Shown here: piece after piece, positions 1 to 64,000 of the stretch
Layout of the letters: every line of letters starts with the position of its first letter
Numbering within the stretch: position 1 is the first letter of the stretch
Source: Methanolobus sp. WCC4
GTDB taxonomy: Archaea > Halobacteriota > Methanosarcinia > Methanosarcinales > Methanosarcinaceae
Reading direction: 5' to 3'
Assembly (NCBI RefSeq): GCF_038022665.1
Contig: NZ_CP150629.1
Coordinates: 2,524,480 to 2,588,479, forward strand
DNA: 64,000 bases
The notes under the pieces: generated by a model
Told to the model about the DNA's origin: nothing
Seen by the model: the letters and a program-made list of their open reading frames with translations, nothing else
Databases searched by the model: none
Position numbers and translations under genes: made by a program

Positions 1-1542
1 AATTGTACCTCCATTCCGGGCCTTGACCAGATCAACAATGCTGCTCGAGCCATAGATATTACTCCTTCCGTCCACTTCATGCTGCGAGAACTCATCGATC
101 CACTCCAGCAGTTCAGGATCTGTGTTATCATCGGTCTTGATCAACAGGTTCAACTGATCCTGACCACCCAGGATATCGGCCATATGTGTCAGGTCTATCA
201 ACGCAGGAAGATCCTGAGGTACAAAGGTCTCAGTATCCGTCTGGATGGGGACCATGGTATCAGCGACAAGTCCGCCAACACAAAGGGAAGCTGCAACAGC
301 GATGATCAGTACCGGATGATGCATTGAGAATGTAGATATGCCTTTGAGTGCCTTTTCCAGGAGATCAGGTCCTTTTTCAATGGTTTCATGAGAGGAGGCT
401 TTTTTGTTAGAGGATGAACTTTTCAATCCAAGTTTTGCCAGGATATTCTTCTCCGAAAGCCTATGGAAACCATATAGTACTGTGACTCCCACGAATAATG
501 AAGACAGGAAACACATCACAATTCCGATCATCAGGAGTTTTCCGAAATCCTGTATCATGGGGACAGTGGATGTAAGCAGTGAAATGAAACCAAGTGCTGT
601 TATTATGAGTGCGATCAGTACTGCAGGACCGGTATGTTTGATGGTGTCGATAACTGCCTCTTCATCTGAATAGCCTTCTTCCAGTTCCTCTTCAATACGG
701 TTATGGAACTGGATGGCATAATCTATACCAAGTCCGATAAGTACCGGGAAGGCGGACATGGAGACCATTGTCATGGGAATATCCAGATAACCCATGGCAC
801 CAAAGGTGAAAATGATACCAAGTATGACTATTGGAAGTGGAAGAAGTCTCCACCTTACATGCCTGAAGACAAGGTACAGAACGACTATCATGAGAAGAAC
901 GGAGATCATAAGCAAAGTACCCATACTGGTATTCATTGCCTCGTTCATCTCTACCATGAATGCAGGATCACCGGTCACGATCACAGTATAATCCCCGGGG
1001 AAATTGGCCAGCTCGATGGCAGTCCTGGTTTCCCTGAGGATCTCCTCTTTAGTATCATCAGAAGTTGTTGCTTCAACAACCACTGTCATTGTTGCATGAG
1101 TCTCATCGGGCATGAAATAGGTAGGGACCGATGAGCTGATGATCTCATCAATTACTGTCTCATCATCAGGGATCTCACTCCTTCCCGTCATCTGGTAATT
1201 TGCCTCTTTGATCACAGAAGATGGCGAAACTACCTGGATCACCCCGGGAATGTTGACCGTTGATCCGTATGCCCTGTCCATCGCCTTGAGAAGTTCAGGA
1301 TTGGTTACATCACTGCCTTCTACCATTATTACGATGGATTCAGTACCAAAGAGATTCTGATAAAGGTGATCAAAATTCTGATATAGTTGAGAGTTCTTGT
1401 CTACAAAGGTATCAGTTCCTGATGCCATACCTATGTACTGGGCACCCTGAAATGATATTATCATGAAAAGCACAGTGATCAATACGATAGGTATCGTATT
1501 GTTCTCAATGAAAACACCCAGTTTTTCAAAGATATTTTTAAT
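1..1542 (-). CDS. MMPL/RND-superfamily exporter (HAE3-like), truncated by window edge
   Basis: The minus-strand frame stays open from about 1542 to the window edge and is missing its C-terminal part. The translation begins IKNIFEKLGVFIENNTIPIV, runs into a membrane segment, then a large extracytoplasmic loop, then several membrane segments (for example FPVLIGLGIDYAIQF and VLIALIITALGFISLLTS). This is the layout of archaeal RND/MMPL exporters, which export lipophilic substrates using ion gradients. An in-frame stop at 1555-1557 and a GGAGA ribosome site at 1550-1554 leave no ATG, GTG or TTG at the expected distance; the codon eight bases after GGAG is ATT at 1540-1542. A TATA-like run lies near 1605-1615. 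The substrate is unknown. The family call is firm; the start codon is not. Confidence 0.8.
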   Translation of the reverse strand, partial: MKNIFEKLGVFIENNTIPIVLITVLFMIISFQGAQYIGMASGTDTFVDKNSQLYQNFDHLYQNLFGTESIVIMVEGSDVTNPELLKAMDRAYGSTVNIPGVIQVVSPSSVIKEANYQMTGRSEIPDDETVIDEIISSSVPTYFMPDETHATMTVVVEATTSDDTKEEILRETRTAIELANFPGDYTVIVTGDPAFMVEMNEAMNTSMGTLLMISVLLMIVVLYLVFRHVRWRLLPLPIVILGIIFTFGAMGYLDIPMTMVSMSAFPVLIGLGIDYAIQFHNRIEEELEEGYSDEEAVIDTIKHTGPAVLIALIITALGFISLLTSTVPMIQDFGKLLMIGIVMCFLSSLFVGVTVLYGFHRLSEKNILAKLGLKSSSSNKKASSHETIEKGPDLLEKALKGISTFSMHHPVLIIAVAASLCVGGLVADTMVPIQTDTETFVPQDLPALIDLTHMADILGGQDQLNLLIKTDDNTDPELLEWIDEFSQHEVDGRSNIYGSSSIVDLVKARNGGTI

Positions 1543-2157
1543 GTTTAACTCTCCTTATTCTTATTTTAATAATAAAACCCTTAACTAGTTGTTTTAATTG
1601 TGATATTGATATTTAAGGGTTTTACCCCTAAATAAACCGGGTAAAAGTGAAATATTTCCAGTAAATTGATTATAAGTGAAGTAGAAACGATGACCGAATT
1701 AGCCAAAAAAGCACAGCTGTAAATGGTATGGAGGTCATTTTTGAACATACATTTTTTTGCTATATTCAGAGGTACCTGACTATATATCGACATGTCTGTG
1801 TGCATGAACACATGTATGATATATAAATTCACCGATATGTGACTGCCGGATTATATAGAATTCAAATTGAACAGGAAAATTCGATCCATGAGAAAACAGG
1901 GTTTGAGACATCCTGAAAAGGATGCCTCGTTTGGGGGTTGGATAGGTGGTACTAAACTACACGAAAACGTGTTGTTGATGGTACACAGGTCATAATAAGA
2001 AGGATTAGTACTTAAGTCTTTCTATTTATCGAAAGGTTAGGCTATGAAAATATTAGTTTTGCTCTTAATAGTGCTGCTTGTGAGGAAAAATATGTAACAC
2101 ACATCCTTATCAGATGTATCCACGATGTTAAAGGGATACAGATATGAATGAATCGAT

Positions 2158-2184
2158 GCCTGTCAGGAGAGGAAACTGACAGGC
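2158..2184. repeat. Perfect 9-bp inverted repeat (isolated hairpin)
   Basis: GCCTGTCAG at 2158-2166 and CTGACAGGC at 2176-2184 are exact reverse complements around a 9-base purine-rich loop (GAGAGGAAA). No T run follows closely, so a simple intrinsic terminator is not obvious. It may be part of an RNA or a protein-binding site. Confidence 0.6.
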
Positions 2185-2252
2185 CAGATAATCAATAATT
2201 TTGCGTTCAGCGTTCTGTCTGCGAAAGAACCGAACAAACTTCCAGAGGAGAA

Positions 2253-2453
2253 TTACCGGATGAACTTTTGTGATAATATGTTTCTTCCAGAACCGGGATG
2301 ACTGTCAACCATCAAAGAATCCAGGTCTACTTTCTGGTTCCGGATCCACTCTGAATCAAGATTTTTTATTGGCAATTCGCCGATATATTCTTTCAGTATC
2401 CCTACAGAGCTCACATCTTTGGCCGGATTAGATACATTGGCTTCCATATACAT
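2253..2453 (-). CDS. Possible small protein, 66 aa, unrecognised
   Basis: A 66-codon frame beginning MYMEANVSNPAKDVSS is the only plausible small gene in this gap. In its favour, a TATA-like sequence lies on the minus strand at about 2487-2494, roughly the right distance for a transcript starting near 2465, and a weak GAAGG stands before the ATG. Against it, no family is recognised, the C-terminal third looks unstructured, and length alone is not significant. It could be a gene remnant. Confidence 0.25.
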   Translation of the reverse strand: MYMEANVSNPAKDVSSVGILKEYIGELPIKNLDSEWIRNQKVDLDSLMVDSHPGSGRNILSQKFIR

Positions 2454-2482
2454 GCCTTCTTTTGACTATACAAATGTAATAT

Positions 2483-2500
2483 TTGACTATATATCGTCAA
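2483..2500. promoter_or_regulatory. Inverted repeat around a TATA-like core
   Basis: TTGAC at 2483-2487 and GTCAA at 2496-2500 flank the core TATATATC. A second TTTGACTATA lies just to the left at 2461-2470. A TATA core inside a symmetric site, repeated nearby, is what a repressor-controlled archaeal promoter looks like. It could serve the small minus-strand ORF or, less likely, the TrmB-type gene at 2707. Confidence 0.35.
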
Positions 2501-2706
2501 GTATTATTATTCATTCATTTGATATAAACTATTTCATTACACTCATATAATATACATAATAAGTTTGGAAGTGATCCATGGCTTTCGCTGCATCCAGCGA
2601 ATGAGAGTCGACGATCCAAAATGTTTATTAAAAACATCTGTATAGTTGTTTTATTCAATATATGATAAACATTTCACTCTAATAAAAACCAACCAATAGT
2701 GAAAAT

Positions 2707-3567
2707 ATGGACAGAGAAAGCTTACTAAGGGATCTGGGACTTACAAAATACGAGGCATCCGCTTATTCAACCCTTCTTAAAGAGGGGATAACGGGTGCTC
2801 AGGAACTCTCACGAAAGTCCGGCATACCTGTGGGAAAGATATACGAAGTACTTTCCAACCTCAATAACATAGGAATTGTAGAGTTCCAGAGATCAAGACC
2901 AAGAAAGTACAGGGCAATAAAACCAGAGGTTGCTCTGGACAACCTTTTCACTAAAAAGGAAGAGGACAGCAAAAATGAACTTGAGAATTTCAAGTTGAAA
3001 GTCTCGGAACTCAAGGACAATTTTTCCAATAGCAATTATCCTGATCACACCGAGATCAAGTTCTGGTCAACACTCATCGGCGAGGAGGACATTGTCAAGA
3101 ACATAAAGAACACGCTGGATGAAACCGAGAATGAGATACGACATGTAAAATCCCTTAAGGTAAAAGAAGCAATGGAAAACAAGAGCAGATGTCACAAGGA
3201 ATTAGATCCTGACTTAATTCTCCCTCTTGTTACCGATGAATTCATCAGGGCTGCAAGATCAGGGATAAAAATAAAAATGCTATTGCCTGCGAATTTTTTC
3301 ATAGCCCACCTGAAGAAGAAATACTCCCAGATAAATGATACCAGCGTCAGGAAAATGATAAAGGAGAATCTTGAAGTAAGGATCCTTGAATGTGACTATG
3401 ATTTTGTGATCATCGATGATAACGTAGCGTACATACCCATTCCTGACCCCCTGAATCCGAGCGGAATACTCGGGGAAATGAAGATGTTCGACAAGGAGTA
3501 TGCAGGAAAACTAAAGAAAAAGTATGATGAACTCTGGTCCAGAGGGGAAAGAACTGTGCTGGAATAA
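2707..3567 (+). CDS. TrmB-family transcriptional regulator
   Basis: This 286-residue protein has an N-terminal winged helix (about 1-70; LGLTKYEASAYSTLLKEG is the typical TrmB opening), a basic wing at RSRPRKYRAIKP, a coiled-coil dimerisation stretch (about 75-110) and a C-terminal sensor-like domain. TrmB proteins are archaeal regulators, many of which sense sugars, but others sense different ligands, so the effector is not predicted. No Shine-Dalgarno sequence stands before the ATG, so the message may be leaderless; a TATA-like run lies near 2656-2665. The next gene, a lipoprotein, has its own promoter-like region. Family is confident; target is unknown. Confidence 0.85.
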   Translation: MDRESLLRDLGLTKYEASAYSTLLKEGITGAQELSRKSGIPVGKIYEVLSNLNNIGIVEFQRSRPRKYRAIKPEVALDNLFTKKEEDSKNELENFKLKVSELKDNFSNSNYPDHTEIKFWSTLIGEEDIVKNIKNTLDETENEIRHVKSLKVKEAMENKSRCHKELDPDLILPLVTDEFIRAARSGIKIKMLLPANFFIAHLKKKYSQINDTSVRKMIKENLEVRILECDYDFVIIDDNVAYIPIPDPLNPSGILGEMKMFDKEYAGKLKKKYDELWSRGERTVLE

Positions 3568-3703
3568 GTATCCCATCACCATATGAAACCATTCCATTAG
3601 ATTTCTCAGTCTATTTTGGCCTTCATTCGTACCTGACCGGTCGCTTCTGACAGAGACACTTATATATAGTTCTATAAGAAAACTAATATAATAAGGTGAT
3701 ACA

Positions 3704-4075
3704 ATGAAGTCAAAATTACTTTTATTCCTGATAATAATGTTAGCCGCAATGGCTATGGGTTGTACCTATGAGTCCGGTGAAGAGACCTTTCTTGTGGAAA
3801 ACGGATACTACCAGTATTATGAGATGGACCTGTTAGAGTACGATATCTTAGATATGACCATTGACACAGGAAACACACCGATAAACATTTACGTTGTGGA
3901 TTCTCAGAATTTCAATAGATACGATTCCGGCAGGGATTTTTATACCGAATTTATGAGAGAAGGAACAATAAGGACACAACTGTCATTCGAAGCACCATAT
4001 GACGGCACCTACTATGTGATCTTTGAATCCATATCATCGGATGCCTATGTTGATGTGTCCTATGAGATCTACTGA
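3704..4075 (+). CDS. Small secreted lipoprotein
   Basis: The 123-residue product opens with MKSKLLLFLIIMLAAMAMGC, a lipoprotein signal peptide with lipobox AMGC, so Cys20 is the likely lipidated residue after cleavage. The mature part is acidic, rich in Tyr and Asp and predicted to be beta-rich (FEAPYDGTYYVIFES is typical of extracellular beta domains, and recalls pre-peptidase C-terminal folds). It is therefore probably anchored outside the membrane. GGTGA seven bases upstream supports the start. No catalytic motif is seen and the function is unknown. A TATA-like TTATATATAG stands at 3659-3668. Confidence 0.7.
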   Translation: MKSKLLLFLIIMLAAMAMGCTYESGEETFLVENGYYQYYEMDLLEYDILDMTIDTGNTPINIYVVDSQNFNRYDSGRDFYTEFMREGTIRTQLSFEAPYDGTYYVIFESISSDAYVDVSYEIY

Positions 4076-4385
4076 GATCTGCGCCAGATCATACCACCAA
4101 AGTGAAGATGAAGATACCTTTATTCATATTCACCATCTTTTTTATTTTTGAGGCACCTTATTTTTACTAATTGGACCTGATTCCATTCATCTTTTATTAA
4201 CAACTGATCATACTCCATAAAATATAAGCAAAGTTTATATTTTAAGTCCCCTATAAAAAATTACGGAGTCATCAAGACCCGGGATAGACAGGGGAAATAA
4301 CGGCTATTGTGGAACGTAGTTCAAATTAACCAGCTACAGGTCTGTTTCCTGTCCATTTGATAAAACAGATATTGGAGGAAAAAAT
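4076..4385 (+). other. 310-bp intergenic region with long structured leader
   Basis: No gene is visible. The TATA-like AAATATAAG near 4220 suggests transcription from about 4245, giving a leader of roughly 140 nt before the ATG at 4386. Within it GACAGGGGAAA (about 4289) and TTTCCTGTCC (about 4347) can pair, apart from a bulge. A strong ribosome site, GGAGG, ends the leader. No known riboswitch class is recognised. Confidence 0.35.
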
Positions 4386-6050
4386 ATGGGATGGTTTGAT
4401 GTCGTAGCAGGCATCGCTACAGGTGGATTATACACAGCAGGAAAGGCGATATATCAGGCAGGAAATGCTGCCGAAGAGGCAGGAGAGGCAGCCGAAGAAG
4501 CAGGCATGGCAATTGCGGTCATCGGTTCGACCATACAGGCTGTAGGAGAGCAGTTAAATTCCACTTTGAAGGAAGCAGAGGAACTCCTTACCATACAGAG
4601 ACTGACACCGAGAAGTGAAGCGGATCTGTGGGATGAGGAGAAAGCAAGGCTTGATGCCCTAAGGCAGGAAAAAACACGCCTTGAGAACAAGCTCAAAGAT
4701 AAAGGTGTCAGCGATACCAACAATTTTGATTTTAATTTCTGGGACATAATCTCAGACTTCACTGATGTCATTGAGAACTTCCAGCTCATGGCAAAGCTGG
4801 CGGCTGTGAACCAGGAGATACACGATATATTCTATCAGGAACCGGGTGTTGTCACAACAGGCATCTACAACGCCAAGGAGGTCCTTGAGCGTTTCAACAC
4901 CATCGAGCAGCCAATGATAGAGGACATCATGGCTTCCCTTGATGATAATCTTGATGTGAGCGAAGAGGTCCTTCAGGAAGTGAAGAAGCTCTTTGTGACA
5001 AAGAAGAAAGTGCCGATATCGATCGCTGACCTCAGCCCTTCCATAAGGGATCATCTTGACATGATACATGCTGACAAGCTCTACTATGAAGGGCTCATCT
5101 CACGAAAGGACACGGTCACAGCACAGCTTGGAGACATAATGAAGGTCCATCCTGTGAACAAGTTCGAGATAGCTGCGGGAGCTATCAATGTTCCAAAGGA
5201 CTATGTCTATGCAAGCAGTGTCCTTGATGATGTCATAGATGCTACTAAGATAGTCGATAACATAGATATAGCCGACTCCATAAGGGACAATACCAATTTC
5301 ACAGACAGGGTCGATGCTGTCAGGGAGACTGAGGATATAAGGGACAGCATCCGGGATAACGTGAATATCAGGGGCGCGGTCAGGTCGGTAGATTCCAGTG
5401 TGAACGACAGGGTCGCTAGGAATATAACAACATCCCAGCCTGTGATGAGAACATCGGCTACAACCAGTGCAACAGCCAGAAGCAGCACGACAGTTGCAGC
5501 CGGTGCCAATAAGGAGATAGCGAATATCTCAGCGGCCAATATAGCCAGACTTGCAACATCGGTCAGGAAAGGCACTGCCACTTCCATGTCCATGATGCAG
5601 CCATACGGAGCAAAGATATCCGCATCCCTGAGTACAAAGTTCGACGGCTACCAGCGTAACTACGACCTGATGAAGGCGCAGAAGGCTTTCTACTTCAGGC
5701 AGACCCTGAAGATGGAGAAGAAATACGAACTTCTTGCCAATAAATGGGTGGAAGAACCGGGAATCATCCCCAAGACGCTGGATGAACTGCACGGCGTGCT
5801 TCACAATGTCAGGACAGAGGAACAGCCACGTATCGACCAGGTCCTTGATAATGTCAATGCCACCCTTGAAGAAGCACAGGGAACCGTTGAGAAAGCCAAC
5901 GAGACCATGGATTCCGTGAAGAATGCACTCTCCATACTGGATTTTGATACAAAGTATCTTAAAATCGGAGGAATGGTGATCGGCGGGCTTGTGGTGCTAA
6001 ACCTCTTCTTCGGACTGCTTGTTCTGATAAGAATGACACTAGGACTCTAA
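4386..6050 (+). CDS. Coiled-coil protein with C-terminal membrane anchor, internally duplicated; unknown function
   Basis: This 554-residue protein is not a family I recognise. It starts with a glycine/alanine-rich amphipathic stretch (GIATGGLYTAGKAIYQAG), continues as long charged helices likely to be coiled coil, has a Ser/Thr/Ala-rich middle (about 345-400), and ends in a membrane helix (about 528-550, IGGMVIGGLVVLNLFFGLLVL). A module occurs twice: EPGVVTTGIYN with EQPMIEDIM near residues 155-185, and EPGIIPKTLDE with EQPRIDQVL near 455-490. GGAGG ahead of the ATG is a strong ribosome site. It converges on clpB and shares a terminator with it. A scaffold or membrane-associated structural role is possible but is inference. 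Confidence 0.75.
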   Translation: MGWFDVVAGIATGGLYTAGKAIYQAGNAAEEAGEAAEEAGMAIAVIGSTIQAVGEQLNSTLKEAEELLTIQRLTPRSEADLWDEEKARLDALRQEKTRLENKLKDKGVSDTNNFDFNFWDIISDFTDVIENFQLMAKLAAVNQEIHDIFYQEPGVVTTGIYNAKEVLERFNTIEQPMIEDIMASLDDNLDVSEEVLQEVKKLFVTKKKVPISIADLSPSIRDHLDMIHADKLYYEGLISRKDTVTAQLGDIMKVHPVNKFEIAAGAINVPKDYVYASSVLDDVIDATKIVDNIDIADSIRDNTNFTDRVDAVRETEDIRDSIRDNVNIRGAVRSVDSSVNDRVARNITTSQPVMRTSATTSATARSSTTVAAGANKEIANISAANIARLATSVRKGTATSMSMMQPYGAKISASLSTKFDGYQRNYDLMKAQKAFYFRQTLKMEKKYELLANKWVEEPGIIPKTLDELHGVLHNVRTEEQPRIDQVLDNVNATLEEAQGTVEKANETMDSVKNALSILDFDTKYLKIGGMVIGGLVVLNLFFGLLVLIRMTLGL

Positions 6051-6085
6051 TATCCTGAATGGAAGACAGACAAAAAAGAATTACA

Positions 6086-6105
6086 TGGATGCCGTCTGGC
6101 ATCCA
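6086..6105. terminator. Bidirectional terminator between the coiled-coil gene and clpB
   Basis: TGGATGCC at 6086-6093 pairs exactly with GGCATCCA at 6098-6105 around the loop GTCT. An A run lies on the left (6071-6076) and a T run on the right (6112-6116), so it can end transcripts from both directions. Confidence 0.75.
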
Positions 6106-6124
6106 CATCTGATTTTTATTTGAA

Positions 6125-8740
6125 TTATTCTTCAGACCTGACATCCACGGTCAGCTCACTACCGTTGCTGTCCACATGGACCGTTGCGCCTTCCGGAACC
6201 TCGCCTGCAACGATGAGCTTCGCGATCATGGTCTCGACCTCGTTCTGGATGACACGCTTGAGCGGCCTTGCACCGAAGGTTGCGCTGTAGCCGGCCTCCG
6301 AGAGATATGCCTTTGCAGCATCCGTAAGCTCAAGACCGATACGCTTGTCCCTGAGCCTGTCAACAAGATCGGCAGCCTTGATGTCAACGATCTCAACAAG
6401 CTCTTCCGGCTTCAGTGCATGGAAGAGAGCGATCTCATCGATACGGTTGAGGAACTCCGGTCTGAAGAACTTCCCGAGCTCGGTCATGGCACGCATCTGG
6501 AGAATGTTGTAATCAACTGTCTCCTCGGTCTCACCAGACTCAAGAAGGTCTGTCAGGTCACCTGCGAAGATGTTCGAGGTCATGATGATCAGCGTGTTCT
6601 TGAAGTCAACCGTCCTTCCCTTTGAATCGGTCAGGCGGCCGTCATCAAGGATCTGCAACATGACGTTGAACACATCAGGGTGCGCCTTCTCTATCTCATC
6701 GAAGAGAACCACAGAGTAAGGTCTTCTGCGAACTGCCTCTGTGAGCTGTCCACCCTCGTCATGTCCGATATAACCTGGTGGTGCACCGATCATTCTTGAA
6801 ACTGTGTGCTTCTCCATGTACTCTGACATGTCGATACGCACCATGTTGTTCTCATCATCGAACAGCTCAGCTGCAAGTGCCTTCACAAGCTCGGTCTTAC
6901 CAACACCTGTCGGACCAAGGAAGATGAAACTGCCGATAGGCCTTCTCGGGTCCTTGATACCTGCATAGTTACGTATGACAGCATCTGCAACTGCCTTTAC
7001 GGCCTCACTCTGACCGATGATACGCCTGTGAAGGTTATCCTCGAAATGGACCAGCTTCTCACGCTGACCTTCCATTAGCCTTGTAACAGGTATGTGAGTC
7101 CACTGGCTGACAACCTCTGCAATGTCCTCTTCACCGACCTCCTCGTTCAGGAGCATATCGCCCTGCATTTCCTGAAGCTGCTTCTCTTCCTCTGCATACT
7201 GGTGTTGCAGCGGGATGAGTGTTCCGTACTTCAGCTTCGAGGCCAGTTCAAGGTTGTTATCGTTCTCAGCAAGTTCGAGCTGGACCTTGATATCCTCTAT
7301 TTCCTCCTTCAGGGCACCAAGATCAGAGATAGCTTCCTTCTCGCGGTCCCATCTGGCACGCATTGCATCGGATTCTGCCCTGATGTCGGCAAGTTCCTTC
7401 TCAAGCATTTCCAGACGGTCCTTTGAAGCAGCATCCTTCTCCTTCTTCAGCGCCTCACGCTCGATCTCAAGCTGCATGATCTTACGGTCTGCCTCATCAA
7501 GCTCTGCCGGCTTACTGTCAATGGCAGTTCTCTTCTTTGCGGCAGCCTCGTCCACAAGGTCGATAGCCTTGTCAGGAAGGAAACGGTCCGCAATATAACG
7601 GTCACTCATGATAGCAGCGGCAACAAGTGAGGAATCCTTCATACGGACACCATGATGGACCTCGTACTTTTCCTTCAGGCCACGCAATATGGAGATGGTA
7701 TCCTCTACCGTAGGCTCTTCAACGAATACCGGCAGGAACCTGCGTTCAAGTGCAGCATCCTTTTCGATGTACTTACGATACTCATCGATCGTAGTGGCAC
7801 CGATACAGTGAAGTTCCCCACGTGCAAGCATTGGCTTCAGGAGGTTTCCTGCATCCATGGCGCCTTCCGTGGCACCTGCACCTACGATGGTGTGGATCTC
7901 ATCGATGAAGAGGATTATCTGGCCTTCGGATTCTGATACTTCCTTGAGAACGGCCTTGAGCCTTTCCTCGAACTCACCACGGAACTTAGCGCCCGCGATA
8001 AGTGAACCCATATCAAGGGCGATGATACGCTTATCCTTCATGGCATCGGGAACATCACGCTTGGCGATACGCTGTGCAAGTCCCTCGACAATAGCCGTCT
8101 TACCGACACCAGCCTCACCGATGAGCACAGGATTGTTCTTCCTGCGGCGTGAGAGGATCTCCACCGAGTGCCTTATCTCATGGTCCCTTCCGATCACAGG
8201 GTCAAGTTTACCCTGTGATGCAAGTTCTGTGAAATCGATCCCGTACTTCTTTAGTGGTTCCATTGTATCTTCAGGATTATCAGAAGTTATCTTTCTATTC
8301 CCCCTTACCTGCTTTATTGCTTCGAGAAGCCTGTCACGGGTCACACCCTCACTTGCAAGGATCTTGCCACACTGGCTGTCCTTCTCCCCGACCATTGCAA
8401 GTAAGAGATGTTCGACACTGACATAATCATCATTCATCTTTCCGGCTTCCTGTGAGGCAGTATCAAGGATACGTCTCATGGTCTGTGTCATGTAGACCTG
8501 CTCACCGCCCGGACCTGATACCTGTGGAAGGTTCTCAAGCTGTGCTTCGACCTTCTGCTTCAGACGGTCCACCGGAATATCCATGTTCTGTAATAATGTA
8601 GTTACAAGTCCCCCACTCTGTTCAAGCAATGCAAGGAACATGTGTTCACAATCTATCTGCTGATTCCTGTATCTTGCAGCGATCGTGCTTGAGCCCTGAA
8701 TAGCTTCCTGGGCTTTCTGTGTGAAACGTTCAATGTCCAT
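6125..8740 (-). CDS. clpB: ClpB/Hsp104-type protein disaggregase
   Basis: The 871-residue protein has the full ClpB layout: N-terminal Clp domain (1-145), first AAA+ module with Walker A GEAGVGKT (208-215) and Walker [10 protein letters not shown], a coiled-coil middle domain (about 405-525), and a second AAA+ module with GPTGVGKT and [11 protein letters not shown]. It extracts polypeptides from aggregates with ATP and DnaK/DnaJ in the cytoplasm. There is no IGF/IGL ClpP-binding loop that I can see, as expected for ClpB. ClpB is patchy in archaea and is generally thought to be acquired from bacteria. GGGAG stands nine bases before the ATG. A palindrome overlaps its TATA box and a winged-helix gene is divergent to it, suggesting local repression. 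Confidence 0.96.
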
Positions 8741-8851
8741 TATTATAAACTCCCCGGGATCGACATTCCCATTATTTAATTTTATAATGTTTTGCTTAAA
8801 TCACTTTTGACACGTTTTTCAGGGACCTATCCCACCGATCAACTGAGCAAT

Positions 8852-8871
8852 TATATCAGGGACCTGATATA
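8852..8871. promoter_or_regulatory. Operator palindrome overlapping the clpB TATA box
   Basis: TATATCAGG (8852-8860) and CCTGATATA (8863-8871) form a perfect 9-bp inverted repeat with a 2-base centre. The right arm overlaps the minus-strand TATA element TTTATATATC (8866-8875) that best fits clpB, about 130 bases before its start codon. A protein bound here would block TBP/TFB. The partner is inferred to be the product of the divergent gene at 8973. Confidence 0.65.
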
Positions 8872-8904
8872 TAAACCTTTTGCAAAAAATGGCTATTTTA
8901 TCAG

Positions 8905-8929
8905 TTTTATCGAAATGATATCGATAAAA
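8905..8929. promoter_or_regulatory. Second palindrome, upstream of the divergent regulator promoter
   Basis: TTTTATCGA (8905-8913) and TCGATAAAA (8921-8929) are exact reverse complements separated by 7 bases. The site ends 12 bases before the TATA box TTTATATA (8941-8948) of the downstream gene. Its sequence differs from the 8852 palindrome, so the two may bind different proteins, or only one may be the autoregulatory site. Confidence 0.6.
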
Positions 8930-8972
8930 TGTAGGGAACATTTATATACCAATGGTCCAATAGATTAAGTCT

Positions 8973-9383
8973 ATGCCACAACAGATAATCCTGATAAATC
9001 TGGAAAAACCCAGAGAGAAAAAACTCGAAGAGGATATCCGCTGGTTCTGTAATAGTTTCGGATTATCCTCAGGAAGAGATACCGAGAACATTGCAACGCA
9101 GGTCGTCCATGACCTTTTGCATCAACTTGCAGAAAGAGAGGAAAAGATATCCTCGGACGCTATTGCAGACAACCTTGATGTAAATCTCTCAAGAGTGAAC
9201 CACCACATAAGGAACCTTGTCAATTCAGGACTCATATACAGGGAGAAAAGGGCACTCTGTCTAAGGGGAGGAAGCCTCAAGGCTGCTGTTCAGGAAATGA
9301 GGAAAGACTCCGAGCGTATCTTCCAGGAACTGGAGAAGATAGCCGAGGAGATCGATGAGGAAATGGGCCTGAAGAACAGGTAA
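8973..9383 (+). CDS. Winged-helix transcriptional regulator divergent to clpB
   Basis: The 136-residue protein contains a winged helix at about 45-100; ISSDAIADNLDVNLSRVNHHIRNLVNSGLIYREKRALCLRGG reads as helix-turn-helix plus wing in short, ArsR/MarR-like form (quoted here as a span from roughly 52 to 93). A charged C-terminal helix (105-136) likely dimerises. The TATA box at 8941-8948 places the start site near 8970, so the message is probably leaderless. Divergence from clpB with two palindromes between the genes suggests that it represses itself and clpB, as a heat-shock regulator would. That link is inferred; the exact family is not certain. Confidence 0.75.
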   Translation: MPQQIILINLEKPREKKLEEDIRWFCNSFGLSSGRDTENIATQVVHDLLHQLAEREEKISSDAIADNLDVNLSRVNHHIRNLVNSGLIYREKRALCLRGGSLKAAVQEMRKDSERIFQELEKIAEEIDEEMGLKNR

Positions 9384-9387
9384 GTAA

Positions 9388-9822
9388 CTATTTTTCCGGC
9401 AGATCAAGGATAAGTTCTACAAGTGCATCGATATCCCAGTCACTTCTGACAGGTAATTTTGCGATAATATTGGATACCTCATCCGGACCTTCTGGTTCGC
9501 CAAGGAATATCTTGGGCAGGTCACTGCTTTTTGCACCTTCGACTATGGCAATATCAACGCCGCTATCTTCAAGGGCCTTCAGGGAATCTTCAAGTGAAGG
9601 GTTTCTCTTTATTATCACCAGCTCACTGTCTGTGATAGCTGCAACCACATCGGCACCAGCATCGAAATGTTTACCAGTGTCAGTGTTCTCAGGATTGAAA
9701 CGATGATGGAACATCTGCTTTACAGTACCCACAGAACCCTTTTTGGAAAGAGCTTCGACAAGACGGGTAACCATCGTGGTCTTACCGGAATTCTTGTAAC
9801 CTGCAACGCAAATGACCTTCAT
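9388..9822 (-). CDS. mobB: Molybdopterin-guanine dinucleotide biosynthesis adapter MobB
   Basis: This 144-residue P-loop GTPase starts MKVICVAGYKNSGKTTMVTR, with Walker A GYKNSGKT at 8-15, and contains the IVEGAK stretch of MobB proteins. MobB assists attachment of nucleotide to molybdopterin for Mo/W enzymes such as formylmethanofuran dehydrogenase. It is shorter than many bacterial MobB proteins (about 170 aa) but has the expected order of motifs. It ends four bases from the convergent regulator gene, with no room for a separate terminator. No other molybdopterin gene is adjacent. Confidence 0.85.
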   Translation of the reverse strand: MKVICVAGYKNSGKTTMVTRLVEALSKKGSVGTVKQMFHHRFNPENTDTGKHFDAGADVVAAITDSELVIIKRNPSLEDSLKALEDSGVDIAIVEGAKSSDLPKIFLGEPEGPDEVSNIIAKLPVRSDWDIDALVELILDLPEK

Positions 9823-9966
9823 GGATGAGTCTATGGATTTTCATTGTATAAGAATACAACGTGAACAGTAACATGCCACATCATAACCATTATTTTTTAC
9901 ATTCAAGTAAAAATATAATAGATAAATTACGAACAATTTATATTCTACCATTTTGTAGCCATTGCA

Positions 9967-10656
9967 ATGAGTGAGTACAAGATAAGTATCCATGATATGC
10001 CCGAAGATGACCGGCCGCGTGAAAGGCTGCTGAAATACGGCCCTGAATCATTGTCCAACGCAGAACTGTTGGCCATAATCCTGAGGACAGGTTCACGTAA
10101 GGAGAACGTTGTCAATATGTGCAGCCGAATCTTCTCGGAGTACAATATCAAACAGCTCAGTCAGGCGAACATCACCATGCTCACCCGGATACACGGTGTC
10201 GGGACCGCAAAGGCAACACAGATAGCAGCGGTCTTCGAACTTGCCCGCAAGCTTGAAGGATACACCGATGAACCAAAGAGAAAGATAAGGTCACCTGCTG
10301 ATGTCTACTCACTTCTCTATCCCCGTATGCGCGAACATAAACGCGAGAGACTTGTGGCATTGCTGCTTGACACCAAGAACCACGTGATACGTGAGGAGGT
10401 CATATCCATCGGCAGCCTGAACGCTAACATCGTACATCCAAGGGAAGTATTCAAGGCAGCACTCATGGAATCATGTGCTTCGGTCATCCTTTCGCACAAT
10501 CATCCTTCCGGCGACCCGACACCAAGCAGGGAGGACATCGCAGTTACCGAAAAACTTGTGGAAGGCGGGAAACTGCTCGGGGTTGATGTACTTGACCATG
10601 TTGTTATAGGAGATGGCAGGTATGTGAGCCTGAAGGATGAGGGATATGTCAGATGA
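9967..10656 (+). CDS. radC: RadC-family JAB-domain protein
   Basis: The 229-residue protein has an N-terminal helix-hairpin-helix region (about 45-85, NITMLTRIHGVGTAKATQIA) and a C-terminal JAB/MPN metalloprotease-like domain with the zinc motif SHNHPSGDPTPS followed by D (about 177-188). The name RadC is historical; a direct repair role is doubtful, and the JAB fold suggests a metal-dependent hydrolase. The family is mainly bacterial and occurs in some Methanosarcinales. No ribosome site precedes the ATG and TTTATATT lies about 35 bases upstream, so the message is probably leaderless. Confidence 0.9.
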   Translation: MSEYKISIHDMPEDDRPRERLLKYGPESLSNAELLAIILRTGSRKENVVNMCSRIFSEYNIKQLSQANITMLTRIHGVGTAKATQIAAVFELARKLEGYTDEPKRKIRSPADVYSLLYPRMREHKRERLVALLLDTKNHVIREEVISIGSLNANIVHPREVFKAALMESCASVILSHNHPSGDPTPSREDIAVTEKLVEGGKLLGVDVLDHVVIGDGRYVSLKDEGYVR

Positions 10657-10719
10657 TATTCTCATAATGACTCATACCTAACAAAACATTTAAGGTATTG
10701 ACCGGCATTTAAGTCCCAA

Positions 10720-11634
10720 ATGAAAGAGATAGAGCTTAGTGACCCCTATACCACTCCATACAGGGGCATATACGCAATATGCGACAGGAACAACGAGTAT
10801 GCAGAGATCATCGAGCATACCAACTGTTATGGCGGTGCCGCATGGTCTAAGTTCCATTATTCACACTCACCGCTTATCCTGAACACGCGTTCCATAGGGA
10901 ACATGATAAGATACACTGTAAAGACGGGTACTGCCACCCTTGAGCTTAAGCCATCCACCGCAGCAGCAGGGATCGAGTCCGTTGTTGTGGAAGATGACAA
11001 GGTACATATCACATATGCAGGTCTTGGAGGAGGCGGAGTAGGCGCCACCAAATGCAGGGCATTTGCAGATGGTGTGCTTTGCTGTAACTACACCGAATCC
11101 GGTGGCGGACGTGCTGCAAAAGGTACCATCACAGTCCCTAAGAGAGAAAGGGTGCTTATCGGCATAGATGACACTGATACAAAAGAAGAAGGTGCCACCT
11201 GGACGCTAACCCATAACATGGCAAAGGCACTGGACTGCAATGAACATGTTTACCTCTCACATTCACTTGTGCAACTTTTCCCGGTATCTGCAAGGACACA
11301 GAACTGTGTTTCCACAGTTCTGGAATTCGGCTGTGTGGATGAGAATGCCAAACAGGAATTGCTTGAAAGCGTAAAGGCAGCCCTGTTGAAATACAGTGTC
11401 TCCGATGAGACCGGAATGGTAGTACTATCAGACTTCGACGCAAAGAAGATGAACGAGTACAGCAAACAGTGTCGCAGTGGAGAGCTTACCAGGGAATATG
11501 CAATGCAGTGTGCAAAGGACAACGACGTTGATATCTGGCTTGACGGCAACGGTGTCATAGGTGCACTTGCAGCACTGGCATGGTTCGCACAACCCGATGA
11601 TTCGGTCAAGCTGAGCGCACAATTAGAAGAATAA
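10720..11634 (+). CDS. Methanogenesis marker protein 11
   Basis: The 304-residue protein matches the methanogen-restricted marker 11 family from memory: start MKEIELSDPYTTPYRGIYAI, a glycine-rich GLGGGGVGATKCRAF stretch near 107, and VLIGIDDTDTKEEGATWTL near 148, which resembles the nucleotide-binding motif of the archaeal agmatidine synthetase TiaS. The function is unknown; members occur almost only in methanogens, so a role in methanogenesis or cofactor maturation is likely. No ribosome site is visible (ATG after TCCCAA), suggesting a leaderless message. The IorA-like gene starts 27 bases after its stop and is probably cotranscribed. Confidence 0.85.
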   Translation: MKEIELSDPYTTPYRGIYAICDRNNEYAEIIEHTNCYGGAAWSKFHYSHSPLILNTRSIGNMIRYTVKTGTATLELKPSTAAAGIESVVVEDDKVHITYAGLGGGGVGATKCRAFADGVLCCNYTESGGGRAAKGTITVPKRERVLIGIDDTDTKEEGATWTLTHNMAKALDCNEHVYLSHSLVQLFPVSARTQNCVSTVLEFGCVDENAKQELLESVKAALLKYSVSDETGMVVLSDFDAKKMNEYSKQCRSGELTREYAMQCAKDNDVDIWLDGNGVIGALAALAWFAQPDDSVKLSAQLEE

Positions 11635-11661
11635 TAGTAATAATTAGAATCTGACAAAGAA

Positions 11662-13203
11662 ATGACAGGTAATGAGGATACAACCGGCCTTGAAGCAATA
11701 TATCTTGCAGCGATCGACAGCAATGTAAGCTTCATTACTGCCGTTGCCGGATATCCCATGACTGCCGTTGCAGATCACTTTTTTGAGAATAAGGATTCCA
11801 GCAACTATAACATCCACTGGTTCACCAATGAGAAATCAGCCATGGAGGCTGCATTAGGCGCTTCGGTCACCGGACAAAGGTCAATAGTTATGGTGAAGCA
11901 CGTTGGTATGAATGTGCTATCTGATCCGCTCATGACCGCCATGATGCACACCACAGGTGCAGGGATCGTTATACTTGCAGGTGATGACCCCGGAGCAAAG
12001 GCTTCCCAGAACGAGCAGGATTCACGCTTCTACGGATCGATTTCGGAGACTGCCGTCTTTGACCCGGCAACACCGCAGGATGCCTATGATTCACTCAACA
12101 TGGCCTTTGGACTCTCTGAGGAAGCAAAGGTTCCTGTCATAATGAGAATAACGGACCGTCTGGAAAAGGAAGAAGAACATATTTCCAGAGCAAATACCGG
12201 CAAGGTAACTGATGATCCTGAAAGAGGATTTGACAGGAACATCTGGAAACTCACCATGCATGGAAAGCATCAGCGGTTCCATACCGAGTCTGAACCCATC
12301 TTAAAACGTGAAGCTGAAGGTTCTCATCTCAACCGCAGGACGATAAATGGAGAGAAGGTTGGAATAATATCATCCGGTTATCCATCATCTGTCGTGGATG
12401 ATCTGTTATCCACGCAGCTGGTATATTCGAACTATTCACATCTTGCACTGGGAGTAGTATCACCTTTCCCGGACAAACTGGTCAGGAAGTTCATAGACGA
12501 GCATGAACGCATAATTGTGATAGAAGAGAGTGAGGCTTTCATAGAATCACACATCAGCACATGTAACACCATTCTCGGAAAAAGGAGTGGACATCTGCCC
12601 ACCGGAATGATAGAGAAGGAACATGTGGAATTCGCACTTGAGAACATCGATAAGGATGAAGTATCGAAGTATACAGAAATACAGACCATCATCACCAGAG
12701 GTTCAAGACCGATCTGCAGTGACTGTCCTTTCATGCCTCTGTACAATGTTCTGCATGATATCAGGCCGGTGGCAGGAGATATGGGCTGTTCCATACGTAC
12801 AGCTCCTGACCCGCTAAATGCAGTTGACACAGGCTTCGCACTTGGAGGTGCGATATCCACTGCCTGTGGTTTCCCCGGAAAGGGCATAGCTGTCATAGGG
12901 GACTTCGGACTTGCACACTCAGGTATCGTCGGACTCATAAATGCAGTGGATGGTGGTTTCGACCTTCTCGTGATAATACTGCAGAACGAGATAGCTGCTA
13001 TGACCGGAGGACAGGGCACACCGGACCTGCAGGAAGTTGTAAGGACACTGGTACCTGATATGATGACTATCGATATCGACAAAAGTATCAGTTCAGAAGG
13101 AACTGCAAAGACACAGGATATTCTCAAGGAACTCATAGAAAAGAAGATGGAAACAAAAGGTGTTTCCGTAATCTATCTTGAAGGAAAATGCATCAAGTTC
13201 TGA
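11662..13203 (+). CDS. Thiamine diphosphate enzyme related to indolepyruvate ferredoxin oxidoreductase alpha subunit
   Basis: The 513-residue protein follows the IorA order: pyrimidine-binding domain (1-180, with AGYPMTAVADHF and NEKSAMEAALGAS), a middle domain, the CSDCPFMPLY stretch (about 353), and a thiamine diphosphate domain (about 360-500, GDFGLAHSG and NEIAAMTGGQ). Normal IorA is about 100 residues longer and ends in a ferredoxin domain with two 4Fe-4S motifs; this one stops at IYLEGKCIKF with none. No iorB lies next to it. It probably acts on a 2-oxoacid, but the electron route is unclear. Its coupling to methanogenesis marker 11 suggests a methanogen-specific role rather than amino-acid breakdown. 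Confidence 0.8.
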   Translation: MTGNEDTTGLEAIYLAAIDSNVSFITAVAGYPMTAVADHFFENKDSSNYNIHWFTNEKSAMEAALGASVTGQRSIVMVKHVGMNVLSDPLMTAMMHTTGAGIVILAGDDPGAKASQNEQDSRFYGSISETAVFDPATPQDAYDSLNMAFGLSEEAKVPVIMRITDRLEKEEEHISRANTGKVTDDPERGFDRNIWKLTMHGKHQRFHTESEPILKREAEGSHLNRRTINGEKVGIISSGYPSSVVDDLLSTQLVYSNYSHLALGVVSPFPDKLVRKFIDEHERIIVIEESEAFIESHISTCNTILGKRSGHLPTGMIEKEHVEFALENIDKDEVSKYTEIQTIITRGSRPICSDCPFMPLYNVLHDIRPVAGDMGCSIRTAPDPLNAVDTGFALGGAISTACGFPGKGIAVIGDFGLAHSGIVGLINAVDGGFDLLVIILQNEIAAMTGGQGTPDLQEVVRTLVPDMMTIDIDKSISSEGTAKTQDILKELIEKKMETKGVSVIYLEGKCIKF

Positions 13204-13217
13204 GCCTTTTTCAGACA

Positions 13218-13320
13218 ACCTGACCCGATCATGATCAGGTCAAGTGATAACATCTGTTTGAAGTTTCAAATTCATTGTTTTAAATATATAGTTTTAAATT
13301 TATAATTTCAAATTTGAAAT
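13218..13320. terminator. Palindromes in convergent intergenic DNA
   Basis: Between two converging genes there are three symmetric elements: ACCTGA/TCAGGT (13218-13223 and 13235-13240), TTTGAA-GT-TTCAAA (13257-13270), and the 16-bp perfect palindrome ATTTCAAATTTGAAAT (13305-13320). The last two share the TTTCAAA half. The DNA around is very AT-rich with T runs. The simplest reading is transcription termination for both directions; protein binding is possible. Confidence 0.5.
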
Positions 13321-13340
13321 ATCAAACAGTTATCTAATAA

Positions 13341-14321
13341 TTAGCAGGAAAAGTTCACATTAAGCCCGAGAATCTCCACCGAGCCTTCGTGGATATCACG
13401 TGCTATTTCGGCACAACCGATAGCTGCACTCCACCTGTCCAGTACATGAGCCTTCACACCAAGATGCTTCTCTATTCTTTCCACCACATAAGATGCTTCA
13501 CCAACCGAACCTTCAATGACTATCTCGGCCTCTGAGCCATAGTCCCTCATAAGGATCTGCATACCTGCAATCTCCATAGCTGCGAAAAGTGCGATACTGT
13601 CCAGAGCAAGTATTGCCTGCGGATCATCTTTTTCGGCTGCTTCAAGGAGATCATGCCGGTTCGAGAAAGGAGTGTTCTTGAGAACACCCGAACGTACAAA
13701 TGCGTCGTTGGCACTCATCTTTCCGGAATCCACTTCCCTCAGTGCACGTACATCCAGTGGTCCGTGCTGCAGACCGGGAGCAAAGATGCAGGCATCTATA
13801 GCACCGATAAGCTTCCCTGCTGCAACGCCTACTGTCACGGTGTTTGAGCTAATATCGGAAAGAATGAAATCCCTTGATCCGAGAGAATAAGCATGATATG
13901 CAATACCGATCTTTTCAGGACTTGTGGAATGTGAGAATACATTAAGACGGGCATCCGTATCACTCCCGTCATGAATACCGGGTATGACCACAGCAGGGAT
14001 GCCTGAAGCTTTGACAGCATCGAATACACGGCTTCCACCGCCGGTCTTTTGTCCGATACCTTCTATGCTCCTGACACCACGGTTCTCCAACGTCCTTATG
14101 TCCTCGATGTCACGTATTCCATCACCCATTGAATATGTCACGGCCATGAGAGATATATCCTCACGCTTCACACCGAAAGCCTCCTCCATGGATGCTACAA
14201 GCTGGGATTCGGTCATTTCGGCAGCCTCTGCCCGAGGGATCTCAAGTCTCAGCACATCCCCATCTGGAAAAAGTGCAGCAAAGCGCATTGCAGTAGTACC
14301 GTGATCGATCCCGACGAACAT
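13341..14321 (-). CDS. Methanogenesis marker protein 12 (UPF0285-like)
   Basis: The 326-residue product begins MFVGIDHGTTAMRFAALFPD, an ASKHA-type phosphate-binding motif (GIDHGTT), and carries a second ATPase-like segment, IVIEGSVGEASY, near the C-terminus. It matches the methanogenesis marker 12 family. The function is unknown; the fold resembles sugar kinases and activators of radical or corrinoid enzymes. I chose the ATG at 14321 rather than the one ten codons upstream because GGTGG stands six bases before it. It is likely cotranscribed with the DUF2103 gene 54 bases upstream. Confidence 0.88.
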   Translation of the reverse strand: MFVGIDHGTTAMRFAALFPDGDVLRLEIPRAEAAEMTESQLVASMEEAFGVKREDISLMAVTYSMGDGIRDIEDIRTLENRGVRSIEGIGQKTGGGSRVFDAVKASGIPAVVIPGIHDGSDTDARLNVFSHSTSPEKIGIAYHAYSLGSRDFILSDISSNTVTVGVAAGKLIGAIDACIFAPGLQHGPLDVRALREVDSGKMSANDAFVRSGVLKNTPFSNRHDLLEAAEKDDPQAILALDSIALFAAMEIAGMQILMRDYGSEAEIVIEGSVGEASYVVERIEKHLGVKAHVLDRWSAAIGCAEIARDIHEGSVEILGLNVNFSC

Positions 14322-14375
14322 ATTATTCCACCTTTGGCATGATAAGTCCAATAATTCTGATAACTCTGATAAGTA

Positions 14376-14723
14376 TTATAATTCTGACAATAAGGAATTA
14401 ATTTCTTCCATGATACGCTCGCCATCTGAAAAGCTGCCCACCGTGGTCACAAGGCGCAACTCCTGAAAGGATGTGCCATGTGAGATAAGCAGCCTGAGGT
14501 TTCCCCTGTCATCCGGTCTTAGTACCCTGGCAGTCAGGGTTCCACCTGAATTACCCTTGCCCTTGACCTTGATCACAGAGGGGATGATCTTTTTTACATC
14601 AGGATGTCGGCTTACTAACGATACTACCTTTTTACCAGTCCTGCCACCAATTATTGTAGTGTGGGAACCACCAAGTTTGGACTTTGGTCTGCTAACTTCT
14701 TTGCTACCGATAGTATCACTCAT
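14376..14723 (-). CDS. DUF2103-like small basic protein
   Basis: The 115-residue protein starts with a basic tail (SRPKSKLGGSHTTIIGGRTGKK) and contains HPDVKKIIPSVIKVKGKGNSGG, followed by a mixed alpha/beta domain. It fits the archaeal DUF2103 family, annotated as predicted metal-binding, although the only metal-type residues I see are a few His. The basic surface would also suit RNA or nucleic-acid binding. It precedes methanogenesis marker 12 on the same strand. Function unknown; family call from memory. Confidence 0.6.
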   Translation of the reverse strand: MSDTIGSKEVSRPKSKLGGSHTTIIGGRTGKKVVSLVSRHPDVKKIIPSVIKVKGKGNSGGTLTARVLRPDDRGNLRLLISHGTSFQELRLVTTVGSFSDGERIMEEINSLLSEL

Positions 14724-14874
14724 TTCAAAGGGAAAGATAAGAAGTAGTATAAAGCAATAGTGGTCAGGTTTTAAGGAGCGGTAACAGGAACCAGAAGAAA
14801 ATATGAGAAACTGATAATGAAAGAATATTAGAACACAGGATATGTAAGAATAAAAAAGAGAATGACCTTTAAGA

Positions 14875-15312
14875 TCATATCTCCTGAATGTCAGCCATAT
14901 CGATAAGTTTGATCCCTGCGTCCTGCAGTATCTTTATGGATGCCTCGGTGTCACTCACCCTGAGAATGAGAAGTGCCTTCTCGGTCTTTGTGACAAAAGC
15001 ATAGGCATAGTCGATATTGATATCTTTGTTACCAAGTACATCAGCGATCTTCCCGAGTCCTCCGGGAACATCCTCCATCTCGATACCAAGAACACTGGTC
15101 TCAGATACTGTGAATCCGGCATCATGCAGGACCTCATGTGCAGCATCGGGCCTGTCAACCACCATTCTGATGATACCGAAGTCTCCTGCTTCGGCGATGG
15201 TGAAAGCCCTGATGTTTATACCGGCTTTTCTGAAGTTCGCTGCAATGTTAGCAAGACGGCCTGGCTTGTTCTCGGCAAAAAGGGATATCTGCTTGATTAT
15301 CTTCTCTTCCAT
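14875..15312 (-). CDS. Tandem ACT-domain protein
   Basis: The 145-residue protein contains two ACT domains: ISLFAENKPGRLANIAANFR (about 6-25) starts the first and VLGIEMEDVPGGLGKIADVL (about 75) the second. ACT domains bind amino acids and regulate partner enzymes. It lies 55 bases after the aryl-CoA ligase gene in the same direction, a pairing common in archaea, so it probably senses an aromatic amino acid. I place the start at the ATG at 15312 because AGGTG stands six bases upstream; an upstream GTG at 15321 overlaps that ribosome site. Confidence 0.85.
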   Translation of the reverse strand: MEEKIIKQISLFAENKPGRLANIAANFRKAGINIRAFTIAEAGDFGIIRMVVDRPDAAHEVLHDAGFTVSETSVLGIEMEDVPGGLGKIADVLGNKDINIDYAYAFVTKTEKALLILRVSDTEASIKILQDAGIKLIDMADIQEI

Positions 15313-15367
15313 GATAAACACCTGCGAGTTTCTTTAAATTCTATAGAAAGTTATGTCCTGTAGAATA

Positions 15368-16672
15368 TTATAGCTTTCTGTTGTCCGTCACTTTCTTTGC
15401 CTTACCCATGGACCTTGGGATGGTTCCCTTCTCCACCAGTTCGACCTTCACTGCAAGGTTGAGAACATGCTTCAATTCGGTCTGTACCTTCTTCTCCAGA
15501 GCAATGATATCATTGACCCTGTCACTGAATGCCTCATCGGTCATCTCGATCTGTATGGTCATGGTATCAAGTTCGTTCACCCTGTCCACTATGATCATGA
15601 AGTGTTCCCCTACCTCAGGGATCGTCATAAGCACAGATTCAACCTGTCCGGGGAATACGTTAATGCCACGAACGATGAGCATGTCATCTGCACGACCCAG
15701 TACCCTCATGATACGTGGATGTGTACGTCCACATTTACATGTTTCCTTGTTGATGATCGTGATATCACCAATGCGGTACCTGATAAGTGGAAGTGCTTCC
15801 TTTGCAAGTGTAGTGATCACGAGTTCTCCGCGCTCACCGTCACCCAGTTGCTCACCGGTCTCCGGGTCGATGACCTCGATAAGGAACTGGTCAGCCCAGA
15901 TGTGTATACCGTCCTGGTACTGACACTCCGTACAGAGAGGACCGCTGAGTTCAGAAGTACCATAGATGTCATAGGCCTTGATCCCGGTTGCTTCCTCTAT
16001 CCTGGCCCTCATTTCCTCGGACCAGGGTTCAGCACCGAAGACCCCTGCCTTAAGATTCGTATCATTCTGTATACTGATTCCATTCTGCTCCGCAACCTCG
16101 CTCATGAAGAGGAAATAGGATGGCGTACAGGCGATCACACTGCTTCCAAGGTCCTGCATGAGCTCAAGTTGCTTTTCCGTGTTACCCGAACTTGTAGGAA
16201 GAACCGTGGAACCAACCTCCTCAGCACCATAGTGAAGTCCAAGACCACCGGTGAAAAGACCGTATCCGTAACTGACCTGAATGACATCACCACGTCCGAC
16301 ACCAATAGAGGCCAATGCCCTTGCAAGGGATGTGCTCCATTCATGTATATCGTTCTTTGTATATCCTACAACAGTGGGTTTTCCAGTCGTCCCTGATGAG
16401 ACATGGAAACGAACAAGCTGTTCATTGGGTACACAGAACATGCCTGTAGGATAAGTGTCCCTGAGATCGGATTTATAGGTGAAAGGCAATTTCTTAAGGT
16501 CGTCAAGTGTCTTGATATCCTCTGGCCTGACACCTGCCTCATCAAATCGTTCCTTATAGAAATCCGAATGCGTGTAGACATAGTTCACCAGATTCCTGAG
16601 CTTCTTTTCCTGTAATTTCTCCAGTTCGTCGACTGGCATCCTTTCAACCATTGGGTTCCAATACTCTATCAT
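15368..16672 (-). CDS. paaK: Phenylacetate-CoA ligase family protein
   Basis: The 434-residue adenylate-forming enzyme has the P-loop SSGTTGKPTVVGYT (about 92-105), YGTSELSGP (about 232), the hinge YRIGDIT and the C-terminal K in PRSMGKAKKV. It activates an arylacetate with ATP and CoA. In methanogens this enzyme is thought to work with reductive indolepyruvate oxidoreductase so that arylacetates can be turned into aromatic amino acids. A CxC...C pattern (TECQYQ, CKCGRTHPR) is typical of archaeal members. The ACT-domain gene follows closely. The true substrate (phenylacetate, indoleacetate or other) cannot be read from sequence. Confidence 0.9.
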   Translation of the reverse strand: MIEYWNPMVERMPVDELEKLQEKKLRNLVNYVYTHSDFYKERFDEAGVRPEDIKTLDDLKKLPFTYKSDLRDTYPTGMFCVPNEQLVRFHVSSGTTGKPTVVGYTKNDIHEWSTSLARALASIGVGRGDVIQVSYGYGLFTGGLGLHYGAEEVGSTVLPTSSGNTEKQLELMQDLGSSVIACTPSYFLFMSEVAEQNGISIQNDTNLKAGVFGAEPWSEEMRARIEEATGIKAYDIYGTSELSGPLCTECQYQDGIHIWADQFLIEVIDPETGEQLGDGERGELVITTLAKEALPLIRYRIGDITIINKETCKCGRTHPRIMRVLGRADDMLIVRGINVFPGQVESVLMTIPEVGEHFMIIVDRVNELDTMTIQIEMTDEAFSDRVNDIIALEKKVQTELKHVLNLAVKVELVEKGTIPRSMGKAKKVTDNRKL

Positions 16673-16708
16673 CTAATTGCCCCTTGTCAGATAAATTAAA
16701 ATAATTAC

Positions 16709-17704
16709 TTAAGATCCTTCATTTTCCTCTTTCAACGAATCGCATATGGAGGGATTTGGTTTGCCTTTCAGAACATCACGTATCCTGTCCTTGCACTCCC
16801 CGATGATGGTATCCATATCTGCCACCACATCGATACCGGCAGCACCTGCATGTCCTCCTCCGGTACCATCATAGTTCTTGCTTATATCCTCCATTATCTT
16901 GCCCAGGTTGACACCTGCAGCAACCGCTTCACGCTTTGCCCTTCCACTTACCCTTATGTTCCTGTCACGGGAAGTGCCTATAAGAGCTACATCTGCCCCG
17001 ACGTTAAGGAACATAGAGGAAGCAGCGCCTCCGAAGGAATTGACGTGGGAATCCACCAGGAGCCAGTCATCCACCCTTTCGATGGTTGCCCTGGTAGCAC
17101 ATTTCAGCATTGCGATACGCATCGATATGTCCTGTGGTGTTGCTGCCATCATTTCCAGTACATCTGCATATTCGACCCCGCTGCATGCTATGATCTCAGA
17201 GACGGTCCTGAAAGTGTCCTGAGTTGCATGTTTGAAATGGCCTGTATCGGTTATGATACCCGTCAAAAGACCCATGGCCGTGCGTCGCATTACAGGAGCA
17301 CCCATGGAACGGAGTATATCGAAGACCATCTCTGCAGTGGATGTTGCATGTCTGTGAAGATAGAATTCGGCATTCTCAATAAGAGCCGTAGTTGCATGAT
17401 GATCGATCACACAATACTTACCGAGCTTTATGTCATTAAGCTGAGAACTGGTGGAAGTATCAACTACAAGAGTAATATCATATTCAGATGGATCGGGGTT
17501 TTCGACCACATCTATAGCGAGTTTATCAATAAGTAGTGAAGCAACCCTGTTACAGCCATCTACAAGGCCGATGGTCCCACCAAGGGCCTCCGAAAGGGCA
17601 AAAGCACTGCTTACTGCATCTGGATCAGCATTCCGGTGGCAAAGATAAAGAATATTATTGTAATCCAGGAGTTTATTGAAAAACTCCGTTTCTTCAACTT
17701 GCAT
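16709..17704 (-). CDS. DHH-family phosphoesterase
   Basis: The 331-residue protein has the N-terminal DHH domain with HRNADPDAVSSAFAL (about 23), DTSTSSQ and the signature VIDHHATT (about 99), then a DHHA1 domain with GGGHAGAAG (about 282). This family includes RecJ-like nucleases, nanoRNases and cyclic-dinucleotide phosphodiesterases, which use two manganese ions. The gene stands 58 bases after prefoldin beta on the same strand; DHH genes are often found at this end of the archaeal exosome superoperon, so a role in RNA turnover is likely. Confidence 0.88.
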   Translation of the reverse strand: MQVEETEFFNKLLDYNNILYLCHRNADPDAVSSAFALSEALGGTIGLVDGCNRVASLLIDKLAIDVVENPDPSEYDITLVVDTSTSSQLNDIKLGKYCVIDHHATTALIENAEFYLHRHATSTAEMVFDILRSMGAPVMRRTAMGLLTGIITDTGHFKHATQDTFRTVSEIIACSGVEYADVLEMMAATPQDISMRIAMLKCATRATIERVDDWLLVDSHVNSFGGAASSMFLNVGADVALIGTSRDRNIRVSGRAKREAVAAGVNLGKIMEDISKNYDGTGGGHAGAAGIDVVADMDTIIGECKDRIRDVLKGKPNPSICDSLKEENEGS

Positions 17705-17762
17705 GGAAACCTCTGGACATCACCGGTCTTTCAACCGATAATGTCAACAGTGTAGGGAAGGC

Positions 17763-18116
17763 TTACTGGGCCTGGTTCCCCATGGACTGTTCGATCTGTT
17801 CCTGAAGTTGTGTGAAACGCTTTGAGATCCTTTCTTCCTGTCTGGAAATAGACTGTAATCTAAGTGAAAGTGTCTCTACCTTCTCATTCAATTTAGAAAC
17901 TGCGTCTTCCTTACTGGACTTGATCTGCAGTTCGCCTACCGTGCGGTAGATGACAGCATCCTCAGGAACACTTTCAAGTTCTTCAAGTGCCATCTGGGAT
18001 TCTTTCTGCAGGGATTCCATCTGGGATTTCTGCATAGCAAGGGACTGAGCCTGCTGCTGAACCTGCTGCAACTGCGCTAACTGGTTCTGTATCTGTGGGG
18101 GTATTTGTGTACTCAT
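17763..18116 (-). CDS. pfdB: Prefoldin beta subunit
   Basis: The 117-residue protein consists of two long coiled-coil helices (about 5-50 and 75-112) joined by a short beta hairpin (VYRTVGELQIKSSKEDAV, without which the barrel cannot form). This is the beta subunit that, four per two alpha, makes the hexameric prefoldin, an ATP-independent holdase that passes unfolded proteins to the thermosome. GGTGA precedes the ATG. It closes the exosome superoperon, 131 bases after pcc1. Confidence 0.95.
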   Translation of the reverse strand: MSTQIPPQIQNQLAQLQQVQQQAQSLAMQKSQMESLQKESQMALEELESVPEDAVIYRTVGELQIKSSKEDAVSKLNEKVETLSLRLQSISRQEERISKRFTQLQEQIEQSMGNQAQ

Positions 18117-18247
18117 TTGGTTTCACCTGGCATACCAATAAACCTGAAGGGATTTTAATGTTTCTATATCCGGCAACACAAAAACAATGATGTGAAGATG
18201 GAATGGAGCCGCAAATAAAAAGAGATGACAGACTTATCACAGGATCG

Positions 18248-18484
18248 TCATTTCAGACATTCTGAGGTTTCAGAAGCCACCTGGATCAGACGTAACCAGG
18301 TGTTAAGTGTTGAACGCATGGATACAAGATCATCAGACCTCACGGTAAGTATAAGTGAGGAATCCTCAACACCCATATCCACGGATGAACGGTCAGTTAC
18401 CTGACTCTCAAGTTCCGGTTTCAGAGAACGATAGATAGAAGAAGCTTCGGATGTCCTGAAGACAGACCTTGTTACAAGGAGCAA
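18248..18484 (-). CDS. pcc1: KEOPS complex subunit Pcc1
   Basis: The 78-residue protein has the Pcc1 profile of two strands and helix (TSEASSIYRSLKPELES) followed by LILTVRSDDLVSMRSTLNTWLRLI. Pcc1 is the dimerising subunit of KEOPS, which makes t6A37 on ANN-decoding tRNAs. The start overlaps the stop of the Brix-domain gene by 13 bases, so translation is probably coupled. It is a regular member of the superoperon. Confidence 0.88.
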   Translation of the reverse strand: MLLVTRSVFRTSEASSIYRSLKPELESQVTDRSSVDMGVEDSSLILTVRSDDLVSMRSTLNTWLRLIQVASETSECLK

Positions 18485-18939
18485 TCCTCATCACCTTCAT
18501 AGACCTTATAGCTCCTTATCTTCAGGCTAAAAAGGACCTTTTCCTGTTCCTTGAAGGTCATTATATTTTCTGAGATATCCAGCACAGGATGAAGCGAGCC
18601 CTGATCCACGTCACCTGTCAACAGACCTGCTATCAAAGGTACGAGCTCATTATCCCCTTCTATTACAGCACCCGAGAACCTGGAATATGAGACAGGTGCG
18701 GATAACATTGAGATATAAAGTGATAATATGCAATTACCCTTCGGACCATAGAATGCAATACTACCAGGGTTGCCGTGATATTCACCAACGACAATAAGAG
18801 AGGTGTCATGGGAAAGGCCAAGGACCTCACCCATACTCATCTTACCACGATTGGAATACTCACAACCGAAAAAAGATGCCAGATGCTTACATAAAGTACG
18901 CGTTCCGGCAGAAGGTTTGCGAGAAGAAGTGATCAGCAT
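18472..18939 (-). CDS. Brix-domain ribosome biogenesis protein
   Basis: The 155-residue protein opens MLITSSRKPSAGTRTLCKHL, the typical start of archaeal Brix/IMP4-like factors, and keeps YHGNPGSIAFYGP. It probably binds rRNA during subunit assembly. It starts six bases after the rpoP stop and overlaps pcc1. Confidence 0.88.
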   Translation of the reverse strand: MLITSSRKPSAGTRTLCKHLASFFGCEYSNRGKMSMGEVLGLSHDTSLIVVGEYHGNPGSIAFYGPKGNCILSLYISMLSAPVSYSRFSGAVIEGDNELVPLIAGLLTGDVDQGSLHPVLDISENIMTFKEQEKVLFSLKIRSYKVYEGDEDCSL

Positions 18940-18945
18940 CGCTTC

Positions 18946-19083
18946 TTACTCTGCTTTGATGCGCTTGATGGTTGTTGGACGCTCTTTCACAAGGATACGG
19001 TGTCCACAGTATGGACAGCGGATACCTGTATACTCGTAGTCGATCTCAACATCCCTTTTGCATCTTGTACATTTATAGGCCAT
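18946..19083 (-). CDS. rpoP: RNA polymerase subunit P
   Basis: This short gene encodes 45 residues, beginning [20 protein letters not shown] and ending IKRIKAE. A zinc ribbon is clear (CTRC ... CPYC, residues 5-8 and 23-26). Subunit P (Rpb12 homologue) sits at the RpoB/RpoD side of archaeal RNA polymerase and is needed for open complex formation. AAGG lies six bases before the ATG. It is eight bases after the eL43 gene, whose pairing with rpoP is conserved in archaea. Confidence 0.95.
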
Positions 19084-19090
19084 ATGAACC

Positions 19091-19384
19091 TTACTCTGCT
19101 GCTGCTGCTTCCTTTGCCTTCTTTACAGAACGAGCTACAGTCTTGCCTACGTTGGTCTGAGGCAGGAATGTACCACCAGCGAATGTGTAATCACACTTGC
19201 TGCATCTCCATATACCTGTACCCATTCTCTTGACGGTAGGACGTGCACATTCCGGGCACTTGTGTGCTGCACGCATCTTCTCTTCAAGGTCCGCTACTAA
19301 TTTACGGTCCCTTCTACCATAGCGAGTACCAAACCTACCGGCGGATCTGGATACTCTACCTTTCCTCGTATACTTTTTTGCCAT
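19091..19384 (-). CDS. rpl37ae: Ribosomal protein eL43 (L37Ae)
   Basis: The 97-residue basic protein carries a C2-C2 zinc finger (CPECARPTV ... CSKCDYTF, about residues 43-66) in the usual place. It is a large-subunit protein shared by archaea and eukaryotes. Start [19 protein letters not shown] agrees with the family. It lies 49 bases after rrp42 and directly before rpoP. Confidence 0.96.
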
Positions 19385-19433
19385 GAATCTTATCTCCTTG
19401 AAATGTGTGGATATTATGATATTGATGTTTAGT

Positions 19434-20216
19434 TCAGATATTCAACAGATGGGCTTCCCTTAGTTCGGATGCTTTCTGGCAGGCCACTGAAACAGCCTTT
19501 AACAACTGTTCCTCGGTCAAAGGACCATCGCCACTCTTTTGCATACCGGATATTGAACCATCCTGATTTGAAACGATGGTAATACGTGTCTCACAGACGG
19601 TTTCCTCGTCAAGGCCAGGGTCTACCATCATCTCGCCGCCAATGTTCACCAGTGTTATGGCAACAGGCATGTCCCTGATAGGCATTGGCATATCCTCGCC
19701 CTTCCCTTCACGCTTACCGGGTACTGTTGCTGTCAACAGTGCTGCAATTGCGCCCAGAGAGGATGCATCCTGAATATTTCCGTAGTTATTGAGAACATGG
19801 ACATCTATGAATACCATCCATACTTCTTCTCCCTCCGTAATACACAACTTATTTAAATCAATTGCGCCTGACTCACGGATTCCCCTGTCAGTTACACGGG
19901 CCATCTCTATTGCATTCTCCTTAGGAGGACCTGCTTCAAAATCAGGTGAAGCGAGAGGGTTCAGCTCCAGGCTGGTGATGATGACACCCTGGTCCGCAGA
20001 GTCCGGGAATGGAGTACCTACCTGAAGTTTGACACCAACAAGTACCTCTGTCTCTCCCAGCTTTACCCATGCAGAACCTTCTGCCTTCTCGATCACATTG
20101 GTCCTGATATCGATGTCCCTTATCTCATCAAATGTACGTCCATCCTCACGTTCTCCTTTGAGCATGAGGTTGTAAATATAATCCTTCTTAAGTACAGACA
20201 TTACTTCGTTACCCAT
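19434..20216 (-). CDS. rrp42: Exosome complex component Rrp42
   Basis: The 260-residue RNase PH-like protein forms the hexameric exosome ring with Rrp41. Family segments [34 protein letters not shown] and [13 protein letters not shown] are present. Rrp42 lacks phosphorolytic activity itself but completes the active sites. I place the start at ATG 20216, because GAGGTG ends five bases upstream; the GTG at 20222 lies inside that ribosome site. The gene starts three bases after the Rrp41 stop, so the two equimolar partners are probably translated together. Confidence 0.95.
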
Positions 20217-20218
20217 GA

Positions 20219-21268
20219 TCACACCTCGGGAGTCTCTTCTTCATCATCTTCATCGAGATCCTCGAAGGAGGGACCTGTTTCAACGACCTCGACTTCCAGT
20301 TCATCAAGATCATCCTCATCATCCTCTTCAGCGTCCTCTTCGATATCTTCAATATCCTCATCGTCTGCATCAGAGTACTCATCTTCTTCATCTTCTTCTG
20401 AAGACTCTTCAACATCGACATCTTCCTCGTCGTCGACATCTTCCTCGACATCGCCTTCGATATCCTCTTCGACATCTTCTTCTGAGGATTCGAGAGTACT
20501 TTCAACAATTGCTGAGACATCCTCTTCATCATCCTCAGGGATCTCAACATCCTCGAGTTTTGTGAACTTGTTCTTGAGGGCCTCTTTCTGGATCTCAAGG
20601 ATCTGACTGCATCCTTCCTTGCACATCTCAACGGCTTTCTTGAACTCTTCCTGTGTAACGTCACCATCCATCTGAAGGAGGGTGATCTCGCCATCTGAGG
20701 TAATAGCCATTGGGATATCCGCATCACCATAGTTGTCTTCAGGTTTGTTAAGGTCGAGTACCAGCTGTCCGTCAACCTTTCCTACAGCACATGCAGAAAC
20801 AAGTCCCTTCATTGGGATCCCTGCATCTGCGAGAGCCACAGAGGCTGCGTTAATAGCTGCTGTACGGGTTCCGGCATCTGCCTGGAGGACCTCGGTAAGG
20901 ACATCTATCACAGCACCAGGATACAGGTGAGTGAGGATCACAGGCTCGAATGCTTCCCTGCTTACCTTTGATATCTCGATGCTCCTTCTGCTAGGTCCCG
21001 GCCTTATGCGGTCCTCTACAGAGAAAGCTGCCATATTATAACGGTATCTTATATATACAGAATCTGCCTTCTGTAATCTTCTGGGGTGGAGTTCCCTTGG
21101 GCCATATACTGCCGCAATCACCTTGTTCTTACCCCATTCCAGATAACATGAACCATCAGCCCTGGAGACCACACCGATCTCTATCTTCATAGGCCTGATC
21201 TCATCAACACGCCTGCCATCCAGACGTAATCCATTTTCATCAATGAACTTTTCAGGTTTATCACTCAT
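20219..21268 (-). CDS. rrp41: Exosome catalytic subunit Rrp41 with long acidic tail
   Basis: Residues 1-240 are a normal archaeal Rrp41 (RLDGRRVDEIRPMKIE near the start, IDVLTEVLQADAGTRTAAINAAS, and VLDLNKPEDNYGDADIPMAI with the catalytic Asp pair), the phosphate-dependent 3'-5' RNase and polyadenylating subunit. Residues about 245-349 are a low-complexity tail made mainly of Asp and Glu with Ser and Val, which most archaeal Rrp41 proteins lack or have shorter. The tail is in frame with a normal stop and sits directly before the Rrp42 ribosome site, so it is not a sequencing frameshift. It may reflect salt adaptation or protein contacts. Confidence 0.95.
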   Translation of the reverse strand: MSDKPEKFIDENGLRLDGRRVDEIRPMKIEIGVVSRADGSCYLEWGKNKVIAAVYGPRELHPRRLQKADSVYIRYRYNMAAFSVEDRIRPGPSRRSIEISKVSREAFEPVILTHLYPGAVIDVLTEVLQADAGTRTAAINAASVALADAGIPMKGLVSACAVGKVDGQLVLDLNKPEDNYGDADIPMAITSDGEITLLQMDGDVTQEEFKKAVEMCKEGCSQILEIQKEALKNKFTKLEDVEIPEDDEEDVSAIVESTLESSEEDVEEDIEGDVEEDVDDEEDVDVEESSEEDEEDEYSDADDEDIEDIEEDAEEDDEDDLDELEVEVVETGPSFEDLDEDDEEETPEV

Positions 21269-21323
21269 ATTAATTCTCCAATGTTAGCACATTCCCCTAT
21301 CGATAGAAAAGAGACCATCCAGG

Positions 21324-22097
21324 TCAATTATCATCATCCAGAAGTGCATCTACTTTTCTGCAAGTATCTTCCCTTATCTCGCATTCATCTTCTGCATCTT
21401 CAGCAAGATCGGTCTCCAAAACAGCTTCATCCTTCTCTAAAACATCATCCTCACCTTTAAGGAAGTGAGATACCCTGTCCGTCAGACCGGATGTGTGAGA
21501 ATGTTTCATTATAAGCTCAATAGCTTCTGTGAGAAGGTCCATTTCACTATCTTTACCTTTTATCCATATCCTTCCATTCTGACCCACGAATATTTCGCAA
21601 CCAGTCTCTTTCTTAAGCATCGATACCATAGAACCACCATGTCCTATGATACGCGGAACCTTCGTAGGTGATATCTTAATAACGCGGCCAGTATCAAGTG
21701 ACCTCAGACCACGCTCTCTCATGGTCAGTTCGACCTTCATGGATGAATTTACATCTTTTATACGAAGCAATACGGAAGTTCCGAAGTCCATCTCTTTTAT
21801 CATCTTATCGGAATCCACACGTCTTGGATACTCCGATACGTGCAACAGCCCGTCATAGGGTGATGAAATATCGAATATCCAGTTAGAAGGAGTAACATCG
21901 ATAACTGTACCGATAACATAGTCCCGGGGTGATGGAATATACTTCCCGGAAAAAGGTATTACAGATATCTTCTTCTTTGCGTTCTTTACTCCGTATAAAA
22001 GTGAGTAGACCTTTCCGTCCTTTACGTAAGTACCCGGACCGGAATCAGCCTTGTTCTCGGACAGTAGCTGCCCCGGAATTACAATTTCGCGCTCCAT
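21324..22097 (-). CDS. rrp4: Exosome cap subunit Rrp4
   Basis: The 257-residue protein has an N-terminal domain (IVIPGQLLSENKADSGPGTY), an S1 domain (about 60-140, VIGTVIDVTPSNWIFDISS) and a KH-like domain (IIGHGGSMVSMLKKETG, about 149). Rrp4 caps the exosome ring and feeds RNA into it. The last 45 residues are acidic (EDDVLEKDEAVLETDLAEDA), like the tail of its neighbour Rrp41. It starts ten bases after SBDS on the same transcript. Confidence 0.95.
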   Translation of the reverse strand: MEREIVIPGQLLSENKADSGPGTYVKDGKVYSLLYGVKNAKKKISVIPFSGKYIPSPRDYVIGTVIDVTPSNWIFDISSPYDGLLHVSEYPRRVDSDKMIKEMDFGTSVLLRIKDVNSSMKVELTMRERGLRSLDTGRVIKISPTKVPRIIGHGGSMVSMLKKETGCEIFVGQNGRIWIKGKDSEMDLLTEAIELIMKHSHTSGLTDRVSHFLKGEDDVLEKDEAVLETDLAEDAEDECEIREDTCRKVDALLDDDN

Positions 22098-22106
22098 TAT
22101 GCAGCC

Positions 22107-22799
22107 TCATAACAATTTAGTTTCAGCGTCCCCTTTGGTAAGGTGATTGACAAGACCATAGAAATCATTCTGCAGACCCGCAGGCATCCTCACAACCGCC
22201 ACCCATGAACCGTCGCTCTGCCACTCGTTCTTCATTAGAGTTGCAAAACCTGCGACCTCACCATAGGCTTTTGCTGCGTAGTCTCCCGGGATCTTCACGG
22301 CAACGTCGACCTCCTCGAACCTGATAGGTATGATAGGACGGATCGCCTTCATTACAATGGTAACCTGTTCATCAACACCTTTGAGTGGATCGATATGGAC
22401 CTTGGCCTCTTCCATTGCCTTTTCGATCCTTCCCGGTGGATGTGGGGCTCTTGTCTGGGGGTTTATGGCATTCTGTGCAATGGTCGTTATGACCTTTCTT
22501 GTCTTCTCTTCCAGAATGTGCTTCCTCTGTTCCTTTGTGAGTTGCAGGTCACCATGAACAAGGATATGTTCAGCGACCTCCATCACATTACTGGTATCAA
22601 AAGTGGTCAGCAGGTCAGATTCAGCAACATGGTCCCCTTGATTCGCATCATAGAATATGGATTCTACAGCGATTATATCTTCGATATTGACCTTCTCTCC
22701 CCTCTTCAGCGCAAAAGCACCATCGGGTTCCACAAGGACTTCGAAATTATTCTTTCCTTTCTTGAGCCTTGCAATAACAGCCTCATCAAGAGATACCAT
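22107..22799 (-). CDS. sdo1: SBDS-family ribosome maturation factor
   Basis: The 230-residue protein has the three SBDS domains: FYSH-type domain (1-95, VSLDEAVIARLKKGKNNFEV), a three-helix middle and an RRM-like C-terminal domain (IPIRFEEVDVAVKIPGDYAAKAY). In eukaryotes SBDS helps release the anti-association factor eIF6 from the 60S subunit; archaeal members are assumed to act similarly. Its place between the proteasome and exosome genes is conserved in archaea. Confidence 0.95.
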   Translation of the reverse strand: MVSLDEAVIARLKKGKNNFEVLVEPDGAFALKRGEKVNIEDIIAVESIFYDANQGDHVAESDLLTTFDTSNVMEVAEHILVHGDLQLTKEQRKHILEEKTRKVITTIAQNAINPQTRAPHPPGRIEKAMEEAKVHIDPLKGVDEQVTIVMKAIRPIIPIRFEEVDVAVKIPGDYAAKAYGEVAGFATLMKNEWQSDGSWVAVVRMPAGLQNDFYGLVNHLTKGDAETKLL

Positions 22800-22827
22800 A
22801 TCAATTCACCCCATCATTAAATATTAC

Positions 22828-23622
22828 TTATTCAGTTGGTCCTTCCTGGTCTTCCGATTCTTCCTGGTCTTCTTCTTTCACTTCGTCCTTGAGCTCTTCA
22901 CTTACCCTTGACACAAAAGTTGAGACCTCTTCCTCGGAAAGTTTCCTGAACTGGCGGTCCTCAAGTGTCACAACACCAAGCTCAAGGGTTGCAGCATCCA
23001 CCTTTCCTTCTGCGGATTTGTAGAGTGCCTTCATACCAAGCATAATGGCAGCATCTATGTCCATATCTTCAGCATAATCTGCCTCGAATATCTCCATGAA
23101 TGCATTTCTTCCGGCACCTATAGCTGTTGCCTTGTACTCAAGGAGTGCACCACTTGGATCGGTCTCGAACAGACGTGGACTGGAATCGTCAACACCTGCT
23201 ATGAGAAGAGCGGTACCGTAAGGACGAACACCACCATACTGTGTGTATGTCTGTTTGTGGTCGCAGATCTTCTTGGCAATGACCTCAACACCAATTGGCT
23301 CATCGTATGAGACCATGTTGATCTGGGCCTCTACCCTTGCCCTGTCTACGAGTGAACGGGCATCAGCTACAAGTCCTGAAGTTGCAACGCCGATATGATC
23401 ATCGATCTGGAATATCTTCTCAATGGATTCTGCCTCTATCAATCTGCTTGTGATCCTCTTGTCTACAAGCAATACCACACCGTCCTTTGCTTTAACTCCG
23501 GCTGCGGTCGTGCCCCTCTTTACAGCCTCTCTTGCATATTCTACCTGAAAGAGACGTCCGTCCGGACTAAAAACTGTAATAGCACGATCATAACCCATCT
23601 GTGGTGTCATTTGCATCTTCAC
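22828..23622 (-). CDS. psmA: Proteasome alpha subunit
   Basis: The 264-residue protein contains the alpha-type N-terminus [20 protein letters not shown] (about 10-29), which gates the 20S chamber, and then the Ntn-hydrolase fold with [12 protein letters not shown]. The catalytic beta subunit is not in this window. The C-terminus is acidic ([16 protein letters not shown]). Two starts are possible: a GTG at 23622 with GGAG five bases before it, or an ATG at 23616; I keep the upstream one but homologues I recall start like the ATG form. Its position next to SBDS and exosome genes is typical. Confidence 0.95.
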
Positions 23623-23681
23623 TTCATCTCCTGATTGATCATTAAATAATTTATATACAATAACTTACTGAAATATGCGTT

Positions 23682-24056
23682 CTACTCATTTATATGTGAC
23701 TGTCTTTCGGGATTAAATACATCTGCACCCTCTAAATACTTTGTTGTTGCACCAAGAACCGTACCGGATACACCAAGTATATGGAAACTTACCCTCTTAC
23801 CCTTTATATGAGTGATCGTGGCAAGTACAGCACGTGTCTCACGGACATGTTCCCTGTCACAACTGATGATCCCCTTAAGGTCCTCAAAGGCAAAGAGCCA
23901 TATATTACACTCACTGGAACCAAGATCACCAAGAAGACTGCCCGACGCGGAGAAGATCTCCTTTATCACTTCATCCCTGCTGATATCAGCCCCTGTGATC
24001 AGTTCGAATGCAAGATATCTTTTATTCTCCCGCATTGTAGGAGGGAGCACTTTCAT
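23682..24056 (-). CDS. rnp2: RNase P protein component 2 (Pop5)
   Basis: The 124-residue protein starts MKVLPPTMRENKRYLAFEL, the classic Pop5/Rpp14 opening, and keeps the helix EVIKEIFSASGSLLGDLGSS. With Rpp30 it binds the catalytic domain of RNase P RNA, which trims tRNA 5' ends. The start overlaps the rnp3 stop by four bases (ATGA), consistent with equal synthesis of the two partners. Confidence 0.92.
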   Translation of the reverse strand: MKVLPPTMRENKRYLAFELITGADISRDEVIKEIFSASGSLLGDLGSSECNIWLFAFEDLKGIISCDREHVRETRAVLATITHIKGKRVSFHILGVSGTVLGATTKYLEGADVFNPERQSHINE

Positions 24057-24778
24057 TGTCCATCACCGCCTTCCGATGGAACATCAACGATCTCCACACC
24101 TTCAAATACATGATTTTCAGAAGGACGGTTCCTTTTCAGGATATTTTCCGGCACATCAGACAGTCCCTTTAACGCCTCTTCGCGAGTCATACCAAAAAGA
24201 GATGCAAGGGCCATAAGCTCACGAGGAGCACGCATATCATACAATGAACCTGCATTGCTTGTGAGAACGAAAGGAACATCATATTTGCGGATGATCCTGA
24301 GATCATTCCTGAAATTAGAAAGGGCCCTTACCCTTCTTCCACCTCGCAGACCTATGATATGGGACAGGTCAAAGGATATCGCAACATCGTTGTCACTTGC
24401 AGACTTTGCAAGGACGTGATTCAGGCCATTATCCTTCATGGAACCGAAATTAGAAAGAATATCTACATTGGAATTCTCAACCGCTGCACGATTGATGCTT
24501 TCACTGCCCCCATGAACAACGATCACATCGACCGTCTGGCGGAACTTCCCGACTAAACCGTGCAACTTTGAAGCATTCTCCGTCCTCAGTTCAACCCCGC
24601 TGATGATATCGAGACCATCAATTACAGTTGAACGTTCTGGTTTGCAGGAATTGAAAGGATTTGTGACGGCAACGCCCGTATATCCAAAGTGCTTTGCAAG
24701 GGCAGCCATTTCTTCTATCGTGTTCTTTCCTTCGGGAACGGTGTGGACATTCAGGTCGTAGAATCTGGTACTAACCAA
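24053..24778 (-). CDS. rnp3: RNase P protein component 3 (Rpp30)
   Basis: The protein has the TIM-barrel-like Rpp30 sequence (FYDLNVHTVPEGKNTIEEM near the N-terminus, SFDLSHIIGLRGGRRVRA, and FVLTSNAGSLYDMRAPREL). It pairs with Pop5 in RNase P. I choose the TTG at 24778 as start: GGAGG at 24785-24789 is six bases before it, inside the end of the upstream gene, and gives 241 residues. The longer frame from 24808 has no ribosome site and extends into the neighbour. The start overlaps the DUF54 stop by eight bases. Confidence 0.92.
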   Translation of the reverse strand: MVSTRFYDLNVHTVPEGKNTIEEMAALAKHFGYTGVAVTNPFNSCKPERSTVIDGLDIISGVELRTENASKLHGLVGKFRQTVDVIVVHGGSESINRAAVENSNVDILSNFGSMKDNGLNHVLAKSASDNDVAISFDLSHIIGLRGGRRVRALSNFRNDLRIIRKYDVPFVLTSNAGSLYDMRAPRELMALASLFGMTREEALKGLSDVPENILKRNRPSENHVFEGVEIVDVPSEGGDGQ

Positions 24779-25226
24779 ACAATTCCTCCACGATATGCCC
24801 TGCCTCAAGACGGTTCTTGGGGTAAGTGGCGATCTTTACCTTTACAGTGATAGAATCGGATGAAGAACTAAGTACTATATCACCAAGGAAGGCAGACTGT
24901 TTATCGAACCTCATATGGAATAGCTGGTCATCATCCAGCCTGTCGGGCATCTCACTGCGCAGGGTCTCTACATCCTCTGGAGACATATTCCCCCGGATGA
25001 ACCTGGCAAGCTTTACAGAATCCGATCTGCGGGTGATCTGGGAACTGAGCATCACAGAGGAATTACCATAATGACCTTCAATATCAGTTACATCAACAAA
25101 TTCATCGGTAACAGCATCATCAGGCATGCCCATGGCATTCCGTAAAAATAGGTCCAGGGCAGCACGTACCCTGGAAAGATCCTCAGTAGAGTGCGCGATC
25201 ACGCGCAGGTTGATATAATGGATCAC
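24771..25226 (-). CDS. RNA-binding protein of the DUF54/COG1325 family (predicted exosome-associated)
   Basis: The 151-residue protein matches the archaeal DUF54 family: [20 protein letters not shown], later [20 protein letters not shown] and [21 protein letters not shown]. It is annotated as an RNA-binding protein because it always travels with eL15, RNase P and exosome genes. It overlaps the eL15 stop by four bases and the rnp3 start by eight, so all three are likely coupled. Biochemical role not established. Confidence 0.85.
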
Positions 25227-25813
25227 TTGCCTCTGTTAAGGTTTGATCTGATACTTGGCCTGTTCTTCTCAGTACCTGTACCACGTGACATCATACCTCT
25301 ACCCTTGCGACCTGCACTGGTCTTACCGCGCTGTGCACGTCCCTTCTGGGTGTTAGCACAGATCCAGTTGAGGTTCTTGTCGCTCTTGATAACAGGATGG
25401 CTTGGGTCTACGAGAATGACCTCATACCACTTTGATCTTCCGTCCTGACCAACCCAGTAGGAGTTGAGGACTTCCATGTTAGGGAACTTCCTTCCGGCAC
25501 GTTCTTCAGCGATCCTCTGGATGCTCATTCCACCGGATATCTTGTTCTTACCCATGCGCTGTGTACGCCTTCCACGGATGTACCTTGACTTTCTAAGGCC
25601 ACCTCTGCGTACCTTTACACGAGCTACGACTATTCCCTGCTTTGCCTTATATCCAAGAGAGCGTGCACGGTCGATACGGGTTGGGCGTCTGATCTTTGTG
25701 ACTGATCCCTCTCTTCTCCATTCCTGGAGCCTTTCCCATCTGAGTTCGTGGACATATGTGTTGTCCGGGTCTTTCCATGCGTCCCTTACGTATGCATAAT
25801 ATGATTTTGACAA
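25223..25813 (-). CDS. rpl15e: Ribosomal protein eL15
   Basis: The 196-residue basic protein carries the family stretches [40 protein letters not shown] and [20 protein letters not shown]. The start is TTG at 25813, supported by AGGTGA five bases upstream; no ATG fits. It is the first gene of the superoperon; a TATA-like TTTAAATT on the minus strand at 25926-25933 fits its promoter. Confidence 0.95.
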
Positions 25814-25879
25814 TTAGTTCACCTAAGTTCCATTTCTAGTTTCACGGTTCAGCAACCCTTTATGGTAGCTACATTCCCA

Positions 25880-25893
25880 CGGGACTTGTCCCG
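25880..25893 (-). promoter_or_regulatory. Hairpin in the leader of the eL15/exosome superoperon
   Basis: CGGGAC and GTCCCG are exact complements around TT; as RNA this would fold as a five-pair stem with a CAAG or CUUG-type tetraloop depending on strand. It lies in the roughly 90-base leader between the predicted start site and the eL15 TTG. It might be an rRNA-mimic binding site for a ribosomal protein or an RNA-stability element. Confidence 0.4.
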
Positions 25894-26017
25894 ACAATGA
25901 AACAGGACTACTACTTAACGTGATCTAATTTAAACCTTTGCACCACAACAGCAGAATGAAATGGAGATTATCAAATTAGCTCATCTTTTTCTCCATTCTA
26001 ATTTGACAAGCTTTTTC

Positions 26018-27127
26018 TCACACATAATTTGCAAATGAATTTGGATTTTTGACCTTGTTTTGCAAATTTGCAATCAGCATCAATTGATAAACAACAAAGT
26101 TCATGGTAACATAGAGTTCTCTGCTTCCTTTTCTGATTGATCTAACATCAAATTTGAGAATATGCTTCACATGCTTGTGAAACCTTTCACAATCTTGTCT
26201 TGTCCCTTTTTTCTTCTGGAATTCTGCATCCTCCATGTTCTGATTTCTTAGATACATTCCAACTTGCTTTGACCTTCCATGTTTGTAGAGGAACTTCAAT
26301 TTTCTGTTAAGTGGAAAGTGGGGGTCTCCCCCACTTTTCCACATCTTGTTCATCCAATGATTGATTCTCTCTATTCTTCCTTCCTCACTGACAACAGCAT
26401 CAGAAGGAAGGGATATTGTAGGATTCACATTAAGATCATTCCAGATATCTGCGTAGTTAGTGAATGAATCATATGCACCATCCAAAGCATATGAATCAAC
26501 TTCAGGATTCAATCTTTTCAAGAACTCAATATGCTGTTCCAGTTGTGGAGAATCATGTGCCAGTCCCTTTGTATACGTCATGTACAATGGACAAGTTCCG
26601 ATTAATGTGATATGCGCTTTATCCATTTTACAGTTATAATGCGGATTATAATCACTATGCTTGTCGTACCTAGAAGCTTCAATAGGTGTTGAATCTGTTT
26701 TTAGGTCCTTTGAAGATGTTAGATCTAGTATTCTCGAAGCTACTTTTTGCATTATTTCCCGGAATCCATTTTCTCCTAACCTGTATTTCACAAAGTGGTG
26801 AAGTGTTGCTCCAGTTGGCATTGAAATATCATCGTTCGTATTAACAAAACGAAGAAGCAGAGCTTCTTCATCTGTTAGCGATGAGATAGTTTTGTCAAAT
26901 GAGAGTTTTCTGAAACACATGACAATGGTGAGTTTTATCATAGAAGAAACACGATACTTGAAATGCCAGTCTTTATTGGAATAGTAGTTGTTTTCAACAT
27001 GCTGTGCGATATCATCGATATTAAGAGAATGTAGCAACCGGCAAATTGACACATTATCTTTACCAACGTAGTTTCGAATGGAGTCCTCAAAGAGGACTCC
27101 TTTATACACAGTACAAATATCCTCCAT
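26018..27127 (-). CDS. IS4/IS5-type transposase
   Basis: The reading frame is intact. The catalytic triad is probably D149 (LKTDSTPIEA), D220 (YALDGAYDSF) and E317 (RQDCERFHKHVKHI), counted from an upstream TTG at 27139. The C-terminal segment RRGSRELYVTMNFVVYQL-like (YVTMNFVVYQLMLIANLQ) is typical of this DDE fold. I favour the ATG at 27127, four codons inside, which could be read from a leaderless transcript given the TATA-like TCATATAG near 27150. The gene points toward the eL15 superoperon, so readthrough is possible. Confidence 0.88.
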   Translation of the reverse strand: MEDICTVYKGVLFEDSIRNYVGKDNVSICRLLHSLNIDDIAQHVENNYYSNKDWHFKYRVSSMIKLTIVMCFRKLSFDKTISSLTDEEALLLRFVNTNDDISMPTGATLHHFVKYRLGENGFREIMQKVASRILDLTSSKDLKTDSTPIEASRYDKHSDYNPHYNCKMDKAHITLIGTCPLYMTYTKGLAHDSPQLEQHIEFLKRLNPEVDSYALDGAYDSFTNYADIWNDLNVNPTISLPSDAVVSEEGRIERINHWMNKMWKSGGDPHFPLNRKLKFLYKHGRSKQVGMYLRNQNMEDAEFQKKKGTRQDCERFHKHVKHILKFDVRSIRKGSRELYVTMNFVVYQLMLIANLQNKVKNPNSFANYV

Positions 27128-27182
27128 GAGACTGGCCAAATTTATACTATATGAATCTATTGACCTAGCTACTGTTTTTTTT

Positions 27183-27198
27183 GGGGGGGGGGGGGGGG
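27183..27198. repeat. 16-base poly-G tract after eight T
   Basis: Sixteen consecutive G (27183-27198) follow T8 (27175-27182). The tract is about 55 bases upstream of the transposase start, next to its predicted promoter and inside the right end of the IS. Such a run is prone to slippage in cells and to length errors in sequencing. Confidence 0.9.
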
Positions 27199-27363
27199 CG
27201 AGGTCTTAAAGAAAAAAGAGGTAAGCTTTTAAGTCAAAATTCTAATTTGATGGACTCGAAATGAATATTGGAACATTATACAATACCGGCAAAACAAATG
27301 ATATACTATGAACATGGTATATAAGTCCAGTTCACGAAGGATCAGGATACACAGAGGGATCAG

Positions 27364-27657
27364 ATGAACAGGATGAAGCTAAACTATTACATAGACCTTG
27401 TTTTGACAGTACTGTTCCTTATAGTTGCAATAACAGGTTTTGTCATGTACCTTGTAATACCCTCTGGAGTACCAAAAGGACGATATCAGGAATATCTGGG
27501 GATCACAAAGGCCACATGGACACTCATACATAACAGGTCAGCGATACTGATGACATTGTTCGCAGGAATCCATCTTGCACTACATAGAAAATGGATTTGT
27601 TGCACAACAAAGAACATAGTCGGAAAAGAGAAAGATGATGAATGTGACCTGGAATAA
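27364..27657 (+). CDS. Small membrane protein, DUF4405/cytochrome-b561-like
   Basis: The 97-residue protein has two membrane helices (about 9-32, IDLVLTVLFLIVAITGFVMYL, quoted in part; and 55-72) with His in each region (LIHNRSAILMTLFAGIHLALH), the pattern of DUF4405 proteins, which may bind heme. The charged, Cys-containing tail is cytoplasmic. GAGGG lies upstream of the ATG. A TATA-like TTTTATATACC equivalent (GGTATATAAG) stands near 27316. Partner proteins are not evident nearby. Confidence 0.7.
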   Translation: MNRMKLNYYIDLVLTVLFLIVAITGFVMYLVIPSGVPKGRYQEYLGITKATWTLIHNRSAILMTLFAGIHLALHRKWICCTTKNIVGKEKDDECDLE

Positions 27658-27692
27658 AGATATTCGGCCTCACATCAATAGTGATCAGACAC

Positions 27693-28454
27693 CTACTGGA
27701 ATTTGCTCAGATCCTCACCTGAGCGCAGTATTCCGGTAACATTACCATTATTGTCCTTTAAGAGAGTATCATACCAGCGCATTGGGATCTCATTACCATC
27801 CTTTGTGATCGCAGGCAGCTCAATGAACTCAGGCAGCTCATCCTGACCTTCCAGCGCCTTTGAGAACTTCTCCCTGAGATTGGTCCTTTCTTCCTCAGGC
27901 ACAAGCAAGTTGATAAAGTCATGCCCTATAAGTTCGAACTCACCATAACCAAGGACATCATTGCCTTTACTATTGACAAGATGGATCTTCATATCATTGT
28001 CAATTACAAAGACAATAAAACCGGCAACATCCAGATAGTTCATTGCCTCATTCCTTTCAGCAAGTATCTTATCCTGAAGGTGTTTTATTCTTAAAAGAGA
28101 CCTGACCCTGGTCACAAGCTCGAGACGGTTCACAGGTTTACCCAGGAACTCATCGGCACCGACCTCAATACCTTTGATACGGTCATCCTTACCGGACAGT
28201 GCAGTGACCATCACAACAGGAAGGAACTGTGTCTCCACCGATGTCTTCAGTACACGGCAGACCTCATACCCGTTCATATCGGGCATCATCACATCAAGAA
28301 GGATAATATCAGGTTTCTCACTTTTGACCTTATCCAGTGCTTCCTTGCCACTATAGGCAGGGATCACTTCATAATCGGACCTGAGGTAGAGACCCATTAA
28401 CTCAACTATAGCTTGCTCGTCATCTACTATGAGTACTTTATCCCGGTCTTGCAT
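27693..28454 (-). CDS. Response regulator with REC and PAS domains
   Basis: The 253-residue protein has a REC domain (residues 5-120; acidic pair in VLIVDDEQ, phospho-acceptor Asp in IILLDVMMPDMNGYEV, Thr in VMVTAL and Lys in LGKPVN) and a PAS domain (about 138-250; FVIDNDMKIHLVNSKGNDVLGY). There is no DNA-binding or kinase domain, so it probably acts by protein contacts, as is common for archaeal response regulators. No histidine kinase is adjacent. GGGAG lies ten bases before the ATG. Confidence 0.9.
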   Translation of the reverse strand: MQDRDKVLIVDDEQAIVELMGLYLRSDYEVIPAYSGKEALDKVKSEKPDIILLDVMMPDMNGYEVCRVLKTSVETQFLPVVMVTALSGKDDRIKGIEVGADEFLGKPVNRLELVTRVRSLLRIKHLQDKILAERNEAMNYLDVAGFIVFVIDNDMKIHLVNSKGNDVLGYGEFELIGHDFINLLVPEEERTNLREKFSKALEGQDELPEFIELPAITKDGNEIPMRWYDTLLKDNNGNVTGILRSGEDLSKFQ

Positions 28455-28628
28455 GGATCATAGGCTCCCATTTTATATATGGCTTGAATAAATTCATTAC
28501 AATATAAATCTAATGCTTATAATACATTATCTACATACATTATATAGGTAAAATTATTATTTTAACATTAACTATTAATTATATAGTTCTATCCACATAT
28601 AAAGTTTAGGCATAAAAAAGAGTACCCA

Positions 28629-28650
28629 CCTTGCAGATATCACTGCAAGG
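28629..28650 (-). terminator. Hairpin terminator downstream of tRNA-Trp
   Basis: CCTTGCAG (28629-28636) pairs exactly with CTGCAAGG (28643-28650); on the minus strand it stands nine bases after the tRNA 3' end and is followed by a T run (complement of AAAAAA at about 28614-28619). Confidence 0.75.
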
Positions 28651-28658
28651 ATAGAAAG

Positions 28659-28853
28659 TGGGGTTGGTGAGATTCGAACTCACGATCGACGGGTCTCTCC
28701 GAACAGCTGCAAAAAACAGCTTAGGTTCTTGAGCACACATCAGTGCTCCAACGGTTCCTCACAGACCTACCCCGTCGGGTTGGTCTCAGTAGACCCGTTG
28801 TTCATCATTTATCCGCTGGAGCCCATCGCCATGCCGGGCTAGGCCACAACCCC
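28659..28853 (-). tRNA. trnW: tRNA-Trp (CCA anticodon) with 121-nt intron
   Basis: The acceptor arms GGGGTTG (28853-28847) and CAACCCC (28666-28660) pair fully, with discriminator A at 28659 and no encoded CCA. The T arm is GTGAG-TTCGAAT-CTCAC. The anticodon arm is ATGGG-CT-CCA-G in exon 1 (28853-28816) and A-CCCGT in exon 2 (28694-28659), giving a 74-base tRNA. At the splice sites CTCC and GGAG form the 4-bp central helix and AGC and AGA the two 3-base bulges of a bulge-helix-bulge, so the archaeal splicing endonuclease would cut after G37. TATA-like TAAATATATC stands near 28891-28900. Confidence 0.96.
28695..28815 (-). ncRNA. Box C/D guide RNA within the tRNA-Trp intron
   Basis: The intron has box C ATGATGA (28808-28802), D' CTGA (28789-28786), a degenerate C' TGTGAGG (28763-28757) and D CTGA (28743-28740). 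The sequence just before D' pairs with AGACCCGT across the 3' splice site, putting the fifth base opposite C39; the one before D (GTTGGAGC) pairs with GCTCCAG of exon 1, putting the fifth base opposite C34. It is thus predicted to direct 2'-O-methylation at C34 and position 39 of its own precursor. This dual function is known for tRNA-Trp introns in several Euryarchaeota. Confidence 0.9.
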
Positions 28854-28935
28854 ATATTTTCGGGCAGTACCCCCTCAATACATCTTATCAAAGATATATT
28901 TAGCGGTACCACTCGCTCTTCTTTACCATAAAACC

Positions 28936-30012
28936 TTATAATTCTTCATCAGCAACCCTGTTAAGATCACCGAATTTGCATAATTCGTCACAGAGATCCT
29001 CTATCTTTAAGCGGAGCTCTTCCATTGTGTGACCGAACATGCCTGTCAGATATATTGCGCCGCCTGCGCCCACACCTTCCTTCACGAATCCGACCTCATA
29101 CTGTTGCAATCCCTTGAAACCGGACTTGCCGAACTCAGGGTCAGCACCTTCGAATTCAGCACCTATCTCAGCAGCGAGTTCCACAAAATTGGCAGATTCA
29201 TCACGTACCACATAACTGGTAGTGACGATCTTGATATTATCAGTGGAATAGCCCATATGTTTGATAACAGCGAATATAGAGGCCATCTGAGTTCCACCTG
29301 CAAGTATCACAGGAGTATCACCAAGACCTGCAGCGATCCCTGCAACTGCCACCATCATCGGATCCCCTACAGATTCCACAGCCTTAAGAGGTTGCTCACG
29401 CAGTGAACCAAAAGTGATACCAGAAGACCTCATTGCTTCTGCAACGACTTGTTTTTTAAGGTCAAGTGGATTTGAACTGGAACTGCTGCTGACGTTACCA
29501 TCATAACCAAGTGACTGGAGTACGGCGTTTGCAGTTGTCGTACCGGCAGGAATACTTTCACCGATCACGATAAGGTCATGTTCCTTTGAAAGCTTCTCAC
29601 CAAGCTTGAAAGCATTTTCAAAAACACCCTCAACGTTGTGCACAGCTACCTGTTTCCTTATATCATCACCGGGTTTCCCACCAATATCGATAAGTGGGAC
29701 CTGTTCCGCAGGAAGGACACGCAGACCTGCATTAACGAACACATGGGGAATACCTGTGATCGAAAGCGCTGCACGCGTGATAAGGGCAGGCGTTGGTGTA
29801 TCATACGGAGGGGTCATCGGGAGAATAGGAATATCGATGATAGTTCCTGTCTCGAGGACCTCAGCATCGCCTGCTGGCGTATAATCTGTCAGTTTTGCAG
29901 TCTTGCCGGCTGCAGAAAGGCCTTCTATGTAGGCCGTTTCCGTGTTTCCAAGAACGCACACAAACAACGGATTTTCAGGTATCCGGACTTTTTCAGGTGC
30001 TAATATATCCAT
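28936..30012 (-). CDS. cobT: Archaeal CobT-type nicotinate-nucleotide:benzimidazole phosphoribosyltransferase
   Basis: The 358-residue protein fits the archaeal CobT family, with GESIPAGTTTANAVLQSLGY (about 148), VILAGGTQMA (about 235) and a glycine-rich VGAGGAIYLTGMFGHT near the C-terminus. It activates the lower-ligand base of cobamides, which methanogens need for methyltransferases. The tRNA-Trp gene follows on the same strand. In methanogens the base is often 5-hydroxybenzimidazole, so dimethylbenzimidazole should not be assumed. Confidence 0.88.
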   Translation of the reverse strand: MDILAPEKVRIPENPLFVCVLGNTETAYIEGLSAAGKTAKLTDYTPAGDAEVLETGTIIDIPILPMTPPYDTPTPALITRAALSITGIPHVFVNAGLRVLPAEQVPLIDIGGKPGDDIRKQVAVHNVEGVFENAFKLGEKLSKEHDLIVIGESIPAGTTTANAVLQSLGYDGNVSSSSSSNPLDLKKQVVAEAMRSSGITFGSLREQPLKAVESVGDPMMVAVAGIAAGLGDTPVILAGGTQMASIFAVIKHMGYSTDNIKIVTTSYVVRDESANFVELAAEIGAEFEGADPEFGKSGFKGLQQYEVGFVKEGVGAGGAIYLTGMFGHTMEELRLKIEDLCDELCKFGDLNRVADEEL

Positions 30013-30064
30013 GCCAATCGCCTAGATGTATTTTACAGGGTGTATATGACCTTTTCCAGATGGA

Positions 30065-31501
30065 TCAGTATGTCCTTGCAACATATACCTGGGTATCTGC
30101 GTCCGAGCCACATACAGGACATTTGCCGGAGCATCCCTCTTCCTGGTCCGTTGGTATTCCAAGTATACCTGCCCCGATCTCATCCTCGATCTTAAGGCCA
30201 CATTCCTTTTCACCACACCAGAACACCTTTGCGATTCCCTGAGAAAGTTTCTCCTTGATCGTCCCAAGGTCGGCACAGTCGAATATGCGCTCTTTGACAC
30301 CCGCCATTGCCCTTTCATAAAGACTTTCGTGGATGTTATCGAGCAGTGCCTGGACATCCTCTGTGATATTGTCAAGAGATACCTGTTCCTTCTCACCGGT
30401 ATCACGGCGTGCAAGCATTGCTGCATTGTTCTTGAGATCCCTCGGACCCAGTTCAAGTCTTACAGGAACACCGCGCATCTCCCACTTGTAGTACTTTGCA
30501 CCAGGACGGCTGTCACTTGCATCCATGGTTACACGAATACCGGCTGCTTCCAGCTTTGCCTTGACCTCTTCACATGCCTCAAGGACACCTTCAGGCTTCT
30601 TGAAGATAATAGGGATTATGACCACCTGTACAGGAGCAACAGCAGGAGGAAGTACCAGACCCTTGTCATCGCCATGTATGGAAATGAGGGCAGCTATAGA
30701 ACGTTCGGAGACACCATAACATGTCTGGAAAGCATAGACCTGCTCGCCTTCTTCATTCTCATAGGTGATGTCGAATGTCTTTGCAAAGTTATCACCAAGA
30801 TGGTGAGCAGTACCGACCTGAAGGGTCTTGCCATCCGGCATAAGAGCATCGGTTGCGATGGTGTAATCCGCACCAGGGAACTTGTCCCATTCAGGCCTCT
30901 TAGAAGCAAGCACAGGAACAGCGAGCTGACGATAGAACTCGGTGTAGATCCTGATACCCTCATCCACCTGTGCAGCCGCATCATCCCATGTAGCGTGGAC
31001 AGTGTGAGCTTCCTTGAACGAGGTGATCTCACGGAGCCTGATAAGAGGACGTGTGTGCTTTGTCTCATACCTGAACGTGTTGACGATCTGATAGAGCTTC
31101 AGTGGCATGTCCGCATGTGACCTGATCCACAACTTGTACATAGGATAGATAGCAGTCTCACTCGTAGGACGCAGGGCCAGTTTCACATCAAGAGGAGAGG
31201 TTCCTCCATGCGTTACCCAGTAGACCTCATCCTCGAATCCCTTGATGTGTTCAGCCTCTTTCATGAACTCATTCTCAGGGATAAGGAGAGGGAACATTGT
31301 TTCCTGATGGTCCTTATCAAGCAGCTTACGCATGATATCGTAAACATTTCTTCTGATATTGAAACCGAATGGGAACCAGACATACAGACCCTTTACAGGG
31401 TAACGTACATCCATGATCTCGCCTTTCTGGAGCAGGTCATTATACCATTCGCTGAAATTCTCTTTTGAAGGAAGCGCAGCCTCTTTTTCTTGCTCTGCCA
31501 T
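30065..31501 (-). CDS. proS: Prolyl-tRNA synthetase, archaeal/eukaryotic type
   Basis: The 478-residue class II synthetase has [19 protein letters not shown] at the start, motif 2 [18 protein letters not shown] (about 143), motif 3 with LELGPRDL, and a C-terminal zinc-binding domain (CGEKECG and CSGKCPVCG, residues about 430-470). It charges tRNA-Pro in the cytoplasm. GGTGA stands five bases before the ATG. An 8-bp inverted repeat AATGGCTA/TAGCCATT (31524-31531 and 31553-31560) lies in its upstream region. cobT follows after 52 bases. Confidence 0.97.
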
Positions 31502-31663
31502 ATATTCACCTTTATAATTGGATAATGGCTACATTAAATGATACATTGCTTATAGCCATTTCCTTTACAGGTGGAAATAAAGAGCAGAAATTAGCAGATG
31601 ATAGCTGAAATAATATGGATAAAAGAAGAAAAGAAAAAAGAGATCGATGAAGGAAACGATATT

Positions 31664-32308
31664 TCATTCCTTCAATTGATGCTCACTGTCACTTGCATCA
31701 AGCTCGACATCTGAAGTAGTGGCATCGAAGACGATCATTCCGGTCTTCAGGCTTCCTGCCTCGTCCTTATCAAGAACAATGGACTGCGCCTTGTCAGAGA
31801 TTATGGCACTGTTACCGAATGGGTCCTCGATCACAACAGTAAGAGGACGCTTGCCTTCAATGGTTTCCTCCAGATACTTCTGTATCTCAAGTCCCTTTGA
31901 GTGTTTTTCCTCGTCACCATCTTCTTTTGCCCATTTGGTTGCAGTGATGACTACCTTGTATATCCGGTCAAGTACACCTTCGATGTTGGTAATGTAAGAA
32001 TCGGAGATCGATCCGGGTTCAACATCTATCCCGAGTTCCGGTATCCTTATGGTGCCTGATGTGGAACGTACGACCCTGCTGTTAAGGTCCTCAAGGTTCT
32101 CCACTCTGAGCACATACCTCATCGGCTCCTTCTGGGTAAGGATCAGTGTATCCGCAAACCTGAAACTGCACTGGCACGCCGCAGTGACATACATCACTTC
32201 GCCAAAATAAGGGATCTCATCACCCTGCCACCTGATAATAAGCTCTTCATGGCAGAGCGGGCATGATGACCGCGTCTGAAAACTTCGGCAGGCTTCGGTT
32301 TCGCTCAA
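31664..32308 (-). CDS. ZPR1-type zinc-finger protein
   Basis: The 214-residue protein has one ZPR1 module: C4 zinc finger (CPLCHEELIIRW ... CQCSFRF, residues 17-50) followed by a beta-rich domain (VVRSTSGTIRIPELGIDVEPG). In eukaryotes ZPR1 acts with elongation factor eEF1A; archaeal members have a single module and unknown role. The start is a TTG that overlaps the sepF stop (TTGA) with GGTGGGAG upstream, so the two genes are coupled. That suggests a link between this protein and division-related SepF, though coupling alone proves little. Confidence 0.88.
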   Translation of the reverse strand: MSETEACRSFQTRSSCPLCHEELIIRWQGDEIPYFGEVMYVTAACQCSFRFADTLILTQKEPMRYVLRVENLEDLNSRVVRSTSGTIRIPELGIDVEPGSISDSYITNIEGVLDRIYKVVITATKWAKEDGDEEKHSKGLEIQKYLEETIEGKRPLTVVIEDPFGNSAIISDKAQSIVLDKDEAGSLKTGMIVFDATTSDVELDASDSEHQLKE

Positions 32309-32685
32309 TATCTCCCACCGAGGATCTTGGATCTGTCGATCTTGATTCCTGTTGGAGTTACAAGGACCTGATCGTCCTTTATACCGGCGATATCGCCATG
32401 CACATCAAGTACAACTTCCTTGAGGTCCTTCAAAGCACGGTCAAGCAATAGCTTGTCAACTTTGATATTGGAGATATCGATCATAACGATGTTACCATCA
32501 TAGACCTCTTTCTTAAGAGATGTGAGTTCATTCAGGTTTGTGAGTTCTGCAACCCTGATGTAGGTCTCTGCAGGCTCATCATCCAGAACCTCCTCATACT
32601 TGGTGAGGTCAAGTTCGGTATATTCATCCTCAGGAGTTGAGCTTTTGCTGCTGCCGCCAAATAATTTGTTCACGATATTTGCCAT
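32305..32685 (-). CDS. sepF: Cell division protein SepF
   Basis: The 126-residue protein has an N-terminal amphipathic membrane-targeting helix (MANIVNKLFGG), an acidic linker and a C-terminal SepF fold (VYDGNIVMIDISNIKVDKLLLDRALKDL, about 60-90). Archaeal SepF tethers FtsZ to the membrane. FtsZ is not in this window. Confidence 0.92.
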   Translation of the reverse strand: MANIVNKLFGGSSKSSTPEDEYTELDLTKYEEVLDDEPAETYIRVAELTNLNELTSLKKEVYDGNIVMIDISNIKVDKLLLDRALKDLKEVVLDVHGDIAGIKDDQVLVTPTGIKIDRSKILGGRY

Positions 32686-32889
32686 AATTCGCCCTCATGT
32701 ATTCAAAAGTATTGTTATATTAATAGTATTCCTACTTAAAATGTTACCGGACTGCCGGACCATCATATGAACTGCCATCACCATCAGATGTTCTTTAGTG
32801 CTTTTCAATGCTCTTCAGTGATATTTTCCGCTATTTACCGATAATTATATTTATTTCTATTTAAACTCATACTATTTTAATGATATCTT

Positions 32890-33372
32890 TTAGATGTCAA
32901 GGTTCCAGAGCTTGTCCCCTACATAATGGATAGACTTCACACCCTTGCCTTTATTGCCCTTCATCTCCGGACCTGGCATCAGAGCCCTGCCGATAGCAAG
33001 TGGTTTGCTGTGTGCTTCCTCGATAACTATAACAAGATCATTCTCCTTGATATCCGGATCCGCATTGACGATACCCGGACACATGATATCCGCACCATTC
33101 ACAACAAAGCGAACTGCACCGGAATCCACAGTGACGACATTCTTCATCAGACCCAGTTTCAGCACGCCCTTTATAGTGGGGAAGTAGAACCCTTCTATCT
33201 GGAAGAGCAGCGGTTCTCCATCAACAAGGACAAGGGACTGGTCATCTATGTTTGCCGTTTCAAACTTGCTTTGTTCGAGCTTTTCGACCCCTTCACTAAA
33301 AATGGAACCTATATCGCTCAGGAGCTGATTCTTTGCTGATTTCCTTAACTGTACCCTGGACCTTACTTTCAA
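32890..33372 (-). CDS. PUA-domain RNA-binding protein (MCT-1/Tma20-like)
   Basis: The protein has an N-terminal alpha/beta domain (VRSRVQLRKSAKNQLLSDIG) and a C-terminal PUA domain (about 80-155, VVTVDSGAVRFVVNGADIMCPGI). The eukaryotic relative MCT-1 works on ribosomes with DENR during initiation and recycling, so a translation role is likely. I choose the TTG at 33372 because AGGTGA is four bases upstream, giving 160 residues; the longer frame starts with TTG at 33387 ahead of that ribosome site. It is separated from sepF by 204 bases, so probably has its own promoter. Confidence 0.85.
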   Translation of the reverse strand: MKVRSRVQLRKSAKNQLLSDIGSIFSEGVEKLEQSKFETANIDDQSLVLVDGEPLLFQIEGFYFPTIKGVLKLGLMKNVVTVDSGAVRFVVNGADIMCPGIVNADPDIKENDLVIVIEEAHSKPLAIGRALMPGPEMKGNKGKGVKSIHYVGDKLWNLDI

Positions 33373-33554
33373 CTGATCACCTGTCAAACCGATGGATATT
33401 GATGATATTCTATACTAGATTTCTAATTACGTAGCATTATTGTCATTTGTCATTCATTATTGATATGACAATTATTCAATTGACATGATAAAATAAGGGA
33501 TGGATGCTTTTAAAGTTTATGCGGGCATTGCCCACATAACGCATCCATAGAAGC

Positions 33555-36146
33555 TTATCTCACGATCACAACAGGGACACCATTGATGTCAAGTACATCC
33601 ACGGCCCTTCCTGCTGAGACGACTTCCTTCTCGATATCAACACATTCAGGATCAAGCTCAAGCATATCACCATTCACCTTAACGGTGATCTTGCCATTTG
33701 CGATCTCATCAGCGATCTTCTTCGGATTCTCCTCTGTCAGAGCATTGATGATGTCCTTTGCCTGTCCCCTGAACTTAGGACCAATGACACCCATATTGGG
33801 CTTGACATTGACAGGAACATGCTCGAAATCAGGCTCACCTGCAATAACCTCTACAGGAGAGTTGGTTGCACCCAGTACATCGGTTATGTCTGCGAGCGTG
33901 CCATATATCTCGATCTTCTCAAGGGGAGCGTTGAGTGCCATGCCATGCTCGGACTTATATCTCCTTACACTGCTGGCAATGTCCTTAATGAACTCACCTG
34001 ATGCCTCGATATCAGAATTGATGAGAGACTCTGAAGACTGTGGCCATGACTGTACGTGTACACTGCCTTCACCTATACGGGAGAACATCTCCTCTGCAAA
34101 GAACGGAGCGAATGGTGCAAGCATACGGGAAAGAGCATCGATAGCAACATGCAATGTGTATCTTGCAGCCTTCTTCCCGGCTTCATCATCACCATAGAGA
34201 CGTGCCTTTACAAGCTCGATATAGTTGTCCGCAAGGACATCCCATGTGAATCCTCTTACAGCTTTGAAAGTCTCATCGAACTGGTAGGCTTCCATTGAGT
34301 CCGTTACTGAACTGATAAGCCTGTTAAGGTTACTGAGCAGCCACCTGTCAACGATCTTCAGCTCGTCAACATCCATTTCGCTGTGCTCATATTCCTCAAG
34401 ATGGGACATACTGAACCTGTAGATACTCCACATCTTTGCGAAGAACCGGGATGCTGAAACCACATCCTTCCAGCGGAACATCACATCGGAACCTGGTGAA
34501 CCTCCAATTGCAGCCCACTGCCTGAATGAGTCAGCACTGTAATCCTTGATGACCTCTTCCGGTGAGATGACATTACCAAGTGACTTGCTCATCTTGTGTC
34601 CATCCTCACCAAGTACCATACCATTGATCAGTATGGAATCCCATGGCCTCTTGCCCTGTATCGCCATGGAACGCAGTATTGTGTAGAAAGCCCATGTCCT
34701 GATGATATCATGTCCCTGCGGACGGAGCTGTGTTGGGAGTCTCATCTCGTGGTCTGTGAGCCATCCTGATACATGGAGTGCGGTAATGGATGAGTCCATC
34801 CATGTGTCGAGAACGTCCTCTTCTGCCTCGAACTCAGTACATCCACAGTTACAGGCTTCCGGTGGCTGCTGTGTTGTCGGGTCGATAGGCATCCATTCTT
34901 CCTTTGCCACCATTACCTCGCCACAGTCCTTACAGTACCATACAGGGATCGGGGTTGCGAAAAGCCTCTGGCGGGATATACACCAGTCCCATTCCATGGT
35001 GTTGTTCCAGTTATCGAGTCTGACCTTCATGTACTCAGGTAGCCACTCGATCTCATTTGCAGCCTTTGCGATCTCTTCATTATCGATCTTTATGAACCAC
35101 TGGCGTTCGGAAAGGATCTCAATAGGAGTGTCACATCTCCAGCACTTACCGACATTCTGCTCAAGTGGCTTCTGTTCGAACAGATAACCTTCTGCTTCAA
35201 GGTCATTGATGATCGCCTGCTTACATTCAGGAATGGTCATTCCTTCGTATTTACCGGCAATTGCGGTCATCAGACCGTTCTTGTCAATGGCCTTTCGTAG
35301 TGGAAGACCGTGTTCTATCCACCATCTGACATCCTGCTTGTCACCGAAGGTACAGATCATAACGACACCTGTACCAAATGCAGGATCGACATCCTTGTCG
35401 CCAATGACCTTGACATCATGACCGAAAAGAGGGACCTTTACAGTTGAGCCGAGATTCTCCTTGTAGCGGTCATCCTCAGGATTGATAGCAACAGCAACAC
35501 ATGCTGCAAGTAATTCCGGTCTTGATGTGGCTATCTGAAGACCATCGAAATGCAGGTAGTTGAGCTTTGTCTCCCTTGAATCGTATTCCACTTCTGCAAA
35601 GGCAATTGCTGTTTCACATCTTGGACACCAGTTCACAGGGTGCTCGGACTGGTAGAGACGGTCCATGTCATACATCTTCCTGAAAGACCTCTGGGTCTTG
35701 GAATAGTACTCAGGCTCCATTGTCACGAACTCATTGCTCCAGTCTGTGGAAAAACCGAGATTCAGCATGGTCTGTCTCATCTTCTCGATGTTACCGACTG
35801 TAAGCTCATGGCACATCCTCCTGAACTCTTCTCTTGGAACCTCGTTCTTGGTTATACCATGGATCTCCTCTACCTTTACCTCAGTAGGAAGACCGTGGCA
35901 GTCCCAGCCCTGTGGGAACATCACATTGTATCCGCACATGCGCTTGTATCTTGCAACGAAATCTATGTAACACCAGTTAAGGGAGTTACCGATATGGAAA
36001 TTTCCTGTAGGATATGGAGGAGGAGTATCGATTATGTACTGGGGTCTGCTGTTATCTTTCCAGTCAAAGTGATACATGGACATATCCCATGAATCGCGCC
36101 ATTTAGGCTCTATGATATGTGGGTCATATTCTTTAGGAATGGTCAT
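33555..36146 (-). CDS. valS: Valyl-tRNA synthetase
   Basis: The 863-residue class I synthetase has the HIGH-type motif [16 protein letters not shown] (about 41), the editing domain, KMSKSLGN (about 526), an anticodon-binding domain and a short C-terminal region. Cys pairs (CKDC, CNCGC) form an inserted zinc site near residue 415. GGAG is nine bases before the ATG. The gene stands alone with its own promoter region. Confidence 0.97.
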
Positions 36147-36682
36147 TGTGACTCTCCGGTCAATGTGATCAGTTAATATTAGTATTAGGATCGGATCATA
36201 GTGGTCGTGTTTTTTATCCTAAGTGGTGTAAGATTATTTAAATTATCTGGTTAAGAACAGGATGAGATCCGGCAGGACACAAATGGAATACAGTAATGGG
36301 ATGTTCCTGCGAAATTCAACATTAGAGGCTGCCCCTGCACAAAGGACCATCCTGGAGAAAGACCAATACCTGACAAAAGGTCATTGGTGTACGATAGAAA
36401 GCAAACTTTTTCCTTACGAATGGATGATAATACCACCCGGAATATATGCGTTCTTTTGCCAGGCGACGTGCAGGTGGACGAGCCGGCTGTTGGAGGGAGT
36501 ATCTGGTATATCAAGTTTACTATTCCATCCTCATAAAAGACACATATACAATAAAGGCAGAATGAAGACAGTACTTCCCCATTTTCAATATTGATAGCAG
36601 GAAACCGAAAACACTTTATACAAATCTATACCATTTTAGAAAGGGGAGGCAGAGACGAGTGATCGTCGAGGTGAGGTGAACA
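36147..36682. other. 536-bp intergenic region between valS and the oxidative-stress genes
   Basis: The two genes diverge here. A 110-codon plus-strand frame (36262-36594) and an 87-codon frame opposite it have no recognisable motif and no good ribosome site, and I do not call either. A TATA-like ACTTTATA at 36612-36619 fits the promoter for the DsrE-like gene, giving a leader of about 40 bases. GGTGAGGTGA precedes that gene's ATG. Confidence 0.6.
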
Positions 36683-37033
36683 ATGATCAGGAAAGTAGCT
36701 GTTTTTGCATTTAACGGAGAAGAGATGTGTTTCATCCATTCCCTGATGAATGCACTTGACATGAAAGAGAAAGGCTATGATGTAAAACTGGTGATAGAAG
36801 GTTCTGCGACCCGTCTTGTGAAAGAAGCAGAGAATGAGAAACGACCCTTTACCAGCCTTTACGAAAAAGCAAAGGATGCAGGACTTATAGACTGTGTCTG
36901 CAGAGCATGTGCAACCAAAATGGAAAGTCTTGAAAGTGCAAAGCAGCAGGAACTACCATTATGTGATGAGATGTTCGGACACCCCAGCATGGCAAGATAT
37001 ATGGATGACGGCTATGAGATCATCGTGGTCTGA
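36683..37033 (+). CDS. DsrE/DsrF-like protein
   Basis: The 116-residue protein has the DsrE fold (VAVFAFNGEEMCFIHSLMNA at the start, later YDVKLVIEGSAT) and three cysteines in VCRACATKM near 74 that match the usual site of sulfur-carrier Cys residues in this family. It may relay persulfide sulfur or sense redox state. The ferritin gene starts 27 bases after it and superoxide reductase follows, so a stress-related role is suggested by context only. Confidence 0.8.
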   Translation: MIRKVAVFAFNGEEMCFIHSLMNALDMKEKGYDVKLVIEGSATRLVKEAENEKRPFTSLYEKAKDAGLIDCVCRACATKMESLESAKQQELPLCDEMFGHPSMARYMDDGYEIIVV

Positions 37034-37060
37034 TCACCAAAACAACAATGGAGGAATAAA

Positions 37061-37573
37061 ATGATAAGTGAGAAGATGACAGAAGCCCTTAACGGGCAGA
37101 TCAACAAAGAGATGTATTCTGCATACCTCTACATGGATATGTCAGCCCACTGTACCTATGTAGGACTTAATGGTTTTGCTAACTGGTTCATGGTACAGTA
37201 CCAGGAAGAGATGAGCCATGCAATGAAGATATACAACTACATTAACGATCAGGGTGAAAAGGTCATCCTTGATGCCATCGAGAAACCACCGGAAGACTTC
37301 GGTACTCCATTGGAGATGTTCGAGGCAACATTGGAACATGAACAGTTCATAACGAAGTCCATTCATGAACTGGTAGACCTTGCAAACGAAGAAAAGGACT
37401 ATGCAACCCAGATATTCCTCCAGTGGTTCGTAACAGAACAGATAGAGGAAGAAGCAAACGATAACGAACTGATAGCCAAGCTCAAACTTGTCGGAGAGGA
37501 CGGAAATGGTCTTTTCATGCTGGACAAGGAACTTGAAGTAAGGACATTCAAACCTCCTGCAGAAGAGGAATGA
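37061..37573 (+). CDS. ftn: Ferritin
   Basis: The 170-residue four-helix protein has the non-heme ferritin ligands: EMYSAYLYMDMSAHC near 17, EEMSHAMKIYNYI (about 49-62) and QWFVTEQIEEE (about 126-136). It oxidises ferrous iron at a diiron centre and stores it in a 24-mer shell. The length fits FtnA-type ferritins without a heme site. GGAGG is six bases upstream. Storage of free iron and removal of superoxide by the next gene are complementary. Confidence 0.93.
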   Translation: MISEKMTEALNGQINKEMYSAYLYMDMSAHCTYVGLNGFANWFMVQYQEEMSHAMKIYNYINDQGEKVILDAIEKPPEDFGTPLEMFEATLEHEQFITKSIHELVDLANEEKDYATQIFLQWFVTEQIEEEANDNELIAKLKLVGEDGNGLFMLDKELEVRTFKPPAEEE

Positions 37574-37601
37574 TCAATAGAAAGTAATAAAAGGTGAGAG
37601 T

Positions 37602-37952
37602 ATGGAATTCGGTGAAATACTTAAAGGAAAGGATGTCGAAGGTAAAGAGAAGCATGTCCCTGCAATAGACATCATCAGAGAACACGGACATGCAAAGGCT
37701 GATTATGTACGTGTGATCGTAGGAAAGGAAGTACCACATCCAAACACTGTGGAGCACCATATTGCATGGGTGGAACTCTATGGCACCACCAAAGAAGGAA
37801 AGGTCGTTAACTTTGGTAAGATGACATTTGAACCAGTATACACGGAGCCTACTGCCAGTTTCCACGTAAACAACATTGACGACTTCAAGTCATTCTGTGC
37901 ACTCGAATACTGCAACGTTCATGGTGTCTGGCAGAACTGCATAGAGGTTTGA
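37602..37952 (+). CDS. sor: Superoxide reductase (neelaredoxin type, class II)
   Basis: The 116-residue protein has the iron-centre ligands EKHVPAIDI, PNTVEHHIAWVEL and CALEYCNVHGVW (Cys, His), with no N-terminal desulforedoxin domain, so it is the single-iron form. It reduces superoxide to peroxide without making oxygen, which suits an anaerobe; electrons usually come from rubredoxin. It starts 28 bases after ferritin and is followed by a strong terminator at 37978-38004. Confidence 0.94.
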   Translation: MEFGEILKGKDVEGKEKHVPAIDIIREHGHAKADYVRVIVGKEVPHPNTVEHHIAWVELYGTTKEGKVVNFGKMTFEPVYTEPTASFHVNNIDDFKSFCALEYCNVHGVWQNCIEV

Positions 37953-37977
37953 GACAAATACTCGAAAATACATGTAT

Positions 37978-38004
37978 TGTGGCATCTGTTGCCACATCTT
38001 TTTT
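37978..38004 (+). terminator. Terminator after superoxide reductase
   Basis: TGTGGCA (37978-37984) pairs with TGCCACA (37990-37996) around TCTGT, and a TCTTTTTT run follows directly. The TATATG after it may belong to the promoter of the next small gene. Confidence 0.85.
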
Positions 38005-38070
38005 ATATGTGTTCATTTTCACCTCTACATAGTATAATACGATCCTGTGTAAAGTAAAGAGGTGAACTTC

Positions 38071-38172
38071 ATGTTGGTACAACTTGTAGCTAAATTAACA
38101 TTCCTTGCCCTGATAGCCGGGCTTTTGACATATACGCTGCTGACCTACATGGTCCCATACATGTCTACCTGA
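38071..38172 (+). CDS. 33-residue single-span membrane microprotein
   Basis: A short frame reads MLVQLVAKLTFLALIAGLLT followed by YTLLTYMVPYMST and a stop. Residues about 4-28 form a single membrane helix. AGAGGTGA ends five bases before the ATG, as good as the ribosome sites of the neighbouring real genes. TTTTTATATG at about 38001-38010 is a TATA candidate about 60 bases upstream. No family is recognised. The size and hydrophobicity resemble small subunits or regulators of membrane complexes. Confidence 0.65.
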   Translation: MLVQLVAKLTFLALIAGLLTYTLLTYMVPYMST

Positions 38173-38187
38173 GCAATAACAAAAAAA

Positions 38188-38208
38188 GAAGAAGAAGAAG
38201 AAGAAGAA
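38188..38208. repeat. (GAA)7 simple repeat
   Basis: Seven GAA units lie between the microprotein gene and the convergent ahbC stop, preceded by A7. On the minus strand this is a pyrimidine-rich tract after ahbC, which could help termination. Confidence 0.85.
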
Positions 38209-38215
38209 ATTGGGG

Positions 38216-39418
38216 TCACTCTGATCCTTCGTAACCTATCTCTTCCTTTGTCAGATAGCATGCCGGGTCATCCGCCCAGACATTACCATAGACAGACTCC
38301 GCTCTTACGCGGAAATTGCCATTACAGACATCGAACCACTTACATCTGGCACATCTGTCAGCGTTCTCCTTGATCAGAGGCTTACGATCCTTAAGACCTG
38401 CCATAAGCTCGTCACTGGTATCCTTCCATATCTCACTGAACTTACGGTCCTTTACATTACCAAAGGAGTAATGCCTCCAGAACTGGTCAGGGTGTACTGA
38501 ACCATCCCATGAGACACAACCAAAGCCGATACCTGTTGAATTGCCTCTGTTCATGTTCAGGAGTTCAAGTACCTCGGCAGCCCTTTCAGGGTCCTCTTTC
38601 AGAAGACGCAGGTAGATGTATGGACCATCACAGTGATTATCCACCGTAAGCACCTCTACCATCTTACCCTTACTATGGAGTTCCCTTGTCTTATCGATAA
38701 GAAGGTCAACTGTCTGACGACTTTCCTCAAGGGACAGATCCTCATTGATCATATCGGAACCACGGCCTGAATAGACCAGATGATAGAAACAGATACGAGG
38801 GATGTTCTCTTTTTCCATAAGGTCGAAGATCGCAGGGATGTCATGGACATTGTGCTTGTTTATCGTGAACCTGAGACCTACCTTGATACCTTCTTTCTGG
38901 CAATTGTGAAGACCCTGCATTGCCCTGTCAAAGGAACCTTCAATACCACGGAACTTATCATTCGTCTCACGCATTCCATCAATGGATATGCCAACGTAGG
39001 ACAGACCGATATCCTTTAGCTTCTTTGCTATCTCCTCTGTGATCATGGTACCGTTGGTGGAGATCACAGCCCTGATACCTTTTGAGGTCGCATAGCCCGC
39101 AAGTTCAGGAAGGTCCTTCCTCATCAGCGGCTCTCCGCCTGAGAACAGGATAACGGGTGTTCCGAAATCAGCAAGGTCATCTATGAGCGCCTTACCCTCC
39201 TCCAGGGTTAGCTCATTATCGTACTCAATATCCTTTGAATGCGCATAACAGTGAACACAGCGAAGGTTGCAGCGCTTGGTCACATTCCAGACTACAACGG
39301 GTTTTTTATCTTTTGAGAACTGGAGCAGGTGGGATGGGAGTTTCTTTGAATCACGCCCATAACGAAGAGCATCAGAAGGCTCCACGGTCCTGCAATAGAG
39401 TTTTGAAATTCCTATCAT
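38216..39418 (-). CDS. ahbC: Radical SAM/SPASM heme-biosynthesis enzyme, AhbC-like
   Basis: The 400-residue protein has the radical SAM motif CNLRCVHC (about 52-59), the SAM-binding GGEP (about 94) and a C-terminal SPASM region with CARCKWFDVC (about 368) binding a second cluster. It matches AhbC, which removes acetate side chains from didecarboxysiroheme to form iron-coproporphyrin III in the siroheme-dependent heme pathway. hemD and cobA on the same strand support a tetrapyrrole role. The start at 39418 is chosen for GGAG eight bases upstream. NirJ-type heme d1 enzymes and other SPASM peptide modifiers are close relatives, so AhbC is likely but not certain. Confidence 0.82.
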   Translation of the reverse strand: MIGISKLYCRTVEPSDALRYGRDSKKLPSHLLQFSKDKKPVVVWNVTKRCNLRCVHCYAHSKDIEYDNELTLEEGKALIDDLADFGTPVILFSGGEPLMRKDLPELAGYATSKGIRAVISTNGTMITEEIAKKLKDIGLSYVGISIDGMRETNDKFRGIEGSFDRAMQGLHNCQKEGIKVGLRFTINKHNVHDIPAIFDLMEKENIPRICFYHLVYSGRGSDMINEDLSLEESRQTVDLLIDKTRELHSKGKMVEVLTVDNHCDGPYIYLRLLKEDPERAAEVLELLNMNRGNSTGIGFGCVSWDGSVHPDQFWRHYSFGNVKDRKFSEIWKDTSDELMAGLKDRKPLIKENADRCARCKWFDVCNGNFRVRAESVYGNVWADDPACYLTKEEIGYEGSE

Positions 39419-39565
39419 GATCGGGACTCCGAAATAAAAGAATAGAAGCAATATGTAAAACTTGTTTTAGTATATGCGAACACCTATACCATCATCCTAT
39501 ATTATACTATGGTAGACAGGTAAATAATACTAAAATAGATATTAAAAGAGATGGTGAAGGAATGC

Positions 39566-40357
39566 TCATTCAAGCAATTCCTGAACCTTTTTGAGAATAT
39601 CCTCGAATGTGAACTTACCGGGTGTCACTGATACATTGACCCCGAAACTCTCGATAGTCCGGGCTGTCGGGATGCCTATTGCAGCAACAATAGAGTTGTT
39701 CATGACCTCAATTACCTCTTCTTTTGAGGACTGTTCCATAGCATATTCGAAGAAATTACGCACCATCATTGAACTTGTGAATGCGAAAACATCGATCTCA
39801 CCGGCAAGCGCTCTGGAAATAAATTCTTTCTGTTCCTTTCCTTCGGGTTTTGTCAGTGTGTAGACATTGGTCTCATGCACCTCGGCACCGCATTCCTTCA
39901 GACCCTTGAGGAGAAGAGGAGAACCGTAGGAGCTTCTGGCAGTGTCAATTATCTTGCCCTTTATATCAGGACAGAGGAATTCAACTATTCCTTCTGAACT
40001 ATAGACTCCGGGCATTCCGAGCACGTTGATGCCCAGTTCCTCCAGGGCCTTGCTGGTCGTAGGACCGATGGAGATCACCTTTGTGGCATTGAGGGCATCA
40101 ATGAAAGCATCCCTGTCCTCGATCTTGTCCAGAGTGAAGTCAATACCATTTGCACTTGTAAAGATAACATAGTCAGGAACCCCTGACATGACCCTCTCAA
40201 CAAACCCATCGAAGTATTCGTCCTTCATATCTGCAAGCTCGATCATGGGAACCGCAAGGGGGGAAAAGCCCATCTTCTTTGCCAGTGCAACTGAATCGTC
40301 CAGATAGCGTTCCGGACGCATGATCGCAAGTACGGGTTCTTTGACTTGTTCTGCCAC
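39566..40357 (-). CDS. hemD: Uroporphyrinogen-III synthase
   Basis: The 263-residue protein has the two-lobed HemD sequence, with YVIFTSANGIDFTLDKI (about 64-80) and FAFTSSMMVRNFFEYA (about 195), and VVAAIGIPTARTIESFG near the C-terminus. It closes hydroxymethylbilane to uroporphyrinogen III, precursor of heme, siroheme, F430 and cobamides. I take the GTG at 40357 as start, with GGGAG eight bases upstream; a GTG at 40366 overlaps that site. It follows cobA by 12 bases. Confidence 0.9.
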   Translation of the reverse strand: MAEQVKEPVLAIMRPERYLDDSVALAKKMGFSPLAVPMIELADMKDEYFDGFVERVMSGVPDYVIFTSANGIDFTLDKIEDRDAFIDALNATKVISIGPTTSKALEELGINVLGMPGVYSSEGIVEFLCPDIKGKIIDTARSSYGSPLLLKGLKECGAEVHETNVYTLTKPEGKEQKEFISRALAGEIDVFAFTSSMMVRNFFEYAMEQSSKEEVIEVMNNSIVAAIGIPTARTIESFGVNVSVTPGKFTFEDILKKVQELLE

Positions 40358-40369
40358 AGGTAACACTCC

Positions 40370-41137
40370 CTAATCAAAACTTGCAGGCGCCTGCTCGCCA
40401 AGTTCCTCGTGAAGTGTCACGACATCCCCTATTATTGTGATAGCAGGAGTCTTAACACCTCTTTCTTTTGCAACTTCGGCAATGTTCTCAAGAACACCAA
40501 CGGTCACACGCTGATCAGGTCTTGTGCCTCTCTCGATAAGTGCCACCGGGGTCTTAGGGTCCTTTCCGAACCTCATGAGCTCACCGACATTCCTGCCGAG
40601 CATCTTGACACCCATGAATATGACAATGGTACCATCGAACTTTGCAAGGGTCTCCCAGTCAAGAGCACTTTCCTCTTTTGTGGGATCCTCATGACCTGTT
40701 ATGAACGTGACCATGGAAGCATGGTCCCTGTGGGTAACTGGTATGCCTGCATATGCAGGAACAGCTACTGCGGATGTAATGCCCGGTACGACCTCGAACT
40801 CGACACCTTCGGCCATAAGTTCCTGAGCCTCTTCACCGCCACGACCGAACATGTATGGGTCTCCGCCCTTAAGGCGCACTACATTCTTTCCTTCCTTGGC
40901 CTTCTGAACGATAACGGCATTGATCTCATCCTGAGTGAGTGTATGGTCCCCCGCATGTTTACCTGCATCGATCTTCTCCGTGCTCTGAGGAATGGAATCG
41001 ATTATAGCCTTTCCCGGAAGCTGATCATACACGACAACCTCAGCAGTATCCAGCAGACGGCGTGCTTTGAGCGTTAATAGTTCCGGGTCACCCGGGCCTG
41101 AACCAACCAAATAGACTTTACCATATTTCTGGGACAT
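40370..41137 (-). CDS. cobA: Uroporphyrinogen-III C-methyltransferase
   Basis: The 255-residue protein starts with YGKVYLVGSGPGDPELLTLKA and contains VVRLKGGDPYMFGRGGEEA (about 83-101) and VVPGITSAVAVPAYAGIPVTHR, the SUMT signature. It adds two methyl groups from S-adenosylmethionine to make precorrin-2, the branch point to siroheme/heme, F430 and cobamides. It has no fused HemD or siroheme synthase domain. hemD follows directly, and ahbC lies downstream on the same strand. Confidence 0.95.
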   Translation of the reverse strand: MSQKYGKVYLVGSGPGDPELLTLKARRLLDTAEVVVYDQLPGKAIIDSIPQSTEKIDAGKHAGDHTLTQDEINAVIVQKAKEGKNVVRLKGGDPYMFGRGGEEAQELMAEGVEFEVVPGITSAVAVPAYAGIPVTHRDHASMVTFITGHEDPTKEESALDWETLAKFDGTIVIFMGVKMLGRNVGELMRFGKDPKTPVALIERGTRPDQRVTVGVLENIAEVAKERGVKTPAITIIGDVVTLHEELGEQAPASFD

Positions 41138-41369
41138 GTTAGTGAGATCCTGTTTATCTTTTTTAGAATGGTAATGAACTTACCAACTTATAAATATGCA
41201 TCGTCCCGAATTACGCACCAGAACAAGATAACTTTATCTGTAAAATAAAAGCAAAGCTGCTTAAGTGGAAATATAAGGAAAGTGTTGATATGCCTATCAA
41301 TTTACTTTATTTAAATAAAAAGTAGTGCCGTACCTCTATTGATACCGCACCGATCCAACCCGTTAGAAC

Positions 41370-41768
41370 CTATTTCTTGCTCAATATATAGAACAGCATT
41401 TCCTTGTTCAATTTCCCTTCACGTTCCAGTTTATTGACTATATCCTCATCAGACATTCCTTCAGACTTAAGCTCCTTTATCTTGTCAAGCAATGCAGGTG
41501 CGATACTATAGTACTCATTAATATCTTTCCTGTGGCCCCACACATCACCCTCGATAAGCTTGATATTCTGCATGGTCATGAACATCTCGATGGACTTAGA
41601 GACGGTACGCCTGTAAGAACTCGGGATCTGGATAACTTCCACTTTAGGACAGGTCTGGACAAGTGCAAATATATCCTTGTTCGATGGTCTGAATGCAAGA
41701 TGGATGACCTTCTCATTTGGATTCAAATGAGGTATCTCCTCTCGCGAACTTACAACTCTTATTTTCAT
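41370..41768 (-). CDS. DUF1699-family protein
   Basis: The 132-residue protein, MKIRVVSSREEIPHLNPNEK at the start, has RPSNKDIFALVQTCPKVEVIQIPSSYRRT and a C-terminal helical part that ends EMLFYILSKK. It matches the methanogen-centred DUF1699 family as I recall it. A SpoIIE/leucine-repeat-like N-terminal fold and a small helical DNA-binding-like end are possible, but no function is established. GGAGGTGAGGGAGACTT before the ATG holds two ribosome-site-like motifs. Confidence 0.7.
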   Translation of the reverse strand: MKIRVVSSREEIPHLNPNEKVIHLAFRPSNKDIFALVQTCPKVEVIQIPSSYRRTVSKSIEMFMTMQNIKLIEGDVWGHRKDINEYYSIAPALLDKIKELKSEGMSDEDIVNKLEREGKLNKEMLFYILSKK

Positions 41769-41871
41769 AAGTCTCCCTCACCTCCGATTAACTGAGAACT
41801 TATTAAAATAATGTATGTATTCACCTATTAAATAATTACCGATTTATAGCCTAAAAAAGTAAAAGGGTATT

Positions 41872-43152
41872 CTACTCGAATCTGGTTCTCACAGAATCAG
41901 CATGCGCCTGCAGACCTTCCTTTTCAGCCAGCGAGATGACAGGTCCTTTCAATGTCTCAAGGCCCTTCTTGCTTATTCTCTGTATGCTTGCGGATTTCAT
42001 GAAATGGGCAAGGTTCAATCCGGAATATAGTCTGGCGTAACCGGCTGTAGGCAGAACGTGATTGGTACCTGATGCATAATCACCTACCGGGACCGGAGCA
42101 TAGTTGCCCACGAATATGGAACCTGCATGTTCTATACCCTCAAGGACTGCATCCTCATCCTCCACCATTATCTCAAGGTGCTCCGGGGCAAACTCATTGG
42201 AAAAAGTGATGCATTCATCCATGGAATCGACTACCAGTATTGCGGCGTTCTCAAGTGAAGTATTGACGATCTCAGTCCTGAGGGTTTCCTTTGCCTGCTT
42301 CAATACCTCAGCCTTTACGTCTTCTGCAAGCTCCTCAGATGTCGTTACGATCACAGAGACCGCATTAGGATCATGTTCCGCCTGAGCGATCATATCCGAT
42401 GCCGCCATCCTCGCATTACAGGAATCATCGGCAATGATAAGCACCTCGCTGGGGCCTGCCGGGAAGTCGATCTCAGCCATGTCCCTTACCTGCATCTTTG
42501 CAGAGGTTACAAAGACATTGCCCGGACCTACTATCTTGTCAACCTTCATTACAGTTTCAGTACCATAGGCCATACCGGCAACTGCCTGCACACCACCCAC
42601 CTTATATACGTGGTCTGCACCAGCCACCTTTGCTGCCGCGAGCGTCAGAGGATTGACCTTCCCATCCTTGCCAGGTGGTGTGCACATGACCACGTTCTTA
42701 ACGCCCGCAACCTTTGCAGGCACTATGGTCATAAGGGCCGTGGAAGGGTATGATGCCCTGCCACCCGGAACATATGCCCCCACACTCTCAAGTGCGGTGA
42801 ACTTCTGCCCCAGCTCGATCCCAGGGGACACCTCAATGAACCAGATCCTCTGAGGCATCTGAGCCTCATGGAACTTCCTGATGTTAGCAGCAGCAAACTC
42901 CAGGTTTGCCAGGAGTTCAGGGTCAATGCTCTTTGCAGCCTCATCTATCTCATCCTTTGAGACCTCGATAGCTTCGATATCGGCACCATCGAACTTCCGG
43001 GTATATTCACGCAGGGCTGCATCCCCATTATGCTTTACATCATTAAGGATCCCTGCAACCGTTTCTTCAACATCTGCAAGGTCCCCGCCACCACGGCCGA
43101 TCAGTTTGTTCCTTTCTTCATCGGTAAGTTCGGATAGTTTCTTGTAAAGCAT
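41872..43152 (-). CDS. hisD: Histidinol dehydrogenase
   Basis: The 426-residue protein has the HisD stretches [20 protein letters not shown] (about 119), [24 protein letters not shown] with catalytic His, and [13 protein letters not shown]. It performs the last two steps of histidine synthesis with NAD and zinc. GGGG lies eight bases before the ATG. No other his gene is adjacent, and a MITE-like repeat is found just upstream. Confidence 0.96.
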
Positions 43153-43303
43153 GTTATTTCCCCTGAAGGTCTGTAGAATTGTGATATGATAATGTTGATC
43201 AAGAATGTATTACTAAATGATTATGAATATTTCCTGATGCTTATACCTGTTCATCATATATAACGCTTAGAACGACTCTGGCTAAATACGCATATAATTA
43301 GTA

Positions 43304-43415
43304 AACCACAGATGAACACAGATAGAATTACTGTTATCTGTGTGACCTGCTGAAAGAAAGTTCAGCAGGCATCCAACTCCAAAGGAGATGGATGTATCTG
43401 TGTTTATCTGCGGTT
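43304..43415. repeat. MITE-like intergenic repeat with 20-bp imperfect ends and central hairpin
   Basis: AACCACAGATGAACACAGAT (43304-43323) and its near-perfect complement at 43396-43415 (two mismatches) flank a perfect 9-bp hairpin, CCTGCTGAA/TTCAGCAGG at 43346-43369 with loop AGAAAG. The ends match a short intergenic repeat family that I recall from several prokaryotic genomes. The element carries no gene. It lies between hisD and the hel308 fusion. Confidence 0.65.
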
Positions 43416-43484
43416 CTATCAAAATTTGATTAACTGGAATATCCTACAAAGACTTTAGAACAAAGAGCTAAAAAGAGAAAGGGT

Positions 43485-46400
43485 CTATTTTTCAAAGTCA
43501 CTGAAAGTGCTCTGTTCTTTCTCCATCAGCGAACCCATTGTCTGTGAATTAACCTTTCCGGGCTCCTCAGACTTAATATCAAAATGAAGACCTATCTCTT
43601 TGAAGAGCTTCCGGGCAGTCTTCGGACCGATAAGTTCTGAAACCCTCTCCAGACCTGAACTCTTGATAGCATCCACAGTCTTGATATCATTATCATAAAG
43701 CTTGCGGGCACGTACACGACCGATGCCCCTTATGCTGACAAGTTCGATAAGCTCTGGGGAGGCACCGTAGTGTATCCTTTTCTCTAGAAGGGCAGTGTGA
43801 CTGGAAATATCAGCATTCTCGCTGCTCATTTCTGGAGCTATCAGGCCTGAGAGCCTCGACATTGAATGCATGAGCCATTCGGCAATGTCTGCAATGGCAT
43901 GTACATCACCCTCGCCGACATTGAACTTCTTCGTTATGTAGTCAAGTGTCTTCTCACCTATCCAGTCCTGTATCAGAAGGGCGGTCTTCACCTCAGCAAG
44001 GAAAAATTCATAATCGATCTCCTTTGAGCGTGGAGGTATCTCCGCAAACTCGTCGCTATGGGCAAGGACAATGTCGTTGATCACCTCATAATCACCGGAC
44101 CGCATGTAGAGCTGCCTCATATCCGGTGCCTTGCAGATAAGATGCAGAAGGGTGAGGTCTGTGATATTCTGAGGCTTAGCTTTTTTCAGGCCATCGACCA
44201 TGTAAGCACCTGAAAGCGGGTCGATGTAAAGTGTGGATACCAGTCTCCCGAGAGCGGTTGGAAGCAGGCTCTCATCACCTTCAAGCATTCTGTTATACCT
44301 CAGGAAATCAAGACATTCATCCACCACATCCATGATGCCCCAGGTATCGTTCTGGTGGGCGAAGAACGTTGCCTCGATGAACTCCAGAAGTCCGTCCCTT
44401 GTGGTTGCAAAACCATTCACGACGGTGGAGAGGATGTGAGTCCTCAGGGCATTTTCGGAACCCAGTTTGGACCATATGTCCTCAGCATCGGAATCGATGT
44501 AATTGTCAAAGAGTCCTGTCATCTCATTATATGACTTCGCGATGAGCACGGATTCCCCATAGGGATCAAGATGCGGCCTTCCGGCCCTGCCTGCCATCTG
44601 CTTATAATCAAGGACAGGTATCGGTTGCATACCATAATTGGGGTCGTAACGCCTGTAACTCCTGATGATGACCCTCCTTGCCGGAAGGTTCAGGCCTGCT
44701 GCAAGGGTAGGAGTGCTGGAAATCACTTTTATCTTATTGCTTCTGAAACCATCCTCTACTATCTTCCGGTGTGCTGAGTTCAGGCCTGCGTGATGGAATG
44801 CCGTGCCGTCCCTTACACACTTAGCAAGCTCATTTGATGCCTCTGTCTCACCATTCTCGATTATCTGCTCCACAAGTTCATCAAGTGCATTGCGGGTCGG
44901 TTTGTCAAGTGTCTCTGAAACCATCCTGCCTGCTCTCTTTGCAAAGGAAACACTGTTCTTGCGGCTGCTCTCAAAGACAAGACACTGCCCACCGTCCTCA
45001 AGAGTGTCCAGCAGTACATTGACAGCCTCATCCTTTGTCCTGGCCTCAATAAGTTTCTGCGAACCATGGAAATTGATGTTGCCGTTCAGATAGACACCTT
45101 CATGCAGGCTCGTAGGACGCCATTCACTGAGCACGAGCTTTGCCTTCAGCCAGTCAGCGATCTCATATGCGTTACCAACGGTTGCCGATAGAGCGATTAT
45201 CTGACAATCCGGGTTAAGCTTCATGAGCTTTGTGAGCGTGACCTCAAGTGTCGGGCCCCTGTTGGCAGAATCCAGCAGGTGCACCTCGTCCACAACTATA
45301 GTGGTTATCTCTTCCATCCACGTTGTCTCGTTACGCAAAAGGGAATCGGTCTTTTCGGATGTGGCGACTATTATGTCATTGGAACCGAGCCACTCATCCC
45401 TTGATTCGAAGTCACCTGTGGAGATGCCGACCCTGACCCCACCACTTTTTATGTTAATTGATGAAAATGTCCTGAACCTATCGAACTTCTCGCTTGCCAG
45501 TGCTCGCAGAGGTACGATGTAGAGAGCTTTGCCACCGTCTGCTATGGACTTTAGCATGGCAAGCTCTGCAAGAAGCGTCTTACCCGATGCTGTGGGAATT
45601 GCAGCGAGAAGGTTGTTGCCTTCGATCAGCCCTTTTTCGATGGCTTCGGCCTGTGGCGGGTAAAGTTCTTCTATGCCGGAGTCGGTGTAGAAACGGATGA
45701 TATCTTCCGGCAGATCAAGGTCTTTTATTTGCAAGGAATCTTTGGAATGCAAAGATTTCTCTTTTTTGTTTAAAGTAGGACTTGTTCGTTTATCATCTTC
45801 AACTGTCCCATGGTTTTTTTGCTTTGATTCAGCAGGTAAAACTCTTTCTTTTATAGAAGATTCGTACAATAAATCTTGTTCAACTATTTGTGAGATTAAA
45901 GTATCAATACCCAACTTAATTTCATCATGAATAACTTCAAAAAAGACCTGTTCTTCTACGCACTCCTGAACAAGAGCATCATATATAATGTGGTGTTCCC
46001 TAAAATCAGTAAAAATACCATTAAAGAAGGAATCTGCAAAGTTTTCAATAGCTTTTTCCTCATTCCTTTTATCTGAGTTTATTTGTTCAATCCACTTAGT
46101 TAATCCAGTAGAATAGGAAGGTAATTTTTTCAGACCCTTGCCTTTTAGCACTTTACTTATGAAATCAAGCTTAGAAATAGCACACCCATAACCACTTTTA
46201 GGAGAAAAAGCTTCTTTATGAGACTTATTTGGGAAATAAAGAATAAGATCAAATCCCACATCCAGAAATAATGGTTTTGTTGTACAAAGAATCTGCTTAC
46301 AAGGCCGTTTCCAATTATACGAAAAAAATGCTACATCTGATTTAATATCAAAGTCTAAATCAATATGGATTTTTCTTAAATGTTTTTTATGTTTAGTTTG

Positions 46401-46823
46401 TGGCTTTTTTTTGTTTTGATTTGTAGCATCATACAACCAAACCATATTGTCATAAAATTCTTCTCTATCACTAATAACATCTGGATTTATGGGAGAGTGT
46501 TGGAGTTCTATTACCAAATCATCTGCATTTTTGATATCTGCAATATGTTTTTTCCCATCTTTTTCAAGCAGACACTCACAAAATTCTTTATCAACTGATT
46601 TTTTCCAGCTTATATGCCAATCAGTCTCCTTACCATACCCATCGCAAGCTGTACCAGGGTAATGAGAAAAATAATCATTTGTTTTGACTTTTACTATATT
46701 GTAAACTAATGGTGTTTCACATTTTGGCCAATCACAAAAAGGGCAGTAAGCGTTTATCCCTTTTACCTTATTTTCAGCACTCGCTTTTATTTTTGTGCCA
46801 CTAAGTGTTATCCCATAAAGCAT
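43485..46823 (-). CDS. hel308: CoiA-like nuclease domain fused to Hel308 (Ski2-type) DNA helicase
   Basis: The frame encodes 1112 residues without a break. Residues 364-1112 are a complete Hel308: [19 protein letters not shown], motif [10 protein letters not shown] (about 408-416), [19 protein letters not shown], and helix-hairpin-helix [12 protein letters not shown]. Residues 1-130 resemble CoiA: C27/C30 (YCPFC), YFSHYPG with H54, ETDWH, and a PD-(D/E)XK-like core D96 (HIADI) and E106-x-Q108 (VIELQHS), then [11 protein letters not shown]. Residues 131-363 look like a linker or extra domain. TTG for residue 364 aligns with the usual Hel308 start. Hel308 unwinds lagging strands at stalled forks; a nuclease could process the product. 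No ribosome site precedes the ATG. Confidence 0.9.
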
Positions 46824-46879
46824 TTAGTGTGTATTTGAATTAATATTATTTTACTCTTGAGTAGGTGCATTAACATTTT

Positions 46880-47554
46880 TCACTCATCGATATAGAGTGC
46901 ATCCAAAGGACATGCCTGTACACACTTAAAACAACAGACACATGAATGGTCTGTCACAATATACCTCTTCGATACGTCTATCCACATAGGACAGACCCGG
47001 TCACAAATACCGCATGAATTACACAGGGATGCATCCCTTCTGATCTTCTTTCTGCTTACAAGGTTCAGCAGTCCCGCAGCCGCCCCTTCCTTGCAGAAAT
47101 ACTTGCATGCCGCCCTGTCCACGAAAAATGAAAGCAGTATCGAGACTATCATTATGGCCACCAGTCCTTCAAGTATGAGAATTCCTGTGGACTCAGGAAG
47201 AAGGTCAAGTTCTGAAAGGATCAAAGTCACCAGAACAAACAGCATCAGTGCGTATCTGGAATACATCAGCCAGGGATGGAATTTCCTGGGAACTGCAGCA
47301 TTGTATCTTTTGCCAAGAACCCTTCTTCCCAGCCTTGCAAAGATATCCTGAAAAAGTCCCCTTGGACATATCCAGCCACAATAGACCGGTCCAAAGAGCA
47401 AAGCCAGAGGTACGCTTAGAAGTATAACGTATATTGTGGACTGGCTGCCAAAATAAACAAAGATTGCCAGTCCGGTCAATTGCATAATCAACCTGAAAGC
47501 TTCAACGGACTTTCGTCTGGCAGAATCTGATAGCAGATCATTGACGTTTTTCAC
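46880..47554 (-). CDS. NapH/NosR-like membrane iron-sulfur protein
   Basis: The 224-residue protein has about four membrane helices, the GPVYCGWICPRGLFQDI motif (about 55-70) and DRAACKYFCKEG of the NapH family, and a C-terminal pair of 4Fe-4S motifs (CNSCGICDRVCP and CVCCFKCVQACP, about 178-212). Such proteins pass electrons across or along the membrane to oxidoreductases. The start is GTG with AGGAT upstream. No partner reductase is adjacent; the function is open. Confidence 0.85.
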   Translation of the reverse strand: MKNVNDLLSDSARRKSVEAFRLIMQLTGLAIFVYFGSQSTIYVILLSVPLALLFGPVYCGWICPRGLFQDIFARLGRRVLGKRYNAAVPRKFHPWLMYSRYALMLFVLVTLILSELDLLPESTGILILEGLVAIMIVSILLSFFVDRAACKYFCKEGAAAGLLNLVSRKKIRRDASLCNSCGICDRVCPMWIDVSKRYIVTDHSCVCCFKCVQACPLDALYIDE

Positions 47555-47652
47555 AATATATCCTAAGGTATATCTGATTGAAATATCCTTTTGCTCTAAA
47601 GATTCATTGATACAATGCCCAGATCAGATCCTGTGAATAAAAGAAGAAAATG

Positions 47653-48027
47653 GACTCTGTAGCAAAAAAGTTGAAAGCAACCATCCGCCGCAGGCGGCAC
47701 GTTCCTTCACCGCCATGAAGACTATTAGAAGAGTGCAGTTGTTTAAAATTGATTTGTTCAAAGTTAACATTCATAGGAAATAATACGCTGCAAGGGGAAA
47801 ATAAACGCTCTGGAATGTCTAAAAGTTATCATTCCTCTGCATGAAGATAACATTTTTTGGTCAACTATCATGTATATGAAAATACTCGTTTGCGGGCAGA
47901 AACAAAATTAAATTCATAGAACATTTTTTACACTTTTTCGGATTGTGCCGGCTTCGCCGGACCCTTCGGGATGGGGCAAGTCATCCATCTTCTACAATTT
48001 ATCAAAATTGTTGCTCTCTACAGAGTC
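47653..48027. mobile_element. Possible IS remnant or non-autonomous element
   Basis: GACTCTGTAG (47653-47662) and its exact complement CTACAGAGTC (48018-48027) bracket 375 bp with no gene. Just inside, both ends continue toward a related GCAAC motif at different spacing. Two small GC-rich hairpins lie within (CCGCC-GCA-GGCGG near 47690 and CCGGC-TTC-GCCGG near 47950). No target duplication is visible. The rest of the 560-bp gap between the NapH-like gene and trpB2 shows nothing else. Confidence 0.4.
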
Positions 48028-48116
48028 TTTTCTGTAAAAGAAGTGATAATTGTAGTATCGGTTAAAATTGAATAAAAAAGTATGTGGCATGAGAAATGCC
48101 ACTTATTTTAGAAAAA

Positions 48117-49415
48117 TCAGTCGTTGCTCAGCTCACCGCTGAAGTACTTGTCATAGGAACCCATGTCGAAGTGACCGTGACCACTGAGGTTGAACAGGAT
48201 GGTCTTCTCTTCGCCGGTCTTCTTGCATTTGAGTGCTTCATCGATGGCGCATTTGATCGCATGTGATGATTCTGGTGCAGGAGCAATACCCTCGCTGCGT
48301 GCGAATTGGACTGCTGCGTCGAATACCTCTACCTGGTGGTATGAGGTTGCTTCCATGATACCGTCAGCAACGATCTTGCTTATGATCGGTGATGCACCGT
48401 GGTACCTGAGACCTCCTGCGTGTATTGCAGGTGGGATGAACTCTGAACCAAGTGTGTACATCTTGAGCAATGGTGTCTGCTGTGCCATGTCACCGAAGTC
48501 GTACTTGAACTCACCTGATGTGAGTGTTGGACATGCGGATGGTTCTACTGCAATGAACCTTGTGTTTGTCTTGCCTGCGAGGTTGTCCCTGATGTATGGC
48601 AGACTGACACCTGCAAGGTTACTTCCACCGCCACAGCATCCGATAACTATGTCAGGGTAATCCTCTGTCTTGTCGAACTGTGCCTGGGTCTCAAGACCTA
48701 CAACTGTCTGGTGCAGACTGGTGTGGTTAAGCACACTGCCAAGTGCATATTTGGTGTTGTCGTTAAGAGCAGCTTCCTCGATCGCTTCACTGATAGCTAT
48801 ACCAAGACTTCCTGTTGTGTCAGGATACATCTCAAGGATCTTCCTTCCGAACTGTGTCTCATTGCTTGGGGAAGGAACGACATTTGCTCCCCAGAGGTTG
48901 ATAAGTGACTTACGGTATGGCTTCTGGTAGAAGCTTGAGCGTACCATATAGACCTTACACTCGATATCGAAATAGTTACAGCAGAGCGATAATGCACTGC
49001 CCCACTGGCCTGCGCCGGTCTCTGTGGTTATCCTCTCGGTACCTTCCTTCATGTTGTAGTATGCCTGTGCGATCGCGGTGTTAGGCTTGTGGCTTCCTGC
49101 AGGACTGACACTTTCATTCTTGTAGTAGATCTTTGCAGGTGTTCCCAGTGCCTTCTCGAGCCTGTGTGCCCTGTGAAGTGGTGATGGTCTCCAGAGCTTG
49201 TATATCTCCTGGATCTCATCAGGAATGTCAATGTATTTCTTGGAGCTGATCTCCTGTGCTATGAGCTCTTTCGCAAATATTGGCTCAAGGTCCGCAGGGT
49301 TCATTGGCTCATTGGTTGCCGGGTTCAGTGGTGGTTCCACCGGAAGGTCTGCAAGTATGTTATACCACTGTTTCGGCATCTCATTCTCATCAAGTAATAT
49401 CTTTGTATGATCCAT
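48117..49415 (-). CDS. trpB2: Tryptophan synthase beta-like protein, TrpB2 type
   Basis: The 432-residue PLP enzyme has the N-terminal extension of TrpB2, [15 protein letters not shown], the PLP lysine in [10 protein letters not shown]-like [14 protein letters not shown] (about 105-118), [12 protein letters not shown], and [10 protein letters not shown] for phosphate binding. TrpB2 can join indole or indole-phosphate with serine, usually without TrpA. No trpA is nearby. GAGG lies eight bases before the ATG, and an inverted repeat sits over the predicted start site. It could salvage indole or have another PLP role. Confidence 0.93.
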
Positions 49416-49445
49416 AGTTATACCTCTTTGGAAAAATTACGTCAT

Positions 49446-49467
49446 AAATGTATACTTGAGTACATTT
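49446..49467 (-). promoter_or_regulatory. Possible operator upstream of trpB2
   Basis: AAATGTA (49446-49452) and TACATTT (49461-49467) are exact complements with an 8-base spacer. The site is 31 bases upstream of the start codon and would overlap the transcription start if the TATA is ATTAAATAC near 49477-49485. TGTA/TACA half sites resemble the TRP box (TGTACA) bound by TrpY in some methanogens, but the match is partial. Confidence 0.4.
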
Positions 49468-49651
49468 TTCTGTGTATTTAATGTTTTTGATGTAGCCAAA
49501 GTAACATATTTTCTGCTCAAAGGATGCAGATGATTATTTTCTACACAATAACTGTTGAGAACAGTTGTCAAAAAACAGGAATTACCCGGTTTCCTGGGCA
49601 AATTCCTATATATATTTTCTGAGTCTCCTTTTACTTGAGTTTAAGCAATCC

Positions 49652-50263
49652 TCAATAGTGCGATTTCCTCAAAACACAAACTACAAGCAGAACAAAAACC
49701 AGGGTTAAAGCACTAAATGCGGGAGTTGAAGGAGAATTGCCCTCACTTGATGATTCACCTGTGGGTTCCTCAGTAGTTACAGGACCATCGTAGTGCTCTT
49801 CGGAGATTGTGACGTAGGCGGCGGTGAACTCGCCATTAAATAATGATTCGGATTCCCCTTTCAAAACTGCTGAGTATATAAAGTTAATAGGCATTGACCC
49901 TCCAGCCCAGTTCTCTGTTGCCTTTAGTGTCCATTCATAACTGTGAGTTTCATTTTTTGAGAATATTCTAACAGCATTCTGACCTAATTTACTGGGACCT
50001 TCGACTACTACAAAATTTTCCACACCAACTCCATTTCCAAGATCTGAAAGTTCAACTACTGCCTGACATTCCTGATTCATTGTTACATCAAATCGAAGGG
50101 TAAAAGGTTCTCCTATTTTAACAAGAGGCTTTGGAGTTGAAGTTTCTTCGTATAGTTGGCCATTATAGTAAACATCAATTTCAAAATAAGGACTTCCACA
50201 TGAAGCAGGGACTGAAAGCAATAATACACAAGTAATAACTGCAAAAAAAGTTTTGATTAACAT
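49652..50263 (-). CDS. Sarcinarray-family surface protein with MAST domain
   Basis: The 203-residue protein has a signal peptide (MLIKTFFAVITCVLLLSVPA, cleavage likely near 22), a beta-sandwich domain with VKIGEPFTLRFDVT, VVVEGPSKL and YEWTLKATENWAGGSMPINF, which matches my memory of the sarcinarray family, a Ser/Thr/Glu-rich linker, and a C-terminal sorting-like tail (TPAFSALTLVFVLLVVCVLR plus basic end). It is therefore exported and membrane-anchored or processed by an archaeosortase-like enzyme. GAGG precedes the ATG. It follows the 1351-residue gene by 33 bases and is probably cotranscribed. Confidence 0.8.
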   Translation of the reverse strand: MLIKTFFAVITCVLLLSVPASCGSPYFEIDVYYNGQLYEETSTPKPLVKIGEPFTLRFDVTMNQECQAVVELSDLGNGVGVENFVVVEGPSKLGQNAVRIFSKNETHSYEWTLKATENWAGGSMPINFIYSAVLKGESESLFNGEFTAAYVTISEEHYDGPVTTEEPTGESSSEGNSPSTPAFSALTLVFVLLVVCVLRKSHY

Positions 50264-50296
50264 TTTCTTTCCTCATAACATGATATAAACTATTAA

Positions 50297-53200
50297 CTAA
50301 ATTCCATTATATTCTGTAAATAAGTCATCGTATGCTTCAGACTTTTCATCCCTATCTCCAGTTTTATCTCCAACACCTTTTGGGCCAGTACCTACAATAG
50401 TGGCTGCATATCCATTGAAAGCAAAGTAAATTGGTTTGTTGTCCCCTAATATTATCGAATACCCATTTGAGTCCACTTTTGTAGGATGGTAAATTGTGTT
50501 TTCCTCCCTCACATACACCTGCGCATCATGCCCAAAATAAGGATTGAACATACATTCATTATCATTATCGATGACCTCGAAGCTCTTGTATTTCCCGATA
50601 ACCTCGTACTCCCACACATTCACAGTACACACCCAATGAGGAGGAATCACCGGCAGACCACAGGGAATCATCTTCATAGACCTCTGCAACCTCTGGTCAA
50701 TCTTATCCGCGAGTTTGCCTGTCAGTTTCTCACCGGACTCGTCCAGTTTGGCTTGTAGTTCACTGTTGATGTTGGCGAAGCACTCATCGATGGCCTCCTG
50801 ACAGAGTTCGATACCTTTGCATACACCATCAGCAATACCGATACGCAGGTCGGCTTCAAGACGGTACAGAACTGCGTCCATCTCATCAGAGGCCAGCGTG
50901 GGATTTTCATCCATGATCCTTTTACTTAGCAGGATAAGGATCTCATCCTGTAAGGTGTTGTCAGCAGCCATACTTACGATCTCCTCGTCGGAGAGGGAAT
51001 CCAGATATGCTTCCGTTATTAGAATGACATCAGAGCTGCTTATCCATGTACTTAGAACAGGGTCATTTGCTATCTCATCAGCAATTGTTGCTGGCACCTG
51101 TTCCCTGATACTGCTGCTGTAGGTGGTCATCATCCTGGTACGGTTCTCCTCGATGAGTTTCATATCGGTTGACATGCCGCTCATGGTCAGATTCACACTA
51201 TCTTCCGCAATATCATCCAGCAGGGAATTCACCTCTGAGTTGGCATCGGCTATGCTCTGGCTCATAGACTGGGAGATTGCATCCTTCAGTGGTTCTGTAG
51301 CTTCAGAAAGCATCTCTGCAATATCGTCACCGATACCTGTGGAGAATACACAGACGTTACGGACGGCCAGCGGATATACTTCCCTGCCAGATGTATCAGT
51401 CCACTTATATTGACCCTGAAGGTCGAATTCCGGGTCATGATAGAGATAATCAGGGTACTGGTCCACAACCAGAGTGATGTTCTCGGTCCAGCTGTATTTG
51501 CTTCCTGGCAGGCCGATCACATCCATTGTCTCAATGATACCCATTTCCGCAGCCAGTGCGGTGGAAGCCTTATCCATGGCAGGATTGTTGAAGATGACAT
51601 CGGTGGATACCTTATTGTTCACAAGGTCGAGGAGGGAATGACCCTGCTCATCCTCGAATGACTTCTCGATATAGTCCTCGAACGAATCCTCTATCTCCTT
51701 GTTCCTCTCCCGCAGTTCCTCGAGCAGACGGTCGTATGCCTCATTCTTTGCAATGGCACGGCAGGCATCACTACTTGTATTGAACTGACCGGCATTCATG
51801 TACTGGGACTGGTCGATGAACGAATCACGCTTTGAAGCATCAGCCATCTCGTCAGCAAGCTCCAGTGAAGCTTCCTGTATCAGCGTGGTGGGATCCTTCC
51901 CGAGGTTCTCACCAAGCAGGGATACTTCCCTTGTGGGGTTATCCTCATTGATGGCATCGAACATAGACTCCATTTCATGGGTCATGTTCTTGTGAAGCCA
52001 TGAGGGAATGTCGCAATAGACCTTCTCATCGGGAAGATATGTCCCATCTGTGTAAGTTGAATATCCCTTTTCTATCTCATACAGGTCGATATACAGGTCA
52101 CGATACTTATCTGCCGCATCACTGCACCCGGAATCATACTGAGGAACACCATTGATCATCATCGTTGTGTTCCTGTAATCACTGGAAGTTCCGGGACCAT
52201 AGGTCGTATCGATACCAGAATATCCACCTGATGGAAGATACTGGTGATAGACGATACTTATGTACTCTGTCTCGGTCTCTGTGTGAGATATGAAGGATGT
52301 CTCTGAAAAAGAGACTTCAGTTGAAGTGGAATTAGAGTGACGCACATAGTTCAGGCCAACTGCTTCGTACCAATAATAAGGATAACTTATCTTCCACTTA
52401 CTATCTACCTTAAACTGAACCGTGTACTTGATGTCCCAATCAAAACTGCGATTCTCATAGAGAAGATAATCATCCATACGAACTTCATCAAGCAAAGCAT
52501 CGTTACCGATGTACGTATAATCAACATCTATTCCAGTACACTGGACATTACTTTCCAGAAGCGCAACATTGACAGATCTGAATTCCCATTTACGGTAAGA
52601 TGAGGGGAATGGGGTCACGTAGACCTTATAGTTCACATCCAGCACATCATTCAATGTATGATCAGGGCCCAGAGCCGACGTATGTGAGATAGAGATCGGA
52701 CAATGACTGCTCCATTTCACATATTTGGGCCTCCATGTAAGTTTACTGTATTCTTCATATGATACCGAATCATAGGTAGTGGAACCCACCCACAGACCGT
52801 ATGGTACAGCTGTGTTGAACCCATCCCTGAATACCTGCCCCTGTATGGTACCACTGTATACCTCGTGTGTAACATCGTGCAACAGGTCAGGGTTGTCATT
52901 GCTCCATTGGTCGGCATCGTTGTAGACCCAGTTGCTGTACACCTCACTGGTGAAGTTGGAAACGGAAACTACTATCTTAGAATTGTTAGAGACGTCCTCC
53001 ATGCTGACATTGGCATCCTTCATGGACTCGTTGATCCCCTGAGAGATGCTTATGTTGAACCTGCCTTCTTGCGAGAGGGAATCATATGTTGTACTGAGGT
53101 TCTTTGCCTTCTCATCCTCATAATCAGCCGTATCGTGCTTTACATCATCGTAGAGAACCTTGCCGTTGTAATATGTAGTGTAAGTAAGAGCCCAGGGGTC

Positions 53201-54352
53201 CACGGAATCGAAAACCCTCTTCTGGGTGTACAAAGTGCCGGCATTCACAGAGGCGGATAACGAAGGACCTGTTACGATGTTCAGTGGTCCGTTCATATAA
53301 TGCTGCCACGGACCATAGATGAAGGTCCTGATATTGGTAGCACCCAGAACTATATCGGATGTCACTCCTCCGTTCAGTTCATCCTCATATTCATTTACCA
53401 GTTCTTCAAGTAATGGTTCCCTTGAAGTTATCAATGCCGTGACGTTCATCGATCCATTCCGGGAAGAATTAGCAGTCAGGTCGACCATGGTGTAGTTCAG
53501 GTCCTCAACGGTCATAGTATAATAGATAGGGTAACCGGGGTCTTCTGACGGGGACCTGCTTATCTCCCTTTTCAGTGTGCCATTTATCCTGTCTATCCTG
53601 ATCTGCAAAGGATCAACATCCGGCTCTATGTTGATGGCATAGTTGTTGAAAGTGTGCTGGTTCTCCTGATATGATGTCCCCAGATACTCATTGAAATACT
53701 CTGCTGTTATGTCCTTCAGGGGACTGCTGCCCACATGGAACCAGTTCACTGCTTTGGTCTCGCCATCATACTCAAGGAAGAGATAGGCATAGCCATATTC
53801 GGCATTCTCAGGAATGACCAGTTCCTCTTCGAACTCAGAACTTGTCCAGAAGGAATGCGTCTCATCGTAATCGATCGTCTGGTAGACAGCACCGGAATCA
53901 CTTTTCAGTATCAACGTTCTGGGTTTGTCCGAAAAGAGACAGGATATTGCCTGGAAGACATCGGATGGTAGTGTAACGGATACTGTTACAGTATCCCCTG
54001 GTTCTGCATCCCTTGTGTTGGAAGACACAGAGAAGCCATCAGAATCCACAGGTTCGTATGCAACATCCTCCGGCTTTATCACCGGATGCTCACCCTGCCA
54101 TGCAAGAGCTTCCATTCCTGCATAGTTAAGGCAGCGTGCAAGGTCCGCTGAAGCAAATTCGATCGCGTTCTCTTCCATATTCGTAGTATCCGTCGTATAG
54201 ATGACCTCTGCCAGTTCATAGTCCGTCTTGGCGATGTAGACCGATGAGATCACAGCAAAGAGAAGGACGAACACACCGATAACAGCGAATGGGATATATG
54301 CCCGGGTGTCCTGACAAAAGCTCCGTTTTTTATTCAAAGTACCTATTATCAT
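50297..54352 (-). CDS. Very large membrane-anchored surface protein, pilin-like N-terminus
   Basis: This 1351-residue protein has one membrane helix near the start (about 20-42, IPFAVIGVFVLLFAVISSVY) preceded by RAY, then a long extracytoplasmic region: beta-rich, many N-x-S/T sites and Cys in the first 750 residues, helical and acidic from about 780-1270, and a folded C-terminal part with few Cys. The N-terminal layout RxxIPFAVIGVF resembles uncharacterised haloarchaeal pilin-like families that cluster with type II/IV secretion genes (DUF728x group, from memory). No sortase tail is present. Function unknown; an assembly or surface-layer role is inferred from the layout and the pilin-like genes nearby. 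Confidence 0.75.
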   Translation of the reverse strand: MIIGTLNKKRSFCQDTRAYIPFAVIGVFVLLFAVISSVYIAKTDYELAEVIYTTDTTNMEENAIEFASADLARCLNYAGMEALAWQGEHPVIKPEDVAYEPVDSDGFSVSSNTRDAEPGDTVTVSVTLPSDVFQAISCLFSDKPRTLILKSDSGAVYQTIDYDETHSFWTSSEFEEELVIPENAEYGYAYLFLEYDGETKAVNWFHVGSSPLKDITAEYFNEYLGTSYQENQHTFNNYAINIEPDVDPLQIRIDRINGTLKREISRSPSEDPGYPIYYTMTVEDLNYTMVDLTANSSRNGSMNVTALITSREPLLEELVNEYEDELNGGVTSDIVLGATNIRTFIYGPWQHYMNGPLNIVTGPSLSASVNAGTLYTQKRVFDSVDPWALTYTTYYNGKVLYDDVKHDTADYEDEKAKNLSTTYDSLSQEGRFNISISQGINESMKDANVSMEDVSNNSKIVVSVSNFTSEVYSNWVYNDADQWSNDNPDLLHDVTHEVYSGTIQGQVFRDGFNTAVPYGLWVGSTTYDSVSYEEYSKLTWRPKYVKWSSHCPISISHTSALGPDHTLNDVLDVNYKVYVTPFPSSYRKWEFRSVNVALLESNVQCTGIDVDYTYIGNDALLDEVRMDDYLLYENRSFDWDIKYTVQFKVDSKWKISYPYYWYEAVGLNYVRHSNSTSTEVSFSETSFISHTETETEYISIVYHQYLPSGGYSGIDTTYGPGTSSDYRNTTMMINGVPQYDSGCSDAADKYRDLYIDLYEIEKGYSTYTDGTYLPDEKVYCDIPSWLHKNMTHEMESMFDAINEDNPTREVSLLGENLGKDPTTLIQEASLELADEMADASKRDSFIDQSQYMNAGQFNTSSDACRAIAKNEAYDRLLEELRERNKEIEDSFEDYIEKSFEDEQGHSLLDLVNNKVSTDVIFNNPAMDKASTALAAEMGIIETMDVIGLPGSKYSWTENITLVVDQYPDYLYHDPEFDLQGQYKWTDTSGREVYPLAVRNVCVFSTGIGDDIAEMLSEATEPLKDAISQSMSQSIADANSEVNSLLDDIAEDSVNLTMSGMSTDMKLIEENRTRMMTTYSSSIREQVPATIADEIANDPVLSTWISSSDVILITEAYLDSLSDEEIVSMAADNTLQDEILILLSKRIMDENPTLASDEMDAVLYRLEADLRIGIADGVCKGIELCQEAIDECFANINSELQAKLDESGEKLTGKLADKIDQRLQRSMKMIPCGLPVIPPHWVCTVNVWEYEVIGKYKSFEVIDNDNECMFNPYFGHDAQVYVREENTIYHPTKVDSNGYSIILGDNKPIYFAFNGYAATIVGTGPKGVGDKTGDRDEKSEAYDDLFTEYNGI

Positions 54353-54645
54353 GAACGAACCTGTTTTTGAGCTGTGTTACGATACGAACTGAGCAAAGCA
54401 GGATAAGAGAATATTTAAACTTTGTTATTTTGTTCTATTTTGATGTAAAATTTATAATCTATTTTTGATATTCATTGATGAATGGTCCAAAATTGAGCAA
54501 ATATTAGCGCAGGAAGAAATTTAATAACAACTAATCGAAACTGTAAAATATACTACCCTAATACTACCAGACATAACTTATCAGTGATCAATTCATAATT
54601 CATAGATCCATGATCCGCAACTCACAATTATCAGGTTGACACAAA

Positions 54646-55881
54646 ATGAAGATAACTAAACCACGAGGCACACGTGACTTCCTCCCGGAGGACACCAGGA
54701 AAAGGAGATACGTAGAGGGCATATTACGCCAGGTTGTAAAGAACTGGGGGTTCAATGAGATCATCACACCCACATTCGAGAACCTTGAGCTCTTCACACT
54801 CAAATCCGGTGAAGGGATAATAGGGGAACTCTACAACTTCAAGGACAAAGGCGACAGGGAGATGACCCTGCGTCCTGAACTGACGGCTCCTGTCATGAGG
54901 ATGTATGTCAATGAAATGCAAGCATACCAGCGTCCGTTGAAACTATTCTATTTCGAGAATTGCTTCAGGTATGAGAGACCACAGAAAGGACGCTTCAGGG
55001 AATTCTGGCAGTTCGGTGTGGAACTCATAGGAAGCAAGCAGATGGATGCAGATTCCGAGGTCATTGCACTTGCAACGGAGATGCTTAAGAGCGTGGGCAT
55101 CAAGGGTGAACTTCACGTGAACAATCTTGGTGTCATCAGGCACCTGCTCAGCGTACTTGATACCGAACACCAGAGCAAGATAATGAGACTCGTGGACAAG
55201 AAGGACGATACAGGACTCGATGACTTCCTTGAGGAGATCGATGCACCTGCCAGCCTTCGTATGAAACTCATCGAACTTATCAGCCTCACCGGAAAGGATG
55301 CCATTACAAAGGCAAGGGAACTTATGGGCGATATCCCTGAGATAGAGGATTTCCAGGAACTCCTTACCCTGCTGGACGCCTATGGCGTTGAATACATCAT
55401 CAACTTCGGGATTGCCAGAGGACTTGATTACTACACCGGAACGGTATTCGAGATATATGCAGAAGGACTCGGTGCACAGAACCAGGTATGCGGTGGCGGT
55501 TCATACCAGCTCATCAAGCTCTTCGGCGGTGGCGATGTTCCATCCACAGGATTCGGCCTTGGATTTGACAGGATAATGGAGGTCTGCGAGCTTGAAGCAC
55601 CAGATGATGTACCGGTTGTCATCATTGCCAAGGACAGCACCCGTCTTGAAGCTGTGAAGACCGCAACGGCACTAAGACCGCATATGCCTGTCTACAATGA
55701 CCTGATGAAGAGGAACTTCAAGGCACAGCTCTCCTATGCCAACAACATCGGTGCAAAGCATGTGATCATCATAGGCGAGAAAGAGGTCGAGGACGGAAAG
55801 GTCACGTTGAAGGACATGAGCAGCGGTGAACAGGAACTTCTGACCGTTGATGAGGTCATTCAAAAACTCACGGACAGATGA
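54646..55881 (+). CDS. hisS: Histidyl-tRNA synthetase
   Basis: The 411-residue class II synthetase has motif 1 ([20 protein letters not shown]), motif 2 [21 protein letters not shown] (about 106), the histidine A segment [15 protein letters not shown] (about 260), and an anticodon-binding C-terminal domain. It charges tRNA-His. The stop overlaps the next start by four bases (ATGA), so a pilin-like protein is translated directly after it. Such coupling of a housekeeping gene with surface-type genes is unusual. Confidence 0.97.
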
Positions 55882-56369
55882 CAGGTAGTTTCCTGAAAGA
55901 ACTGATAGATAATGAGAGGGCAGCGGATGCCCTCCCCATGAGAATGGTGGCAGCGGTAGTTGTCATAGGGGCATTGATGCTTCTGCTTTCCACCGGCATC
56001 CACTCGCTCCTTGAAAAAGAGGAGAACTACGCTGCCCGGGCAGTCATATCTGAGATCGAGGCACATGCAGAACAGATGTCCTCAAAGGGAGCGGGCAGTA
56101 ACATCACGCTTGACATAGATGTTCCTTCCAATACTGAACTTATTCTTGGAGCCATTCCTGACAGAGAAACGGAATGGCCTTCAGATGCACGTAACTATTA
56201 TTTTGAGATCAACGGAAAGCAGACGATAGGAGAGTCTGCTGCATACTATTCTAACTCCACACTTGACGGTTGTTTTATTCTCAGCTCCGGACCACATGTA
56301 ATTACAATGGAAAGTGTTCGTGATCAAAATGGAAAAATTTTTATTGCACTTAGTGATAAGTCGCAATAA
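55878..56369 (+). CDS. Pilin-like membrane protein 1 of the hisS-linked cluster
   Basis: The 163-residue protein begins [20 protein letters not shown] followed by a hydrophobic helix (about 21-42, [20 protein letters not shown]) and an exposed soluble domain with N-x-S/T sites and one Cys. This is the plan of type IV pilin-like or Tad-like minor proteins, although a textbook class III signal (K/R-G before the helix) is not obvious; NERAADAL resembles the NDERAFLE/TDERGFSS lead-ins of its neighbours. Its start overlaps the hisS stop. No family is recognised. Confidence 0.7.
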
Positions 56370-56371
56370 TT

Positions 56372-57052
56372 ATGGGAAAAACGAAAAAACAAAGAGAAGT
56401 TAGAAGAAGTGCCTGCATCGATCACCCATACCGGCGACCTAATGGTCATCGCTATCTGATCGATGATGACAATGCATGGGCAGACCTGATCCTTTCAAAA
56501 ACGGCACTCATCCTTGCAACAGTGATCATCCTTACTGCTGTGTATGCACTGGCCACCAGTTCATCTGAGATCATCGAAAAGGATGAACTGGAAGTATTGA
56601 CCATGGACATTGCATCCAGCATAGATTCTGTGGGGAGTGTCCGTTCCGGGACCGGGAATGTGACACGAACATACACTTTCGATACCCATAATGAACTGAT
56701 AATTGATTACAAAAGGCTGAATATCTCGGTTTCCGGGGAATATGTGACCGCCGGTTTTGATGACAACGGTAATACAGTCCGTGCCGCCAGAGCACTTAGC
56801 TACAGGACGTTACCATTCAGCAACGTAGAACTGAGGGGGCTTCTGAAAGATAGGTTCGCTGCAGAAGGAACAGAAAATCAGCCCATCAATTCAGCATATC
56901 CATTTACCGATGTGACAGAGTTCCTTTCCATTGAAGCTGCAGATGCAATTCATCTGAACACGAGCATGGATGTGCTCATCGAAAAGGTATCGGTATTCGT
57001 AACGGGCGGAAGTGAGGTGAAAGAACTTGAGTATATCCTTGTTCATCAATGA
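56372..57052 (+). CDS. Pilin-like membrane protein 2
   Basis: The 226-residue protein has a basic, Arg-rich cytoplasmic head (first 35 residues), a membrane helix (about 43-65, LSKTALILATVIILTAVYAL) after DDDNAWADLI, and a soluble domain of about 160 residues rich in Thr, Asn and Asp. It lies two bases after gene 1 and overlaps gene 3 by 26 bases. No ribosome site is clear. The lead-in DDDNAWADLILSK parallels the acidic segment before the helix in its neighbours. Unrecognised family; a component of the same assembly is inferred. Confidence 0.7.
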   Translation: MGKTKKQREVRRSACIDHPYRRPNGHRYLIDDDNAWADLILSKTALILATVIILTAVYALATSSSEIIEKDELEVLTMDIASSIDSVGSVRSGTGNVTRTYTFDTHNELIIDYKRLNISVSGEYVTAGFDDNGNTVRAARALSYRTLPFSNVELRGLLKDRFAAEGTENQPINSAYPFTDVTEFLSIEAADAIHLNTSMDVLIEKVSVFVTGGSEVKELEYILVHQ

Positions 57053-57530
57053 TGAGAGGGCTTTCCTTGAGCCTAACAATGACATACTCGCCACTGCAAT
57101 GGTAGTCATTGGTTTTGTCGTATTTGCGGCCATTCTTTCAAAGACGTTCATCACTTTCGATGACAATTCCCATGCCCTTGAGAGCTACGAGCAGGCTGCC
57201 ATGATAGCAAAGGACATCGCAGCCTACCCGCCACTTCAGGGGAGCAGACCCGAACTTATCTCCGCCGAAGCACTGGACAGGATAACCGCACCCTCCGCAG
57301 ATAAAGACAGATACATGTTCTTTCAGAGATTCTCCGCTAACCTTGACCTTTATGTAGAAGCTGCCACCGATGACGGGAACTTTCGCTGGACGATAGATGA
57401 CGATAACAATGCTAATAATGGCAGGGACGTTATCGCGGCATCAGTACCGGTTGTGATAGAACTTGGAAGCAGTGCCAGATGTGTTCCGGGAACGATAACC
57501 GTGAAGATAACCCAGAACGTGTGGAATTGA
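57027..57530 (+). CDS. Pilin-like membrane protein 3
   Basis: The 167-residue protein reads MSISLFINDERAFLEPNNDI, then a membrane helix (about 21-42, LATAMVVIGFVVFAAILSKT) and a soluble domain with one Cys near the end (SARCVPGTITVKITQ). The start is TTG at 57027, chosen because GAGGTGA ends six bases before it inside gene 2; no other start fits. The NDERAF lead-in parallels gene 1 (NERAAD) and gene 4 (DERGFS). Confidence 0.72.
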   Translation: MSISLFINDERAFLEPNNDILATAMVVIGFVVFAAILSKTFITFDDNSHALESYEQAAMIAKDIAAYPPLQGSRPELISAEALDRITAPSADKDRYMFFQRFSANLDLYVEAATDDGNFRWTIDDDNNANNGRDVIAASVPVVIELGSSARCVPGTITVKITQNVWN

Positions 57531-57539
57531 GGTGACGGG

Positions 57540-58766
57540 ATGAGGAAGAATTTGACATTGCATAAGAACAAACACTACAAAAGCACCGGAACTGATATCC
57601 TGACAGATGAAAGGGGGTTCTCATCCAGTATCGATGCGATCCTTTTCCTGATACTTGTCTCCATTTCAGCGGTCATTCTCATGCCATCTCTCGTGGCTGA
57701 TGAACAATACCGTTCAGCTTCCTACACCTCGGCACAGGACATGGACACATACCTGCTTAACACCATCATGAGCAGTACAGTGGATGATTTTGGATACACC
57801 CTCAAACCCACCGAACTGGCAGGTATCGATGTCAACCTCTCAGAGCACTCGATCCTTGAAGATGCCGAGAAGACGATATTTGAAAAGGAACAACAGCATC
57901 GTACCTTCTCAGACCTTGTGGCAGAGGGACTTGTCCTCAGCCTGTATAAGGAAGAGAACGGCACCCGGAAGGCACTCAACCCTATGACGAAGATGCAAGG
58001 CATCGAGACAGAGAAAAGCATTGAAGCTCACCTCGAAAGGACCATAGGACAGAGATACGACTACAGGTTCGAAGCCCACTGGCAGCCGGTCACAGGGTAC
58101 ATAGTGCAGAGTGAGATTATAGCCGGAGAGGAAGCACCGGTGAACGCTGTCAAACAGAAAGCGAGGATCACATTACCCGTCACCTATTCCATTCCAATGG
58201 ATGATATATATGGACCCTTCAACGAGAGCACCATCTATAGTGCCATCAATTCCCCTGACCCTGATAAGGAACTACATGACATGTTCAACAAGAGCATTCT
58301 GATCGCGTCAGAGGGAAGTGCTCTGATCATCACAGACATAGTATTCCCTTACGAGTATCTCTCCTCACTTAACGGGACTGAATTTTCGGTAGACAGTGAA
58401 CAACTGGCATGCCTCACCGGACCAGCGACACAGAACTACAGCAACCCTGTGATACAGAGCGTCCTTGGATGCATGAACTATACCGTGAACGACCTGTACG
58501 GACTCAGCATAACGATCGACCCCGAGGAGCAGAGCATCAACCTGGACCTTGTGGACACCGTCAACACCCTGATAATAGATGAGAACACCAGACTCATCTC
58601 CGGTCATATCAAAGACCGGCACTCCGATGATATCGACCGGACAATCGCAATCATTTGCAACGCCACGGACAACAGTACCAGATATGAGCTTGCGAGTTCT
58701 GAGCTGGACGAGATATACAGGACCGCCAATACCGGTGGTGCCGACATTGTGCTTATGATATGGTGA
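57540..58766 (+). CDS. Pilin-like membrane protein 4, large
   Basis: The 408-residue protein starts with a basic head, then LTDERGFSSSIDAILFLILV, where the RGF before the hydrophobic helix (about 34-52) is the nearest thing in this cluster to a prepilin peptidase site. An all-alpha then mixed soluble part follows, with SSTVDDFGYTLKPTELAG, two Cys near 295-310, and a hydrophobic end, GGADIVLMIW. GAGGTGA precedes the ATG by four bases and overlaps the gene 3 stop. It is probably the last gene of the hisS transcript. Confidence 0.72.
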   Translation: MRKNLTLHKNKHYKSTGTDILTDERGFSSSIDAILFLILVSISAVILMPSLVADEQYRSASYTSAQDMDTYLLNTIMSSTVDDFGYTLKPTELAGIDVNLSEHSILEDAEKTIFEKEQQHRTFSDLVAEGLVLSLYKEENGTRKALNPMTKMQGIETEKSIEAHLERTIGQRYDYRFEAHWQPVTGYIVQSEIIAGEEAPVNAVKQKARITLPVTYSIPMDDIYGPFNESTIYSAINSPDPDKELHDMFNKSILIASEGSALIITDIVFPYEYLSSLNGTEFSVDSEQLACLTGPATQNYSNPVIQSVLGCMNYTVNDLYGLSITIDPEEQSINLDLVDTVNTLIIDENTRLISGHIKDRHSDDIDRTIAIICNATDNSTRYELASSELDEIYRTANTGGADIVLMIW

Positions 58767-58990
58767 TAAGAACCATGTCATTAGGGAAGGTATTCGATCA
58801 ATCATAACATATATAAGAGATGATCGACTTCATAGGTAGCACTTCGCCAATCATATTTACATTCTATCAGGACGTCTCCCAAGTTCAACGGCCTGATAAG
58901 GGACTTATCTAACCACAATATAGAATCGAACTTTAAGCATATCTGAAATTTAAACTTCAAACTCGAATTATAATTATCAGGAGGAATCTT

Positions 58991-59449
58991 ATGGCAAAAA
59001 TGCATACCCGTAGGAAAGGAAAAGCAGGTCCTACAAAACCAGTTCGCACAGAGGCACCAGCATGGTCCACAATGACCAGCGACGAGATCACAGAAGTAGT
59101 GAAGGACCTCTGGAAACAGGGAGTCAGCACAAGTGAGATCGGTATGGTACTCAGGGACAAATACGGAGTACCTGATGTCAAGATCGCAACAGGCAAGAAG
59201 GTCACAAAGATCCTTAAGGACAACGGCGAGAGCTTCGCAGTACCTGAGGACCTCTACAACCTTATCGTAAAGGCAATCGGAATGAGGAAACACATGAACT
59301 ACAACCACAAGGATGTACACAACAAGCGTTCCCTCCAGAACACCGAGTCCAAGATCAGAAGATTGGTAAAATACTACCAGTCCACAAAGGTCCTTCCAGC
59401 TGACTGGAAATACAAGCCAGAGACAGCTGAGATGTTGATCACAAGATAA
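58991..59449 (+). CDS. rps15: Ribosomal protein uS15
   Basis: The 152-residue protein has the archaeal S15 N-terminal extension ([20 protein letters not shown]) and the helical core with [24 protein letters not shown]. It binds 16S rRNA early in 30S assembly. GGAGG is five bases before the ATG. A TATA-like ACATATATAAG at about 58807 gives a leader of about 150 bases. Confidence 0.97.
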
Positions 59450-59465
59450 ACAGCCTTTACAGATG

Positions 59466-59498
59466 TTTGGCCGTTTCGGTCAAACCCAATCTTTTTTT
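59466..59498 (+). terminator. Terminator after rps15
   Basis: TTTGGCCG (59466-59473) pairs with CGGTCAAA (59477-59484), with one G-U pair and loop TTT, followed by seven T at 59492-59498. Confidence 0.8.
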
Positions 59499-59627
59499 AG
59501 ATATTATTGATGCTTACTTCTTAATTATCCATTCACCCAGTGGGAACTATATATACATCACATTCTCACCTTATATCAAATACTTATGAAGGTAACTTAT
59601 AAATTGTTTTAAAGAGCATTATATCCC

Positions 59628-60845
59628 ATGAAAGCTGTCGTTCTCGCAGCCGGTGAAGGTAAAAGGTGCCGGCCTCTCACGCTCACAAGATCGAAGGTAA
59701 TGCTACCCGTAGCTAACAAACCAATACTTGAGCATGTGATCAATGCTCTGGTAAAGAATGATATCAAGGATATCATACTGGTAGTGGGATACAAAAAAGA
59801 ACGTATCATGGACCACTTCGAAGATGGAGTGGCTTTTGGTGCCAACATCAAATATATCGAGCAGAAAGCACAGATCGGGACCGCACACGCCATACTGCAG
59901 GCACGACAGTTCATTGGAGATAATGAGGACAGTTTTATCGTCGTAAACGGGGACAACATCCTGGGTGCTGACGCAATATCCGACCTGATCGAAGGTGCAC
60001 AAGGCGACGCCACCATCCTTACCTGCAAAAAGGACGATGTGACCAATTACGGAGTTATAGTTGCAAAGGGCAGAAGTGTACAGGAAATAATCGAAAAACC
60101 GGAGACACTTGTCAGTCACCTCATCAACACAGGAACCTATCTTTTCAGACAGGGAATATTCGAACTCATAGAGCAGACACCCATATCCACAAGCGGAGAA
60201 TACGCGATCACAGATACACTCCAGCTGATGATCAATAACGGAATGGATGTGACCATGGCGATCACCAGCATGGAATGGCTTGATGCAGCCTATTCATGGA
60301 ACCTGCTGGAAGCAAACACGATCGTACTAGGGGACCTTGAAAGTGACCTTGAGAAAGGCAGGATAGAAGAAGGAGTGAATATAAAAGGAAACGTTTCCAT
60401 TGGCAGTAACACCATCATCAGGGCAGGTTCCTATATCGTTGGTCCGGTAGCGATTGGTGATAATTGTGACATCGGACCGAATGTAGTTATACTGCCATCA
60501 ACAAGTATAGGGAACAATGTGTCGATAGCCTCATTCTCATACATCAAGAACAGTATCATCATGAACGATTCCCGCATCAGCACACATAGCAACATATCCA
60601 GCTCGGTGCTGGGAAGTAATGTCTCGACAGATGCTAATTTCATTACCGAGGAAGGTGAAGACCTGCTTATTCAGATAGAAGGAGATCTTCATGGTGCACG
60701 AAAGCTCGGTACTGTCATAGGAGATGATTCGGAGATCGGTGGTAATGTCCTTGTCCGTGCAGGTAACATGATATTCACGAACAGCAAGATCAGTTCAGGA
60801 AAGACCATCTCGGAAGATGTACCGGCAGATTCGATAGTGATCTGA
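59628..60845 (+). CDS. glmU: Bifunctional sugar-1-phosphate nucleotidylyltransferase/acetyltransferase, archaeal GlmU-like
   Basis: The 405-residue protein has the nucleotidyltransferase signature AAGEGKRCRPLTLTRSKVML (about 6-25), VVNGDNIL and EKPETLVSHLINTGTY, then a left-handed beta-helix of hexapeptide repeats (about 240-400, IGSNTIIRAGSYIVGPVAIGD). Such proteins join UTP to glucosamine-1-phosphate and acetylate it. glmS and glmM follow on the same strand, which supports UDP-GlcNAc as product. The start has no ribosome site; TATAAATT at about 59597 fits a leaderless message. Confidence 0.9.
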   Translation: MKAVVLAAGEGKRCRPLTLTRSKVMLPVANKPILEHVINALVKNDIKDIILVVGYKKERIMDHFEDGVAFGANIKYIEQKAQIGTAHAILQARQFIGDNEDSFIVVNGDNILGADAISDLIEGAQGDATILTCKKDDVTNYGVIVAKGRSVQEIIEKPETLVSHLINTGTYLFRQGIFELIEQTPISTSGEYAITDTLQLMINNGMDVTMAITSMEWLDAAYSWNLLEANTIVLGDLESDLEKGRIEEGVNIKGNVSIGSNTIIRAGSYIVGPVAIGDNCDIGPNVVILPSTSIGNNVSIASFSYIKNSIIMNDSRISTHSNISSSVLGSNVSTDANFITEEGEDLLIQIEGDLHGARKLGTVIGDDSEIGGNVLVRAGNMIFTNSKISSGKTISEDVPADSIVI

Positions 60846-60859
60846 AAGGGGGGTTTGCA

Positions 60860-62689
60860 ATGTGTGGAATAGTTGCATATATAGGGGATGGAGAGGCCGT
60901 ACCTGTCCTGATAGATTCGCTCAAGATGCTGGAATACAGGGGATACGACTCTGCAGGAGTTACGGTATTCAATGGAAAACTGGAGACCTACAAGGTTGCA
61001 GGAAGGATAAAGGAGCTTGAGAAAGTAGTTCCTGAGGATTTGAAGGGAAGTGTTGGAATAGGTCACACCAGATGGGCGACCCATGGTAAACCGGAAACAA
61101 GGAACGCTCATCCTCATACATCATCAAATATATCAGTGGTCCATAACGGTATTATCGAGAATTATCTTGAACTCAAAGAAAGACTGATCGGTCTTGGATA
61201 TGAGTTCCTGTCCGATACAGATACTGAGGTCATCGCACATCTTCTCCATTTCAATATGAACAATAATGGGAAAAAGTGTATGCTTGACGGACTTGCAGAG
61301 ACAGTGAAAGAGCTTGAAGGTTCATATGCGATCGCTGCCCTGTGTGATGAAGAATCCAATATCATAGCCTTTGCCCGAAAGGACAGTCCCCTGGTGATCG
61401 GCATTGGTGAAGGAACCAACTATGCTGCTTCTGATGTAACCGCTTTTCTAAAGCACACAAAAAAAGTCATGTTCATAAGTGACAATGAGATAGGACTGCT
61501 AAGACCGAATTCTATAGATATATTCGACCTTGAAGGGAACGTCGTCACAAAGGATACGGAAACTATTGAATGGAATCTTGAGGCTGCTGAAAAGGCTGGT
61601 TATGAGCACTTCATGCTCAAGGAGATACACGAACAGCCGACTTCCATACAGAACACCTTTGCAGGTAAGTTATCCGAACTGGAAGGCAATGTTACACTTG
61701 AAGAGCTCTACCTCACAAAGGAAGAGATCAAAAGGCTCAGAAGAGCTACCATCATAGCCTGTGGGACATCATGGAACGCAGGCATACTTGGCAAGTACCT
61801 GTTTGAAGGACTTGCAGGCCTTCACACTGATATTGAAACTGCATCAGAGTTCAGATATGGCAACCCAGTCCTCTGCGGAGAGGAATTGACAATAGCTATC
61901 ACGCAGTCAGGAGAGACCGCTGACACCCTTGCTGCTGTCAGGAGTTCAAGTTCATACGGATGTCGTAGCGTGGCTATCACTAACGTTGTAGGAAGCACCA
62001 TCACAAGAGAATCCGACAGCGTGCTCTATACAAGAGCAGGACCTGAGATAGGAGTTGCTGCAACGAAGACCTTTACAGCACAACTAATGGTACTTTATAT
62101 GCTTGCCATCAACCTCGGGAGAGCACGTGGGGTTATCAGTGCCAACGAGGCAAAGGACCTCATAGTAGCGATCAAGCGTCTCCCCGGACAGATACAGAAA
62201 GTACTCGGCAGGAAGGATGAGATCAATGAATGTGCGGTCCAGTTCGCAGATAAGAGAGACTATTTCTTCATAGGAAGATACCTCAACTTCCCTGTGGCAC
62301 TTGAAGGTGCGCTCAAACTGAAGGAGATATCATACATCCATGCCGAAGGATACGCAGCAGGCGAACTGAAACACGGTCCCCTGGCACTTATCACAGATGA
62401 GACACCGGTGGTTGCGATAGCAACGAAGGGACATACATATGAGAAGATACTGAGCAACATCAAGGAAGTGAAGGCTCGTAACGCCACAGTGATCGCAGTT
62501 GCCGATGATGACGACACTGAGATCGAGAAGTATGTGGATGTGGTCCTTCGTGTACCATCAACCCATGAACTACTGGCACCAGTACTATCTTCGGTTGCAT
62601 TGCAGTTGCTTTCATATTATACTGCACTTGCAAAGGGTTGTTCCATCGATAAACCGAGGAATCTTGCAAAGAGTGTGACCGTTGAATGA
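60860..62689 (+). CDS. glmS: Glutamine-fructose-6-phosphate aminotransferase
   Basis: The 609-residue protein has Cys2 as the glutaminase nucleophile ([20 protein letters not shown]), HTRWATHG (about 73), and two SIS domains with CGTSWNAG (about 300), [10 protein letters not shown] and [17 protein letters not shown]. It makes glucosamine-6-phosphate for UDP-GlcNAc. GGGGGG is seven bases before the ATG. It starts 14 bases after the GlmU-like gene and 40 before glmM, so the three form an operon. Confidence 0.97.
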
Positions 62690-62729
62690 TCATCTTATTT
62701 TTATTTTCATTTTAAAGAGAGGATATGGA

Positions 62730-64000
62730 ATGAAGTTATTTGGTTCTTCAGGCATCCGGGGACTTGCAAATGTGGAAGTCACCGTGGACCTGGCACTGAA
62801 AGTTGGAATGGCTCTTGGCAGGTCAAAAAAGAATGCTGTCATCGGAAGGGACCCCCGTGTCGCCGGGGAGATGATAGAACTTGCACTAATCTCAGGATTG
62901 ATGTCTTCGGGTTGTAATGTTACCCGTGTTGGTCTTGTCACCACACCCACACTCGCATACGCAGCACGCAACTTTGACTGCGGAGTGATGATAACAGCGT
63001 CTCACAACCCTGCAACAGATGTAGGGATCAAACTCTGGAACCCTGATGGGATGGCATTCGACTCCGCCCAGCAGGAAGAGATAGAGAACATCATAGAGAA
63101 AGAGGACTTCATCCATGTTCCCTGGAACATGGTCGGTAAGATATCCACATATGAGAATGCAGTCAGAGATCATATCGATATGATACGCAGCCACTCCACC
63201 GGTGCACCGATCCGTGTTGTCGTGGACTGTGGAGGAGGAGCAGGTGGAACCATAACACCTTTCCTTTTACGTGAGATGGGATGTGAGGTCATTACACTCA
63301 ACTCCCAGCTTGACGGACACTTCCCGGCACGTAATCCCGAACCAAAAGAGGATAATCTCTGGATGCTGATAAAGGCGGTGAAGGAATTCGATGCGGCCCT
63401 TGGTATCGCCCATGATGGTGATGCGGACAGGATGATGGCCGTTGATGAGAACGGAGGATTCCTTTCAGGTGATGAGATGCTTGCCATCTTTGCACGCTAT
63501 GAATGTAAAGGAGATCCAAAGGTCGTTGTTCCTGTTGATACATCAATGATAGTCGATGATGCACTTCCGGGTTCCACTGTAATTCACACAAGAGTCGGCG
63601 ATGTATATGTTGCCGAGGAAATGAAGGAACAGAAAGCAGATTTCGGAGGGGAGCCCTCAGGAAGCTGGATCTTCCCGAGGATATCCTATTGTCCCGACGG
63701 TATCTATGCAGCTGCCCTGCTGGTTGATATCGTGAAGGACAGGAAGCTCTCGGAACTAAGGGATGAACTGCCGAAATATCCGACACTCAGAAGCACAGTA
63801 GCATGTGACAATTCCAAGAAGGAAGCTGTTATGGAAGCTGTCAGCTCGGGATTGAAGAACATGGGTGAAGTTTCCGATATTGACGGCATCAGGGTAGATA
63901 TGGAAGACGGCTGGGTACTTGTCAGGCCATCTGGAACCGAGGCGAAGATAAGGGTCACAGCTGAAGCCCGTAAGGATGTTGAAGAACTCCATGCAAAGGT
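62730..64000 (+). CDS. glmM: Phosphoglucosamine mutase, truncated by window edge
   Basis: The frame begins [20 protein letters not shown] and stays open to the edge of the window, so only the C-terminal end is missing. It holds the phosphoserine loop [19 protein letters not shown] (near 90) and the metal loop [14 protein letters not shown] (near 230), and later [10 protein letters not shown] and [10 protein letters not shown], the last being the phosphate-binding loop close to the normal C-terminus. It converts glucosamine-6-phosphate to the 1-phosphate used by the GlmU-like gene. GAGAGGATATGGA precedes the ATG. Confidence 0.92.

Follow-up and report, generated by a model that had tools for sequence, protein, structure and literature searches.

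The gene at 43485..46823 (minus strand) of the window, the stretch of 64,000 nt from Methanolobus sp. WCC4 that was analysed here, encodes a CoiA-family nuclease module followed in the same chain by a complete Hel308 helicase. To begin with, the gene (ATG start at 46823) was a single open frame of 1112 codons without internal stops, so that its one-frame CoiA-Hel308 architecture is near certain, and the original prediction of a complete Hel308 joined without interruption to 363 extra residues was borne out, with residues 364-1110 of the 1112 corresponding to Hel308. The first residues (MLY) were common to all the relatives aligned for this kind of fusion, hereafter type 1 (4/4). As for its function, the evidence leans slightly towards an antiviral, Hachiman-like nuclease-helicase in one chain, with a putatively catalytic module, a putative coupling of helicase and nuclease, and a presumed role in defence.

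The helicase part (residues 364-1112; 43485..45734, minus strand) matched positions 1-738 of 739 of the NCBIfam model PRK02362 (Hel308) with 1075.3 bits (cut-off 887), and Pfam recognized in it the DEAD, Helicase_C, archaeal domain 4 and HhH domains. The Walker A motif (410-416), DEVH (512), QMAGRAGR (742) and the HhH region (1027-1076) were all present. Downstream, hisD (41872..43152, minus strand) adjoined hel308 at nearly all the loci compared in Methanolobus and three other genera of the family, which identifies the gene of the window as the native hel308, and its neighbours were metabolic genes. The protein thus agrees with Hel308, an archaeal Ski2-like DNA helicase, in its full length, its syntenic locus and all its helicase motifs, while it differs in carrying 363 additional N-terminal residues and in the loss of the promoter; in the other Methanolobus Hel308 proteins, the start corresponds to the junction. 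The nearest relative in the helicase tree was the unfused native hel308 of genome G017 (89% identical). Moreover, the window genome had a second complete and unfused Hel308 (739 aa, 69% identity; G000:C1:2813120-2815246, L042 6094-8313), located among small uncharacterised proteins resembling an integrated element, around which a search against PHROGs recognized only a phage-type DNA methyltransferase. Two other helicases were also noted: a Hel308/Ski2-like protein of 1076 residues in G017 (29% identity; L041 4888-8118, G017:C7:925895-928060), with a long extra C-terminal part and ordinary neighbours, and a Hel308 of another genus of the family (G034:C106:4949-7456), whose match, lying in a frame of 960 aa, was divided into two parts, perhaps owing to an intein or another insertion.

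CoiA has been tied to transformation. In the fusion, the CoiA-family module comprised residues 1-240 (46104..46823, minus strand), with homology to stand-alone CoiA proteins up to around residue 230, so the CoiA-like nature proposed for the N-terminus held, while its extent was found to be approximately 1-230 instead of 1-130. When searched against Pfam, the window protein scored below the gathering cut-off of CoiA_nuc (15.6 bits, E-value of 0.018, cut-off 20.3), whereas two of three genus relatives of the N-terminal part that aligned well exceeded that of CoiA_N (26.3 bits), namely the fusion of M. vulcani B1d (33.9) and a stand-alone M. vulcani protein (29.8). The module was therefore assigned to CoiA through its homologues, since by itself it lies below Pfam's CoiA gathering scores. 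Furthermore, bacterial plasmid proteins annotated as 'competence protein CoiA family protein' matched residues 12-216 by tblastn with the N-terminal part (E-value of 2e-14). The following residues, 241-363 (45735..46103, minus strand), were considered the C-terminal part of a CoiA-type protein plus a linker from their similarity to Soudan_28 and M. vulcani sequences; in particular, residues 241 to ~342 resembled a stand-alone protein (439 residues) from Methanolobus sp. Soudan_28.

Within the module, the PD-(D/E)XK core (residues 66-132; 46428..46628, minus strand) included D96, E106-x-Q108 (PD-EXQ) and R120, and a predicted zinc knuckle, with putative metal binding, was made up of C27, C30, H54 and C60 (46644..46745, minus strand). 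Among 31 divergent sequences with identities down to ~22%, H70, H93, D96, E106, Q108, S110, R120 and W129 were invariant, while the four knuckle residues were conserved in at least 90% of them and invariant in the 4-sequence type-1 alignment (A1). This pattern of D96, E106, Q108 and R120 matches the published description of CoiA as a PD-(D/E)XK nuclease of the PD-EXQ type with a conserved arginine (Kosinski et al. 2005, PMC1189080). The model of residues 1-240 made from the 31-sequence alignment showed an alpha-beta3-alpha-beta core with good confidence (mean pLDDT 82.8, pTM 0.83). It replaced an initial model from four sequences, which was poor (pLDDT 53). The core and the motifs first read from the sequence (a Cys pair, YFSHYPG and ETDWH) were accordingly recovered, in the invariant residues and the model for the former and by conservation among relatives for the latter. 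It could be argued that the module is catalytically idle and only binds or targets DNA through its zinc knuckle, all the activity being that of Hel308, as Foldseek gave no significant match in the PDB for either model and the third catalytic position is Gln and not Lys. However, the invariance of D96, E106, Q108 and R120 at such low identities speaks against it, as does the occurrence of PD-EXQ in BglII, a restriction enzyme that is active (PMC1189080), which makes an idle module improbable and a nuclease the preferred reading. The weak Foldseek matches included several PD-(D/E)XK proteins, among them YaeQ, Hef and T7 endonuclease I, and a sequence search of the PDB gave nothing useful.

Relatives of the module were found on mobile elements. 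Those on plasmids and viral contigs were mostly stand-alone proteins of ~200-300 residues, in contrast to the window module, which is fused to a complete helicase, though it shares with the CoiA family (PF25164 CoiA_N, PF06054 CoiA_nuc, COG4469) the zinc-knuckle N-terminus, the PD-EXQ core and the conserved Arg. A total of 66 viral contigs encoding relatives was detected with alignment A3, whereas tblastn found none in phage records, and no helicase fusion was seen among the viral CoiA relatives. Likewise, scanning the genome contigs with the single sequence of residues 1-362 gave no relative, while the alignment-based scan gave four loci. On plasmids, one relative was near an McrC gene and another near an abortive-infection gene (two records). 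No helicase adjoined the CoiA-like genes that stand alone in G020 and G025. Regarding M. vulcani, its stand-alone CoiA-like gene adjoined a solo cas1, a PolB of the protein-primed type and a BglII-like endonuclease, surroundings (L037 2-8630, G023:C8) that correspond to a casposon-like element and of which the CoiA gene may be cargo, and a cas1 remnant was observed near the Soudan_28 copy (L038 10606-11082). The zinc-knuckle segment of the window protein (CDWPKCE.PLVY) resembled that of the stand-alone M. vulcani protein, and the one of the M. vulcani fusion (CDPLNERPLR) resembled its counterpart in the stand-alone protein of Soudan_28, a pattern that would fit an exchange of this segment between family members.

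The composition of the gene changed at the junction, with the G+C content falling from ~0.50 to ~0.32 upstream of 45730, and the third-position G+C content being 0.23 in residues 1-363 and 0.47-0.55 in the helicase part and the neighbouring genes, in agreement with the AT-richness that had been pointed out for the N-terminal part. Codon 364 (TTG; 45732..45734, minus strand), proposed to be where normal Hel308 proteins begin, did align with the ATG of hel308 at the 24 unfused Methanolobus loci. At nearly all of those 24 loci, a TATA-like box (GGGYAATTTTAATTA or close to it) appeared ~34-39 nt before the ATG, while it was not found at the fusion junction nor anywhere else in the whole window. 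In turn, the fusion gene had a promoter-like block of its own (46838..46883, minus strand), with TAAAATAATATTAATT located 15-30 nt before the ATG and a putative promoter function. The inserted module is bordered upstream by a gene for a ferredoxin-type membrane protein (46880..47554, minus strand), separated by 56 bp from the CoiA start, and in G017 its counterpart was 71 bp upstream of hel308. The missing box and the spacing of the upstream gene, together with a TTG where the ATG was, indicate that a CoiA unit with its own promoter replaced the hel308 promoter. Composition, junction alignment and homologues thus agreed with the suggestion that a foreign, AT-rich CoiA-like gene was joined to the helicase at its start codon.

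An alternative is that a selfish or hitchhiking CoiA gene has settled before hel308 and the helicase is produced separately, by internal initiation or processing, with no joint function. The foreign AT-rich composition, the relatives on mobile elements, the TTG at codon 364 together with another one at codon 358, and the second complete Hel308 of the window genome would fit this scenario. However, residues 285 to 353 of the M. vulcani fusion included no ATG, GTG or TTG codon, which precludes the start of an intact Hel308 at that junction. This and the disappearance of the conserved hel308 promoter make a separate short Hel308 from the window TTG unlikely. Moreover, two species have preserved an open frame and an in-register linker, and another CoiA-Hel308 fusion exists (see below). 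Mere hitchhiking is thus quite improbable, and a single chain is expected from the fusion gene.

The same architecture, at the same locus and with a homologous linker, was found in M. vulcani B1d, so the fusion, for which relatives had been proposed as the place to look, is not unique to the window genome. An assembly or sequencing artefact joining two genes, which the G+C step at the junction might suggest, was considered and rejected as exceedingly improbable: the window lies within one contig of 2.85 Mb, which is the whole window genome, and the gene order and junction recur in this independent draft with an N-terminal part only ~48% identical. No other Hel308 was found in the 99% complete draft of M. 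vulcani, where the second match was an 833-residue Ski2-like protein seen across relatives. Overall, the type-1 fusion appeared in two out of 27 Methanolobus species.

The helicase tree rejected the window and M. vulcani helicases as sisters (AU P-value of 8.7e-6), and two independent type-1 fusions were considered. However, three lines of evidence favoured a single event. Firstly, the last 25 codons before the junction aligned without gaps between the two genes (43 out of 75 nt identical), a similarity reached in none of 20000 codon shuffles. Secondly, the promoter-like blocks upstream of both fusions aligned with a score reached by one out of 1000 shuffles. Thirdly, the proportion of identical codons at shared residues of the two N-terminal parts was 0.676, compared to 0.534 at saturation (z of 4.4), an excess that no other pair of N-terminal parts showed. 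In the amino-acid tree of these parts, the one of M. vulcani grouped weakly with a stand-alone protein (76/80), and a grouping of both fusions was not rejected (P-value of 0.062). From the linker homology, the promoter block and the codon similarity despite the non-sister helicases, we infer one type-1 fusion that was later spread or replaced by recombination. Furthermore, dN/dS was ~0.42 in the N-terminal part and ~0.04 in the helicase, rough values since the synonymous sites of the helicase are near saturation, and the latter indicates strong purifying selection on the helicase part.

Besides the type-1 fusion, a second kind was found in two other Methanolobus species, G002 and G017. Both genomes had an unfused native hel308 and, in addition, a Hel308 paralogue of 1043-1046 residues (48% identity) with a different CoiA-like N-terminus, which showed the motifs C..C, HFAH and PDxS...EI and matched CoiA_N below its cut-off (E-values of 1.6e-4 and 0.004). 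The two genes were located in defence islands, containing a pVip viperin, Csa3 and McrBC-like genes in G002, and BrxB and BrxC (BREX) with McrBC-like genes in G017, the McrBC-like assignments having been made from sequence motifs. The pVip gene and the Csa3-type CARF regulator near the fusion in G002:C1 were at L039 1054-1884 and 165-941, respectively. A sample of 393 genomes from the phylum showed long frames of CoiA-Hel308 only in the four Methanolobus species that carry one of these two kinds of fusion, and no paper combining CoiA and Hel308 was found in a literature search that covered mainly open-access journal articles.

Regarding how the fusion protein may work, the following is proposed. 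A CoiA-type gene, mobile, AT-rich and equipped with a promoter of its own, would have displaced the native hel308 promoter, joining in frame at the hel308 start codon, and this one fusion would now be patchy in the genus, apparently by recombination. Its product would be a single polypeptide, in which a linker connects an N-terminal PD-EXQ nuclease module, bearing a zinc knuckle, to the complete 3'-5' DNA helicase Hel308. Hel308 would bind and unwind foreign DNA that is forked, nicked or actively replicating, delivering the CoiA nuclease, which would cut it. The result would be a Hachiman-like antiviral or anti-element activity in one chain, with the repair work of Hel308 retained.

The closest competing explanation is a housekeeping repair enzyme, in which CoiA would cut the flap, joint or duplex exposed as Hel308 unwinds the lagging strands of stalled forks. 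Such an enzyme would be akin to Hef, a single-chain archaeal helicase with a PD-(D/E)XK-fold nuclease, although Hef belongs to a different helicase subfamily and its nuclease is of the XPF type and C-terminal, while that of the fusion is an N-terminal CoiA. The NCBIfam Hef model matched only the shared motor (34.8 bits vs. 610). The native hel308 locus, the fusion being the only Hel308 in M. vulcani and the strong purifying selection on the helicase are in favour of repair. Opposite to this, the fusion is patchy, the nuclease evolves fast and the other kind of fusion is found in defence islands, so that we regard a repair enzyme as rather unlikely. Those same three observations favour defence, as do the mobile CoiA relatives on plasmids, on viral contigs and beside the casposon-like cas1-polB. 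Two further parallels point in the same direction: a CoiA-domain protein from an E. coli pangenome screen protects E. coli from phage, with no Hel308 described together with it in the parts of that report consulted (PMC9519451), and in Hachiman a nuclease is accompanied by HamB, a helicase likened by its authors to Hel308 (PMC12278908). However, the location of the window fusion at a housekeeping locus, and not in a defence island, goes against defence, and so does the presence of CoiA relatives in viruses, given that the module is then not defence-specific.

When compared to Hachiman, the fusion likewise combines a PD-(D/E)XK-type nuclease and a Ski2-like helicase, and the HamB models matched its helicase motor region, and that region only. 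In contrast, Hachiman consists of two proteins with a HamA-type nuclease, while the fusion is one chain with a CoiA-type nuclease and a true Hel308 including domain 4 and HhH, and no match to HamA (DUF1837-type) was found in it. Similarly, the fusion protein had no match among dedicated defence models, the PADLOC matches covering the shared helicase motor only. Pairs of nuclease and helicase are already known, while the combination of CoiA with Hel308, as well as its location at the native Hel308 gene, seems to be new.

The finding touches two questions of the field, the biochemical role of CoiA and how repair helicases become immune sensors. In this natural fusion, CoiA is attached to a helicase whose substrate preference is known, so that the substrate of CoiA and the coupling of both activities are testable in one purified protein. 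Tentatively, Methanolobus may have turned Hel308 into a single-chain immune enzyme at least twice, through the N-terminal addition of a mobile CoiA module, and one of these events would have involved the housekeeping gene. Hel308 would then sense foreign or damaged DNA, with CoiA acting as the effector, in what would be a one-polypeptide counterpart of Hachiman derived from the repair helicase of the host. That a single genus has CoiA-Hel308 fusions of two kinds, one on the native gene and the other in defence islands, suggests that the pairing has been selected, and may represent the transition from repair to immunity.
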